Positions 1 to 64,000 of a stretch of DNA of 64,000 nt are shown here, piece by piece. A model generated the notes under the pieces. That model ran no database searches. It had not been told where the DNA came from and worked only from the letters and a program-made list of their open reading frames with translations. The DNA comes from Bursaphelenchus xylophilus (taxonomy: Eukaryota > Nematoda > Chromadorea > Rhabditida > Aphelenchoididae). Positions within the stretch are counted from its first letter, which is position 1. Every line of letters starts with the position of its first letter. The DNA is taken from positions 6,572,001 to 6,636,000 of the forward strand of contig CAJFCV020000006.1 of assembly GCA_904066235.2 (NCBI GenBank), in the 5' to 3' direction. The position numbers and the translations under genes were made by a program.

Positions 1-3000
1 GATTGAAGTTGGCTGGATACGAAGACGACGGGATGGAGAGGGAAACCTGAAGGTTTTATAAACAAGGTTGCGACTTACCGAATCTTGCAGTTAAGTTTGT
101 GGCATCCAAGCTGGGATTGGCACTGTATCCCAAAAGAACCTCGAAGTCGCTTTCTTGTCCAACCTTCAATTGGCATCCCCCACTCTTAGAACTGGCCACA
201 ATTACATTATATTTGGTCTGACTTAATTGGGAAACCTTAAAGATGGTCACTTTTCCCAGTTTTGTGATTTTTTGGACCTTGTGGCCAGATGATGCATCTT
301 CGGCTGTCAATGTGACCTCTACATCATCGGCATTTTCTGAGTCAACGATAACAATTCTTTCGGTAGTTCCATCAGACACTGTGAATTGAATCTGCTCTTT
401 GACGCAGTCAGCAGCCGACTTTCTGTTTGTGATCTGGAGTTGTCGAGAGGCAACGACAAATTCCTCCAAGAAGTTCTGGATGATATTGGCAGGACCGTCA
501 CATTGCTGAATATAGAATCCTCCAGTTGATGAAGCGATCTCCTTGTAGTTTTTCTGGTCATCTTCTCCTAGACATTCATCTCCATTACCGTATTCGGAAG
601 TGGAGATGATGTGCAATTCGGTGAACCTATTCAATGCTGTTGCTTTTAGCTCGTTGACAATAGATTTATCATCTTTTGAAGGAGAGTCAGTGAAGAGAAG
701 CACCAGATGGTTACTAGAGCTGGAGGTCTCGGTATCAAGGGAAGCCTTGAGGGCCGCCAAACTTCCTTGATCCCCATCATTTGACATCAGGTATTCGATT
801 TTCTTGGCGTCAAGATTATCTGCGAATTCAGTTGAGTCGTTGAAATAACTAGTCCGAATGACTTGCTGGCCATCTTTCAGGGTGTTGGCGTAAGTCCCAA
901 GAACAAATTCTGTGAAATTGGGCGCTTTTTTAAGGGCATTTTTAATTCCATCTCTTATGTAAGGGTTGAGAAAGGCTTGAGTGAAAGTCCGTTGGATAAT
1001 CACAATAAGAGCACGCTCTCCGGTCTCGGGTAATGGGGCCTGATCGGAACATTTCACTAAATTGGCGAAATCAATATAGTTGTTTTTTCATTTGCTCAGA
1101 AGGCGCAGATAAATTGCTTACTGTGTTCACAGAATTCACCATCGAATCCAGGTTCGCAAAGACATTGAGGTTGGCCATTTCCTGGGAAGTGATTTTGCTG
1201 TCCTCTGTTAGCACATTGAACTTCGTCACAATATTTTCCTCCATAGAACTATAAAGACTTGGCTCAGATACAATTATACTACTTTCCGGAGTACAATCAG
1301 AGGCTAATTTACCTTTTTGCACACACATTGTTGGTTTGTTTTGTCATAGTAGCCGTTGTTACAGTTAGGGTCAGTGTTTCCGGAATGACGGACAGGCTCG
1401 TAGCAAAAGCTGGGTACCAGTGATACAAAGTTTTTGCCCGACTTGGCCTTAATGTCTACTTTAACCAGCAAAGGCCCGGGATTACATTGGATTGAACCTT
1501 TAGCCAAATAAGGAAAGTTACTATCGATAATTCTCCTGTGATAGCCAGTGTCTCCAACGATTTGAGAATTGGAATCACTGGCATCCACTATCTGGGTGTT
1601 GACTTTCTCAGTGTCACAATTCAAGGGATTGATTACGACCAGATTGGGGATCCCTTTCACCGCGTAATTCGCCGTGGCTTCGGAATATTCTTCCGATGTA
1701 AAAGCAAGAGAGACGTCGACATCTGTCTGGACGATGGCACGATACCCCCAGGGCTTGTTGTTGGGCGATGTGAACTTCACTTCCGAGTGTTCGGAGTCTA
1801 CTTTGTACAACTGCAAAAAAACTTTTAACTGGGTTTTACTCTTACCGCAAGATTCTCCGTTGATGATACTGGGTCTAGATTCACGGTTCCTGCTGCTAGA
1901 GTAACGCCTGAATGAAAATAAAAGTTACATGTTCCTTTGTTGTCTCTTACTTCCATAGACGACTACATAAGCAAAAGAATTGTCATTAATGGGCAGTTTA
2001 ACATTGGCAGTGGCGATGGTTCTCTCCCGAGCCACACTGACTAGAGTTGCTTTATGCTGGGACTCAATGAGGATGGAGAGAGCGGTAGAGACCGCGTTCT
2101 TCACTAAAGAGGTATACACAAAGTCCCCATTAGACCTATGGGCGGTTCTCTTTAAGGAACTCAGCGCATTGCCGGGATCTTGAGGATGTGGACTGTGTTT
2201 GGTTTTGTCAGAGAAGATGACATGGATCTGGAAAGGACATGACATCATCAACGAAGACTCACAGAGTGCTGCCAGTGTAAAGTCGACTTCAAAAGTTTGT
2301 TTTCTGCAGTCGTGCTCTCTTCGTTATTGCTGAAAGCCACTCCATCACTTGCGAGAGAGTCGGTGACAATGATGACATTGGACTTTGGCAGAATTGAACC
2401 CTCGCTGGAAATAAATACATGGAAGGTCCACTTTACTTACTGTGACAGTGCCTTTACAGTCTGTGTCAGGATTGGTTGTCTGGCGTCAGAGTTGATTACA
2501 CTAATCCCATTAAAGGCGGAGATTAATCCATCGATTGTCAAGGCTCGGTGAATTGTCTCGATGACACTATTTCCATCCTTGGCGAATGTGAAGAGGACGA
2601 AGTCCTTGTAGTAACTCAGTAAGTCTTTCTTCTCTTTCATTTGATACAAGTATTTGGCGACATCATTGATCTTTGAAGCCATGGAAATTCCATTGTCAAC
2701 GATAAGAACAAGACTTCTTTGGCTGAAGTCAAAAGAACTTCTGGAAGCGGGCAAAACGGGTACTGCAATTATCAAGACTATCCAATTAGACGAAGTTCTT
2801 ACGTGTTTCACAGTGCTTTCCAATGTATCCAGGAGGGCAATAACAATCTCCACTTGGAGTGGGGATGCCTTGATGATCACAAATTATCCGAGAACAATCA
2901 GATCCTGAGAAATAGGGCCGACAAACACAAGTAGCATTGGGAAGAAGAACTCCTCCATTCTTGCATTCGGTGGCTGCAGATGAAAGTGATGCCAATCGAT

Positions 3001-3554
3001 TGAAAAAGACGGACTTTGATGTTGGGGAGTCTTAATTCAATATTGAGTAGTCAGATATTGGAATTACCGATAGATTTGATGAAAGGAAGAACCAGATTCT
3101 TGGATGACAACACCTTCTGGACAATCTCACCGCGTTCCAAATCTCCTTTTAAACTCAGCTCGGCATGGAAGATTACTGTAGGCAAAGAGAGTTCAGTTCC
3201 TGCGATTCTACAACATAAATATTGTAATTGAAACCTCAACATTATTTTACCTGAAGTCGTAGATATTGATCGAGCTATCATTTGCTCCCAAAATCTTGTT
3301 GAACTGAAATAATTTTATATTAATTGTTCTCTTTTTTACCTCAGAGGTCAGAATCTTCTGGAAATAATTATGAGTTCCGACAAAATTGGATGAATTGAGA
3401 TCATCTTGGCTAACCGATTTGAGATGGACACGGACATCAAAGTGAATCTCTGCCGATACCAGGGCTGAAATACGTTATTTTAATAGAGGTTTATTATCCT
3501 TTTCTTACCTGATATCAAGGCCAACAGACAAAGGCCGAATGCCCTGAGGCGCAT
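1..3554 (-). CDS. Secreted EGF/VWA-domain protein (3' end outside window)
   Basis: Exons, 5' to 3': 3554-3509, 3464-3340, 3303-3251, 3207-3068, 3013-2803, 2740-2441, 2404-2263, 2227-1951, 1907-1846, 1810-1313, 1248-1122, 1056-79, and 46 to the edge. All junctions are GT-AG and keep one frame for about 986 codons. It starts with a signal peptide (MRLRAFGLCLLALIS). A cysteine-rich EGF-like segment lies near residues 140-190, a first VWA domain with a DNGIS metal-site motif follows, then a second EGF (exon 1248-1122, CLCEPGFDGEFCE) and a second VWA-like domain in exon 1056-79 that lacks a DxSxS motif. Introns are 32-65 nt. The layout resembles nematode secreted EGF/VWA proteins of the IRG-7 kind; this is family resemblance, not orthology. 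Probably extracellular. The C-terminus is not in the window. Confidence 0.8.
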
Positions 3555-3839
3555 TTTTAATATGCGATCGGGACATTCCGGCCGTCCTTAAATACTGTTC
3601 GTACTGATAAAAACTAAAGCCTTTAATTGAGAGGCTCATAAAAAGAGGGTTGCATCAGGTCTTTTAACACTTTTATTACAATCTTCACACAATTCGAGTG
3701 ATAACAGTTACATAACTTGACTTAATAGCAACTCTGGAATCCATGGGACCAGGTCGTAAAACGCACAACAAAAGAGTAAAGGAACTTTAGCAAATAAAAT
3801 CGTGGCATTTAGGTGATAAGAAGTGTCAAAGGAGGAAGA

Positions 3840-4910
3840 TCAGTCGCTGTTCACAGCAATCGGACCGGGAGAGGAGCGCAGTTTCTGATGCTCATCACTA
3901 CTCAGTTGAGATCCGCTGTATGACGAACTTGATTGATCCAGAGATCCACTCTTGCTGTCAATGTCCACATCTCCAATCATGGCCTAAAATATATTTTATT
4001 TCATATCGAATACGATTACCTTGAGTCCCAGGATTTCGCCTTTGACAACCAGTAGTTGGGGCAGCCCGTGAAAATCTTGAAAGACATCATAGTTTCTACA
4101 TCCATGAACGATAAGCTTCTTGAGGTTTTTGTGTTTTGATAAGATGGCCACTGTCGCCCGGTTTACCTTCTCCAAGTCCAATTCCCTCAAATAAACAAAC
4201 TAATACAATATAGATGTTTAGAACGCACTCCTACCTGAAGATTACTTAATTTTGTACACATAAAAGTAAAGAAACTGTCGGGAATGAAAGGATAATCGAC
4301 CGGTCGATCTACTAGGCATACTCGTTCCACCCTTGGCGCCGAATTTTCCAAAATTTGTCTCAACTTTGGCTGAAAATGAATCTTTATTTAGATTTTACTG
4401 ACATGAATTTCATTTTTTTATTTATTGATCTTATTGTCTATGGCTGAATGATGAATTGTCGAATTTAATTTTTTATAGACCATGACAAAAAACAAAGTCT
4501 GACATGGCATTTCGATTCCGGGAGCCGATTTTCTGGTTTCTTTTTGGTGCATAAATCTTTACCCAGAGATCCCCAAGGAGCCCAGAAGTCCCGGATTTCC
4601 TAATAAACATGAGCCGGTTGTGTGTTCTAAACATTAAATATGCATAAACAATGTGCTCGCCCCATTTTTGTTTATTCATGATTTCTGCTTTCCTGAAGTG
4701 CAGTTTCTATTATCTTAAGATAAGTCCCAATATTCGAATACTCACCTCATGTTTGTCGAAATGGCATGAACAACAGAAAACGTAGATTACCCGTCTGTTC
4801 CAGAAGACGGGGCCGTCGCCGCTCTCGTTCACATTGATCTTGTCGTGTCCGCTGCTCGGGTTTCTCCGGAAGATTACGTAAACCCATACTGGCACCGGTT
4901 TGTCGGACAT
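3840..4910 (-). CDS. Leucine-rich, F-box-like nematode protein (unrecognised)
   Basis: Four phase-0 exons give about 207 aa: 4910-4746, 4369-4235, 4199-4020 and 3983-3840. The first donor used is GTGAGT after 4746; a second in-frame donor at 4790 would shorten exon 1 by 15 codons. An acceptor-like TTTACAG just upstream of the ATG would suit a trans-splice site. The middle part (YLRELDLEKVN, HKNLKKLIVHGC, LPQLLVVKGE) looks like degenerate leucine-rich repeats of the kind that follow nematode F-boxes, but I see no convincing F-box. The last 40 residues are Ser-rich. An AATAAA lies on the minus strand at 3677-3672, about 165 nt past the stop. Function is not assigned. Confidence 0.6.
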
Positions 4911-6210
4911 GGCCTAAGGCTGTAAATGGAAATCCAATAAATGGATATGGCTTTATTGGGACAAGAACAGAGAAACGGAAACGTTTGAAGGGCCGTTCTC
5001 GAATTGAACTCATACCCGGGGAGCAGCCCGCCCTCAGGGCCGCGGAAGACTCGCCCGCAGGGGATAAACCGTTTCCAAATCCAATTACCGGTAACACAAA
5101 TACAGTAGAGCTCGGAGTAATGCTCCGACAACAAGGAAGGGGCATAACCGGAGCCTTATTCCCGGCCTTTTTTATATAAAACGCCCCAGGGAATCGGCCG
5201 AAAACAGTGAGACTAGATATTTTTGAGATAATATACAGCTCTAGTGTATAAAAACATGGAAGCGGACAAAGAGTACCCGGCACAGAGAGAGGGAGTAACA
5301 ACCGACAATTACAAAACAAATCCCCTTTGAAGTTATTGCTTCCCTAAAGCAAGCCGTCATGTTAATGTACTGGTGGTTAAAGGCCCATTCAAGATGTCCT
5401 CCTTAGTCCTAGGGACTCAGAAATATGAAAACTTTAAACTTCCGGAAATACAAAAAACGTTTTGCTCAAAAATTGGTCCTTTATGATCAAATTTATTTTG
5501 AATTTAATAGAGCTCATAATAATTAGAGTAAATTCGAGCAATGGGGATTGTAAACTGACGCAAAAAAGATATTTTCCCATTATTCGGCCTTCATTAATCG
5601 TGTCTCAGGAAGAGAAAAACATAAAAGTGTGTTCTCTCTTTGTCAATTGCATGGTTCCCAGGCATTACCAGTCTTTGCCCCAAGCTAAAAACAATTTATT
5701 TTCAAAATTGTTTTCCCAAAAAAATCAAAAACAGAGATCTCTTGGAATTGCCATAACTTTTAGACCGAATCGAAGTGGCGAAGCGATATTTGACAAACAA
5801 GTCCCACCTCTGAAGATTGAAAAAACAATCGGCTAGGTGATGCAACGAAAGGCCGATGGCCAAAAGCCAAAAAAAGCCAAGACCGGAATGGACACCGAAA
5901 AAATGTATGCCGAAAACGCCTGCATGGCCAAAAAGTTGTGGCCAGGCGGAGTTTCTTTTGCATTTTTTGCTTTTTTTGACTCTACTTCCACCCGGCCCGG
6001 ACTCGGACAGACACCAAATCAAATGGAGAATGCCTCAGGGCATAGCGCTCTGTCATCGGATCTAATAACCCAAATTGAAACATCAAGTTTTATGACTTAT
6101 TAAAGACAAGAATCGAGGATTAGGGGCGTAATAATAAAGTAAGGGGATTGCTTCCCTATGTTCTCCAGTATCGAAATATAAAAATACAGTAAGCCATCAA
6201 TCTTTGCAGC
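4911..6210. other. Stretch without a supported gene
   Basis: Upstream region of the 3840-4910 gene plus the 3' side of the doubtful 6211-6582 reading frame. The 190-codon open frame on the minus strand (5319-4747) overlaps the accepted first exon in another frame and has no domain. I see no RNA gene or clear repeat here. Confidence 0.4.
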
Positions 6211-6582
6211 TTACGTAATTGTGGAGAGACCTCTTACTCTCGGTAGTTCCTTTTTTATTTCCGTTTGGGAACAGAGAGTAGCATTCAAATAGACTGGGAA
6301 AATTACACCTTGCACTGGAACGGCCGAAATGCCCTCACGGGTCGTAAAACTCCACTTAAATCCATGTTTCAATGTCTTCATAAAATCGGATAGAAATGAC
6401 AAAATAAAAAAATTGACGAAGAAGCACAATGAAAACAAAAAGGAATAAAAAATGAAAAGGAAAAATACGAAAAGATGAAAACAACAGCTTCTGCATCCGA
6501 AAAAAGACTGCTCAAAAATTCGGACATTGGAGAACGACTGAGTGATCGCCTTTAGGGTCCATTCAACCGTGTCATTGGCCAT
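6211..6582 (-). CDS. Doubtful small gene, hydrophobic middle (unrecognised)
   Basis: An open frame of 123 codons starts MANDTVEWTLK and contains a strongly hydrophobic Phe/Leu-rich middle of about 30 residues, then a more ordinary tail (KWSFTTREGISAVPVQG). The stop overlaps a good donor (ATTAC then GTAAGC), so the frame may continue into an exon starting near 6062 after a GGTTATTAG acceptor. The hydrophobic part is T-rich DNA on the coding strand and could be an unrecognised intron. It is divergent from the four-TM gene at 6790. No family recognised. Confidence 0.3.
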   Translation of the reverse strand: MANDTVEWTLKAITQSFSNVRIFEQSFFGCRSCCFHLFVFFLFIFYSFLFSLCFFVNFFILSFLSDFMKTLKHGFKWSFTTREGISAVPVQGVIFPVYLNATLCSQTEIKKELPRVRGLSTIT

Positions 6583-6789
6583 TGCAGCGAGTTTTGTTAA
6601 GTCCCATTAAGTATGGCCAAACCATGCCCGAATCTCGAGGAATCCTCCGCCAATTTGATTTTCCCCGAATTTTATTCCGACTTCAAGATTAGTGGCTATT
6701 TGACTGACGTGCTGACATAAAAGAGGCCATCCTCCACTCAACCGTTTACTTTACTCTTGCGCATCTCTTTACTTGCATGTTAAACTCAA

Positions 6790-8676
6790 ATGGATCTGGA
6801 TCCCCATATTCTACAGGTCGAACCGCCCGAGGAAGTCCACAAATTATTCGGATGTTGTGTGGAATGGCCGGTTACGGTAATTTATAAAAACATACTGTTA
6901 GATTACCTAAAATTTTAAGAAAAGCGCGAGACTGGTAGCTTATATTTCTCTGATCTCAGCCATTTGTAACTTGGTTATCATGATCCTCGCTCAGAACGAG
7001 GCCTCTTTCAGCATTGCAATTGATGTTTTCTTCCTAATCATCGAGTTCTCATGCGTTCTTTCTTTATTTTATGGAATAAACAGAAAGAAAGCTGGACCTC
7101 TGAAGCCTTTTATCATTTGCGGTGTAAGTTACAGTAATCTATTGTCGAAATTCCCGTGTCCTTCCATTATATGAACCATTACGGGCGATGCCATAAAGGC
7201 CAGACCATTATTGGCAAATTCTTAAAATCTTCGCAAAATGTCCTCAACACAGTCTTTATCTTCATGGAAAGGTTTATGTTCTGATTTTTACTTCTTTTCT
7301 TACAAGGAAAGTACTTTTATGGGGGCTCCTACTTTTTGACGGCACATATCTCAAAAAATCAGAAAAAATGTGCTGATCAAGGATATATAAATCTTAGCTG
7401 CCCATTTTAGGCTTTTATGGGTGAAAATGCCCAAAAACTGGCTTAATTTCCCTGCAAAAGGCGCGGGCATTCGAAACGATAAAAAGCGCAGTCGGTCTCT
7501 TCCTTCGGAAGAGAGCGGTGTGGCCGAGTGGTTAGTGCCGTAGCTTGGGAATCAAGAGGGAGGACGCCGCACGGGTTCGATTTCTCTTTTGGGCTGAATC
7601 AACAATTTTTGAAGTTGAAGGTCGGAAAAATAAATTTTTGGGCTAAGACTGATTTATTACGTCTTAGAAACTCAATAAACATCATTTTAAGCCAGAATAA
7701 AAATTGTAAACCTGTGAAAAATTAAGCGAAAAGGGATTTATATAGGACTTTAAGTCAACTTCCGATTGAGTTTTCACCCCTAAAATCCTAAAATGGGCAG
7801 CTAAGATTTATATATTCTTGATCAGCACATTTTTTCTGATTTTTTGGGATATGTCCCGTCAAAAAGTAGGAGCCCCCATAAAAGTACTTTCCTTGTTAAA
7901 AGCAGCACTATTAAAAAGTAATTTTAGGATTATTTTCTAAAAAATGGGGATTTTCGATGGTGATGATTGCGGAAATGACAAACATTTTTTGATTGCACGT
8001 TTTTTCTTAATTACGTTTTTACATTATTCTGCAACACAAAATGTAAAATTCAGACAAACTGAATGTTATTTTCGAAATCAGCACCATCGAAAGACCCATA
8101 AGTCGAGCATTCTTATTGTTAGAAAAAATTACAAAAATAAGTTTTTAACAGCACTGTTTAAGAAAAAAGTAAAAATCAGAAAATACATATTTCCTACAAA
8201 CACAAAGCAGCGTTGAGGATATTTGCAAGGATTTCAGAAATCTGCCCATAATGGACCGTTTCCGAAATTTCAGGTGATTTGGAATGCATTTTTGGTTCTT
8301 CTCCTGCTATTTTGTGTAATCCAACTATTCGATCAAGACAGATTTACCTCAGAAGTTCTACTTAATCTTTCGGAATTGCTCAACTTTTCTCCATCCAACG
8401 AATCCTCAGGTCAGGAAATAAGTTATTACCAATAGAGCATTAATTTTAGTCGGTTTCTGGATGTCCCTACTCTTGGTCATTTCATTGGCCTTAACGGCAG
8501 CCATGGGCATCTGGTTTCTTCACATTATCCTGACTACATACTACTATTTCGTCGACCGAAAAGAAGAAATCTGGAGGGAACAACCCGAAACTCGCCGTCT
8601 TCTTCAACCCGAATTCAATAATTTAATCATCCCGAATAGAAAGGAAAACATCCACAGCAAACAATTCAGATTATAG
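6790..8676 (+). CDS. Nematode four-transmembrane protein
   Basis: Exons 6790-6876, 6920-7123, 8274-8409 and 8450-8676 give 217 aa in one frame. Four hydrophobic helices are visible: one after LVAYISLISA, one around AIDVFFLIIEF, one spanning the exon 2/3 junction (FIICGVIWNAFLVLLLLF) and one near LLLVISLALTAAMG, followed by a charged cytosolic tail (YYYFVDRKEEIWREQPE). The continuous helix across the junction supports joining exon 2 to exon 3 directly, which leaves a 1,150-nt intron holding the foldback element at 7302-7896. The topology resembles the small four-TM proteins common in nematodes. The stop (8674-8676) lies inside the 3' end of the convergent ACBP gene. Biochemical role unknown. 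Confidence 0.75.
7302..7896. mobile_element. Foldback element P1 with tRNA-like core
   Basis: About 595 bp inside an intron of the four-TM gene. The left arm (about 7302-7435, starting ACAAGGAAAGTACTTTTATG) is repeated as an imperfect inverted arm at about 7775-7896. Between the arms lies a tRNA-like core (7511-7590). No transposase frame is present, so it is non-autonomous. I could not establish a target-site duplication. Confidence 0.8.
7511..7590 (+). ncRNA. tRNA-like core of foldback element P1
   Basis: It has an A-box match TGGCCGAGTGG at 7521-7531 and a B-box-like GGTTCGATTTC at 7574-7584, followed by a T4 run at 7587-7590 that would serve as a pol III terminator. The D-arm side is like tRNA-Ser/Leu. 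Acceptor and anticodon stems are only partly paired, so this is more likely a tRNA-derived pol III unit than a working tRNA gene. Confidence 0.6.
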
Positions 8677-9353
8677 GTCCTTTCCGAGGATAATAAGATT
8701 GTCCTTGACTGAGGGGTCGAGATCAGGTCCATTGACCCATTCCTTGATATTAACCACCTCCCCGATCTTATCAAACATCAACAGAAGAACCTCGATGTAT
8801 TTCTCCTTGGCATCTTCTTTAGAAAGCCCTTCTCTCGCCTTCCACGCATCCCTGAATATTTTATAATCAACATGTAAGGCGTGTGCGTTAGTAATTCGCG
8901 CGACGAATCGCAAAAAAATCACCGAATCCTGACTGCTAGCAGTTGTTGCACAATATTACGTAACGTTGCGCAATTTCTCTCTTTCTAAAAGTTTGACTTT
9001 CTCTGTCGCCTCAAAAAACTTGTTATCTTTTCCCACAATCAAGATTCGGCGCTTTTTCTACGATTGGTCTCGCGAATTACTAACGCACAAGTATTATATT
9101 CCGATTAGCGAACACCCAGAATTAGAACAACAAACTATAATTCTTGAAAATAAACAAATAATTCCTACCATTTGGCCTTCTCGACCAAGCTGAAGAAGCC
9201 CGGCCGTTCCGTGTTCACATCCCCAATGGTCGCCTGCTTGAACAAAGAATAAAACTCGAGCTTTTGATCGTTGGTGGTGGAGACGGGCCCGTTCTTTGGC
9301 AAGTTTTGAACGATCTTTACGGCCGCCTCAAAGCGCTCATCCAGAGAAGCCAT
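8671..9353 (-). CDS. Acyl-CoA-binding protein, ACBP-3-like
   Basis: Two exons, 9353-9169 and 8851-8671, give 121 aa. A tryptophan codon is split by the intron, giving KAKW-DAWK at the junction. The ACB domain is clear: FEAAVKIVQNLPKNGP, the loop before KLEFYSLFKQATIGD, RPGFFSLVEKAKWDAW, and SKEDAKEKYIEVL. These proteins bind medium- and long-chain acyl-CoA esters in the cytosol. Length exceeds the usual 86-90 aa by a C-terminal extension, like nematode ACBP-3. The 317-nt intron contains a palindrome. Its stop (8673-8671) abuts the stop of the opposite-strand four-TM gene. Confidence 0.93.
8881..9089. repeat. Palindromic repeat in ACBP intron
   Basis: The arms GTGCGTTAGTAATTCGCG (left end) and CGCGAATTACTAACGCAC (right end) are inverted copies. 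The middle shares ACGTTGCGCAATTTCTCTCT with the palindrome at 32231-32614, so both belong to one repeat superfamily. It contains no reading frame. Confidence 0.75.
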
Positions 9354-9815
9354 GGTCAAAGAGCTAAGACCTATAAAAAAATTACTTTTGAGCGATGAAA
9401 ACCGAAAAGAAAACACGTCATTCAGTCAGTCAGATAAAAGCCGCAATCGGCGAAGCAAGTCTGTCCGAAAACAACGGCAAGGTCAACTGAGTCGGGAGGA
9501 AAGTTAGTCGGTTTACGCAGAAGACCAAGATTGTCAAAAAATCAAAGGAAATCGATAATATTTGACATAAAAGTTACTAGAATGTAAAAAAAATAATGAA
9601 TGTAAAAGTCGTGAAGTTATTACACAATGACCAATCTGATCATCGAAACCGAGGAGCAAATACCAACAATCCTTTAAAAAGACAACGTTACAGTGACGCA
9701 TACTTCCTCATTCTAAAAGAGCGGTCAACTAAACGTTAATTTATTACCCAAAAAAACAAAAACAACAAAAAATACAAAGAACCGGTAAGTAGTAAAAGGA
9801 AAGGCAAAGGGTCAT

Positions 9816-11254
9816 CTAGAAGTGTTTGGACATCTCGTTGTAAAGGGCTAGGACAAGGGCTGCCCCCACCCCTCGGATAGCATTGACAAAGGCCCCATTA
9901 TAGAAGGACCGCCAACCTTCAGCCCGATAGATTTTCTACAATCAACCATCTACATCAATATAATTCCCTACCTTTGCACAATCGAGAGTCCCGTTGTAAG
10001 CATGTACCTTCTTGCCGGCCTGCATCATCAGCCGTCGTCGGACTGTGTCCAGGGGATATGAGAGCATGGCTGCCATGATGGCGGTGTACTGAAAGCTGTT
10101 TCATTTGGTGTATTCTTTTATTTTGGAGCATTTCAGATGCCCAATAATCTCTTAACCCAGTAATCCCACTCTCTTCCAATCAATGCATTAAATTTGTTTT
10201 CGCTTTTGCAGAAATATAAAAAGAATAAATCTTCGGCTCTTCCGACGTGTTTGTTTTTGCCCTTTTCCCACAGAAATACGTATAGACTGTTTTGGGTAGC
10301 CTCCCTGCAAGCTCATAACCTTGCTATCTGCCCTTCAATCAACGTTTGACCACGTGGATTGGTGTAAACACTCGATAACAAACTTATATAAACATGAATA
10401 TCAAAAATACGTACTTGAGCGATTGCAAACGCCAGGGAAAAACTGAGATCATTGTGTTTGGCAAGACCGGCATCGACAGCGACTACCTTAAGCGTATCAA
10501 AAAGCCCGTAATATGTAGCACGATATAGAAAAATGTACTGAAGGGAAGGAAGGAAGCCTCGATAGAGGCCAAAGAACCCGTCGTGCTTTCCAATCTTCAT
10601 AAGGCAGTCCATTAAACCGTTGAATTCTCTGGACGAAGCATCTAAACATCAAAAATGATTGTTATAGTCAAAAACAGTACAAACAAAAATCTTACCTTTA
10701 CCCATGTCAATGGCCAGCCTCGTCCGTGAGAAATCTAAGGGATAAATAAAACAAAACGTGGCACATCCAGACAATCCTCCGGCCATAAAGTTGCCTAAAT
10801 CCGCATATTCGACTTAAAAGAATACTTACCGGCAACAAATTTTGTATAATCACTGTCCTTGGTTACCAAATACTTCTTGAATATTTCTTTAAATGCCATT
10901 CCCAGACTTTCCTAAAACGCATTAATTACAATAGCATAACTCACCTACCTGACTTGATGCTCTAAGAATATTGGACCAGTTTCCCCTCCAAAACGAGAGA
11001 AATCCCTGTTCTCTGGGTACCCTAACAAAACAATCAACCATTCCTCGGTATCTCTTCGATACTTCGATAGTAGACTGTGCATTCTGGAGTTGTAAAATCA
11101 GTTTCACACGCTCCACAGGAGCGATTATGGTCTTGGCTACAACAGCGGCCCAACCGCCGGCAGTGAAGTCCTTTGCAAACTTAACCATCTGATCCGTCCG
11201 AGGCAAATTGACCGGTCGTAAAGACTGGTCTACCGGGGTCATTATAGACGTCAT
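9816..11254 (-). CDS. Mitochondrial ADP/ATP carrier (ANT)
   Basis: Six exons (11254-10949, 10911-10830, 10794-10696, 10641-10415, 10088-9972, 9935-9816) give 316 aa in one frame. It is a SLC25 protein of the inner mitochondrial membrane exchanging ADP for ATP. Three tandem carrier repeats are visible with signatures [18 protein letters not shown] and [10 protein letters not shown]. The ANT hallmark RRRMMM appears as RRRLMM, one substitution. Other ANT landmarks are [13 protein letters not shown] and GFFGLYRGF. The start is the second of three possible methionines (11278-11240), chosen because it gives the usual length; this is uncertain by a few residues. Introns are short except the 326-nt one at 10089-10414. 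Confidence 0.95.
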
Positions 11255-11708
11255 AGCAGGGCAAATTTGGAGAAACACAGAGTGAAGTTGGCTCTCAAGT
11301 CGACTCTTGGAGCATTGGAAGCGATTTGATGGGAGGAATTGAAGTCACGAGGCGGAATCAAGAAATTTAACGACCAAAGAACAACAACAACGAAAGTAAG
11401 GGAACAGGAAAACCCCTTTGAAGCAGTACTTTTATCTTTTCTTTTGTTGATCGAACAAAAAAATCTCATACAAATATGGACGCAGCTTGCCCGAATGCAC
11501 AAAAAATTTGAAGAAAAATCCGTAAGGGACATGTTATACGTTCCGCACTTTTTTGAAATGAATCGGGCACCGATTTACTCGATTTTTTTCATGGTCGATA
11601 TTACGCGGTTCTAGCGAATGCATCCTATAAGATTGACGCGTGAAGTTTACAGTGCTTATACAGTAAAGACTACTTTTAACAATTTTTATACAGAACTGAA
11701 TTTGCAAT
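11255..11708. other. Upstream region of the ADP/ATP carrier
   Basis: It separates the carrier start from the LTR element. I see no gene or repeat structure in it. Confidence 0.4.
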
Positions 11709-12291
11709 AGTAAGACATTGGATGTCTTGAGGAATATCTGGCCTGGTTTTTGAGCCCTGATCCGCGGTTGACCCGCGCTCCCCTTCCGTGATCCGGGCGC
11801 TAATTTTGGCCGGTTATTTTTGGCCCTCATTTTGGCCCTACAAACTACAGGAGTCAAAAAGGACACCGATGCCTCACACCTGGTGAGTCACCTGCGAGGA
11901 GGCCTGAGGGCAGAACTTTCAGGAGGGTTCTGGAAGCTCCATAATTTTCCATAATTAGCGGCCACTGCAAACTACGATGGGCGCAGCACAGAGCACATGG
12001 GAATGGCCTCAAGATCACCAGTTGCCCCGCCCAGGATCAAGCACTATATAAGACGGCATCAGCGCCTCTGCCAGGACGTCCACCCAGAGGATAACCTCTA
12101 GGGTATTGTTTTGTAGTACTACTGTGTTTTGTTTTATTGTGTGTTTGTTAGCCGAGCTCGAGATAAAATATTGGCCATATATTGTGGGTTTTCCTTGTCC
12201 CTCCACTGCACTACGCCGTGTAGGCTCTGATACTTCAGAGCAAGATCCGCCGCGGTCTACTGAGACCGGAAACCCACCCCGCGTTTTAACT
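11709..12291 (+). repeat. 5' long terminal repeat
   Basis: 583 bp, repeated at 17150-17732. It contains a TATA box (TATATAAG at 12045-12052) that would start the element transcript inside the LTR. The left flank is CAAT. Confidence 0.95.
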
Positions 12292-12307
12292 GGTAGCAGC
12301 GAGTGGT
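12291..12307 (+). promoter_or_regulatory. Primer-binding site
   Basis: TGGTAGCAGCGAGTGGT starts with TGG at the LTR boundary, as expected for pairing to a tRNA 3' CCA end. The TGGTAGCAG start is like sites for initiator-Met-type tRNA; the exact tRNA is inference. Confidence 0.7.
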
Positions 12308-12435
12308 TGTCTATTATACCTCCAAGAGGTTTTTAGACAGTTAATCCGTACTCTTCGGAGTACTCGAGGTATCATCGCTTTCGACAGCGGTGATAAGAGT
12401 ATCATCTATAATTGTATTGTATTTTTAGATTCGTC

Positions 12436-14043
12436 ATGGAATCCGTCCCGACAGAGCAGCCGATGGGGCCAGGCCAGCCTGAACAGCCCGCCGCCGGGTC
12501 CGACCCCGTTCTCAAGCTGTTCGACCGGACCTGCGATTCCATACTCATGGGACGTCCGAGTCCCGACGACGTCAGGAAGCTGCTGGTCATCATGGTCGAG
12601 GATTGCCGAAAGCTCGCCACTTATCTAGCCCGGGAGCAGCGGGCTCGCGCTCTTTCGGAAACCCGAACTGCGACGATGACAGGAAAAGCTGAAAAAGGAT
12701 TGGTTAATGTTTGCAAATCCCTCAACGACATTGACACGATGGATCTGGGACTGGGGATGTGGTCCTCAGTCGTAAACAAGGACCTCCGAGATCTGAAAGA
12801 TCAAGTTGGTGGCATCAAATCGCTTGGGAACGCGGTTGAAGCCAATAAGAAGGTTCTCAGATCAGTTCGAGACAAACTTGATCAAGTCGCCTGCCAGAAG
12901 GGCAACGATGTGGCCAGGTTCGAGAAGTTGGAAGAAAACATCGCTGGAATCAGAGGACTGTACGCTGAGCAAGGTAGGGTTCTTCGCGAACTTCGGGCTA
13001 CAGTTGAAACTTTAGCTGGGGGCGCCGCGCCAGCTCAATCAGAAGCTGTTGGTCCTCAAGAGCAACTGGATGATGCGACTCGTCCAAGTTATTCCTGGGA
13101 TGATGTGCCAATCGAGTTGGCTGGTGAATCAGGCGACCAACAAACCCATAATCCAGCGAATGCTCCAGAGGAAGAGCCACCGATCATAGCAAGTCTGGAG
13201 TGCAACTCCCTGCTCCAGCCGTTCAACCCAAATGGATCGATGACTTTTCAAGAATGGCTGGAGAAATTCGAGGATTTCCGAGATCAGCAAGCGACGCCCT
13301 GGACCAATGATGTAGCCGTCAAGAAGCTCCGAATGTTTTTGAATGGCGAGCCTCGGGAGAGGCTGATCAAAATTGCTCCAGCGACCGCGCCAGCTGAAGG
13401 TGGGAATCAGTTTAAAAATTTTGAAGAAATTAAGAGGGAATTGTTAGAATCCTTCAATAAGGATGGAGGACAAGCAATTGCGAGAGCCGAATTGACTGTC
13501 TTGAGACAGCAACATGACGAGTCAGTTAATGCCTTTCTTCAGCGGCTCAAACGACTGGTTGCCCGACTTGACCCCGATATACCAGCTCCGATTCGGGAGA
13601 AGAGAGTGTTCGAGGAATTTATGTCACGTGTCCGTGATGACATTGCTAACCCGCTTCGACTGGCCGTGCCTGAAAACCTCGAGCAAGCCCGAGCTAAGGC
13701 CTTGGCCATCGAATCCGTCAATGCATCCAGCCGACTGCTTTCGAGGGACTCTATGGCGAATGGCTTCGCCACTATGGTGCAAGCTCTTGCTGGTGTCAAT
13801 GCCAATGGTAATAACAACAGCCCGAAAAAGGGCGCATGTTTCTATTGTGGGATAGAAGGGCACTTTTCTAGAGAATGCCGACAGAGGGCCCGAGAAGTTC
13901 AACAGGGTCAGGCCGCTTTTTACCGCCCCAGCGGCGGTCAGCATCGAGCAGGTGGCTTTCGGAGGCCGCCGAACCGTGAACGAGCATCGTCTTGGTGGAA
14001 TGATGAAGAAGACCGAAGTCCCAGGGAGTCGGTGACCTGTTGA
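12436..14043 (+). CDS. Gag polyprotein of the LTR element
   Basis: 535 aa, intact, ATG at 12436. The first 200 residues are helical and coiled-coil-like. Residues about 270-440 form a retrotransposon Gag domain (MTFQEWLEKFEDF, VKKLRMFLNGEPRE, LRQQHDESVNAFLQRLKRLV). Near residue 475 is one zinc knuckle, CFYCGIEGHFSREC, of the C-x2-C-x4-H-x4-C type, followed by an Arg-rich tail. It would form the capsid and bind the RNA genome. The frame ends at 14043 and overlaps the next frame by 4 nt in the -1 phase, where pol would normally be reached. Confidence 0.93.
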   Translation: MESVPTEQPMGPGQPEQPAAGSDPVLKLFDRTCDSILMGRPSPDDVRKLLVIMVEDCRKLATYLAREQRARALSETRTATMTGKAEKGLVNVCKSLNDIDTMDLGLGMWSSVVNKDLRDLKDQVGGIKSLGNAVEANKKVLRSVRDKLDQVACQKGNDVARFEKLEENIAGIRGLYAEQGRVLRELRATVETLAGGAAPAQSEAVGPQEQLDDATRPSYSWDDVPIELAGESGDQQTHNPANAPEEEPPIIASLECNSLLQPFNPNGSMTFQEWLEKFEDFRDQQATPWTNDVAVKKLRMFLNGEPRERLIKIAPATAPAEGGNQFKNFEEIKRELLESFNKDGGQAIARAELTVLRQQHDESVNAFLQRLKRLVARLDPDIPAPIREKRVFEEFMSRVRDDIANPLRLAVPENLEQARAKALAIESVNASSRLLSRDSMANGFATMVQALAGVNANGNNNSPKKGACFYCGIEGHFSRECRQRAREVQQGQAAFYRPSGGQHRAGGFRRPPNRERASSWWNDEEDRSPRESVTC

Positions 14044-15458
14044 CGGTTCAAGAAGCTCCCGAGAAGGAAGATCAGGTGGTGGAAAAGACCGAGAGGGAGA
14101 AGTCCCTTGAGTTGATGAGACAAAAGCATGCCAACCTTCTGAAGCTTCATTCCTCCTCATCGATTCAATCTCTACACCCGGTGAATGCCCTTGCATCGGT
14201 GATGTTTTTGGTCACCTGTCTAACTGTGGTCTCTCCTTCAGTAGGAGCGATCCAACCGATGATATGTCAGCATCAATTTGGCAGAAGACTCGTTGGATTG
14301 CCCGAGCCTCCAGAATGCCCACAAGTCAATGTCAAGCCAAAAGTTCGTCCGGCAACGCTTCTACTGGATATTTTTCGAGAGAATGAGCAAGTAAGTGAAA
14401 CGCCAGCTGAAGTATGTCAAGTGGTTCGGAGCCAAATTCGCTACTTCACGACGCTTTCAGGGGTTTATGTGGAGCAGCCAGCCAAGCCCATTAAGGAACT
14501 GGTCACGCCTGCGCAGTGTCGAGACATCCTGAGATCCAGGAGGTGTATTCATGGATCTCTGACTCCACAGAAGGACGGCTGGGCCACGTCCAACGTCTTC
14601 AAGAAGGACAGACCCTGGCCTTTCTTCGGAAGTTTTGGTTGGAAGTCCCAAACACTCAGGAATTGTATCACTTTTGGGGCTCATGTTCAGTACAACTCGA
14701 ACTCGCACGTATTGACGGCAACGGCCGGTGATCTTCAAGCATGCAACTACACTTCTGGAGAATGCAACCTCCAAGATGGATCAGCCATTCTCTGGAAGCC
14801 GAATCCTGCCCTGGATTGCCCTTTCATCAAGGTTGGTACGTTCTTGGGTCGTTTGTTAGGAAATGTTTGGCTCTCTGACAGCCGACAATTTGCATTAACT
14901 ATCAGCAATGACTCTGTGCCGTTTAAGTCATGCAACAAGACGCTGGTCAAGACTCCCCAAGGTTTCGCTATCCCGCTGAGCGCAGCCCGCGCAAAAAGGG
15001 GAACTAAGGTGGTCGCTAGCAACACATTGTCTGCCGAGCTACAAGGGCTGGAAGAAAGCATGATCCAGATCATTCAGCATAATTTCGAGAATGTTATGCA
15101 CCACATTTGCTTCGCCCACCAGAGCGCAGCCGCGCAATGGAAACTTTTGGCCGAGACGAACCCTACAGCTGTATTTCGTAAGTTATTACGAGATGATTAT
15201 ATTCATGCCACGATGCTCACTGAAAGCATAGCTGAGATCTACCCTTGTAGACCGATCGGAAAAGAGTCTATTCGACCAAGACCCGGTCCAAAAACCGGAT
15301 GCACCCGCTATATTCCCATAGACCTCACTGACCCCACCGACTCCTCGAAGTCGAAAGGGGCATTTTTGGACCCGATGACTGCCATTATCACTGAGAAGGC
15401 GGCTCAAAACCAGACGACGAGGGTTTCTTTGTTGAAACTCGAAGCCCAACCTTGTTGA
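14040..15458 (+). CDS. Envelope-like glycoprotein, ectodomain
   Basis: The open frame is entered in the -1 phase at the gag stop; the first ATG is at 14115. About 25 residues after it is a hydrophobic signal segment (ASVMFLVTCLTVVSPSVGA). About 390 residues follow with many cysteines, several N-glycosylation sites (NYTS, NDS, NKT) and a furin-like RAKR site near residue 320. There is no membrane anchor in this frame: the anchor is in the overlapping frame at 15452. The closest guess is a glycoprotein acquired by a retroelement, as in errantiviruses or elements carrying chuvirus-like glycoproteins; I cannot decide the fusion class. Host tissue and activity unknown. Confidence 0.75.
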   Translation: MTVQEAPEKEDQVVEKTEREKSLELMRQKHANLLKLHSSSSIQSLHPVNALASVMFLVTCLTVVSPSVGAIQPMICQHQFGRRLVGLPEPPECPQVNVKPKVRPATLLLDIFRENEQVSETPAEVCQVVRSQIRYFTTLSGVYVEQPAKPIKELVTPAQCRDILRSRRCIHGSLTPQKDGWATSNVFKKDRPWPFFGSFGWKSQTLRNCITFGAHVQYNSNSHVLTATAGDLQACNYTSGECNLQDGSAILWKPNPALDCPFIKVGTFLGRLLGNVWLSDSRQFALTISNDSVPFKSCNKTLVKTPQGFAIPLSAARAKRGTKVVASNTLSAELQGLEESMIQIIQHNFENVMHHICFAHQSAAAQWKLLAETNPTAVFRKLLRDDYIHATMLTESIAEIYPCRPIGKESIRPRPGPKTGCTRYIPIDLTDPTDSSKSKGAFLDPMTAIITEKAAQNQTTRVSLLKLEAQPC

Positions 15459-15718
15459 ATTTGTTGCTGCCGGATTGGACTGTCTCCCAAATATGGCTTT
15501 ATGCATGTGCTGTTCTGGTCACCTGTGACGTCATTGGAAGGGTACTGGGCACCTATTTTATTGCGAAATGGAACGCCGTGCGCCACTATGCCCGCCTGAG
15601 GCGAGAGCGCCGCAGGGAACGACGTGATCAGGAGATCATTCGGTCGTTTCGAGAGCTCGACGAGGGCCCGGTGTATCGAGATGTGGTCTCAGCCGTCAAC
15701 AGAATTGGGAAGGACTAA
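15452..15718 (+). CDS. Env membrane anchor and tail in -1 frame
   Basis: It overlaps the end of the glycoprotein frame and is shifted by -1. There is no ATG at its beginning; the frame is open further upstream, so it is most likely reached by a frameshift, splice or after a one-base lesion. It encodes a membrane helix (WLYACAVLVTCDVIG), then an Arg-rich stretch (RLRRERRRERRDQE) and an acidic tail. This is what the ectodomain frame lacks. Confidence 0.6.
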   Translation: MLNLLLPDWTVSQIWLYACAVLVTCDVIGRVLGTYFIAKWNAVRHYARLRRERRRERRDQEIIRSFRELDEGPVYRDVVSAVNRIGKD

Positions 15719-16262
15719 CGCGTTTTCTTTTCGCGCACTGTACATTTACTATGCATTACGCTAAAAAGGGAATAATGTCATTCTTTTTCAGAAACGATGA
15801 CTTTTCGCAAACCCTGGCTGGTTTAGAAACCGCCCCCGGAAAAACGCCCAATCCGGTGGTTTTTTCTTATTGATCCAGATCAAGACGATGTCCGCGCTGG
15901 TGATTACGTTCAGCTCTCCGACTTATGGCACCTCGAGAACCAAGAAGATCAAACAGCAGCCAAACCTTTTTCAAATGTCCCGAGGCCTACCTATCTTCTC
16001 CGAACTCGCGCAGGAGCACAAGACGGTCAAAACGGTCAGAAGACTCCGGAAATAATGGCACTCGTAATCAGGCGACCAACGAAAATCTCTGACAATATGC
16101 TCGTTATGGGACCAAAAATTTCCGACCCCGTCCAAGTGCCTGCGATTTTTTGGCCATATCCGCTGCCAAAGGCAACCGACTCTCTCTGGTGGATTTTAGC
16201 TGCAGCGAATTTAGAATATTGGACTCCAGAGCTCGCTCTTGAGTGCCAATTCTCATCCATAG

Positions 16263-17138
16263 ACTCTGAAATTCGATTTAGCCCAATCTTTCAGATTTAC
16301 AGAACGTCTGGTTTTGGCCATGGGTCATGCTTGTTATAATGACAATCCACTGAGCGCTGGAGATCGACCCGAACTCAAGAATTTTTCCAAGTTCCCGCGC
16401 TGTTCAATGGCAGCCCCAATTGCTTTTCATGAATGCTCAACGATGGAATCTCGCGTTCAGAAGTCCTTCACGAACCATGGTCAAGTCCATCAAGCTGTTG
16501 AACTACTGGAACAGCTGGCTGCGTTGTGTCCTGAAGTCGAGTCTGGAGAAGCCTCTGTCGTTGTACTCTCTCCATATGCAGCAGCCGTCACTGAGGTACG
16601 TTCCATGCTGCCTGAAGTCCTCCAGAAATTTCCGGCAATGCGAGTTCGCGTAGCAACCGTTGATCAGTATCAAGGACAGGAAGCCGAGGTCGCTTTCTTC
16701 ATAACTACTCGAACCGCGACGCAAAGTAAGAACGATTTTGCTTCATACTCCCCACGCACCACGGTGGCCCTCACAAGGGCGCGTCAAGCCTTAGTGATCC
16801 TTGGACGTCGCTCGTACATCAATCATCACGCCAGCATCGAGCTGCAAAAACTCCTGGAATACGCTCGCATTTCATTTTCTGTTTCATTTTTGTTTTCGAG
16901 TGCTTATTATTCCTATATCTTGCCTTTATACAGTCCCTTTATTATTGTCATGTCTGCATATTACCCTTCACACCATTTGATGTCAACGTCTCAAATGTTC
17001 CTCTCGATCGGCAATATTTTACATTTGCATATCTCGTTGCTCTGGCAATTCACAGTAATCACTTTTGTTCTACTTTCAGATCACCGCAAAACACCTTCAT
17101 CAGTACACCACTTCATCCCCGCGCTGGTCCTAAAATAA
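16263..17138 (+). CDS. SF1 (UPF1-like) helicase C-terminal fragment in LTR element
   Basis: The frame opens after an acceptor-like CATAG at 16258-16262. It shows the second RecA-like lobe of a UPF1/DNA2-type helicase: QSFRFTERLV (in place of QYRMHP), a DRPELKNF segment, VVVLSPYAAAVTEVRSML, motif V TVDQYQGQEAEV and motif VI RTTVALTRARQALVILG. The Walker A lobe is absent, so it cannot hydrolyse ATP alone. After about residue 200 the frame becomes hydrophobic and T-rich and may be read-through of non-coding DNA. It lies where a transduced host gene could sit, just before the purine tract. Known helicase families carry both lobes; the meaning of half a helicase here is open. Confidence 0.7.
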   Translation, partial: TLKFDLAQSFRFTERLVLAMGHACYNDNPLSAGDRPELKNFSKFPRCSMAAPIAFHECSTMESRVQKSFTNHGQVHQAVELLEQLAALCPEVESGEASVVVLSPYAAAVTEVRSMLPEVLQKFPAMRVRVATVDQYQGQEAEVAFFITTRTATQSKNDFASYSPRTTVALTRARQALVILGRRSYINHHASIELQKLLEYARISFSVSFLFSSAYYSYILPLYSPFIIVMSAYYPSHHLMSTSQMFLSIGNILHLHISLLWQFTVITFVLLSDHRKTPSSVHHFIPALVLK

Positions 17139-17149
17139 AAGGGTGGAGG
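17136..17149 (+). promoter_or_regulatory. Polypurine tract
   Basis: The purine-rich run ending AAAAGGGTGGAGG lies directly before the right LTR, the expected site of plus-strand priming. Confidence 0.8.
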
Positions 17150-17732
17150 AGTAAGACATTGGATGTCTTGAGGAATATCTGGCCTGGTTTTTGAGCCCTG
17201 ATCCGCGGTTGACCCGCGCTCCCCTTCCGTGATCCGGGCGCTAATTTTGGCCGGTTATTTTTGGCCCTCATTTTGGCCCTACAAACTACAGGAGTCAAAA
17301 AGGACACCGATGCCTCACACCTGGTGAGTCACCTGCGAGGAGGCCTGAGGGCAGAACTTTCAGGAGGGTTCTGGAAGCTCCATAATTTTCCATAATTAGC
17401 GGCCACTGCAAACTACGATGGGCGCAGCACAGAGCACATGGGAATGGCCTCAAGATCACCAGTTGCCCCGCCCAGGATCAAGCACTATATAAGACGGCAT
17501 CAGCGCCTCTGCCAGGACGTCCACCCAGAGGATAACCTCTAGGGTATTGTTTTGTAGTACTACTGTGTTTTGTTTTATTGTGTGTTTGTTAGCCGAGCTC
17601 GAGATAAAATATTGGCCATATATTGTGGGTTTTCCTTGTCCCTCCACTGCACTACGCCGTGTAGGCTCTGATACTTCAGAGCAAGATCCGCCGCGGTCTA
17701 CTGAGACCGGAAACCCACCCCGCGTTTTAACT
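17150..17732 (+). repeat. 3' long terminal repeat
   Basis: Copy of 11709-12291 with no difference seen on reading. It is followed by CAAT. Confidence 0.95.
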
Positions 17733-20036
17733 CAATCAACGCTGAAAAATGACCGACGTTGGATTTTCGGCGCCAAAAGGCGCCCTTAGGCGGATCTTAT
17801 GGAACAAGCGATACATACCGTCTTCTGTGGAATTTAATTCTCTACAGCATATCCAAGAATGAAAAACGTCACTGCTTTTCCGTCGACTTATACGTCAAAA
17901 AATGCAATTTTTACATTAACTTTGCCATATTTTTCAAATATTTACATTTTAAGAGCATTATTACAAAAATAAATTGGTACGCATTGGAGCTTGCATGCTG
18001 ACTGACTTTTTGCCCAGTTATCTTTCTCCATCTTCAAGAATTACGGAGCTGTTTGGTCCTTGCACCCAGCATAAAAATGCCGTAAGGGCGAATTTCAAAA
18101 AGGCGATAGTGCCACTGAACGTACTGTGCGCTGTCGGATTTAACCTTTTTTGTACACACGCAACTTATGAGCGCTTCGTGTACTGTTTGATTATGAGCCA
18201 AAATCATGCCGAAGCACTAACTAATGGGACTGTTAAGTCGGCAGCTTGACGTGTCAGTCACGCTGTCAAATTGGCGTAATTTTACCGCGTCCCGACATTT
18301 CTAGTCAGGGACAACTCGGGTCGCGACACTTAGGGTCAACGATACTGTTTAATATTTTCGCTTCGGGACTAGGAAAAAAGATTTTTTTTGGTGAATTTGA
18401 AAAATTTTTGAAATGTTTTCGCATCGGGACTTGGAAGAAGGATTTTTTGGAGAATTGAGTTTTATTTTTTTATTTTTTTAGAAAAGTAGTGTTTATAAGC
18501 GACGAGCAAATAAGAAAATCTTATCCATTGTTTATGTTTTTAACTGGATGCACGGGATTCTTAAAAATCAAATCGTACAAAAATTCCTTTTCCCAAGTCC
18601 CGAGGCGAATACATTTCAAAAATTTGTTCAAATTCTCCAAAAAATTGTTTTTTCCCAGTCCCGAAGCGAAAATATTAAACGGTATTGTTGACCCGAAATG
18701 TCGTTGACCCGAGGTGTCCCTTACCCGAAATGTCGTAGCGCCAATTTTACTATGCCAACTTGAGTTTGTTATTAATCTTTTAAAAAAAATCCATGCTGAA
18801 CTCACAAACAAGGCTATAGAATTCGATGACATTTCGGTTAACATAACATTATTACATCATGAGTTGTATGGCTTCAGGGTAACCAGTTGCTAAGAGATCG
18901 AGGGCATTGACAACATGTTTAGAAGAGCGAAAAGAACAAGAACGGAGGAAGATTAGGGAAATCCAAGCTCACGAACCAGTTCCATCCTGCCAATCCTTGG
19001 ATTTAGGGTGTTCCCTGATACAAAAGCTAGCTAAAGCAGACTGTGTGTAGCATCCAGTTCAACCCCTGTTTCCTTGCCAATGGCTTTTAAACTTTCCTTC
19101 CTAGTGATTTGAAAGTAATGCGAAGGAGAGTTAAATGTATTCAGAGAAGGCGCATTGTTATTATCACGTCCTTATCAGCCTAGACTGAAAAACCAGGACT
19201 TTTTGGAGTTCTTTCCCCATTACTCTTATTTTGTGTGCGTTTTACCTGAGTCCCAGCCTCTCGCTGTCCTCGTGTGAACCGAAATGTTTGCCAAAGGTAA
19301 GAGAAGACAAATTCTCGACAAAGCGCATATTTTTAGTCCTAAGAAACCGGAAAGCGGGCTCGTTCTTCGGGAATTGCGCGGAATACCTGATAAGGAGCTT
19401 CACTTGCTCTGCTCGACCTTATTTTGTATTCAGAATACCGGGACATTTCTCTAGAATAAATTCTGATATTTACAATACAACAAACGGGGATTTGCATATC
19501 ACAAGAGAAAAGGGGCTCTAAACATCAAACAATTTCAATTCAAAAATACATTTATGTTGTTTGTTCTGCATAATCATCACCTTTGTCGTGTCTGTAATAT
19601 ATTTTAATGTAACTTTTTCATCACGTTACAATTTTTATAAGAGTAATAAAAGGCAGACATCATTCCTACCCGGTCTTCTTGCTTTCCTCGATTTTATGTT
19701 TTCGATCCAGAAAGAATGGAATAATCCTGTTTATTCGACCTTATACCGCCTTACTCCATTCTCTACTTTTTCCAAAATCAAAACTTTTATCGTTGAAATT
19801 TATATTTAGGCTTACTACTTTAGGAAAGGTCAAGTCCCTTTTCCTCGTCATTTCCATGATTCATAACATTCCCTCAAATCTTTTGGGAACACCTCTGATA
19901 AGTTTGTTCCGATCGTGAGGGAGTGTTCAGTCGGGTCTTGAATTCGAATTCACTTAACGCGCATAACGTGTCATTCTCGCGCCTATAAGAGGGTTAAATA
20001 ATATTGTTTCCAGTGCCTTTCTCTTTTCGTCGTCCC
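17733..20036. other. Repeat-rich intergenic stretch
   Basis: Only the hAT-type insertion at 18286-18742 and the older repeat it interrupts are recognisable. That older repeat (about 18229-18285, TTAAGTCGGCAGCTTGACG) has relatives near 27230-27300 and 45267. Remaining open frames are short and unconvincing. Confidence 0.5.
18286..18742. mobile_element. hAT-type non-autonomous element
   Basis: 457 bp with imperfect terminal inverted repeats (CGCGTCCCGACATTTC and, inverted, GGCGCTACGACATTTC) and an exact 8-bp duplication AATTTTAC at 18278-18285 and 18743-18750. Long inner arms (TTTAATATTTTCGCTTCGGG) also pair. It sits inside an older repeat. Confidence 0.85.
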
Positions 20037-22187
20037 ATGGAAACCAAAAACACGTTGGAGCGGCGAATTCTTCTAATTGGAAGCCATAAAAGGCTATTGG
20101 TAAGCAGTTACGTGGATTCACTTACCTCTTTTTTCAGTTTGATCGACTTTGTGCAGCTGCCGAAAGATATGAAAAGCATGTCCAATATCACGATGTGTAT
20201 TATCTTTACTATACCCTCAACGAGGAACCTTTTATCGTTGAATTAACTTTGGCCGGAATAGTGAGTTAATATTCATTGTGATTATTCGGCTTGTAGGAAC
20301 ATACCGGGGCTAGGGAAATGGCTATAAGGACTGCTGATGGAGTCATCATTTCTTATGCTGCCAATTATCCGGCGTCTTTTAACGACTTGACATCTCTCTT
20401 GGAAGACTTTAAAATGAGGAAAAACAAAAATGTAAGTCCTTAAACTCATGTGCTAGAATCCTCTGATAACATTGCTCACATGTTTGTCCAAAAAAAATAA
20501 GCGTTTTTTTGGACTAGTGGGCTCGGTTTTCTCTTTGGCGCGATGACGTGATCTTTTTCTCTAGCGATTTATAAGCGTCTTACGTTAATCATAGTGTTAC
20601 GTTTGCAATTCAAAATATATGACGAAATCAAGCAGCGTTTCAACCCATTTCCAAAAAGATCAACCATTGATTTTTTCTCGCCTCGGCGATGAGACCATTT
20701 TTCGGCGGAGGGGTTTGACGTCTTTCTTGAAAATTACATCTTGTCTTGTTACAAAACCCAGACAGCTTAACTAACTACGTATGAATTAGGTTTGTCACAT
20801 CTGGCAGGATTAAATCTGCTAGTCTTGGTAGCTCGGCAATTGTTCCACGCATTGGCGAAGGCTCGGCGAAGACTTTCTTACCGACGGAGGCCGTTTTGGA
20901 AGCTTGGCTTGTGCGGATCGGACTGGAAAAAAGCTGACAATGAGGTTTTTTACTAATCACTTCAATTACCGTATTGGTTTTTATTTCAAAGGCTGGCGAA
21001 GAATTCGGCGAAGTGTTTTGACGAGTGTCAAAAATACGGGAATGGGACAAACCGATTGGAGCAATCAGTGTAAGATATACCAAAGAAGTGTATCTGGCAA
21101 GAGAAAAGTTTTCAATTCGATTCGCAAAAGCCAAGCTTCCAGAGCGGCTTCCGCCGGTAAGAAATTCTTCGCCGGTGTATGAAACACCCGTCAATCTGCC
21201 GAGGCCAACAGATTTCATACCAGATGTATCAAACCTAGTTTCATCCGTAGTTAAGCTGTCCGGGCTTTGTAACAAGATGTAATTTTCAAAAAAGACGTCA
21301 AACGTCTAAATTGATTGGTCTCTCCGCGGAGACCAAACAAGGAGCTCCGCCGAGGCGAGAAAAAAATCTCTTACACATTCTAAAAACGAACCTCTTAGGA
21401 TTTTAAATACGTCTTAAACTTCTTAAATCGCTGCAAACAGCACAAAGACATGGGCAAACAGTTTTTCAAAAATTTTTTGAAACACCCTGTTTATGTCATT
21501 TAAGACCGTTCCTTAAACTTTAACGGTTTTTTAGGCGCCGATCTTAGTAGTGAGAAATGAAGATGAGCATGTCGACTTAGATCCGACGGAAAGCTCGTCC
21601 TCTTACACTGAATCTTCAGAAGATCAGGAATCAGGAAAGACAGAGATCAAAGTAAATGTGGACGACAACACATCTGCTATCTCCGTGGAACAGGTATGGC
21701 AAACGTCTAATGGTTGACACGAATTTAGGGAGCACAGTTAGCAAAAGAATTCGGTCCAATATGCGAACAGACATCTCTGAAACTCTCGGAAACCACTTCC
21801 ACCCTCGATCTCATACTCGATTTTCTCAAAAAAGTATTGGAAACTGATCGAAGGCAACGAAGAAGGTCGACTATTTTGGATGGCTTGAAACAACTCAACG
21901 CAATGACTATAAACAAACTAAAACGGCATGACAAGGATGGGTCGTCGAGTCATTCCAGTACCTCGGACATCAGTCCAGCTGGAGATCAGGAGAATGTTGA
22001 AGAGAAGACCAAGGAGAACAAGGAGATCGATACAAAATCAGAACCGGCCACTCCCGTTCATTCTCGAAGTTTTATGAAGACTTTCAGAAGGAATCAGACT
22101 GCGCCATCGAATCAGAAACATAATAATAGTCATAATCAAGAGGTGGAGGCCGAATCCGGCCAATCCAAGGTCTGTGTAATAATGTAA
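20037..22187 (+). CDS. Ras-like pseudo-GTPase with CAAX box
   Basis: Five phase-0 exons (20037-20099, 20138-20260, 20297-20431, 21535-21693, 21729-22187) give 312 aa. The order of Ras elements is kept: a beta-1/P-loop region (RRILLIGSHKRLL), the switch II strand (VELTLAGIEHTGAREMAI), TADGVIISYAANYPASF, PILVVRNEDEHVD where NKxD belongs, and AKEFGPICEQTS. Yet GxxxxGK[ST] is absent, DTAGQ reads LAGIE, and NKxD is altered, so nucleotide binding is doubtful. A long basic and Ser-rich tail ends in the CAAX box CVIM, predicting a lipid anchor. An acidic Ser-rich insert follows the NKxD position. An upstream acceptor TTTCCAG at 20006-20012 fits trans-splicing. Role unknown; presumably membrane-bound signalling. 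Confidence 0.8.
20665..21375. repeat. Long palindrome in intron 3 of the Ras-like gene
   Basis: About 700 bp. Both ends read TTTTTTCTCGCCTCGGCG inward, and the arms stay similar for more than 200 bp (TTGAAAATTACATCTTGT, GACAGCTTAACTA on both sides). Boundaries are approximate, and there is no transposase frame. It explains most of the 1,103-nt intron. Confidence 0.75.
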
Positions 22188-22302
22188 TGAATGAATATAC
22201 GTCTCTTGGCGTCGCTGAAGCGGGTCTAATTGGGTGTGCCGATGGCATTAGTAGCCAGATGGAGAGGGGCGGTTCGAACAGCCAGAGGCTGTTTCTTCGA
22301 GA

Positions 22303-22791
22303 ATGCATGCCAAGACGCCATCCGATCCGGGCGCACTTCCGGGCCGCGGTATTTGTTCTGCTGGGCCAAATAAACACTTGGGAGCGGGACTAATTCAACT
22401 TCCGACGGGCAGCGAATCCGGTTCTGATAAAACGAGGATGAAAAGGAAAGAACTCTCCGTCCAGGACATTGCCCGATTCAAACTAGGTTATGAGATCTAA
22501 TCCGGAGGGGTTTCTGCATACGTTTTCCCGCTTCTGCTTTAAGCCAGTACCATTCACAATGTTTTTGAAGGACAAACGAGAGATTCCGTTGGTCCTGAAG
22601 AAAGTAATATCATCGCCAGATCTCCACCCCGTGGACGTCAGCGGGTTGGGTGTGGAAAAGTGTCTCCAGATCCGCGGTCTCGTAATAATAGCCCCGGGGG
22701 AGGGTTTGTCAAGTTTTTGTTCCTTTTCGGGCTTATGGAATCCGTGTCAAGTCCGAGCCGACCCCGCCTTGATTGATGGAGTGTCCAAGGT
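22303..22791 (+). other. Possible 5' coding exons of the EGF membrane protein
   Basis: Two GC-rich open pieces precede the firm exons. One starts ATG at 22303 and ends near LSVQDIARFKLG. The other runs to DPALIDGVSK at 22791, where AAG-GTTTGC would be a phase-0 donor matching the phase-0 acceptor before 23413. In the second piece two frames are open for long stretches, so I cannot fix the structure or decide whether both belong to this gene. Confidence 0.35.
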
Positions 22792-23412
22792 TTGCGCTTT
22801 CCTCACTCTGTCCCAAGGCTGAATCTTGTCTCACTCGATTTCCACTTCCGGTTAGAAATGCTGTTGTCCAAAAACGGCTATAAATTTAATTTTCTTTCCT
22901 TTGTCCCTCGCGCAGATTTGGTTAATCCTTGTCCTCAGTCCTTAAGAGCTCTGGACGATGTCATCAAAAGTCCAATTTGTTTTGTTACCCAATTAAAGAT
23001 TTATTTATTTTCGCCGTCCTCAGTCGTCGTGTTAAAAATTCAGTTTCTATGGAACTGTAATTAGAAATAAAAACGTTTATAAGCTTCCCAAATCTTTTAA
23101 ACGTCAGGAAATGAAAATGGGAGTCTAATTAGCCAAAACAAGTGGCCAACGGGCTCGTTTTAACCACATGGAAAATCCATTGAAATTCCTGTTGACCTGA
23201 CAAGTCTTCAATCAGATGCCCCGCTTTTCCTACCCTCAGGGCTCGGATATTCGGTCCAGTGATTTTTCATTTTTTAATTCCTTTGCCCTTGGGAAATGCC
23301 AAATTTGCACCTGCCAAGACGGCCGAAATTCGCTTTAATCAGTATTCGGCCACTTGGACGGTGGGAATGGCCAAGAATTCTCCCTTAATCCTCTAATGAA
23401 GTCCAACTTCAG

Positions 23413-26400
23413 ATGCCCCCTTTGGACGAGATCTCGGTTCAGACCTTCAACGATATCATCAGTGCTGGAGTCTCGTCGAAACTTGTCTATGGTGCGTCGC
23501 ATTTTAACCGTTTCTCATTCCCACTTTCAGAAGGTTCTGTTTGTGATGCATATCCTTGTTGGAATGATGGCGTTTGTGTGGAGTCCAACCTAACAGACAC
23601 AGGCTACTTCTGTATGTGCAACAAGTTCTTTTCGGGCGATCATTGTGATGTTCAGGTGAGCGCGGTCGTTGTTCCCGCAATCTTATATTGCAGGTATTCA
23701 ACAATTGCAGCAATATCGTATGTCCCCCGCGTGCTGTTTGTTTCTCTTCTACCTCATTATGTGCTCCAATCCGGGCTGCAAGTAAGGAAAAACATTTTTC
23801 GGTTGGTCAGTTCATAGACTGGACCTCGTTTCATGTCAAAAACATCCAAAACACACCCCATTTCAGAGACGTTCCCTCGATGCATCTTCGAGCCCTGCAG
23901 AAATGGCGGATCTTGTGTGATGTTCGAGAATGAGAGTCCTTATTGTATATGCCCGCCCAATTTCCATGGATTATTATGCGAATGTAAGTCGCCCGACCCA
24001 AAACAATGAAATGCGCTTACAGATTCGCATCGTGCCTCTTCTGAAGTCCCCATGAATTGGAATGTTCTCCAGCTTTTGATTCTATTCGGAGTCATGTTCT
24101 TATTGGCTTCCGCGTTCCTAACATTATGTTACAACGGGAATTATAGTTGTTATTTGAATTGGAAACGACGCTACAAATATGATAAATGGAGTATTGAGTC
24201 GGATTTCCAATGGTATGAATCAGATGAAGAAGAAGATCAAGATCTCATCAATGGAGGGAGTATCTATCATCCAGGTCATAATCTCAGTGCAACAGACACG
24301 TCGAAAAACTGCTTTGAACTAAAGTAAGTATCACTCTGTCGGGAAAATAATGTGTATTCGTCGCATTGGAATCCCCCATCATCGCTTCGCGTCGGCTAGC
24401 CGGGACTGGAGATTCGGATATTTTGAAAATCTTTTATTTTTTTTGTCGAGATCCCGTTCATTCTCAAGCCAAAAAGTCTTGACATGTCTGCACAGTACGC
24501 CGTCGTTCGAACAACTTGTCGCGCGGCGACAAGCAAAATTCACGGTGCGCTACGACCCCGCACCGTGCAAAAAGATTGTTTTGAAAAGGGTAAACACTGC
24601 ACAAAGCCCGCCTAGTATGTACAAATTATTAAATCCGCGTCCCGACATATCGGGTCAGGGACCACTCGAGTCGCGACAACTCGGGTTAGGGTTCGAAAAA
24701 TTCGGGTATATTCACCACGCGGGTATATACCCGGGTATATACCCGAAATCTCGGGTATATTCGGGTATTTATAAAATTAGCCTAAATTAGTCCAATATAG
24801 TACCAATATGAAGTCGTTAATGAATAAGTGGCAAGTTATTCATTAACCTAATCATGTTTGGAATGATTCTTTATTTTCCCAACTACAGGGTGTTCCTAGA
24901 ATTATGGAAACAACTATTCATTAATAACTTTGTGCTCGGTGGTCCAATCCAAAAAATTTTTTTTGCATCTTACAGGGAAACCTTTGAGTTTTTAGAATCA
25001 AGAAAAATTTTTCCTTTGATCGGCGGAGACTCCGGTAATCCTCCTTGAATTCGGCGGAGTGCTTTTTTCACAAACGAGACTGCAAATTGTTGTATGTGTG
25101 AAGTAAATGGGCGGGAGAGGATTCAATAGATACAATATGACATTTGTTTCAAATTTTTTTCATTCGGCGGAGACATTTTTTAACCTCGGCGGACGATTTT
25201 TCTTCGACTTTTGAGAGTCAAAATTGGCTAAAACCAAAACGTAGGTATTCCTGGTGGCATGGCGCCTAAATACGACTTATTACGTCTTCGGCCTACTGAG
25301 AGAAGAAAAAAAGGCAATTCGGCGGAGAAATCGGCGGAGAAAAAAATGAACCCATTTTACAGCCTCGTTTGTGAAAAAAGCACTCCGCCGAATTCAAGGC
25401 GGATTACGGAAGTCTCCGCCGATAAAACGAAACAATCTTTTTTGATTCTAAAAACTCCAAGGGTTTATTCAAAATGCAAAAAAAAATTTCGGATTGGACC
25501 ACCGAGCACAAAGTTACATTAACGAATAGTTTTTTTCCATAATTCTTGGAACACCCTGTACAACAAACAAAACTAGTACTTTAACAATCAAAAAGTTTAG
25601 CAATCCAATATTTGGCAGTCAGATTTTGAATTTTTTTCCGTTTATTTTCCTACTCCGGCCAAGTAAATTTCAACCTTACTAGGGAAGTGTACAAACGAAC
25701 CCTCACCAAATGGCAAGTGATATACACCATTTGAAAGCCCTTGAAAAATGGTGCAAGACACCATTTTCATTTTTTTGCAGAATGCCTTTCCGCGACGACA
25801 CACTGTAAATTATATTATTTTTAGGTCATTTCGCAACAAAAATCTTTCATTCTCTTCAGCGGATAAAAATCTTCGGAGGGGGTTGCTTCAATAGTGTAGT
25901 GGTTGCTGAGCAGGCTGATAAGCCAAAGCAAGCCGGGTTCAGTTCCCAGCTTGGGAAAAATCATTTTTGCGTTCTTACAGTTAGGAAAATACTTCCGTTA
26001 AACTTTTACAAACGCTTTAATTTTACTGGAAGACGGTCGGTTACGGTTAAAATAATCAAACTTACATGTTTTTCAACATCAAAAAAAGTGAAAAGTGGTT
26101 TTTCACATTATGGGTACTTAAAACCAGTAAATATCATAGGTAAAATGGTCTTACTAGCAAGCGCTAAACTTCATAATGATCCTTATGCTAACATAGTTGC
26201 ATTCCGTACCATTTAGCGTTTTGAAATAACATTTATTATGCCCCACAGCAGATATTGTAACTTTAAGGGACAAATCAACCGTTTATAATTTGTTGCCCTG
26301 AGGCATTCTGCAAAAAATGAAAATGGTGTCTTGCACCATTTTTTAAGGGCTTTCCAATGGTGTATAACACTTGCCATTTGGTGAGGGTTCGTTTGTACAC

Positions 26401-27468
26401 TTCCCTAGTTAGAACCAAGTTTTGAGAGGCAAAAAATAAATTATGACAAAATGTCAACATTTATTGATTTTTTATGACAAAACTCGACTTTTTTTACATT
26501 TTTTGAATACCCGAAAATTCCCGGCCTCTCGGGTATTTGGGTGTATACCCGGGAATATACCCCGGGTATATACCCCGTCCGAACCCTAACTCGGGCCAAC
26601 GACAGTTCGGGTCAACGATACGTTTAATATTTTCGCTTCGGGACTGGGAAAAAAGAATTTTTTGGTGAATTTGATAAGAAAAAAATTGAAATGTTTTCGC
26701 TTTATTTGCATACAATCATTACGACTATCTTCTTACTCCACTCTCTGGCATTGTCTGTGTTTAAATCCCGTGCTTCCAGTTAAAAACATAAACAATAGAG
26801 ACGATTTTCTTATTTGCTCGTCGCTTATGAACACTATTTTCCTAAAAAATTAAAAAATAATCCTCAATTCTCCAAAAAATCCTTTTTCCCAACTGCCGAA
26901 CCGAAAATATTAAACGGTATTGTTGACCCGAAATGTCGTTGACCCGACCTGTCGCGACCCGAGTTGGCCCTGACCCGAAACGCCGTAGCGCCGTTTAGCG
27001 TACTCTCTCGGCGGCAAAGATCGTTCAATATCTCGGGGGTTTCTGCAAAGCGCGAGCTAAAACTTTCAGGAATTGATACTTAGTCCATGCCCGACGTGTG
27101 TGCAAAATTTAAAGCAATTTTGAGTGTCGCTCCCTTGTCAGTGAAAAATTTTAAATTCTTACGATTGTTTAGCAAAAATCTACAAAAATTTGCCAAAAAA
27201 ATCTAACTTGACATCAAAATGAGAACAATTTGACTTGACGGAAATAACGGCAATTTGACAACATGACTGACGCGTCAAGTTGACGACTTACCAACGCTGT
27301 TACAAACTATAATATTAATTTTTTGTGCAGTTTATATTTTGATTTCTTTCCAGAAATAAACCGATGAGGGTCTCAACAACAGCAGAATCCTTCGTAACAT
27401 ATAGCGGGAGCAGTGGCGCGAATTCAGATTCTAATCACAGTGCCAATCCCGTTGATCTGAGCCAGTAG
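23413..27468 (+). CDS. EGF-repeat single-pass membrane protein
   Basis: Exons 23413-23491, 23531-23655, 23694-23781, 23867-23983, 24023-24323 and 27354-27468 give 274 codons in one frame. The ectodomain has an EGF-like repeat (CDAYPCWNDGVC, then CMCNKFFSGDHC), a short Cys-rich piece (NCSNIVCPPRAVC) and a second EGF repeat (CIFEPCRNGGSC, CICPPNFHGLLC). One helix follows (LLILFGVMFLLASAFLTLC), then a cytosolic tail with an acidic stretch (ESDEEEDQDL) and a Ser/Asn-rich end. The acceptor directly before the first ATG suggests that coding exons exist upstream. The last intron (24324-27353, 3,030 nt) holds a stack of nested mobile elements. Probably a surface adhesion or signalling protein; partner unknown. 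Confidence 0.8.
24886..25558. mobile_element. Palindromic TA-flanked MITE
   Basis: 673 bp. The ends CAGGGTGTTCCTAGAATTAT and, inverted, CAGGGTGTTCCAAGAATTAT are flanked by TA on both sides, the Tc1/mariner pattern. Arms are long and carry GGCGGAG motifs. No transposase. Confidence 0.85.
25679..26408. mobile_element. Foldback element P2 with tRNA-like core
   Basis: About 730 bp. The left arm (CTAGGGAAGTGTACAAACGA) is mirrored at the right end (TCGTTTGTACACTTCCCTAG), and pairing extends over about 110 bp, including GGTGCAAGACACCATTTTCA. The core at 25885-25968 is tRNA-like. It is the sister of element P3 (30666-31690), with very similar arms and core. Confidence 0.85.
25885..25968 (+). ncRNA. 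tRNA-like core of foldback element P2
   Basis: A-box TAGTGTAGTGG at 25892-25902 and B-box GGTTCAGTTCC at 25936-25946 are 44 bp apart, with a T5 run at 25964-25968. The middle GGCTGATAAGCC resembles a short anticodon arm. No full cloverleaf was found by eye. Confidence 0.6.
26998..27310. repeat. Fragments of two repeats
   Basis: 26998-27150 matches one arm of the element at 63214-63664 (CTCTCGGCGGCAAAGATCGT, AAAGCGCGAGCTAAAACTTT). About 27230-27300 matches, inverted, the TTAAGTCG-type repeat at 18229 and 45267. Confidence 0.7.
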
Positions 27469-27746
27469 GAAAGTCCGGAATACAAATATCACTGTCATTA
27501 TCCTTATGTTTTTTTAAAATTTTTTCTGCGGATGTCTTCTATCTCTAAAGTTTCTTTTCTTCATTAGTCAACGGGTATTTCATTTTTGTACATAAACTAA
27601 TGCTACTAAACCGACGTTAAAAGGTGCGAATAATACCAATGAAGACAATTAGTGTCGCTTATCAACAGTCTGGGTCCCTTGGAGCAACCGATAACAGATT
27701 CCAGCCATTCCAAACAAGACTTATATCGCTGTGACTTACTTTTTCC

Positions 27747-30421
27747 ATGCCCAAATTAGCATTTCTCAATCCAGAAGATACGAGGGTAACTAGGAAGCCT
27801 TCTAAATCCTCGCTTCGGCCGACCTCTGCATTGTCGCAGCAGACTGATGGTAAGTGAATAATACATATATGAGCGATAGAAGACCATCTCTCATTGGTCA
27901 GAAATTGTTTTCTGGGGCTCTTAATTAAATAAAAATGGTTTGATTATTTTATTTTTCCAATAGTTGAAGATATTGCTTGCCAGAGGCGTGTTGTCTTTAT
28001 TGAGCCTCACGAAGAGCCAAAACAGACTACCAAAGACGATGCAACGTCAGATCCATCCAATTCCGAAAGTTGCGACCACAACTGGCAACCTTGCCATGCA
28101 AATATTTCACTATCTACTTGTTCCCAAAGCGGACGGATCAAGTCGATGAAGGTAACTTCAGTTTCGAATATTCCGTTCGTGGTGAATATAAAGATCCGCT
28201 TATGTAAATCGTGAATGTCCTTCACGCAGAAGATGGCAAAGAAAGGCTGTCGATGTAGATTTCACTACACTCCTTGACAAAAAACTGAAATTCTCAAAAA
28301 ATGAGAATTATTTTCAGCACTGTCGATTACATCGATATATATAATATTTTGAGTATTTCCGCAAAAAGTTACTACAGATACTATTTTACATTACTACTCG
28401 CAATTAGTTGATTTTACTAGTAAATTTACGTATTCACAAATTTTATTACGTCCGGGCCTTATTTTTACAAAAATATTCTTTCTGGGGAAAAATATTTTTT
28501 ATTATGGGAGAAAAGTATAGACCCCAATATTAATACGATGACTTTAGTGTAGTTGATCGATGAATCCTTGGCCGAGCATGTATTTCATATAGATCCTGGT
28601 AAAGCGGGATTATTCCCGTTAATCCAATTGGATAAGAAGACAAATCATCGGAATATATTGTACCAGCAGAAACCTACAGTATTCCAACACATGGCCAAGT
28701 ATTTTTTTTATTTTTTTATTTAACTCGCTGAATATGGATGCATTTGAAAGAAACAAATACCATTTTGTAGAGAATTATTACTGTTATCTAATATGTAGTG
28801 TAGCCATTGTTCAAATCCATCCGCATTGAACGAGTTACACAAAAAACAAAAAAATTGACAGTTTTTTTGGCAGCTACTGTATGTAGATGTTCAGGTTTCA
28901 TCATAAAATGGGGATTCGACATCTTCTTCTGGTCCTCATTCTGGTATTATATTCAGTTATTGGTGGAGTCCTATTTTTCTTGATTGAAAAAGATGCGGAA
29001 TATGTAATTGTGAAGGATAATATCAAGAAATTGAATGCTTTGACTGAGAAGATGACTTTCACTTTATATCGGATACTCCAGATCGAAAATACGAATGAAA
29101 GTGTCAGAGAAAGTGTAAAGTTTTGCATACGGTAGGTTACTTTTCCTTTATTGTGAATTCCTTAGAGATTACTACCAAAGAATGCTGAAAGTTGAGGGGA
29201 TATTGATTGGTTCCGCATTCCAATACGATAATTTGGAAGAGAAATTGAGCTGGAATTACGGGAGTGCCATCTTCTACTCGATCACCCTCTTTACTTCCAT
29301 CGGTTATGGCACGATGGCTTGTCGCACTGAAGTTGGAAAGGCCTTCACAATCGCTTATTCGGTTCTGGGAATCCCCTTAATGTTAATGGTACTCAGCGAT
29401 GTGGGTCAGGTCATCTTGAGATGGCTGACATTTGCTTATAATGGGACTAGAAGACTTTATTTGTAAGTAATCTCTCCAGTTAGCTACTCAAAATACAGAA
29501 AATACTGGCAAGAAGAAGATCGCCTCCCTTATCACGGCAACGAGTCCCTCCAAAGCTGGGATTCTGATGAATCTTTTGAACAGAAATCCTTCCCAATGCA
29601 GCTGGCCATTCCAATCATCTTCATTTATATGGCTTTATGTGCTCTGATCATCAGTATTTTCGATGTGAATGATGGCGACGCACCCGGGATCTCGTTCTGG
29701 AATGCTTTTTATTACACTTTTATCTCGATCAGCACCATCGGATTGGGAGACGTGGTCCCGAATAACATCCAGTACTCTCCTTTCATCGCCCTGATGTTCC
29801 TCTTTGGCCTCGCTCTTCTCAGTGTTGTTAATAGTACTGTTTATACAAGACTTCAGAAGCGATTCCTTATCTCGATGACCATGTTGGAGAGTTGGTTGGA
29901 GAGTTTAAATTATCATCGGCACGGCAGAGAAGGTTACATGGTTTTCAAGGCATTGGGACCCAATATTCAAGTATCTGAATACCCTTTTATTTTCAGATGA
30001 CTTTTTTACATTAGTTTGAATCATAACTCCTGTGTTTTAGCTACTGGCGTTGGCCTTACCTCTGTTTGATAACGAGAATGAGGACAAAATAGAGAAAATG
30101 TTGGAGCCAGAGAACACAAACCTTGGGAAGAAGTTATTTGGACGATCGGAGAGACCAAGCAGATCCCGGTCTCTCCTGGAAGAAAACATTAATCGATTTA
30201 AACCCACCTTGGGGGTCTTTAATATGAATCCTACGAAGCCACGCAGAGATAGATCGTATACTGTAGCAGGGAATGTAAACCCAAGTTTTGAAAGATCCCG
30301 TTTAGAGTCTCATCTAAAATACGAACAAAGAGAACGGAGGAGTAACAGTGAACGGGGCAGAGATGACTTCACACTTAAACAACTCAAACCAAGGACAAAA
30401 AGCGACTTTATAGTTGGATAA
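27747..30421 (+). CDS. Two-pore (K2P, TWK-type) potassium channel
   Basis: Exons 27747-27849, 27964-28151, 28553-28678, 28887-29131, 29166-29462, 29499-29970 and 30041-30421 give 603 aa. It is a plasma-membrane leak potassium channel subunit working as a dimer. The first helix is LLLVLILVLYSVIGGVLFFL. Pore loop 1 carries TSIGYG after FYSITLF, and pore loop 2 carries STIGLGD after AFYYTFI. Helices around GIPLMLMVLSDVG and PIIFIYMALCALII follow. A basic, Ser-rich cytosolic tail of about 150 residues ends the protein. The N-terminal region before the first helix is unusually long (about 140 residues, exons 1-3) and unlike known domains; an alternative start at 28887 or 28908 would remove it. AATAAA at 30420-30425 overlaps the stop. 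Confidence 0.88.
28340..28510. repeat. Fragment of a repeat also present at 55770-55900
   Basis: Both stretches share AGATTTTACTAGTAAA/GATTTTACTAGTAAA-type sequence, a CGTGC/CGGGCC TTATTTTTA segment and a GAAAAATAT end. It lies in the intron between K2P exons 2 and 3. Confidence 0.5.
28677..28879. mobile_element. TA-flanked MITE forming a K2P intron
   Basis: 203 bp between TA dinucleotides at 28675-28676 and 28880-28881. Its right end, inverted, reads CAGTAGCTGCCAAAAAAACT and matches the ends of the copy at 54975-55235; the left end is more diverged (CAGTATTCC). The K2P intron 28679-28886 is only 5 nt longer than this element. Confidence 0.75.
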
Positions 30422-30429
30422 TAAACTCG

Positions 30430-32056
30430 TTAAGGTTTGTCAGTGAGATCAGTGGCGTCTTTTTTGGATGGGAATGGGTTCGGATTGGGCGGGGTAACGG
30501 CTGAGGGGGTGTCGCGGGATGGGGGAAGGTCGGTCCTCTCCAGTTTCGGGGGCTCCCTTTCTTTTCCCATCTCTTCCTCAGTCGATTTGCTTTCTTGTCT
30601 GGCCAGTAATTCTTTCATGGAAGCTCCAGAACTCTTTCTTCGAGCTGCAAAATAATCATAGCCTCACTAGTACAACCTAACCCTTACCAAATGACAAGCG
30701 ACATACACCACTGAAGAGACTTTGAAAGGTGATACAAGACACCATTCCCATTATTGCAGAATACCTCTCCGCGGCGCTATACCTCTCTTTTGCAAAAAAT
30801 CTTTCTTCCTCTTGGGCAGAAAACACCCCCGGAGATCTCCGGCCGGAGATGTTGCTTCAATAGTGCAGTGGTTGCTGAGCTGGCTGATAAGCCAAAACAA
30901 GTCGGGTTCAGTTCAACTTGGGCAAAAACGTTTTACTGTTAGGAAAATATTTTCGTTAAACATTTACAAAAGTTTTAATTTTGATGGAAAACGATCCATT
31001 ACGGTTACGACCAGAGATTGCCACGGCTCCGGAGCCGGCTCTTGGCTCCGGCTCGGAGCGGCTCCGGCTCCGAGCCGGGAGCCAGAGCTGGAGCCGGAAA
31101 TTTTGGGGTCGGCTCCGGCTCCCGAGCCCAAAGTCGGAGCCAGGCTTCCCAGCGGTCAGAAAAGTAAAAATTTCGTGATCTTGTTAAACCAAATTGCTTG
31201 AAAAACACTGCGGAGGATGTGACTTGACTGCAGAAACGTTGGCTGTATGATATCTGGCACTAATAACTTTTATTTTTGGAAAAATATTTTTAAAAAAACA
31301 TTTTGCATAGGAGCCGGGATTCGGAGCCGGAGGCCTTTTTAAATTTTGCACGGAGCCAAGAGCCGGAGCCGGCGCTTCAAATTTGGCCTCGGCTCCGGCT
31401 CTGGGAGCTAAGAGCCGGAGCCGACATTTTGACCGTGGCAATCTCTGGTTACGACCATCAAACTTACATGTCTTTCTAGATTAAAAAATTAAGTATTTTT
31501 TCACTTCATACAGAACCGATATTTCTATTCTGCCCCATATGAAATTTTGTAACCACTAAAGGTACAGAAATTTTTCGCCCTGAGGAATTCTGCAAAAATT
31601 GAAAGCACTTTCTAAAACTACTTTTCAAGGACTTTCGAACGGTATATAACACTTGTTACTTGGTAAAGGTCAGTTTGCACACTTCCCTAGCCAGAAAAAA
31701 TAAAACAAAGATAAGAACGATGAGAAAACGCTTCAACTTACCCCTTCGTCTCCTATTGGTTGGTGTGAAACTGGGAATCGCCTTCGTTTCGACGGTTTCA
31801 GGGTCACACTAAACTGACAAAAATAGAATTCAGCTTGCTTACTGTAGTCTCCAATTTTTTGGGCTCTTCTTTTTTGGACAAAAGCTTCGACGCCGATGAT
31901 TCTAAAGTAATTTAGAGTCTTCGTTCCATCATACAAATTCCTACCAGACATTCCTACAGCCCCAGATGAGCCTTCCGTACTCTGCGATGCCCCACCAAAC
32001 AGCCATGCCGTAATCGATGACGCCCAAACCAGGAAAATTAGAAAAAGAAAAAACAT
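30430..32056 (-). CDS. Small signal-peptide protein with charged tail (unrecognised)
   Basis: Exons 32056-31945, 31901-31843, 31808-31742 and 30644-30430 give 150 aa in one frame. It starts with a hydrophobic leader (MFFLFLIFLVWASSITAWLF). The rest is polar and probably disordered: Lys/Glu-rich (SKLLSKKEEPKK), a basic patch (NRRRR, ARRKSS), then Glu-rich and finally Pro/Ser/Thr-rich (SAVTPPNPNPFPSKK). No domain recognised. The leader may be a signal peptide or a membrane anchor. The 1,097-nt third intron is filled by foldback element P3. The stop is 8 nt from that of the convergent K2P gene, so the two mRNAs must overlap in their 3' ends. Confidence 0.7.
30857..30925 (+). ncRNA. tRNA-like core of foldback element P3
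   Basis: A-box TAGTGCAGTGG at 30861-30871 and B-box-like GGTTCAGTTCA at 30905-30915, 44 bp apart as in P2. The surrounding GTTGCTTCAATAGTG and GGCTGATAAGCC are shared with P2. Probably decayed. Confidence 0.55.
31012..31447. mobile_element. hAT-type MITE with GGAGCC-rich arms
   Basis: 436 bp with perfect inverted ends CAGAGATTGCCACGG and CCGTGGCAATCTCTG, and an exact 8-bp duplication GTTACGAC at 31004-31011 and 31448-31455. Inner arms repeat GGCTCCGGCTC-like units. It was inserted into foldback element P3. A decayed relative lies at 46305-46600. Confidence 0.93.
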
Positions 32057-32230
32057 GCCCTGCCCCAACGACCGATCGCAGGAAATATTCAAAATCCGAA
32101 TTTGAAAGCATTCGGCAATGATTTGCAAAGGCGAGGTCCCCTAATTTATTATGCATACAGTGCCCGATAAGTCTCGATCTTCAGCCCGATATGTGCCTCA
32201 GGGCAATAAGCAGATGTTCCCGGCCGAGAT

Positions 32231-32614
32231 GTTTGGCTAGCCATTTGAACCCCTTCGCTTCGGGGATGACTTGAAAATTCCCAAAATTTAATTTTTATTA
32301 CATATGGGAGGTGCTTTATAAATTTCAGCGCTCTAGTCCATCCGAATCCTGCGGATTTAGTCCAAAGTTAAAAGTAGCGCAATCTTACACAACGTTGCGC
32401 AATTTCTCTCTTTGTAAAAATTTCTGCGTTTCTGTGTCGGCTCCTCCTCCCCTCCCCTTTTTCGTGAACTTTTAACTTTGGACTAAATCCGCGGGGTTGG
32501 GATGGACTAGCGCGCTGAAATTTATAAAGCGCCTCCCATATATGTAATGAAAATTAAATTTTGGGAATTTTCAAGTCATTCGCGAAACGAAGGGGTTCAA
32601 ATGGCTAGCCAAAC
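32231..32614. repeat. Palindromic repeat
   Basis: The ends GTTTGGCTAGCCATTTGAAC and, inverted, the same sequence pair; arms continue for more than 100 bp (CGCTCTAGTCCATCC, TTTAGTCCAAAGTTAAAAG). The central ACGTTGCGCAATTTCTCTCT is shared with 8881-9089. Confidence 0.88.
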
Positions 32615-32766
32615 ACCTCACCTCCCATATATAAAAAAAAATTAAAAGTTTTATTCAAATAAATAAATCGTAGTTAGTTTCACCGTAAAAAAACGTATGC
32701 ACACAATACCACATTGCGCTCTCCCAGATATCACAATTATTGCTCGACCCAAAAAATGTGAAGTAA

Positions 32767-35064
32767 TTACTCAACGTGTGTTGCCTCATTGTCCATTCCT
32801 TCTTGTGACAAACTTAATCGCTCCGATATGGAGAAAGCAATACACGCAACAATGGAAGTGACGGTTAACAAAATTAGATGATAATCCAAGGGAATTGTTG
32901 TACCACAGAAAAAGGCGACTGCTGCCATCAATGACTGGAAGAATTTGAATATCGAGAAAGCCTGTGCAGATTGCTTCGAATATCTGCCGATCAAAGTAGC
33001 GAACACTTGAGTATTCCATGTTGCATCTCCAAAACCGAGAAGAAATCCACAAGCCAAGGCCAAGTAAATGTTTGGACTAATGTGGCCAGGAGCCGCAGTC
33101 TTCCCCAAAGACGCGTCGTTAGGGAAGTTGATATAAACAGCAACAAATGATACGACGTTAATCGCTGTGGCAATACACACCACCTTTGTCCGTGAAATGT
33201 TGAACTTCTTGGAACCAAGAATTCCGAAGATGAAACCGCCTAAATGAAAACAAATTTTGATTTGATTTTACTCGAATTATCGGTCATGCTTGACTATCTG
33301 GTTTTCCTAGTAATCTCCTCGCTTGTCCCTACTATATTACTATGTCTACATCGACGTGCTTGGTACCGAGATTTCGCTGAAGGACGGATGATGCCAGGAA
33401 TGATACCTAGCTCAAAGATCCCAAATCTAGACCCAAGAAACAGAGAACACAAACATCTTCTAACCAATGCCGAAAAGAACATCAAGTTGAAGGTTCTGGA
33501 GCTCGGAGAACCCCTGGAAGCTTCCGTGGAGGCTAATATGAGACACGACATGAGACAATTCTATCCAGTACTGAAGCTGCGCCCTGAGAGTATTACAAAT
33601 CATAACTATGCGACCGTTAAAGAGCGATTCCCCGACAGTTTCAAACCTCATCCAAAGAAGGAACCCGAATTCAAAGAAGAAAATCTCTGTACTAATGTGT
33701 AAGTTTTGATTTTACTATTTACATGTATTCAGGATCACATGGGATAAAGACTGTGATGTTTATGTGGTCTATGCCATCGACTCCTGCCGCGGTGAGCTGG
33801 AGAAAGACGAGAATACTATGGATGAAGGAGGCAATAACAGTAACAACGCCAGTTCCTCATCATCCGCAAAGAGCGGATGACTTCATTACTTTATAGGGAT
33901 GACTTTGATCTAATAAAAAATTATAATCATTACCTGAAGCTTGCCCCAATCCCTCAGCCATCGCATTCAAGGCAATCAGACGTTTTGTGTTCTCTCCCAA
34001 TAAGATTGTGAATCCGATGCAAGTCGGATAGATACTTCCCCAGAAACTCAGTGAGATACCGGTGTAAATAAACACCAGAATCAACATCAACATCTGTTTC
34101 TGACGACACAACACAAACATGGACTCTGAATAGGTACTAGAATTTGAATATTCGCTCACGAAACAGCTGTGGCAATGTGAGATGGGGTTCCGGGCTAGGA
34201 TCCGGGACCTCTGACATTAGAGGAGAGTGGACAGTTTGGCCTTTGGAATGACGCAACAACATAATTAGGATCATCCCAAGTACCGTAACACTTGTAAAGA
34301 CGCCATACAGTACCATGATTGTTTGATCCGATATTTTATCGCTATCCGAATTAAAAACAATGTACATGAAGACACCGCCACATGACAAACTAAAAAATGT
34401 GTAAAATAAGACAAAACAGACCAAAGTAAGCATGCTTACCATGCCTGGGAGATCGCCCAGAAAATTCCCGCATGCCTCTCAGCGGTATCCTCCGTCGAAT
34501 TCATGGATAAATATTTCCCCTGAGCAGTCCAGATGACTGAAAATCACAAGCCTGACGACATCCCTCTTACCTGCGGCCCCCAGACCCAAAAGAGCCGAGC
34601 TAAAATAGAGGAACTTGTCATTAATGTAGAGGAAACCCGCTTGAAACAAGGCATAAGTTGCTCCGGCAAGGAACATTGACGTCTTCACACCGAGTGTATG
34701 GACGACAGATGCGGCGAAGAAATTGAATATTGTAAAAGATCCATAAATAATAGCCAGGCTGCAATCATTTACTTCTTACTTATTGACCGTTCATTGTGTG
34801 CTGAAATGATGATACCTGTTATATCCAGCATGTTTCGTTATCCTCCCATCTTCAGCAAAACTGTCGATGACCACTTCCTCTACGAATGAGGCCGAGTTGA
34901 AGGCGAAGAAAATAAGGAAAAAGCCAATGCCCAGCTGCACAACATTTTGAGTCTGACTGTTCATAACCAACAGTCTTCTGAAAAGAGAAATAAACCAATT
35001 CGGGAGTTTGTTTATACCTGCGGAAGGTCCATGGTAGAAGATGGGCGAGACTAATCCCTAACAT
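32767..35064 (-). CDS. UNC-93-like membrane protein (MFS fold)
   Basis: Seven exons (35064-35018, 34977-34816, 34758-34571, 34536-34440, 34389-34160, 34125-33934, 33239-32767) give 462 aa in one frame. UNC-93 family hallmarks are present in order: NVVQLGIGFFLIFFAFNSAS, KHAGYNSLAIIYGSFTIFN, WTAQGKYLSMNSTEDTAERH, GIFWAISQ, YTGISLSFWGSIYPTCIGFT and GFGDATWNTQVFATLIG. It has about eleven to twelve helices. Family members regulate potassium channels in nematodes or act as MFSD11-like transporters; the short termini point to the MFSD11-like side, an inference. The acceptor for exon 6 was chosen at TTCAG (34126) because only it keeps the family frame. Intron 6 (33240-33933) contains a whole opposite-strand gene. 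Confidence 0.9.
33286..33880 (+). CDS. Small membrane-anchored protein nested in UNC-93-like intron
   Basis: Two exons, 33286-33698 and 33733-33880, give 186 aa; the intron splits a valine codon. It starts with a signal-anchor-like helix (MLDYLVFLVISSLVPTILL), then a basic HRRAWYRDF and a soluble region (SKIPNLDPRN, LKVLELGEPLE, YPVLKLRPESI), a folded-looking WDKDCDVYVVYAIDSCRGE and a Ser/Asn-rich end. An in-frame ATG at 33244 exists but lies next to the host gene's splice site, so 33286 is preferred. I do not recognise the family. It lies wholly inside an intron of the UNC-93-like gene on the other strand. Confidence 0.75.
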
Positions 35065-35875
35065 ATTCAATTTGATCTAGTTTTAAGTGCATCAAATGCT
35101 TCGAGACAGCAAGTAGCCAATTTTTATTTTGCAAAAAAATAATAAAAATCTTCGCAGTCTGCGCCCTGCCTTCCAACAAATTTCTTCGTGTGCACAAAAA
35201 TCGATTTTGATCGTCCAGAGAAAAACACGGTAAAATTTTAAAGGTATTTGAGAACGATGAAAAAGCAGTACTATCAAGATGCATCTGCATTTCTTCCTGT
35301 TTTTACAATTGATTTTGAAAAATTTGAATTTCTGAATGGGGATTACTCATTACAATTTAAAGGAGGGAGGTGAAAATAGAAATTTGAATAAGCATTTTTT
35401 CTGAATTCTGGAGCTGTCACAATTTCGCCGAAATCCGAAGCCGTCACTTTTCCGGAGTTCGGCAGTTGGTCAAGTCCCGCAAATCCCGTGACAGGGGGGA
35501 ATCTGCCTAGGACGCGCGAACTGATGAGTTTTCGAAAGCATGTGTGATTCAACACAGGTGGTATACACAACATATCTCACGATTTTTTGTACACGAAACT
35601 TACAGTGTTGATTTTTCCTCCATCTCGACCTTCACGGCCATTCCGCCTTTTATATTATACAATTAGTGAGAAATATGAAAACAGAGACTACGATCATACT
35701 TTTGTGGTCTCAAAGAGAGCGTGATTAAAAAAGACAAAAATTGATAAGGTTTTATTGTTAAAATAATCTTGTAATTCGTTTGGAAGTGTCAGTGGGAGTG
35801 ACAGAAAGGGGATGGCGACGGAATAATAAATCATTTGAGAAATATTCCTCGGAACTTTAAACGCAGAATGGCAGG
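35065..35875. other. Upstream region of the UNC-93-like gene
   Basis: Several short open frames on the minus strand are present, none with a domain or a convincing splice pattern. No RNA gene seen. Confidence 0.4.
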
Positions 35876-36423
35876 CGGTCGCACACTCTCGGGCAGCCAC
35901 TTTGCGGGCAGCCGACATTTGCGGCCAGCACCGGCATTTGCGGGCAGGGTCGACATTTTCCTGGAAAATTTGCGGGCAACCGACATCTGAGGGTAACAGG
36001 TGGAGGTGGAAAAATTACTACGACATTTTGGAAATTTGCCGATATTTGCGGGCAACCGGCACTTAAAGATAACAAGGTGGAGGTGGAAAAATTACTGCGA
36101 TATTGTGGAAGTTTTCCGACATTTGCGGGCAGCCGATACTTGCGGAAAGCCGACATTTGCGGGCAATAGTTCCAAAAGTTCCAATACAATCTGCGTGCTT
36201 GTTTTTTCCTATTACCCGCAAATGTCGGCTGCCCTCAAATGTCGGCAAATTTCCAAAATATCGCAGTAATATTTCCACCTTCACCCTGTTACCCTCAGGT
36301 GCCGGTTGCCCGCAAATGTTCCAGGCTGCCCGCAAATGTCTCAGCTGCCCGCAAATGTGACCCCCCAAATTTTGCCCGCAAAAAATTTGCCCGCAAAGTG
36401 GTTGCCCGCAAGTGTCGCGACGC
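35876..36423. repeat. Palindrome built of TTTGCGGGCA units
   Basis: About 550 bp. The left half repeats GCCGACATTTGCGGGCA-like units and the right half carries the inverted units TGCCCGCAAATGTCGGC. The outer ends (GTCGCACACTCTCGGGCAGC, and inverted GTCGCGACACTTGCGGGCAA) pair. A repeated GGTGGAGGTGGAAAAATTAC lies inside the left half. Foldback-type element; no TSD resolved. Confidence 0.8.
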
Positions 36424-36867
36424 GAAAATAAATAACAAAAAAACTATTTGAAAGCTTTTTCCGAAGCTGAGTTATGGCCTCCGCCGATTCCTCCGCCAGG
36501 CTGAAAAAAGGCTTTGATTTCCGTACGGACTGTGCAGGGAAAGCCAAGGTGCACACGGATCGTTTTGAGCCATTTTCCAGCTCTTTTTTTTTCCGAAGCC
36601 GAGTTATGGTCTCCGCCGCTATGGCAAACGTCCGCCATACCTCCGCCGGATGCTTGAAAAAAAACATAAAAATAAACAAACATCCTCTTCCCAACCATCA
36701 AAATTCATAAAAACACTTTTAAGATTGGTGTGATGACCAAAAAAGCTATCAAAAGGCTCCGCCGAATACACCGCTCTCCGCGTCGGCGGAGAAAATTATC
36801 TTTTTGGAGAAAAACCGCCCGTATACTCCTTTCTCCCGAAAAAATTTTTTTTTTGATGTCTTGATTG
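36424..36867. other. Spacer with Ser/Ala-rich direct and inverted repeats
   Basis: TTTCCGAAGC(T/C)GAGTTATGG occurs twice (about 36460 and 36592), each followed by CTCCGCCG. This looks like another decayed repeat with GGCGGAG motifs as in 24886-25558. No gene. Confidence 0.45.
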
Positions 36868-37919
36868 ACAAGGGATCGGCAAATATTTGCACCCTGCTTT
36901 CTTAACGAAACCTATATCATTTAAAAGAGCATTAAAAATAGTGCACAGCGCAAAAAAAATTAGCTGCCCAATATATGTTTGGGCAAAGTCATGGCTAAAA
37001 TACGTATTTTAGCTTTTAGCCTAATTTCCGCGGCAATTTATAAGCTCTTGGAACGACGGTAGAGCTGTGTCTAGTTGGCCGAGTGGTAGTGACCCCACTT
37101 CCGGCGAAACAGGTTCTGGTTTCGAATCCGGGCTCTGCAATGTTTTTTGCATTTCGTCTCTCATATGCCACAAAACCATGGTATGTTGATATTTTTAAAT
37201 AATTTTTGTTCCTTCGCAGTCAAAATACATTTTTACTGGATTTTTTCGAGTTTTCGGTTTTTTTTGCAATCACCACAAATTTGATGGTGATGAGAGTGGG
37301 GATGCCTATCGTATAATTACAAGGGTGTCATGCCTTTAGCCTGATTGATTATGATTACTGGACGATAATTCAATTTACAAGGGCCTATAAATATAATTTT
37401 TTCCAAAAAAATACGAAGATAAAATTACAAAAGCGGCTAAAACACTATTGCTGACACAGTGGCCTAACCGTCGGTAAGGCTAGGACATAAGAAATTTTTG
37501 ATTTTGAGATTTTTGTTTGTAAATGGCCACGACGATCATACAAATGTATTTCCAAAGTTTTTTGCTCCAGTTTTCCCATTAACCTAGTTTTATTTACAAT
37601 TTTTTGTAAATGGCAGTAATGCGACATTATAATGTCTAATAACTCATAGCCAACGATTGATAAAGCCATGAAACGACCGTGATAGACGTTTCGGGATACT
37701 AGTAAGACAATGGAGACAATTGCAATCCGTCAGGATTACTCTAATATGAGAAACCGGCGTTTTGGCCGCATATAACCCCTATCATAAAACGGCCATAACT
37801 TTGCCCAAACATATATTGGGTAGCTAATTTTTCTTGTGTTGTACACTATTTTTAATGCTCTTTCAAACGGTATATGTTTCGTTAAGAAAGCAGGGTGCAA
37901 CTATTTGCCGATCCCTTGT
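36868..37919. mobile_element. Foldback element P4 with tRNA-like core
   Basis: About 1,052 bp. The left arm (from ACAAGGGATCGGCAAATA) is mirrored at the right end (TATTTGCCGATCCCTTGT with small gaps); arms pair over about 145 bp, including CCCAATATATGTTTGGGCAA. The core 37059-37139 is the best tRNA-like unit in the window. There is no transposase frame. It lies between genes. Confidence 0.85.
37059..37139 (+). ncRNA. tRNA-like core of foldback element P4
   Basis: Acceptor strands GTAGAGC and GCTCTGC pair; A-box TGGCCGAGTGG is at 37076-37086 and B-box-like GGTTTCGAATCC at 37118-37129, with a T6 run at about 37142-37147. The T-arm (CTGG, TTTCGAA, TCCGG) is well formed. The anticodon arm is weak. 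It may be a tRNA-derived pol III unit or a pseudo-tRNA. Confidence 0.65.
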
Positions 37920-38332
37920 GAGCGCAAAGAAATCGACAAATACTTTCCGGCACATTTCTCGGTACACCCTGTATATCTTCTGGATCTTTTTCCGTCCATT
38001 TCTTTTAGACATACAGCGGCCTTATAATTACAACCTTATATTCTAGAGTTGCGTGAAAGAAAAAATTACCTACATATAAGTGATTTCAAAATCATTTGTA
38101 ACAACTTTTATTTACTATAAAAAACTTTGTTTTGAGCTAAAATAAAGAAACTCTGTAGATTCCAATCGGAGTTCCAATCTAGCAGGTGGTTTTGCAGCCC
38201 AATATGAGTTGGCAATAACTTCTTTATTTCCCTGCCAAATGTTATCGGTTACCTTCTCCTCCCTAGCCCCTATTTTTAAAGGACCTTTTCGGCCGAAATT
38301 TCGTGCAACGGGGACTAGTCGACTACCAGTCT

Positions 38333-38486
38333 GTCGGGAAAACAACGGAGGGTCGTCGCAGCAAAATGCGACGAACCTCGCCGCTATCGGGCACCAAATC
38401 CCCAGCCGCAGCTTGCAGTCGCAAAGCGATAATATGCGATTCCAAGGCGCGACGACCCGCCGCGGCGCGCCGTTATTTTCCCGACA
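38333..38486. repeat. Short palindrome upstream of RPL13A
   Basis: About 154 bp between TGTCGGGAAAACAACGG and, inverted, TGTCGGGAAAATAACGG. A related single end, CTGTCGGGAAAATAATG, occurs at 24336. It lies about 170 bp before the RPL13A start. Confidence 0.7.
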
Positions 38487-38658
38487 TTACGTCTTATTCC
38501 GCGTCCCGCGACGAAAACAAACCACGGCCAGCTATTTCAAAAGGAATACGGTGGTTTTGTGTTAGGTTTTTGGAAAAATATTTTACTTTTTGGATTTTTT
38601 AACGTTTTTAGTGCGTTTTTTGTATATCTTTGTATACTTTGTGGTATTTCAGGTTAAA

Positions 38659-40599
38659 ATGGGTTTCTCTACCAAACCTCTGATTATTGACGCTAAGGAT
38701 CATATCCTCGGTCGTCTTGCCTCCACAGTGGCGAAGCAGCTTTTGCTCGGCCAGAAGATTATTGTTGTGCGATGTGAAGAGATCAACATTGCCGGAAACT
38801 TCCACCGTTGCAAGCTGAAGTATCTTTCCTTCCTCAGAAAGCACTGTAATGTGAAGCCATCCCGAGGACCCTTCCACAAGAGAGCCCCATGCAAGATCTT
38901 CTACCGCACCGTTCGCGGCATGATTCCTCACAAAACCCCTCGAGGTATGGCTGCCTTGAAGAACCTGAAAACCTTCGACGGAATTCCACAGCCTTATGAC
39001 ACCAAGCAGAGAGTGGTTCTCCCTTCAGCTGTCCGACACATCGCCTTGAAGCCTCGTCGCAAATTCAGCACCGGTAAGTCGTTCTTATCTTTGATTTTAG
39101 TATTTAGATGCTTTGATATTTGGAATACATCTCATAGTCAGGGGTGGTCAGCGGACCCTATTTTTCCGATTTTCGGCCCGCGGCCCGGCCCGTCTAGTCT
39201 TTTTCCAGGCCCTGCCCGTGACGGGCCTGGCCCGGCCCGGCCCGTGCAGGCCCGTCTATAGAGGGTTCTGCGAACTGCGCCCAGGCTCGGGATCTAAACT
39301 GAGGCAAAAAAGGCGTTGATCTAGCTAGTAAAGGATCAATGTGATAGTTTTGTGGTTCTATAATGGAACTATAGACTTGTAAACGTTTTAGAACTTGAGA
39401 AACAGCAACTATAACAACATAAATTAATTTTCCCGGCGCGAAAACAATGAATGCCAACAGTTTGGCATTGTATTTTAGACGGGCCGGGCCGGAAAAAAAC
39501 CCAGGCCCGCGGCCCGGCCCGTTTGTCAATCTCCATTTTTGAGGCCGGCCGGCCCGTTTGGGCCGGCCCGGCCCGCTGACCACCCCTGCTCATAGTAACT
39601 CTTAAAAAACATTATGTTAACCATTTTTTGGAGCAGGAAAATACTGGGCAGAACTTGAGCAAACTGGCCCACTCTTAAAAAAAGACTAGAAGCTTGCGCC
39701 CGAACAATCCCGGTGCAAGAAATGTTACGATCAAGCTTGGGGTTAATTAGGTTAGCGCTTAGCAGGGGTGGTCAGTGGGCATTTTTCGGATTTCCGGCTC
39801 GTTAAAAGACCGGCCCGTCTTTTCTTTTCTAGGCTTGGCCAGTTTTGGGCGCGAGGTGTCGGATTTTATTGGAAAAAGTTGCTTTATAGAGGTACTTTGC
39901 GAACTGCTCCCCAATCCTAGGTAATATAGGCGTTGATCTTGCTGGTACGCGATTAGTATACTAGTTTTGTGGTTTTTAAGGTACGTCTGAAGTATCTGGC
40001 GACTCATAAAGTTTTATACGGGGGCAATCAGTTGACAGGTTTCACCGTAGAAAATTGCTTTTACTGTTTTCTTTTTTGGTCTTGCTGCCTCTAAAGTGTC
40101 AAAAAAAGTTATGAACTATAATACCTTATTTCAGATTTCTGTTTTTTGAAGAAATTTCAAATAGTGCTACATAGGGATATTTCTCAACCTTAAACGTCTT
40201 GCATTCTGTCGAATTTCACTCTGTACAATTTAGGTGAATTTTTGAGTAGGCCAGTTAGCGGTATTTTCCAAATACTAAAATATCGAGAAAGTTTGTTTCG
40301 TCTTTTCTTAGCCCGATTTTTTCCAGTGTTACTGCGTCAATGTTCGGTACAATATTTTTTTCTTTTTTGCGTTATATGGATTATAAGTGCTTATTTTTTC
40401 AGTTGGCCGATTGTCCCATGAGGTTGGATGGCAATACCAGGGAGTTATCGCCAAGCTTGAGGAGAAGAGAAAAGTCCGAAGTGCTGCTTTCTATGAGCAG
40501 AAGAAAGCCGAACTGAAATTGAGAGAGAAGGCTTCAGGAAATGTCGCCAAGAAGGTCGCCAAATACGACGAAATCTTGAAGCAGTACGGTCATGCCTAA
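38659..40599 (+). CDS. rpl-16: Ribosomal protein L13a (uL13)
   Basis: Two exons, 38659-39073 and 40403-40599, give 203 aa, the same length as animal L13a. It is a structural protein of the 60S subunit. Recognisable parts are the N-terminal core ([33 protein letters not shown]), [20 protein letters not shown] and the C-terminal helix ([20 protein letters not shown]). The start is preceded by a TTTCAG acceptor at 38647-38652, fitting trans-splicing. The 1,329-nt intron is long for a ribosomal protein gene here, because it holds an hAT MITE with an 8-bp duplication and a partial related copy. Confidence 0.97.
39139..39588. mobile_element. hAT-type MITE with GGCCCGGCCC-rich arms
   Basis: 450 bp with inverted ends CAGGGGTGGTCAGCGG and CCGCTGACCACCCCTG, and an exact 8-bp duplication CTCATAGT at 39131-39138 and 39589-39596. 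The arms are runs of GGCCCGGCCC, far more GC-rich than the surrounding DNA. Inside an intron of RPL13A. Confidence 0.95.
39762..39850. repeat. Truncated relative of the 39139-39588 MITE
   Basis: It begins CAGGGGTGGTCAGTGGGCAT and continues with TTTTTCGGATTTCCGG and GACCGGCCCGTC, like the left end of the intact copy 620 bp upstream. No right end found. Confidence 0.75.
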
Positions 40600-40696
40600 A
40601 TTTTGATTGTTTTTTGTTATAAAAGTTATAAAATGTTGTTTTGAATATTTGTTACGTGCCTCAGGGATTTTGGATCGAGTTCGGGCTTCAGGTTAA

Positions 40697-41495
<799 letters not shown>

Positions 41496-41649
41496 ATATG
41501 TGTAAAGTTGTTTTATTCATTTTTTATTTATCCTTTTCTCAATAAATGTAAGGTGTGTACATTTTTTTTACTTTCTTATGCGTATTGTTGTTCTCAAGCA
41601 ATCTACTGTTTCATTTATATAGAGACTAATTTGCAGTTTAGTTACAACA

Positions 41650-42462
41650 ATGGCCAAAGTTCCCGAGTCGTTTTTTGGGACCTTCAAGCTGGAGAAGAGT
41701 GAAAACTTTGATGAGTATCTCGCGTCACGTGGAGTTAACTGGTTCATCAGAAAGATGATTCAAATGTCATCGATTACAAAAATTATTGCACCGGGACCTG
41801 AAGGAACCTACAACTTTTACAATAAGAGTAGTAAGACTGATCTAAAATACGAGAATGTAAAATTGGGTCAAGAGTTCGAAGACAAGGGATTTGATGGCGT
41901 TCAGCACAAGGTACCTTTTCTTGTCTTGGGTTTCGGCTGGGGGAGGTTTTCTTTCATTGGGCCCAATTTCCTTAATCAAATTTTTGGTTGAATAATTCGA
42001 CTGTCAAGGTCAAGCTGTATTAAGTTTGCTTAAAAACACGAAGTCTTGGTAATTTCGATTTTTCATAGTTGTGAAAATTCGAATTTCCCACGTAAATTCA
42101 AATTTTTACCTTCGAAGTCCAATTTTCCGCATTCGATTAGGGACTTTGGCCCAGCATGACAAAAAAAAACGAGCAAGTGAATTTTCTGACATGCTTCCGG
42201 ACGACCTGTTCGGACTTATTTTCTTCACTTTTGTATAATTAATGATTCTTCATTCAGATCACATTCGACATGGACGGGCCCGACGTTTTAACCGAAAAAC
42301 ACATCAGATTGGACCGCCCCGGAGAGCCAGGCGAAACATACCGATACACTTTGGAGGGAAACTATCTTATCCTGGTACGTGTAAGGAACATTAAAGTATG
42401 ACTTTTAGGGACTGTCCAACGGCGATATTCTGGCCAAGCGATTCTTCAAAAAGACCGACTAA
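41650..42462 (+). CDS. Intracellular fatty-acid-binding protein (LBP)
   Basis: Three phase-0 exons, 41650-41910, 42258-42374 and 42409-42462, give 143 aa. It is a cytosolic beta-barrel carrier of fatty acids. The family start FFGTFKLEKSENFDEYLASR, the helix region (VNWFIRKMIQMSSITKII) and the strands (YNFYNKSSKTDLKYENVKLG, KHIRLDRPGEP) are clear; it ends GDILAKRFFKKTD. There is no signal peptide. AATAAA follows about 20 nt past the stop. It is the first of a tandem pair with the secreted paralogue at 42688. Confidence 0.93.
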
Positions 42463-42687
42463 ATTTGTTTGTTTTTGCGAATAAATAAAATATTTCACGG
42501 ATGAGTGCCCCGATTTCTTAGCTTGTGATTGGAATGACCCTAGATCGGGTCCTGATCGATGGCCTTTCCCCTTACTTTATCTCTGCCATGCTCGTATAAA
42601 CATAACGCTGGCCCCTCCCCGCCAACGGACACAGAGATTCGATCACCAGGCTTTATTTCCAGTTTTGCTCTTCTGACTGACAGCGGG

Positions 42688-43344
42688 ATGAAGATAGCTT
42701 GTCTTGTTCTTCTGTTGGCTACTTTGGCCTATGCCAATAAAGAGTTTCCAGCTAAGTTTCTCGGATCCTGGACTGTTGCCCATGATGAGAATTTCGACGA
42801 GTATTTAACTGCTAAAGGTGAGCCTGGTATTTAACTGCTAAATGTTTCCTGTAGATAGCGGAAACAAGTATAATGATTACATTCAGAAATTTTTGTTTTG
42901 TCTTCGTCAATAAAGTTTTATTTTAGGATATGGATGGTTCATGAGAAAACTTGTTCGAATGGCCAGCATAACCAAAATCTTCGAGAAAGCAGCCGATCCA
43001 GGGAAGTACAACTGCAAGATCCGGACCACCAAGAAGAATGTGGACTGGCTGGGTTTTGAGATGGAAAAAACTTTTGTTGGGGAATATCTAGACGACGCTA
43101 TGCACAACGTATGCCAAAACACTAACTTAGAAAATATAATATTCAAATTAAATAACTCTGTCTTTTCCAGATCACCTTCACCTATGACCAAGCAAAGGAC
43201 ACACTTTTCGAGAAGCACACTGATGCAACCAGTGAGAAGCCCACCATTTACGAGTATCAGATCGTGAAAGACGAACTCAAAATGAAAATGCAGCATGAAA
43301 ATGTTATCTGTTACAGATACTACACTAAAAATAAGCCGGAATAA
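42688..43344 (+). CDS. Secreted fatty-acid-binding protein (LBP)
   Basis: Exons 42688-42817, 42927-43108 and 43171-43344 give 161 aa. The signal peptide is MKIACLVLLLATLAYA, followed by FPAKFLGSWTVAHDENFDEY, the family start. WFMRKLVRMASITKIF corresponds to the portal helices of the upstream paralogue. Known relatives are nematode secreted LBPs such as the Ascaris egg-fluid protein As-p18, which carry fatty acids outside cells. An upstream in-frame open stretch exists, but only this ATG gives a signal peptide. It lies 225 nt after the intracellular paralogue; exon junction positions are partly shared, which supports tandem duplication. Confidence 0.92.
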
Positions 43345-43645
43345 GGTCTTCGTTTGTTCGTTAAATAAACAATTTATCAATTTTACCACGATTATTAAAT
43401 TTAGAATGATTATTTTGTGTAGTAAGAACATCAATGTTCATTAAAAAGACGCTGCAAACTTTCACTAAAACTCACCGTTGTTCATAGTGCATTTACGCCA
43501 CAGATAATCTTTCTTTTTGTCAGCGTTAATATTACTGTATTTAAAAGAAATCTTGACACATGAGTCAAGTCTCCAACTATATTTTCCCTGCTAAAAAATA
43601 CTTGAAAAGAAATTTGTGCAAGTATTTATTCGTGGTAACATAAAG

Positions 43646-46600
43646 ATGGAAGTTCCGTTAGAATCAAGTAGGGCTAAGGACGAAAATTCTCCGCTTCATA
43701 ATGTAAGGCTGCCTTTTCTTGACATCTATGTGTTTAGGACATAATTTGGGGACGAGAAGGTGTTGATTTTTCGCTGCCAAAGGAATCGACTTCTCAGTTA
43801 TTTAAGAATGAGGAAACTTCACCTCAAGCAGAGAGTGCCATTCAGCAATGTGATGAACCCGGGGAGGAATCAGAAGGAGTTGTAAGTGACTAAAAGTTTG
43901 GGTTTGTTACTTACGTTTAGGCTGAAGAGTATGATCTTCGAACTGTTCTATTCTCGCAAGAGGTTGAGGCTGCTTTCTTCCAATCGCGACGGAAGATTTG
44001 TGGAGTTTCCGGGATTTTCAACATGGGGAATACCTGTTACATGAACTCAGCAGTGCAGGCATTAGCCCATTGTCCTCCATTGAGGGATTTCTTCTGTGTT
44101 TTGAGTGGAGGACCGAAGTTATCTGGAAGTTGTCCTCCAACCGATGCTATTGTCTCAGTGGCGTTTAGAGATTTGATGAATCGGTTATGGTCACCGACTA
44201 ATTCGAATGCCATTCGCCCAACCGTTTTCTTATTTGTAGGACATACACCAACCTTTGTTGTGTTACCTTCCACTGGTATGAATTTTACTTTCAGAGGATT
44301 AGAGAAAAATGCGCTCAGTTTCGAGGCTTTTCTCAACAAGATGCTCAAGAATTCATTCGGTGTTTCTTGGATGTGCTGCATCAAGAACTCAAGTATGAAA
44401 TGCCAAGGATTGAGAAAGATCCAACAAGACCCGGACATTCTCATTCATCTCTGAGTCATTCCAGCACAGAAGAGGAAAATATGGACAGTGGAATGAGTAC
44501 TGAGAATGTATGGTTTTACAACTTAATGTGTATACTGTGGCTTAATGTGTATACTTAATGTGTATACTGTGGCTTTTATTGCAAATTATATTTTTAGGAA
44601 TCCGTTTCCTCTGCAAATCAAGATTCCAAGGATAATCTAGTAGAAAAAGAAGGTGGGGTTTCTATGATGTGTCATGTTTCTGATTTAGAATTGAAAACGA
44701 AACCGCTTTATGAAAGCGTCGTCAATGTTGTATTCGACGGGCAGCTGGTTAGCACAGTAAAGTGCCTAACCTGTCAACACTTAAGTGAAACCAACGAAAC
44801 CTTTCAAGTGAGTCTTATGGTAATTTTTATTTGATGTTTTAGGATATATCGTTGAGTATTCCTTCAACAGAGCAATTGGAGAAGATGAGGGAAGCTTTTG
44901 ATGAACACAACAATGATGTCGGAAAGAGTAGGACGGGTGGAAATGAAGTTAGTTATGCCTACGTGAGTATAATTCGGCAAAATGGACAGATTGTTTGTTT
45001 TTTCAGTGGATATATGACTTGACTGCGCGGTGGTTAATCTGGCCGTGGTTCTCATGGATAAATTCATTTTATCGATATTTATTTACGGAATGTGTCTCTC
45101 TTGAGGATTGTCTCCGAGGATTCTTCGCGGCAGACTACCTTCGAGGAGAGGATATGTATAAATGTGAGAAGTGCAACAAGTAGGTCAATTTCTTTAATTT
45201 ATATGGTTATTTTAAGCGCAAAGAATGTAAGCCTAAAAATTTTTGATAAGGAAGTTTCAATTCATAAATAACTAGGGTTGTTAAGTCGTCAACTTGGCAC
45301 ATTGGTCACGTTGTCAAATTGGCGTCATTTTCGTCATGTCAAATTTTTCTGTCATTTTGATGCCAAGTTGAATTTTCTTGGAAATTTTTTTACATTTTTG
45401 TAAAAAAATAGTGAGAATTAATTTTAAAACAACATAAATCATAATTTGGTTTTTTGTTTGTTTTTTATTTTTACTGTCGTCTAATAAAAAGTATGAGATA
45501 AAACGACAGATTCTGGGGATTAAGGCGAAAAAAGAATCTTAACGTCCAAAAATAATTCGGGCCAAAAAATGGCGCGTCCTTTGGTGGATTCTGAACCAGA
45601 ATCTTATGCTGATTACAAGTATGAAATAAAATTGTTGCATTCGAGATTAAAAAAAGTACGATCGATTTTATTTACCATGTGATTTGGTATGTTACGACTA
45701 TCCTAACGCTTTAATTTTTTGCAATTTTGAATTCTGCAGCCTCTATAACCTTTGTATACAGGATCTCAATTAGTTTACTCCACTTCTGAAGTCACTAAAG
45801 CCATTATAAAGTCCAAAAAACGAGTATGTGAATGTGTGCCTTAAGGGCGCATTTGACAAAAATATTTTGGGGATGTGTTTTCGAGGGTTCTACCATCAAA
45901 GTCATATCCAAAAATTTAAAAAAAATTTTATAGTGCCAGTTAACCAAGGATCGTCTTTTTATAGCTGTGTATATTTATATATTTGGTATTTTTAGACTTC
46001 GCAACGGAGTCAAATTCTGCAAAATAAATGCCTTCCCGAATGTTTTATGCATACATCTGAAGAGGTTCCGGCACGACAGTTTATATAATAGTAAAATAAA
46101 CACAAGGATTACATTCCCGCTGGTGGATCTTGATCTAACTTCATTTATGGATCCAGATGCCGACGATCAAAAGAAATATGTCTACGATTTGCTATCGGTT
46201 GTTTCGCATCGTGGAAGTTCAGTCGATTGTAAGTTTTCTTCTTTATATACAGGGTGATTCAAAAAAAGGACATATCCCTTCTTCGATTTTCCTTGGATTG
46301 GAACCAGAGATTGCCACGGCCAAAAACGTGCAATCTCTGGCGGCTCCGGAAACTTAACTGTTTCGGTTTTTTTGACTATATAAATGTGTGTTATTGAGCT
46401 TTCGTGGTTTTGTTAGAAAACAATGACACGATTTGAAAATAACCAATAACATTACGAACGTTTTTGAGCCAAGTCGTACGCAACACATTCTCCTCAGTAT
46501 TTTGAAAGCAATTGGTTTAACAAGATCACGAAATTTTTACTTTTCCGAACGCTGAGAAGCCCGGCTCCGACTTTGGGCTCCGGAGCCGTTGCAACCTCTG

Positions 46601-47846
46601 ATTGCCGACATACGTTGCTTTAAAAGAGTTTTTTACAATTTGAAGATGCCCCGGGCATTTCCAAAAAACGGCTGTCTGAGAATCTTTTGATGTTTTGCAT
46701 GGTTGTTGTACTAAACATTAGCCCGAATTTTCATTTACGGAAATTGCGGCGATTACGACAGATGAAATTGATTTGGTACGTAAGGTTTAGCCAGGATTAA
46801 AAAAACTGGGACCGCGTTGGCAATAAACCTTTCAAATTTTTCGACTTGCCTCTAGCTTATTAGAAAATTTCACAGTTGTTTGTGGAGAAACCTTTCCCCC
46901 AACCTTGCAGATTTTCAAAAAAACCCTCCGGGTTTCAATGCTTAGAAGTGGAGTTTTTTTTTAAGTTTTCTTGGTTTTAAACGATTCTACGCAAAATTCT
47001 TATGTCTGGACCTGTAACTCTGTACCAAATTCAAGTGCTTTCCTTATGAAATGCCGGGTCAACGCATCCATTACCGCGGGGAAATGTGCGTATGCTTTCT
47101 GGGAGAAATGCGCCATTTGGCACCAATGTACACTAATGTACTATTTGTGCCAAAAAATTATTTTGGGAAATTTCCCCAATTTGGAAAAAAGTTGAAAAAA
47201 CCCAAAAATTTTTAAAGTTTTTTGCGACAAAATTACAACCCCACTTACGAATTTGATTAATTAGCTTAATTAAGACACTGATTGCCAATAAATAATGTTT
47301 AGTTACGTTGCCTGGGGCTTCAATAACGTCGGTTAAGTAGCCGGGAATACTCTGGGGAGCTTTTTTAACGTCTTCTGGCTAATATTGTTCCAGAATCGGA
47401 AAACTACAGTTTTCGGCTCAGATAGACCGTTCAGACAGAGTTGCGAGGAATTATTTATCTGACTAACTCAGAAGCCTGTAACACATCTAAACGTTCTACC
47501 AAAAAAAGTAAACCCAGGCCCGCGGCCCATTTGTCAAATTTCCGTTTTTGGCCAGTCAAAGTAGCAAGAATATGGGCTGGCCTTGAAATGACTGCGGGGT
47601 TATTTTGGTGGGATCGACGGACTCCAAAATTTGTCCGGTTTTTTTTTTGAATCACCCTGTAATATGCCTTTAGTTGGTCACTATGTGGCATATTGTCTGA
47701 ACGATGTGGATGGGAACTGGTATGAATACGACGATTCATTCGTCCGCCAGATATCCGAGGATGAGGTCCTCAACTGTGAAGCATACGTTCTCTTCTACCA
47801 AAAACGGGAATGGTCGGACGAAGGAGGTCTGGAGATGGACCAGTAA
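43646..47846 (+). CDS. Ubiquitin-specific protease, USP20/33 type
   Basis: Nine exons (43646-43702, 43738-43881, 43921-44235, 44295-44507, 44598-44807, 44843-44962, 45007-45179, 45996-46228, 47674-47846) give 545 aa. It is a cysteine protease removing ubiquitin. The Cys box is [20 protein letters not shown], then [20 protein letters not shown], a zinc-ribbon-like pair CLTC and [35 protein letters not shown] and the His box GHYVAYC with WYEYDDS. The insert before VSLEDC and these boxes match USP20/USP33 best. Their N-terminal zinc finger and C-terminal DUSP domains are not visible: the protein ends soon after the catalytic fold. Introns 7 and 8 (816 and 1,445 nt) carry repeats. Confidence 0.92.
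45267..45420. repeat. TTAAGTCG-type repeat in USP intron
   Basis: It starts CTAGGGTTGTTAAGTCGTCA and continues with TGTCAAATTGGCGTCATTTT. Relatives, partly broken, lie at 18229-18285 and, inverted, at about 27230-27300. The far end was not located. Confidence 0.6.
46250..47659. mobile_element. Tc1/mariner-like element in USP intron
   Basis: 1,410 bp with ends CAGGGTGATTCAAAAAAA and the inverted copy, flanked by TA (46248-46249 and 47660-47661). Inside are decayed minus-strand pieces resembling the C-terminal end of a Tc1-type transposase (around 47300-47420), shared with 53340-53420 and 59420-59490. Without the element the host intron would be about 35 nt, the local norm. Confidence 0.8.
46305..46600. 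mobile_element. Decayed hAT MITE nested in the Tc1-like element
   Basis: The ends CAGAGATTGCCACGG and CCGTTGCAACCTCTG match the 31012-31447 family. The flanks ATTGGAAC and ATTGCCGA agree in only part of 8 bases, as expected for an older insertion. Confidence 0.65.
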
Positions 47847-48209
47847 TAATGACAGACCCATCCAGTCAAGTCCATATCGATTATATCGTGATACATTGTA
47901 TCATCAGAAGTGCCTAATAAATTGTAATGTAAATGTTTATTGGACTGGAATTAGACCTCCACAGAAGGTTGTTCAGTGCCTCGGACATTTGAATAAGTGT
48001 TGTATTACATCAGAATATTTATAGATATTTAGATTTGAAAGCCCGTTGTTATTTGTTTGATCACTCAAGAGGATATAATATGCAAGACGAACAATAAAAA
48101 TCTGTCTGAGATGATTTCTGGGGAAATTTATATACATCGGACAAGAAAAGAGGTACGTTGTATGTCAGACAATCGATGGCCTGACAAACGTTCTGCCTAA
48201 TATAGGCGA

Positions 48210-51010
48210 TTAATGCACGTTGATATCCATACTTTGATTTGGTTCGTATAATTCCTTGTAGAGTAGAGGCTCCACGACCTCATCACTCCAAGAACAAACG
48301 GAAATGTTCCCATTCGCTGTGCTGGCTTGTGAAAGAGACACGTCGTTCAGACATTTGAGGATAGAAATATTTTTGTTGATCCCATTGAACTCGGCTTTAC
48401 ATTGCTCTCTATTGCTTCCACAGACGGTAAAGAGTATTCTGAAAAATTAATAGTTCTTAACTTGCTTCTAAGATTACCTCCTTAGAGCTCTGGTGCATTT
48501 AGAATTCTGAAGTTGTACTAGAGCGCGGTTTTCGAGTTCAGGGGTGTCCGGATCGAACATGACAATCACACTTAACAACAACATAATGCTCTCATTAGTC
48601 CTCCATTCCTCCCTCAGTGAATTGTAGAATTGGATAACTGTATTTGAAATCAGAGTATTCTGTTGTAAAGAGTTGTCATTCATTGTCATCGCTGATCTTA
48701 TAGCAAAATGAGATGTACATCCATGTTTGAGGATAACCGTCTGATCACTTTTACTCAGACGTCTGAAGGTTTGTAATCCTCCCATCATACGAATCAGCCT
48801 TCTCAAGGCTACATCCGTGGCAGTTCCGGACTCCATAGAGTGGTCGGATGCCCAGAATAGATTGGACTGGAGGATCTCATTCAGGACCGCCCGATCTTCT
48901 TCATCCAAATTATTGTACTCAATTTCATCACGGTTCGAATTGCCGGTTTCCATGAGTTCATCCGATTTGGATTCGACTGAACTGCTTTCGAGAAGGTCTG
49001 CCATCACTTTGTCGACTATTAAAATGTCGTTTGGATACCGTCCACATTGACATCGACAGTTGCACTTTAGTGGCGGATTACCACTGGCTTGATTAACTTC
49101 GATATTCTTCTCAACTAACTTGATTAATAAGTTTTTAGGAACCGCAATCAACTCCTGAAAAAATAAATTTGATAATGTACTCAAGCAATTGCGTAGAATC
49201 TTACATTTGAAGTTGTGACTGGAGGGGAAACTACAGCTTCGTTGATAGTTGGGAGAGAGGGTGGTGTCCCATTCATTTGATTCACCAACGGTGGGTGGGG
49301 GATCGGGAGGATTGTGGACTGGTTGTTCAAAACAGACGGTGTATTTAAAACAGCGCTGTTGTTGATGACTGCATTGTTCATAACGGAGCCGTTGTTAAGA
49401 ACGGATGGAGTCAACTGAGTCTGTGGCGCCGTGGCTGCTGCTTGCAATACGGCCACGGCTTGTTGTTGAACAAGATCAGCCGCCGTTTGAGGATTCATGA
49501 CTGAACCCGGATTCCCTGCACCCATGGCGGTTGCAGCTGCCGCGACCGCCGCTGCTAATTGGACTTGTTGTTGTTGCTGTTGATGGGCCACTATTTGCTG
49601 CGCTGCTTGATGTGCAGCTGCTTGTTGTTGGTGTGCCACCATCTGATTAACTGCTTGCTGTTGCATATGTTCAATTTGAACCTGTTGTTGTAAAGCCTGA
49701 ACAGCTTGAGCAGCTTGTTGGACTTGAGCGATCTGATTCTGATGGGCTTGGACGATTTGTTGTGGTGTGGAGTTGTAATTAGTTTGGTTTACCGCATTCG
49801 TCATCGGCTCCGACATGTTGTTGGAGACCAGTAAGGATGGTGGTCGCGTTGCGGCGACAGCGGCAGCAATCTGTTGGTTTACATCCGCTTGGGCTGAGGC
49901 TGCAGCTGCTGCGAGAATTTGAGCACTGGAATGGATGTATTGCTTGTTTGTCAATGAATAAAATAAATGATCTTATCAGTAATTCGACTTACTTTTGAAC
50001 CTGCTGAGCATGCAAAACCGTCTGTGCGAGGCTCGGTTGGGTCAATTGTTCCGGGGCAGCTGGCACAGGGGGTAAAACCATGACCTGTGGTGGTAATATA
50101 GCGGATGGAAGCACGTTGGAAGGCAGATTACCAAGTGCCATTGGAGCCGGAACAACATTGTTGAGCTCAGCTCTTTCGTCCTGAGACTTCTCGGCCATCC
50201 TTCTCTCCCGATTGTCCTGAATCCTCTGCTTTTTCTCTAACCGCGCTTCGTCACTCATAATCCATTCTTTCTTCATTCCCACCTTAAAACACTTTTGTAG
50301 ACGACATCTCTGACAAAACCTTCTTGATACGATATTTATGTCACAATTCTCGTTAAAAGGGCATCGGATTTCCTGGAAGAATTAATTAACGAATTACATT
50401 CTGAAATGCCGTCAGTTCTCACCTTTTCTTTGTTCGCATTTCTTCGGAAGAAAGCCTTGCAACTTTCGCAGGTGATAACATTAAAGTTGTAACTGTAGGC
50501 CTTATCCCCACAAACTCTGCAGATCTTGGTTGCTGTTCTTTTCTCCCCATTTCCTTGTTGGAGTGTACCGGCGTTGGAGAATGTCCGTTTTCTAGTCGAC
50601 GGATCCAACGATCCATCGTTGGCTTCTCTTTTTCGGTTTGCGGCATTATTCAAGAAGCATTGGTTGGGTACGCTTGAAGATACCATACCTGAAATTATCC
50701 AATAGTTATTTTTAATCATTGGTCAGACGATTGCAACAGGTAAATCTTACGGGAATCTTGGGAGTCTTCCGTTCCATCAAGCCGTATTGATGAGAACTCA
50801 GAAAGCGAATCTCTGGATACTTCGTCATCGTCGTCAATACCTTAATTTTGAGTTGTTAGAAGTCATAACGAAGGTCATATAACAAGGAAACGTAACAAAC
50901 TGACTTCGGGGACTATTCTGACTAGAAGGCGATCTCGAGCCTTCGTCGCTGGATCCAAGGCTTTCGTGACTGTCACGTCGCTGCGATTGGGAAGGACCGA
51001 TTTCTTTCAT
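48210..51010 (-). CDS. Nuclear hormone receptor, DAF-12/NHR-8/NHR-48 type
   Basis: Seven exons (51010-50905, 50840-50751, 50688-50423, 50372-49993, 49925-49205, 49154-48478, 48438-48210) give 822 aa. It is a ligand-regulated transcription factor. The DNA-binding domain near residues 125-200 has CRVCGDKAYSYNFNVITC, the P-box ESCKAFFRRNA typical of this subfamily, CPFNENC and CQRCRLQKCF, then VGMKKEWIMSDE. A hinge of about 300 residues is rich in Gln and Ala. The ligand-binding domain in the last two exons includes LRRLIRMMGGLQTFRRLSKS and MFDPDTPELENRALVQL. The N-terminus is Ser-rich. The start ATG is tentative, since the frame is open further upstream. Subfamily rests on the P-box; which of the three it is cannot be told. 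Confidence 0.92.
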
Positions 51011-52689
51011 GAATACGGTTGAGGAGGACGGCCGAGAATTATGGATCGAGTACGACAAGGGCGACCGAATATTACGCGAACACTCTTGTATGGATTCAGG
51101 TGTTCAGGCCCAATGGCGAAGATACGGACTGAGCGTTTTGTTTGATTTCGCGCACCGAAATCCTCGCGGTGCATCCAAAAAACGGTTCCAAACTGAAACC
51201 TCTACATTAACAACTGAGGCTATTCAGGTTATTGTGGATCGACACGCGTCTAGTGACCTCAGAACGACCTCAGCTCAAGTTGTACCGAAGATGATTTGGA
51301 AAGGACGGGTTTGTGGAAAAGTCGTTGCACTCTATGTTCTCAATACGTTGGCGACAAAAAAGGCACCGGCTAATTTTGTCACTCTCACTGCCAGCCTCTT
51401 CATCAGCCGATACTCTCTCTTCACGCACTCTCTTGATTGATAAAAAGGGAGCGACCCCTTGCGGATGAGAGAATTTTTATCGCATCGGTTATGAAGCGAT
51501 GTTGACGAGAGAGAGCGATGAAAGAACAGAAACGAGAAGACGATCACTCTTTAAGGGGTAGGGCATATAAATAGATCATTGATTGGATATAAAATGACAC
51601 TCCACAACCTGGGCAGTGCGTGTTTTCCGAAACGGAAAGCAGAAATTATTGTGACACGACTCCAGAACAGACGTCCTCGTGACTAGAAAGGAAACGAAAA
51701 TAATTAAAATGATGCTCGCAATATGTTTTAAGCATGTAAAGACAAAAGCGGTTGACAAAAAAACAGTTTAAAAGTAATAATGCCAGTTTCGGAGGGCTCT
51801 GTTTTCCCCGACATCCTTAAGGTGCAAAAATCCCCGGCTCCGGTGTCACATGCACCGTACGGGTTTCCGCGGGAAAAAGGTGCATCCCTCCTTGCCTCAG
51901 GGCGCTCTCTTCCCGACCCCAAATCACGCGGCCTTCTGTTGTGCTCCTGATCGCACTCTACGCACTCTTTTTTCGGCTGACTTGCACCAGACTCTAGAGA
52001 GAAGGTTGGAGAAAAACGGAGTGGGAGGGTCACGTTGTTTTCTATTTGTCTCGAGCGATTTCTGCGTCTTAGAATTCTCCAGGTGAAGGATAACACCGAA
52101 GGATAAAATCCAGAACCTATTTGCTTCTACTTGGAACAAAAAAGTCTGCGGGATGGATGCCAGCCAACCAAAAACCTACAAACATTTTTATGGCTTTTAT
52201 CCTCCCAAATTGTTTGAAGGACGTGGTGTAAGATGGGTCCCCCTCGCATGCAAATAGAGCTGTCCCACCTGCCGTCGAAACCCCCCGTTTCGTAGTTATT
52301 TTTTGCTGGCGAATGCACTTAAAAAACCCCATCGCTCTAACCCCGTCTTTTTATGCGCCGTCCGTCTTGGTCGCCAGACACGTGCCCTCAAGCGTTTTAA
52401 GTGCAAATGACGAGAGTGTGTGGGGAAGGGAGAGATGCGTAAACAGGAACGTTGTGTCTACGTCCAACCAAACATCATTTTGGCCATTGCCGTCTGGCCT
52501 ACTGGGCGCGTGCACACACCGACACTGGGTGCAGCCGTCCGTATTTTGTTCTTACATTGGGTGGGAAAGGAATGCGCACTCATTCCAATGCGATCTAACT
52601 TCGGAATGACTCGTTGATCAATCCCGCCACTTTTTTTAGAGAAAAAACATATGATCGGAAAGCAGGTTTAATCAGTGAAAATAATCGAA
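51011..52689. other. Gene-free stretch upstream of the nuclear receptor
   Basis: It holds alternating open frames on both strands without domains, and a GAGAGAGAGCG/CTCTCTCTTC-rich patch near 51410-51540 that could be promoter sequence. I see no RNA gene, and the longest frame (51009-51440, +) overlaps the receptor's first exon and has no family features. Confidence 0.4.
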
Positions 52690-55600
52690 TTAAGAGTTCG
52701 TGGACTTGAAGCCAGGAACTCCCATCTTGGCCAGCGTTTCATTCAAAGTGTAGGCCATATTGTAATGATGACGAGCAGAGACTTCGAACCACTAGAAAAA
52801 GATGACTTTGAAGGCAGACAACTTGCACTTACATCAAGGATTTCTCTCTCATGGACTAACCGATCAGTCCCAAGATTATCGCAGGACAAGGCCAGTTTCC
52901 CGGCCAGCTCGTCAAATTCATGAACGGCTTGTTCATAGATTCTCCCTCGCTGTTCCACCTGTTCCGTTGTCCGGGCTTGTTTCACCTGCAAATATGAATT
53001 GAGAAGAACTGTCAGCCAATAATGTATGTTTAGCTGGAAACGGTACTATTACCATCCCCTTGCAGTCAAACAGTGCGGGTCGTAATTATAACTGCACTTT
53101 AAAAACGATCGTAACGTTTGTGGTTGTCAATAGAAATGTGTCATATTTGGCACTAATATGCATCAGTGTACTAGAAATGATGTGCCAAAAGATCATTTTG
53201 AAAAGTTTCCGTATTTTGGAAAAAGCTGTAAAAACAAAATTTTGGTACTTTTCTTTGTCGCGAAATTATAACCGCACTCGCGAATTTGGGGTATTAGCCT
53301 AATGAAAACACGGGATATCAATCACTGATGTATAGTTACGCTTCCTGAGGCTCAACAACGCCCATCACACGACTGGGAACCCCCTGGGAAAACTTTCTAA
53401 ACGTATCCTGACCAATCTTGTCCCTAAGTCGGAAAACGGCTTTTCTTAATTCGGTTACGGTAGAACATTGCTTGAGGTATAATTCACGAAACAGGGCGCC
53501 CCACAAGTTTTTCATCGGATTTTATCCAGAGAACAATCGAACGAGCATATGGCAGCACTGCCTTGCTGTTAAAAGAACTGTTTTGTCGACCTGCCATGGT
53601 TGACATGAGCATTCTCGAGCATGAAAGTGTAGCCAGTTTGCCAGTACGGTACCAGATGTTTGCATAAGTCTTCTTGGAACTTAAGGATATTCATTTGAGT
53701 TGCTGCGGCCGTCAATTCTAATGTCATGCCAGTAGTATGTAAAACCGTCATGACGCGGCAGAACCATCTCACAACCATGCAATCTGCAAGGAATGTGGCA
53801 CTGCAACGGCCAAATGTCGGTTTCACCGACCCTTGCAGAATCAACCTGTTTTGTCAGTGTCTTCTTACATGGGAATGCACTTTAGGTGTAAATCGCTTTT
53901 TGAACCGGATGTCGTGCAAATTGATCGGTTAAGACTTATATATCATCCCCAAAGGGGAAATCTCTGCGCGACCCCTGAGGGATAGATATGTACCCACGAA
54001 GCGGGGTATTTTCGGATATTTATGGCAATCTTCAAAGTGCTTTTGCAGTCAAAAAGTTTAAAAAAATATGGAATTTGGTCATAAAAAAATCAATGAATGT
54101 TGACATTTTGTCATAATTTGTTTTTTCCGTTCGAAACTTTGTTTTGAGGTCGAAACCTAGTTAGCCAGTTGCCGGAGTCGGAAGATGAAAGGGAAAAATC
54201 CAAATCTGACTGCGAAGTATTGGATTACTATACTTTTTCGTTGTTAAAGTACTAGTTTTGTTTGTTGTAGCTGGGAAAATAAATAATATCACTCCAAACG
54301 TGATTAAGTTAATGAATGAGGCACAAACGACTTCATTTTGGTACTAGTCGCGCCATAAAGTCCTGACACATTTTGTCGCGGGTGTCGCGCGAGAAAATTA
54401 GAGTGGCTCGCGCGAAAGTGCATGTCGCTAGTGCAAAAACGGGGAATTGCCGCGACGGGTCCGAAAGAAAAACAAAAATGCACTGTGCAAATTTCTCAGG
54501 ACTTTATGTCGCGGCTAGTACAATATCGGGCTAATTTTTTAAATACCCCAATATACCCTAGATTTCGGGTGTATACCGGGAATATACCCGGGTATATACC
54601 CGCGTGGTGAATATACCCGAATTTTCCGAACCCTACTCAAAAATATGAAAAAATTTTGTTTTATCCTGATTTAAAAAATTAAAATCCAACAATGGCAAAA
54701 AATCACCGCAAGTCTGCTTTCATCTATACCACTTCAAACCTCGACAAATTTGAAACCGTTTTGAACGTGTGTAAAGTTAAGCCAAGATTAAATCGAGGTG
54801 TATTGTATTCCCAACATTCAAGGGTCGAAGGCTACATCCTAGAACAAAAGTGTCAATTAAAAAAGTGTTCAACTTTAGAAACAATGAAATTTTGATTATG
54901 AGTACTATCGTAACCCCCTATACGGTAATTTACGAAATAAAAATTCGTGTCGACATCCAGCCATTATAGTAGTACAGTAGTTGCCAAAAAACTGTCAATT
55001 TTTTTGTTCTTCGTGTAACTCTGCTCACCGTGGATGGATTTAAACGAAACAAATTCTCTCCAAAAATTTTACATCGACAGTTGTTACACACTAAGATGTA
55101 AAATCGCTCCAGTCGCTACACCATTACGTAACAGCTTAATTCTCTACAGAATGTTACTTGTTTCGTTAAAATCCATTCACGGTGAGCAGAGTTACACAAA
55201 GAACAAAAAAATTGACAGTGTTTTGGCAGTTACTGTATGTACAACAACTATGCTAAATATCAAAAGATTCTGAGTTGGTCGTTTTTTCGAAATGTCTGGG
55301 CCGTCCTTCGAGGTGTAAAAAAACTCTCTTTTAAAGGTTTCTGGGTTGGCCAGTTCGGCGACTTAGGATGAACTAGACTTGGCTCTCGGGCCGGCCCGGC
55401 CCGTTTCAATTTTTCTTCGGCCCGGCCCGGCCCAGCCCGCGGCCCGGCCCGAAAATTGAGAAGAAGTAAAATACCTTAATTCGCTATTAGATATGACATA
55501 TTTTTCTTTACTATAGCTATAGCAACTAACAGTACATTTTTAAAGCAAAAAATTACTTACCAACGCATTGCCTTTTTAAAATTAATCAAAAAATTCCCGA

Positions 55601-58600
55601 GATCCGTTTTCAGACTATTAAAAATTGCCCCAAGACCAATTTTACAGATTCAGCAAGGGTGGAACCACGTTTAACAAGGTTTTCAACTTCAAGATGATAG
55701 TGTTGCTTCACACGACTTCTTAATTGTTTTTTTAAGGATGTCGGTTACGTTTATTTTGAGTTTTTGTTCAAAAAAATTACTACAAACACTAGTATACATT
55801 AGTACTTAATAGATTTTACTAGTAAAATTACTTATTATTAGCCATTTTTCAGTACTTCCGTGCTTTATTTTTATAAAATTACGCTTACTGTGAGAAAAAT
55901 ATACACAGGGGACTCGGATTTACTTATAAGTAAAATTTTTTACTTATATTTACCAATAACTTACATATAAGTTAAAAAAGGCGGGGCTTATTTATTTTTA
56001 CTTATATTTACGTTTATTTACTTATATTTACAAATAGCGGTACTTATATGTAAAAAACGGCGGAGCTCGTTCATTTTTACTTATATGTACATATATGAGC
56101 CTCGAAAAGAAAACTTTTGAACGTCAAAGACGCTTTTTGGTTTCTGCACGCGTTGGCCGGACTTAGAAAAATTCTAAGTTTTTGGAGCGTCAAAGACGTA
56201 TCTCAACCTTGGATCGAATAAAGTAAGTTGCTTGTAGTCAGTTTTTTTTTTTACAGGGTAACAGAGTGCTCGGATCAAAAGTTGCGAACGCGAGAACCTT
56301 CCCGAGCATGGAGCATGTCAACGTCAAACTTCACGCAGTTCCCAAAAATCTATGAACAAGCACTATGAGGAAAGAATTTGGATGAACACTGTGTGCTCAA
56401 ACTTGGTAGGTGTTTTTTAACTGTTTTCACATTTCATAAAACCAAAGATTTTTCCAGACATAGTTCTGCTATGTTGTACTAGGTCCAGGTGAAGCCTCTA
56501 GGTTTCAGATTATCGAAAAATTGGTCGTGTAGGGTAGTAAATGGACAATGTACACACGATCCCGGAAAAATGGCACTCGGATGATTCAGGTATGTTGAGA
56601 ATATTCACCTGGACCTAGTGCAACATGACAAACTTGGTGAACCTAAAACTAATTTTTTTTCGGGGTGGAGAAGCACAAACAATTGAGAAGGGCTTATAGT
56701 AAATATCGTCGAACGACCTTATCTTCTTTATTTTTTACTATTTTCAGTGGATCCAGACGCAGAAATCCCCATAGAAGGTCCCACAAATGATACCTCACAA
56801 GGACAAAAACAGATGAGAAACCTATCCGGAGCACACAAGATGCGTTATCCACATGTATTTGTTGTTTCTGAGAATCGAAATAAACGTTTATAATATAATC
56901 TGCACTGTGCGTAATTCTGGGTTACAAATAAGTAAAACATCCTTATTGGTAAATATAAGTAAAAAATCCTTATTTGTAAATATAAGTAAATTTGGAGCGC
57001 GTCGAAAATAAAGTTTACATATAAGTAATTTCAGAATTACTTATATGTACGATTATTTACTTATATGTACGTTTATTTACTTATATAAACTTCAATTTCA
57101 TATAAGTAAAAAAGACGTACATACACGGTGCGCCAAAAATATTGGGACAAAAATCAATTCCGTGTAGCTTTTTTCGGCTGGCCTTGGAATCAAAACTTTT
57201 GACCGTTTTAGCAAGGGTAACAGTCTTGCTATACGGCAACGGTAATGCCAGGGTTGGGGCCTATTGCAAACTTGAAAAAATAGTCAAAAGCTTTTGGGGG
57301 ACCAAAATTTTCTTTTCAAGTGGATGACCGGGAAATCAATTTGGCCATTATTTCCGCTAAGGGAAAGTAAGATCCTTCAAATTTATTGTGTTTAAAGCAC
57401 ATGCTATTCACTTTGTAACAACGTATGTAATCATGGTTGACACCGATATGGCGGCGCTGGTCGAAAAAACAAAAAAAAATCCCGAAAGTTTGGATTTTTA
57501 TGTTTTTAGCGATCTCAATACCACAGTATCGCCCGTGTTGCTCTAAAATTTTGTGGTTATAGAGTGTGTACATAAGGAATTGTCATACTCTAAAATAAAA
57601 TCTACACCTACAAGGGGACAGTTTCTGTATGGAAAAAACTTTATGGTGCGGATTGGAGGCACGGTCCTTCGAAGCTTGATATATTTTGGCAGTTTACTAC
57701 AAGTTGAAAAGTACTTGAGCGTAAAAATCGACGTAACGCTATACTCGGGATACATGCTGACACAACTGAATTACTTTTAGCGATCTTCAGTCCAAGCTCA
57801 CTTGACGAGCAACCTTAGAGTAAATTCTACCGCTATAGTCACTATTTCATCCCCCAGAGGCAGAAGATAAAAAAATAATTTTTCAAAGACGACTAGTCAG
57901 ACTCTCGTTGTCCTTATAAAAGTATCTCTGATGTCTAATACGCTGGGAACCTTACATGGAAACTTCTACATAAAAATCTTTGATCTTACGGAAGTTTTCT
58001 GGAAAACGGCGCGTTTTTAGGCCGACTTTGACGGGCTGTAAAAGATGTAATCGTCGTTATTCGGAAAGATCATTTTTAGTGTATAAAAAGCGACCGCTAC
58101 TCTGTCATATAAAGTGAATTTCTGCCATAGCATGCAACGGTAAAACTAGTGTTTCCAATTTTTATCCATTTTGGGGTCCGTGTCTCAGGGGCCTTAGTTG
58201 TGAGCACTTATAATGGCAGAACAGGTGTCGTATACGACTACTCTGTCTGAAACTTTGAAGATAGATTCTTGGGAGCATTGCACGTTTGCACAAGCGACCA
58301 CTTTGCTCTTGTACCATTACAGCCCGCAGGGCAAGTAAAAATATGAGTCCCAATATTTTTGGCGCACCCTGTATAAGTAAATCCGAGTTCCCTGTGTAAA
58401 CCCCCTTCTTGGCTTTGCGTTTTAATTTTATTGGCAACCCAACTTTTCGCTTTGAAATTCAGAATTTTAATTTTGCCGGGCCGGCCCGGGCCGAAAGTTG
58501 CGGCCCGGCCCGCGGGCCGGAACAGGTCGGCCCGGCCCGGCCCGTTTCAATTTTGCTTTGGCCCGGCCCGGCCTGGCCCAAACACCGGCCCGGCCCGGGC

Positions 58601-60496
58601 ACATCGTTCTTTCGTAATTGGAAAATGTTTTTTTAACGGGGCGGCGCTATTATTGATTGAAAAAAAGAGAGAAGAAGCGCCGAAAATTCTAATTTACCAC
58701 AACCTAATTTACGCAAAAACCATCGGCACACATACTCATTGAATGATATTTTCTGAAATTTCGATGGACTAAGCTCCTTTAAGAATCAACATGACATCTG
58801 TTATCATCTTAGCCTTTCCATATTCATCTAAAACATCATGGGTGTTTCTGTTAAAGATTCGGTTATATCTCGCAGTTCCAACGAAACATGGGTATACCCG
58901 ATATGCCAGTTGATGCAGAAGAATTCAGAGAAAATATGTGTTCAGTTTCAGAATTTTCTGTACGCGAATTTTTTTTCAATCCCCGGATTATGTTATACTA
59001 AGAGGTGGTATCGCCGAATATCAAATTAATAAGATTATTAGTATTGTTGACGCTTCTTAAATATATATTCATGTATTTTTTGTTAAATATGACGCTATTT
59101 ATGCTGTTACACATCACTTTATGCATGTGGCCACAACAAAAGGAAAATTATAGAAAATGCACAATGCCACATTTTTTTGGCAAAAAATGTTTTTGTGGTG
59201 CAACCGACAAAAATTTTTAGCTTCGCAAGCCAAAAAAATTTTTAAGGCATTACGCCAAAAGCTTGTTTTTCGTCGCGATACAAACCATAATTAGCAGAAA
59301 AAAACGACGTGCCGGGCCGGCCTAGCCCGGCAGCCAAGTCTAGGATGAACGGTCTTCCTGAGCGGTTTCCGATTTATGGGCAAGATTGGGTAGGATGCGT
59401 TAAAAAAAACTTGACCAAGATGTTCCCGGTCGTTTGGTCGAGGCTATTGAAGCCTCAGGGAACGTAACTAAACATTACTTGTTGTTATTCTGTGTTTTAG
59501 GCTAATGAACTAAGTGGGGACCCGAAGGGACCCTCTATTTTATGATTGTACTTGTTATTGCAATATGCCAAAGATTAATATAGGAATCTTCTTGGGCTTT
59601 TATGCGTCTTCCTTACTTCATGTCTGGCTGCATCCATGACATCTCTCGCATTGATCAGCTGTTCATGGTTGGCTATGAATTCCTTGTATTCGGTGGCCAC
59701 AAAACGGCGAAGACGACGGATCGATCGTCGGCCTTTCACTTGGCCATCTCGATGAAGAATTGCCATTCGCTTCAGGATGGCCTCCACATTCATTGTTTGT
59801 TGCTGTAAACTGGAATTCGTTGAAAGGGAGTGTACTATAAGTACGCCTCTAATCAGCTTAACCCAACTATTTATAAATATATAAGAGCTGTAAGAGGATA
59901 CTGTCAGATAACTTTTAGGCGTACGAGCACGTGCTTTTTGATAAACGCAAGAGATTTTGTAGATAAACGCGGAAATTGTTGGGTACAAAAAGGTCAAAAA
60001 GGTCCGCCAATTAGGATGGTCAACGCTTGCTCGGCGAACTTTTTCGGCACGAGCAGAAACAGTACTCACCAGTCGCTCTCTGGGGACATGGTCTCTCATA
60101 TGTTTGACTGCCTTTCCGAACAGTTCGATGGGGTCTTTCTTATGCTCACACTCAATCTTCTGAGTTTGCAAAATCTCGGGATTCATTTGTAGTACACCTA
60201 AAAGGCGTGGTCATTACTCACATCAGTTCAAATTCATTAAACACGGCTTTGATTAGCTATACTTCACCTTCTAATCCTTCAACCACATTGTCAGCGACAT
60301 CTTGATATTTACTGTACTTTTCAAGTTCAGTTATGAATTCCGGAGCCAATCTGGTCTGTTCGACAATCCCGACCTTCTCTCCGACCTTCAAGAACAACCC
60401 ACCCACCAGTCCTCGCTTCTTCTTCTTCTCAGCCAAGGCCCGGGCGGCTGTCTCAGCTGGATCACCTGTATCTTGGGGGGAGTTTGATTCCTTCAT
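52690..60496 (-). CDS. BAR-domain protein with a giant transposon-filled intron
   Basis: Exons 60496-60268, 60197-60070, 59802-59617, 52985-52833 and 52791-52690 give 265 aa, about one BAR domain with no SH3. BAR dimers bind and curve membranes. The N-terminus has a basic KKKKRGLVGG, then FLKVGEKVGIVEQTRLAPEF as in endophilin-like BAR proteins, VLQMNPEI, KRMAILHRDGQVKG, EYKEFIANHEQLINARDVMD, EQVEQRGRIYEQAVHEFDEL and EREILDWFEVSARHHYNMAY. The link between exons 3 and 4 crosses 6,631 nt. It rests on matching phase-0 splice sites (GAA-GTAAGG, TTTGCAG-GTG) and on continuity of the BAR helices; neither half is complete alone. That intron is the nested transposon cluster. Confidence 0.72.
53072..53940 (-). 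mobile_element. Decayed Tc1-type transposon
   Basis: It starts CAGTGCGGGTCGTAATTATA. On the minus strand, 53844-53569 still reads a DDE-type piece (GYTFMLENAHVNHGRSTKQF), where the usual acidic and Asn residues of Tc1 transposases sit; the catalytic position is altered. Further on, out of frame, are remains of the C-terminal GA-LFRELYLKQ and SRVMGV-like parts. Frames are broken, so it is inactive. The far end is unclear. Confidence 0.7.
54040..54645. repeat. Inverted fragment of the TAGGGTTCG hAT-like family
   Basis: The right end, inverted, reads TAGGGTTCGGAAAATTCGGG and continues with the TATACCCGGGTATAT repeats of the copy at 24687-26588. TTGACATTTTGTCATAATTTG and GAGTCGGAAGATGAAAGG-type parts also have relatives there. 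The left end is not resolved. Confidence 0.65.
54975..55235. mobile_element. TA-flanked MITE
   Basis: 261 bp with ends CAGTAGTTGCCAAAAAACTG and, inverted, CAGTAACTGCCAAAACACTG, flanked by TA. Subterminal GTGTAACTCTGCTCACCGTG is also inverted. Same family as the K2P-intron MITE at 28677-28879. Confidence 0.88.
55904..58396. mobile_element. TA-flanked element with ACTTATATTTAC repeats
   Basis: The ends CACAGGGGACTCGGATTTAC and, inverted, CACAGGGAACTCGGATTTAC are flanked by TA. Subterminal DNA is full of ACTTATATTTAC/TACTTATATGTA units, clustered at 55925-56100 and 56930-57120. It contains the next insertion. Confidence 0.88.
57124..58371. mobile_element. Innermost TA-flanked mariner-like element
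   Basis: 1,248 bp with ends CACGGTGCGCCAAAAATATT and, inverted, CAGGGTGCGCCAAAAATATT, flanked by TA (57122-57123 and 58372-58373). Frames inside are short and broken, so any transposase is lost. Confidence 0.9.
59343..59510 (+). repeat. Tc1-type transposase remnant
   Basis: The plus strand around 59405-59480 reads broken pieces like those at 47300-47420 and 53340-53420 (minus strand), ending with the shared GAACGTAACTAAACATTACT. It is split from sequence before 55366 by the hAT insertion. Confidence 0.6.
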
Positions 60497-60669
60497 CGGT
60501 AAAAAACACGACCGAATGAACGCCGGATACACAATGAAATGAAGCTGCCGAAAACAATAATAAACTTTATAAATGAAACGATTATTATTTTACACACATG
60601 AAACAAGGATCTCCAGACTCAGGGTTCTAGTATGATATAAGTGAATACATTAGGGACGTCAGCGGGAGA

Positions 60670-61041
60670 TTACTTCCCCACATCACCAAGCCGATCCAAG
60701 GTCCCGAAGTTCTTTAGAATGTGGTTGACGACCTCAGCGTTGTTGCGCTTAGCCATAGGCCGAAGGGCCAGGCGTTCTTCTCCGTCGTCCATGTCTTCTT
60801 GCTAGAGAAAAAAAACTGGTTACAAGCTATGATAACATGGATATACCTGTACGTCATACCGTCGGACCATTGGATGAAAAAGAACTGCAGGCTGATAACG
60901 ATCAAGGAATTGCCTGATCAGTTGGGTGTCTTGGATGACCAAAGAAGTGTGAGGGGGGAAAGGAAGGGCGTCTGATTTGGATGTCATTACCGTCACTGTG
61001 ATAGTCATCAACACAACAAAGCTTGAGACCAGAGACTGCAT
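60670..61041 (-). CDS. pdf-2: PDF-2 neuropeptide precursor
   Basis: Two exons, 61041-60847 and 60801-60670, give 108 aa. After a signal peptide (MQSLVSSFVVLMTITVTVM) comes a spacer of about 75 residues, then a KR cleavage site (RPMAKR) and a peptide beginning NNAEVVNHILKNFGTLDRLG and ending GDVGK before the stop. This matches the nematode PDF-2 peptide except for one residue (Thr where Caenorhabditis has Ala, from memory). The Gly-Lys end would give a C-terminal amide after trimming. Known PDF peptides act on the PDFR-1 receptor in nerve circuits for roaming and mate search. It lies on the same strand as the BAR gene. Confidence 0.96.
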
Positions 61042-61728
61042 TTTGCCGAGGAGAGAAGGCACTGCTCTGAAGTAATCACTACAAATAAGCCTTCAGGATA
61101 AATAGAGCATCATTAGCACACGTAATTTGATTCTGGCCTTGGAAACCGATCCGTCAGATGCCGAACCCTCCCTCTTCCCGCCAGTGCTGGGGCGTAGTAT
61201 GGTAATCGCTTGCTAAGCCAATTATAAGAAGGTATGACCCACCCACGATTAAATCCCTATATTAAAATACATGATTGCATGCATCCCTAATCTCGACTGA
61301 GTAAAACCACGCAAAATTAAGACGTCTTTATGAGCATAAGAACACCCCCGACCGAATATCTTTCCTAATCCTTAATATTAAAATTAACAAATACATTTAC
61401 GAAACACTACGGTAATTTATTACAGGCATCGCTCATGAGAGACACACCCGCTGAATGGTCGAGTCTTTGGTTTCCGGCATTTAATTAAGACTGAGCTTGC
61501 AAGGCCAGTCGATGCCTGAAGCCGGATCCATTTACAAGCCAGATTGCCTCCAAATGAGGGTTGATGACTCTTTTCCGGTCAATTCTTGACGTCTGCAGAA
61601 ATGACGTAAACTAAAAACATCAGAAACTGGGAATTTTTATCATGATATGACTTGGCACTCCAATTAATTCCGAAATACATTCTGTTTATTTTATTGAGAC
61701 ACATCTTGCTTAAAAAATTTACATTTCT
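61042..61728. other. Intergenic stretch
   Basis: It contains the upstream region of the neuropeptide gene and, at 61690-61685 on the minus strand, AATAAA for the CstF-64 transcript. No further gene seen. Confidence 0.5.
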
Positions 61729-62915
61729 TTAGGTTACGTTGAGAAGTTGTTGCCTCAATGCTTGAACTTTGATTCGCTCCTCCTCGTCCAAACAGGCGAT
61801 GTCCTCGGGTGACAACTGCATTACACGGATAAGCAACTGTGCTTGTTGTTCATCGTCATTGATTGCAGCGTTGGATGCGGCAGCCGATGTGACCACAGGA
61901 CCAGGGATAGGCGATACTTGAACCGGAGGTCCTCCATACCGATGAGGAGCAGAAGAACTTGGAGGGCCTCCAAAGGGAATGTTACGAGGCGGTGGCATTG
62001 GTGGATTGTACGGCACAGGAGGAGGTCCCACGTACACATTTGAACCTAAAACGCTACAATTTATCACGAATGGAGAAAGGTCATACCTCCATTGTTGATA
62101 CCCGGCATTTTGTGGAACGGCTGTTGAGTTACTGGGGTCTCTCTGTGCAACATCGTGTAAGCCACTTTAGGATCCACTACTCTCATCACAACTTGAGCCT
62201 AAACCTGACCATATCAAAAAGCTTCTCAACAAACTGACCTGAAGTAAAGCATATGCCAGCTGTGGATTCTCTGATAAAAATTGTCGAAGCTGAGATGGAT
62301 TTGAGGTTACTGTGTGCTTCATCTGTTTCATCAATTCAAACATTTGTTCGGGAGGAAGAGAAGCTACTGTCTTTGCAATGGCTTCAGGCGCTTTGCCATG
62401 CTCAGTCTCCTTTCCGTAGATGTTTTCCTCCACGCGAGTGAATTGCTCCTTGGCGGCTTGAACGGCAGCCTGCATTTGTTGAGTCTAAAATAAAATCGTT
62501 ATTAGAAATATCAACAAAAAGAACATTCCCTTCAACGCGTAAGCTTACTTCTTCGACGTTTCTATCACTCGCGGATGCTGAATCTACTCTTAGAGCTCTC
62601 CCATGTAGTTCATAACCCTGGAAGTGCCTGATTGCGGCATCCGCCATCGGAGGTTCTGTGAATTCACAGAATCCAAAACCTTTTGGCCTTCCGGTATCTC
62701 TGTCGTGGACTAATCGAAAGTGCACAATATTTCCGACACGCGAGAAGAGTTGCTTGATTTCTTCTTCAGTTACGTCGTAGGAGATGTTTCCAACTAAAAT
62801 AAAACAAATAATGACGAAAAAACTTACCAAACACTGATCGGGCATTATGTTCGAGCTTAGAGTTGAGTTTCTGCTGAAACTGTGACATCTTTCCGTACTC
62901 TTGATATTCATCCAT
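61729..62915 (-). CDS. cpf-2: Cleavage stimulation factor 64 kDa subunit (CstF-64)
   Basis: Five exons (62915-62828, 62793-62549, 62484-62239, 62198-62087, 62045-61729) give 335 aa. It is a nuclear RNA-binding protein recognising the GU-rich element downstream of poly(A) sites. The N-terminal RRM has RNP2 VFVGNISYD and RNP1 KGFGFCEF, with ALRVDSASASDRN after it. The hinge domain follows (QMFELMKQMKHTV, QLRQFLSENPQLAYALLQAQ, MRVVDPKVAY). A Pro/Gly-rich linker leads to the conserved C-terminal helix bundle (QLLIRVMQLSPEDIACLDEE). It is shorter than vertebrate CstF-64, lacking the MEARA repeats, as expected for nematodes. Confidence 0.96.
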
Positions 62916-63213
62916 GATGCACAACTTATACCAAAAAAAGAACCATCAAATTTAGGGCGCAGCTTGCCAGATTTAAAATTCGCGCGTAGTTTTCTACGTG
63001 CTAATTATGGTTGGCTCCACCACGAAAAGCAAGTTTTTGGCTTAGTGCTTCACAGTATTTTCTTGGCTTCCGAAGCTCACAATTTTTTCCGGTTCCACAC
63101 ACGAAAACACTTTTTGCCGAAAATGTGGCTTTGTGCATTTTTTTATAATTTTTCCATAACAGCATAAATAACGTCATATTTGACAAATTTCATATTCGGC
63201 GGTACCTTTTCTT

Positions 63214-63664
63214 ACAAGGGAAGTACTTGAAGTGTGACGCTCAGATTTTGATGAAACTTGGCACAAATTTAGAATAATTTTTTCTAAGATATATGCGGGA
63301 ATCCTAGCTCGCGCTTTGCAGAAACAACCAAGATTTTTAGATCGAAAGTCGGCGAAAATTTGGGACTTTTTGCCGAATTTCGGCACGAAAAGTTTCATGC
63401 CTATTTCAACCGTAAAGAATAATGTTTCTACAAAAAATCAAATTTTTCCGCACGAAACTGCCAAAGTTATGGCCAAAAAGCGGTTTTCTCTCTGACCGCT
63501 CTCCACGTTGAGCGTGCTCTCTCGGCGGCAAAAATCGTTCAATATCTCGGCGGCGCCCGCAAAGCGCGAGCTAAAACTTTCAGGAATTGATATTTAGTCC
63601 ATACCCGATGTGTGTGCAAAATTTAAAGAAAATCTGAGCGTCACACTTGAAGTACTTCCCCTGT
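63214..63664. repeat. Foldback element P5, no tRNA-like core seen
   Basis: 451 bp with ends ACAAGGGAAGTACTTGAAGT and, inverted, ACAGGGGAAGTACTTCAAGT; arms pair over about 100 bp (GTGACGCTCAGATTTT). The ends are like those of P1. No A-box/B-box pair was found in the middle. A second copy's arm is at 26998-27150. Confidence 0.8.
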
Positions 63665-63694
63665 TAGTATAATTTTTTGCCGGCTCCACCAAAG

Positions 63695-63740
63695 TATTTT
63701 TACAAGGGATCGGAAATACTGCCATCAGGGTTCTTAGCGA
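63695..63740. repeat. Possible single arm of a P4-like element
   Basis: ACAAGGGATCGGAAATACTG resembles the left end of P4 (36868). Similarity fades after about 40 bp and no partner arm is present before the window ends. Confidence 0.4.
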
Positions 63741-63887
63741 ATCACTTGCGGCCGAAGCGCCAGTTTCTTACGTCACAGTAAAAGTTATCGTCCAGTGATT
63801 ATAATTGGTCAGGACGCTGGCACGGCACCCGCGTGATTATACATGAATGGATATTATTTTTATTCCATTTTAAGCTTTTTTGCTCAG

Positions 63888-63993
63888 AATTTCAAGATAG
63901 TTCAGCAACAACATTTGGATCTTTTCAATGCTATTGAGCACTTCACAGTGAATGATAATAAAGTGTACATACGAGCAGAAATTATCCAACCAG
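63888..63993 (+). CDS. Internal exon of a gene running off the right edge
   Basis: After a good acceptor (TTTTTTGCTCAG) there are 106 nt open in frame 1 (NFKIVQQQHLDLFNAIEHFT, then NKVYIRAEIIQP) ending at a GTAACA donor. Start and end of the gene are not in view, and the family is not recognised. Confidence 0.5.
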
Positions 63994-64000
63994 GTAACAA

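Follow-up and report, generated by a model that had tools for sequence, protein, structure and literature searches.

The locus at 36868-37919 of the analysed window, a stretch of 64,000 nucleotides of the Bursaphelenchus xylophilus genome (C6:6572001-6636000; genome size 78.25 Mb), raises the question of how a promoter of the tRNA-gene type comes to lie inside a long palindrome. A first-pass annotation had described four foldbacks of one plan, with inverted arms around a tRNA-like core, and this plan is confirmed. Four foldbacks with tRNA-type box A and box B are present in the window, with one pair each and all on the same side (Table 1). The arms of the family 1 element (36868-36995/37792-37919) are 91% complementary, those of the family 2 element (7297-7427/7771-7901) 95%, and those of the family 3 element (25675-25775/26312-26412) 96%; for the element at 30666, the inverted-repeat tool gave just a 23-nt outer pair at 83%. 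Identical TNA duplications bound three of the four foldbacks (7303-7895, 25679-26408 and 36869-37918). Because the elements at 25679 and 30667 are related (73% identity), the four foldbacks are not independent of each other.

Table 1. Elements in the window and the promoter-like features inside them
Feature	Position	Strand	Remarks
Family 1 element (Tc4-type MITE)	36869..37918	+	TSD TGA, arms ~128 bp
Box A TGGCCGAGTGG of 36869-37918 element	37076..37086	+	offset +208
Box B GTTTCGAATCC of 36869-37918 element	37119..37129	+	1 mismatch
T run TTTTTT of 36869-37918 element	37143..37148	+	possible pol III stop
Family 2 element	7303..7895	+	TSD TTA; outer ~120 bp matches transposase-bearing L101/L104
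Box A TGGCCGAGTGG of 7303-7895 element	7521..7531	+	offset +219
Box B GGTTCGATTTC of 7303-7895 element	7574..7584	+	1 mismatch
T run TTTTT of 7303-7895 element	7606..7610	+	
Family 3 element	25679..26408	+	TSD TTA, ends CTAGGG
Box A TAGTGTAGTGG of 25679-26408 element	25892..25902	+	offset +214
Box B GGTTCAGTTCC of 25679-26408 element	25936..25946	+	1 mismatch
T run TTTTT of 25679-26408 element	25964..25968	+	
Eroded family 3 relative (73% identity to 25679 element)	30667..31690	+	flanks TCA/CCA, nested foldback inside
Box A TAGTGCAGTGG of 30667-31690 element	30861..30871	+	offset +195
Box B GGTTCAGTTCA of 30667-31690 element	30905..30915	+	2 mismatches
Tc4-type element without core	63215..63663	.	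TSD TTA, ends CA(A/G)GGGAAGTAC

Other features of the window include a GC-rich foldback at 31013-31447, which lies within the 30667 element and has matching counterparts near 46302-46600. At 63701-63842, a CAAGGGATCGG end is accompanied by two short pieces resembling family 1, probably what is left of an element that was truncated or has diverged. At 38659-39075, a frame for ribosomal protein L13a matches a Bursaphelenchus xylophilus protein at 100% identity, and two long frames at 12412-15458, one with a CCHC-like motif, have by eye the look of a retroelement.

The box pairs exceed what the composition of the window would produce on average. Box A was defined as TRGYNNARNGG and box B as GGTTCRANTCC, with an allowed gap of 30-65 bp, and the chance level was taken from 40 Markov-1 resamples of the window. 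With a perfect box A and at most one mismatch in box B, exactly three pairs occur in the window, all within foldbacks (resamples: average 0.0, maximum 0). When two mismatches are allowed in box B, there are four pairs, one per foldback (average 0.4, maximum 5), and one mismatch per box also gives four, three in foldbacks and one outside at 2390 (average 0.7, maximum 5). The DNA flanking other copies (177.6 kb) holds the strict pair five times: twice in one L081-like element (L016), once in a neighbouring family 2 copy (L032), once in a tRNA-Arg gene (L040; called by ARAGORN) and once in another foldback family (L056). A T run after box B, also reported at first pass, is present in all four window elements (4-6 T), but six-T runs turn up in 21% of 80-nt segments taken from the flanking DNA, so that T runs alone prove little.

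The description of the core as tRNA-like holds for its boxes and fails for its fold. ARAGORN called no core as a tRNA in the window, in three consensuses or in 111 loci, where its two calls were the tRNA-Arg of L040 and a tRNA-Pro of L002 that lies beyond the limits of the element; at E<=10, the Rfam tRNA model has no match in the window, L081, L101, L103, L104 or L105, and its matches in L102 sit in another foldback. A tRNA gene is therefore ruled out as an account of the core. Internal pol III promoters are a textbook trait of retroposed SINEs, and tRNA-derived SINEs, like the present elements, carry internal boxes A and B on a dispersed repeat. The present elements differ in having terminal inverted repeats, 3-bp TNA duplications and transposase-bearing relatives, and they are not retroposed; the inverted arms and the fixed 3-bp duplications rule out a SINE. 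That the core inserted later, making a duplication of its own, is likewise ruled out by its fixed offset in the copies and in transposase-bearing relatives, and the core belongs to the element, as had been proposed.

As a separate observation, a further long foldback, into which a T3 element has inserted, lies at ~2063-3792 of L102, and its outer repeats are near 428 and 3845. This foldback has a tRNA-like core in both arms, with Rfam tRNA scores of 32.2 and 28.2 bits, and L056 and L100 resemble this second foldback family by eye. A first look across the genome with the Rfam tRNA model gave 6207 candidates, of which 63 were scored, a number that would fit many tRNA-like cores.

The four window foldbacks are non-autonomous DNA transposons of the Tc4/Tc5 type. 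Element ends read CAAGG or CTAGG, the duplications are 3 bp of the form TNA, and the targets are mostly CTNAG. The first-pass annotation had suggested aligning the ends of collected copies to define the duplication; among copies with both ends found, TNA flanks occur in 27/29 of family 1, 28/29 of family 2, 18/19 of family 3 and 12/12 of family M4 (input 92 loci, with L013, L057 and L070 lacking a pair of ends by the search pattern). Among the TNA copies, the C before and the G after the duplication are present in 17 and 21 of 27 in family 1, in 14 and 15 of 18 in family 3 and in 10 and 12 of 12 in M4, against a background of 0.18 and 0.17; family 2 is a weak exception, with C before in 4/28 and G after in 11/28. 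The window MITEs encode no transposase themselves. A genome search with DDE_1 gave one match, in L081:466-3107 (2642 bp, TSD TTA, 333-bp arms at 100%), where two frames parted by a stop carry Tc5-type domains: Transp_Tc5_C at 49.2 bits and DDE_1 at 26.1 bits lie above the cut-off, and HTH_Tnp_Tc5 at 18.6 bits lies under its cut-off of 22.2. For the L101 transposase, the nearest public protein found is from C. remanei, at 38% identity.

Tc4/Tc5 transposons occur in nematodes, arthropods and tardigrades. In passages of one published account (PMC11071193), Tc4 is defined by its CTNAG target and TNA duplication, and the fold-back structure is credited to Yuan 1991. The present elements share with Tc4/Tc5 the TNA duplication within CTNAG, the Tc5-type transposase domains and the fold-back structure; they differ in the tRNA-type promoter in the arms, a feature of the Bursaphelenchus xylophilus elements that those passages do not mention for Tc4/Tc5. 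With MITEs, the window elements share short length, lack of coding capacity, high copy number and inverted ends common to a transposase-bearing element, and they differ in holding a conserved, predicted pol III promoter inside.

Searches with full-length queries scored 40 candidates each, out of 223 for family 1, 677 for family 2 and 156 for family 3; the best 40 of the family 1 candidates genome-wide include many full-length copies, at 83-98%. By a scripted count, the box pair is present in 28/30, 29/30 and 18/20 fetched loci of families 1, 2 and 3, counts that are biased because the queries were full-length and only some candidates were fetched, a bias that does not affect the transposase-only and arm-only tests. 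Of the five misses, L010, L057, L070 and L080 fail the end pattern and show the core in the alignment (with a 6-nt deletion in L080), and L015 is without the core. Box A of family 1 lies at +201 in 23/28 scored copies.

In the arm-only ascertainment, a search with 145 bp of an L081 arm, with 40 scored of 120 candidates, yielded family M4, sampled as 12 elements fetched whole and 6 single ends. Among M4 ends matching the end sequence (with L016), the boxes are at +200 in 30/30, although the pattern used for this count begins one base late; in L099, another M4 copy, the end is altered and the core is visible in the alignment. M4 and L081 are 97% identical over 120 bp and fall to background thereafter, with the boxes at +200/+255 and +199/+255, respectively. 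Family 2 and L101 show 95% identity, a break near +120, and boxes that are kept. A further arm-only search, for family 2 (40 scored of 740 candidates), is silent on core presence. As an observation on the arms themselves, T1 and M4, like T2 and M2, share 95-97% identity up to about +120, beyond which the likeness ends abruptly, a pattern that would fit modular ends or exchange of the inner part. Across the genome, the pattern CAAGGG N185-215 TRGYNNAGTGG N30-58 GGTTCRA has 302 matches, and its reversed control has 0. Among the 72 of these matches listed, there are 9 arm types and 16 inverted pairs, with box B at +238 to +260; the pattern itself admits box A only between +192 and +222, and matches of the pattern and of the families are not independent events, since the families share ancestry.

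Elements were also looked up by their transposase alone. This ascertainment gave 12 distinct loci, one of them under the family cut-off, and six were inspected with both ends (L081, L101-L105) and six at one end (L106-L111). In 11 of the 12, an inward-pointing box pair is present whose box A lies +199 to +202 from the end of the element, and five of the six elements fetched whole have it in both arms. L081, which was found by its transposase and not by boxes, shows boxes at +199/+255 in each of its arms; the core is deleted in one arm of L105, the arm is lost in L110, and L104 has, on one side, a box A candidate at +194 whose score equals that of the one at +202. The transposase-bearing arms form four families, T1 to T4, and the pairs of T2 and T4 have two mismatches in total. 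In resampled arms of the four families, a pair at +195 to +225 arose in 0, 0, 0 and 2 of 4000 trials. The core is no oddity of MITEs: the transposase-encoding relatives have the same predicted promoter in their inverted arms.

Across ten families, box A is followed by box B at a tRNA-like spacing of 43-56 bp with 0-2 mismatches in total, which is the arrangement of a type-2 pol III promoter. The arms that carry it mostly do not align. Over positions 1-120, 38 of 45 arm pairs lie at 0.54-0.70 identity (shuffled 0.63 ± 0.04), and the pairs over background are T1-M4 (0.97), T2-M2 (0.95), T1-T3 and M3-M6 (both 0.80), T3-M4 (0.78), T4-M1 (0.73) and T4-M5 (0.72). Short motifs also recur at set positions within otherwise unlike surroundings: TAGCTGC at +93 in T2, T4, M1 and M2 (+90 in M5), TGAAAGAG at +54 in T1, M4 and M1 (+51 in M5) and ATTTTTT at +266 in T2, T4 and M1. 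The transposase pieces of T1, T2 and T3 (T4 left out) are 34-41% identical, and the persistence of boxes, offset, TAGCTGC and ATTTTTT despite such divergence, with arms mostly at background, makes constraint likely.

What is observed is the anatomy of the elements, their target sites and the constant position of the boxes in arms that do not align. We infer that the core is a TFIIIC/pol III promoter module conserved in the inverted repeats of Tc4-type elements and retained because the element profits from TFIIIC binding, and we place the probability of this reading at roughly 0.6. Type-2 promoters are bound by TFIIIC at their boxes A and B. Such a promoter would be an inherited component of the Tc4-type terminal inverted repeats of Bursaphelenchus xylophilus, located in both arms of most complete elements and on one side in the four window MITEs. 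Its putative box A lies +199 to +202 from the end where the element bears a transposase and +195 to +219 from it in the MITEs examined, with box B 43-56 bp further inward. Host TFIIIC would bind these boxes and most likely hold the ends and the intervening transposase gene in open, insulated chromatin, and pol III may initiate a short RNA ending at the T run. The window MITEs were probably moved in trans by transposases recognising the outer ~120 bp, and the conserved entity would be the promoter module rather than a tRNA.

The short RNA could itself be the functional product, of ~85 or 145 nt according to the position of the T run, made from each arm and acting in transposition or in evasion of silencing, with TFIIIC binding serving its transcription alone. 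All four arm families T1-T4 have runs of 6-10 T within 80 bp after box B, and ATTTTTT stands at the common position +266 in T2, T4 and M1, families of unlike sequence. We nevertheless consider this unlikely, given the frequency of six-T runs by chance noted above (21% of 80-nt stretches), the lack of any tRNA fold called in the cores, and, in T1, T3 and M4, a TTTT lying between box A and box B that could stop pol III early.

Less probable still is passive inheritance, in which a tRNA gene was taken up by an ancestral Tc4-type element and persists as a functionless relic. Within three MITE families, the boxes are scarcely better conserved than the sequence around them, with ranks of 0.07, 0.02 and 0.45 for the box A windows and of 0.18, 0.43 and 0.84 for the box B windows; as to purifying selection within these families, only box A of family 2 stands out, and box B and family 3 do not. 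Such weak or absent constraint is expected of dead copies, yet it gives no support to the reading that TFIIIC binding benefits the element. Families without a core exist as well: Tc4-type elements with ends CA(A/G)GGGAAGTAC and no box pair are found at L009:828-1334 and at 63215-63663 of the window, so the core is dispensable for the spread of some copies. A mere relic is difficult to reconcile with boxes, spacing and offset that outlast the divergence of transposases and arms described above, and with boxes in 11/12 transposase loci.

Two further explanations are highly improbable. The motifs might be inner transposase-binding sites that are box-like by convergence, as their fixed offset from the end, beside the fixed motifs near +54 and +93, could suggest, but both match tRNA boxes, in order and at tRNA-like spacing, and in the window MITEs they occur on only one side. 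The palindromes are real, and the first-pass annotation had seen in them a possible source of dsRNA or siRNA, made when transcription enters an arm or reads the entire element; this idea is not upheld, because both promoters point inward in the matching arms of transposase-bearing elements, so that their transcripts would be alike rather than complementary in sequence, and T runs (6-10 T) follow.

The TFIIIC-binding promoter module proposed here would be unusual for its host element. To our knowledge, internal pol III promoters are not a textbook trait of cut-and-paste transposons, and a search of titles and abstract openings in the open-licence literature found no description of a DNA transposon whose arms contain a promoter of the tRNA type, in line with the earlier remark that such a class was unfamiliar. 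In sections of the genome paper of Kikuchi 2011 (PMC3164644), the assembly is given as ~22% repetitive and ~1.3% TE-like, with no mention in those sections of MITE, inverted repeat or Tc1; Tc4 and Tc5 are likewise unmentioned in sections of PMC7325037.

A parallel exists in C. elegans, which, according to portions of PMC6950938, has no CTCF. In the same portions, about half of the TFIIIC sites are without pol III and have both boxes present; 225 of these pol III-free sites (44.6%) overlap repeats, 214 of them CeRep3, and the extra-TFIIIC sites adjoin H3K9me3 borders (PMC6950938). The likeness lies in repeat-borne sequences with both boxes, suspected to be tRNA pseudogenes, which in C. elegans are TFIIIC-bound (PMC6950938). 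The two cases are complementary: for CeRep3, binding is measured and those portions tie it to no transposon class, whereas in Bursaphelenchus xylophilus the transposon class is known and binding is putative. By analogy, we think that Tc4-type arms may recruit TFIIIC as the C. elegans repeats do.

These sequences suggest that transposons of the pine wood nematode distribute docking sites for the machinery of tRNA genes across its genome. A wider proposal, tentative and rather doubtful, is that nematode Tc4-type terminal repeats in general hold a conserved TFIIIC-recruiting promoter, that their amplification seeded hundreds or more TFIIIC sites that now help to partition CTCF-less chromatin, and that the CeRep3 extra-TFIIIC sites have the same origin. 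On this view, other nematodes should have Tc4/Tc5 elements with a box A near +200, and transposon arms should be occupied by TFIIIC. If true, a whole group of DNA transposons would exploit the tRNA-gene machinery, and the dispersed TFIIIC sites of nematodes would have a concrete source.
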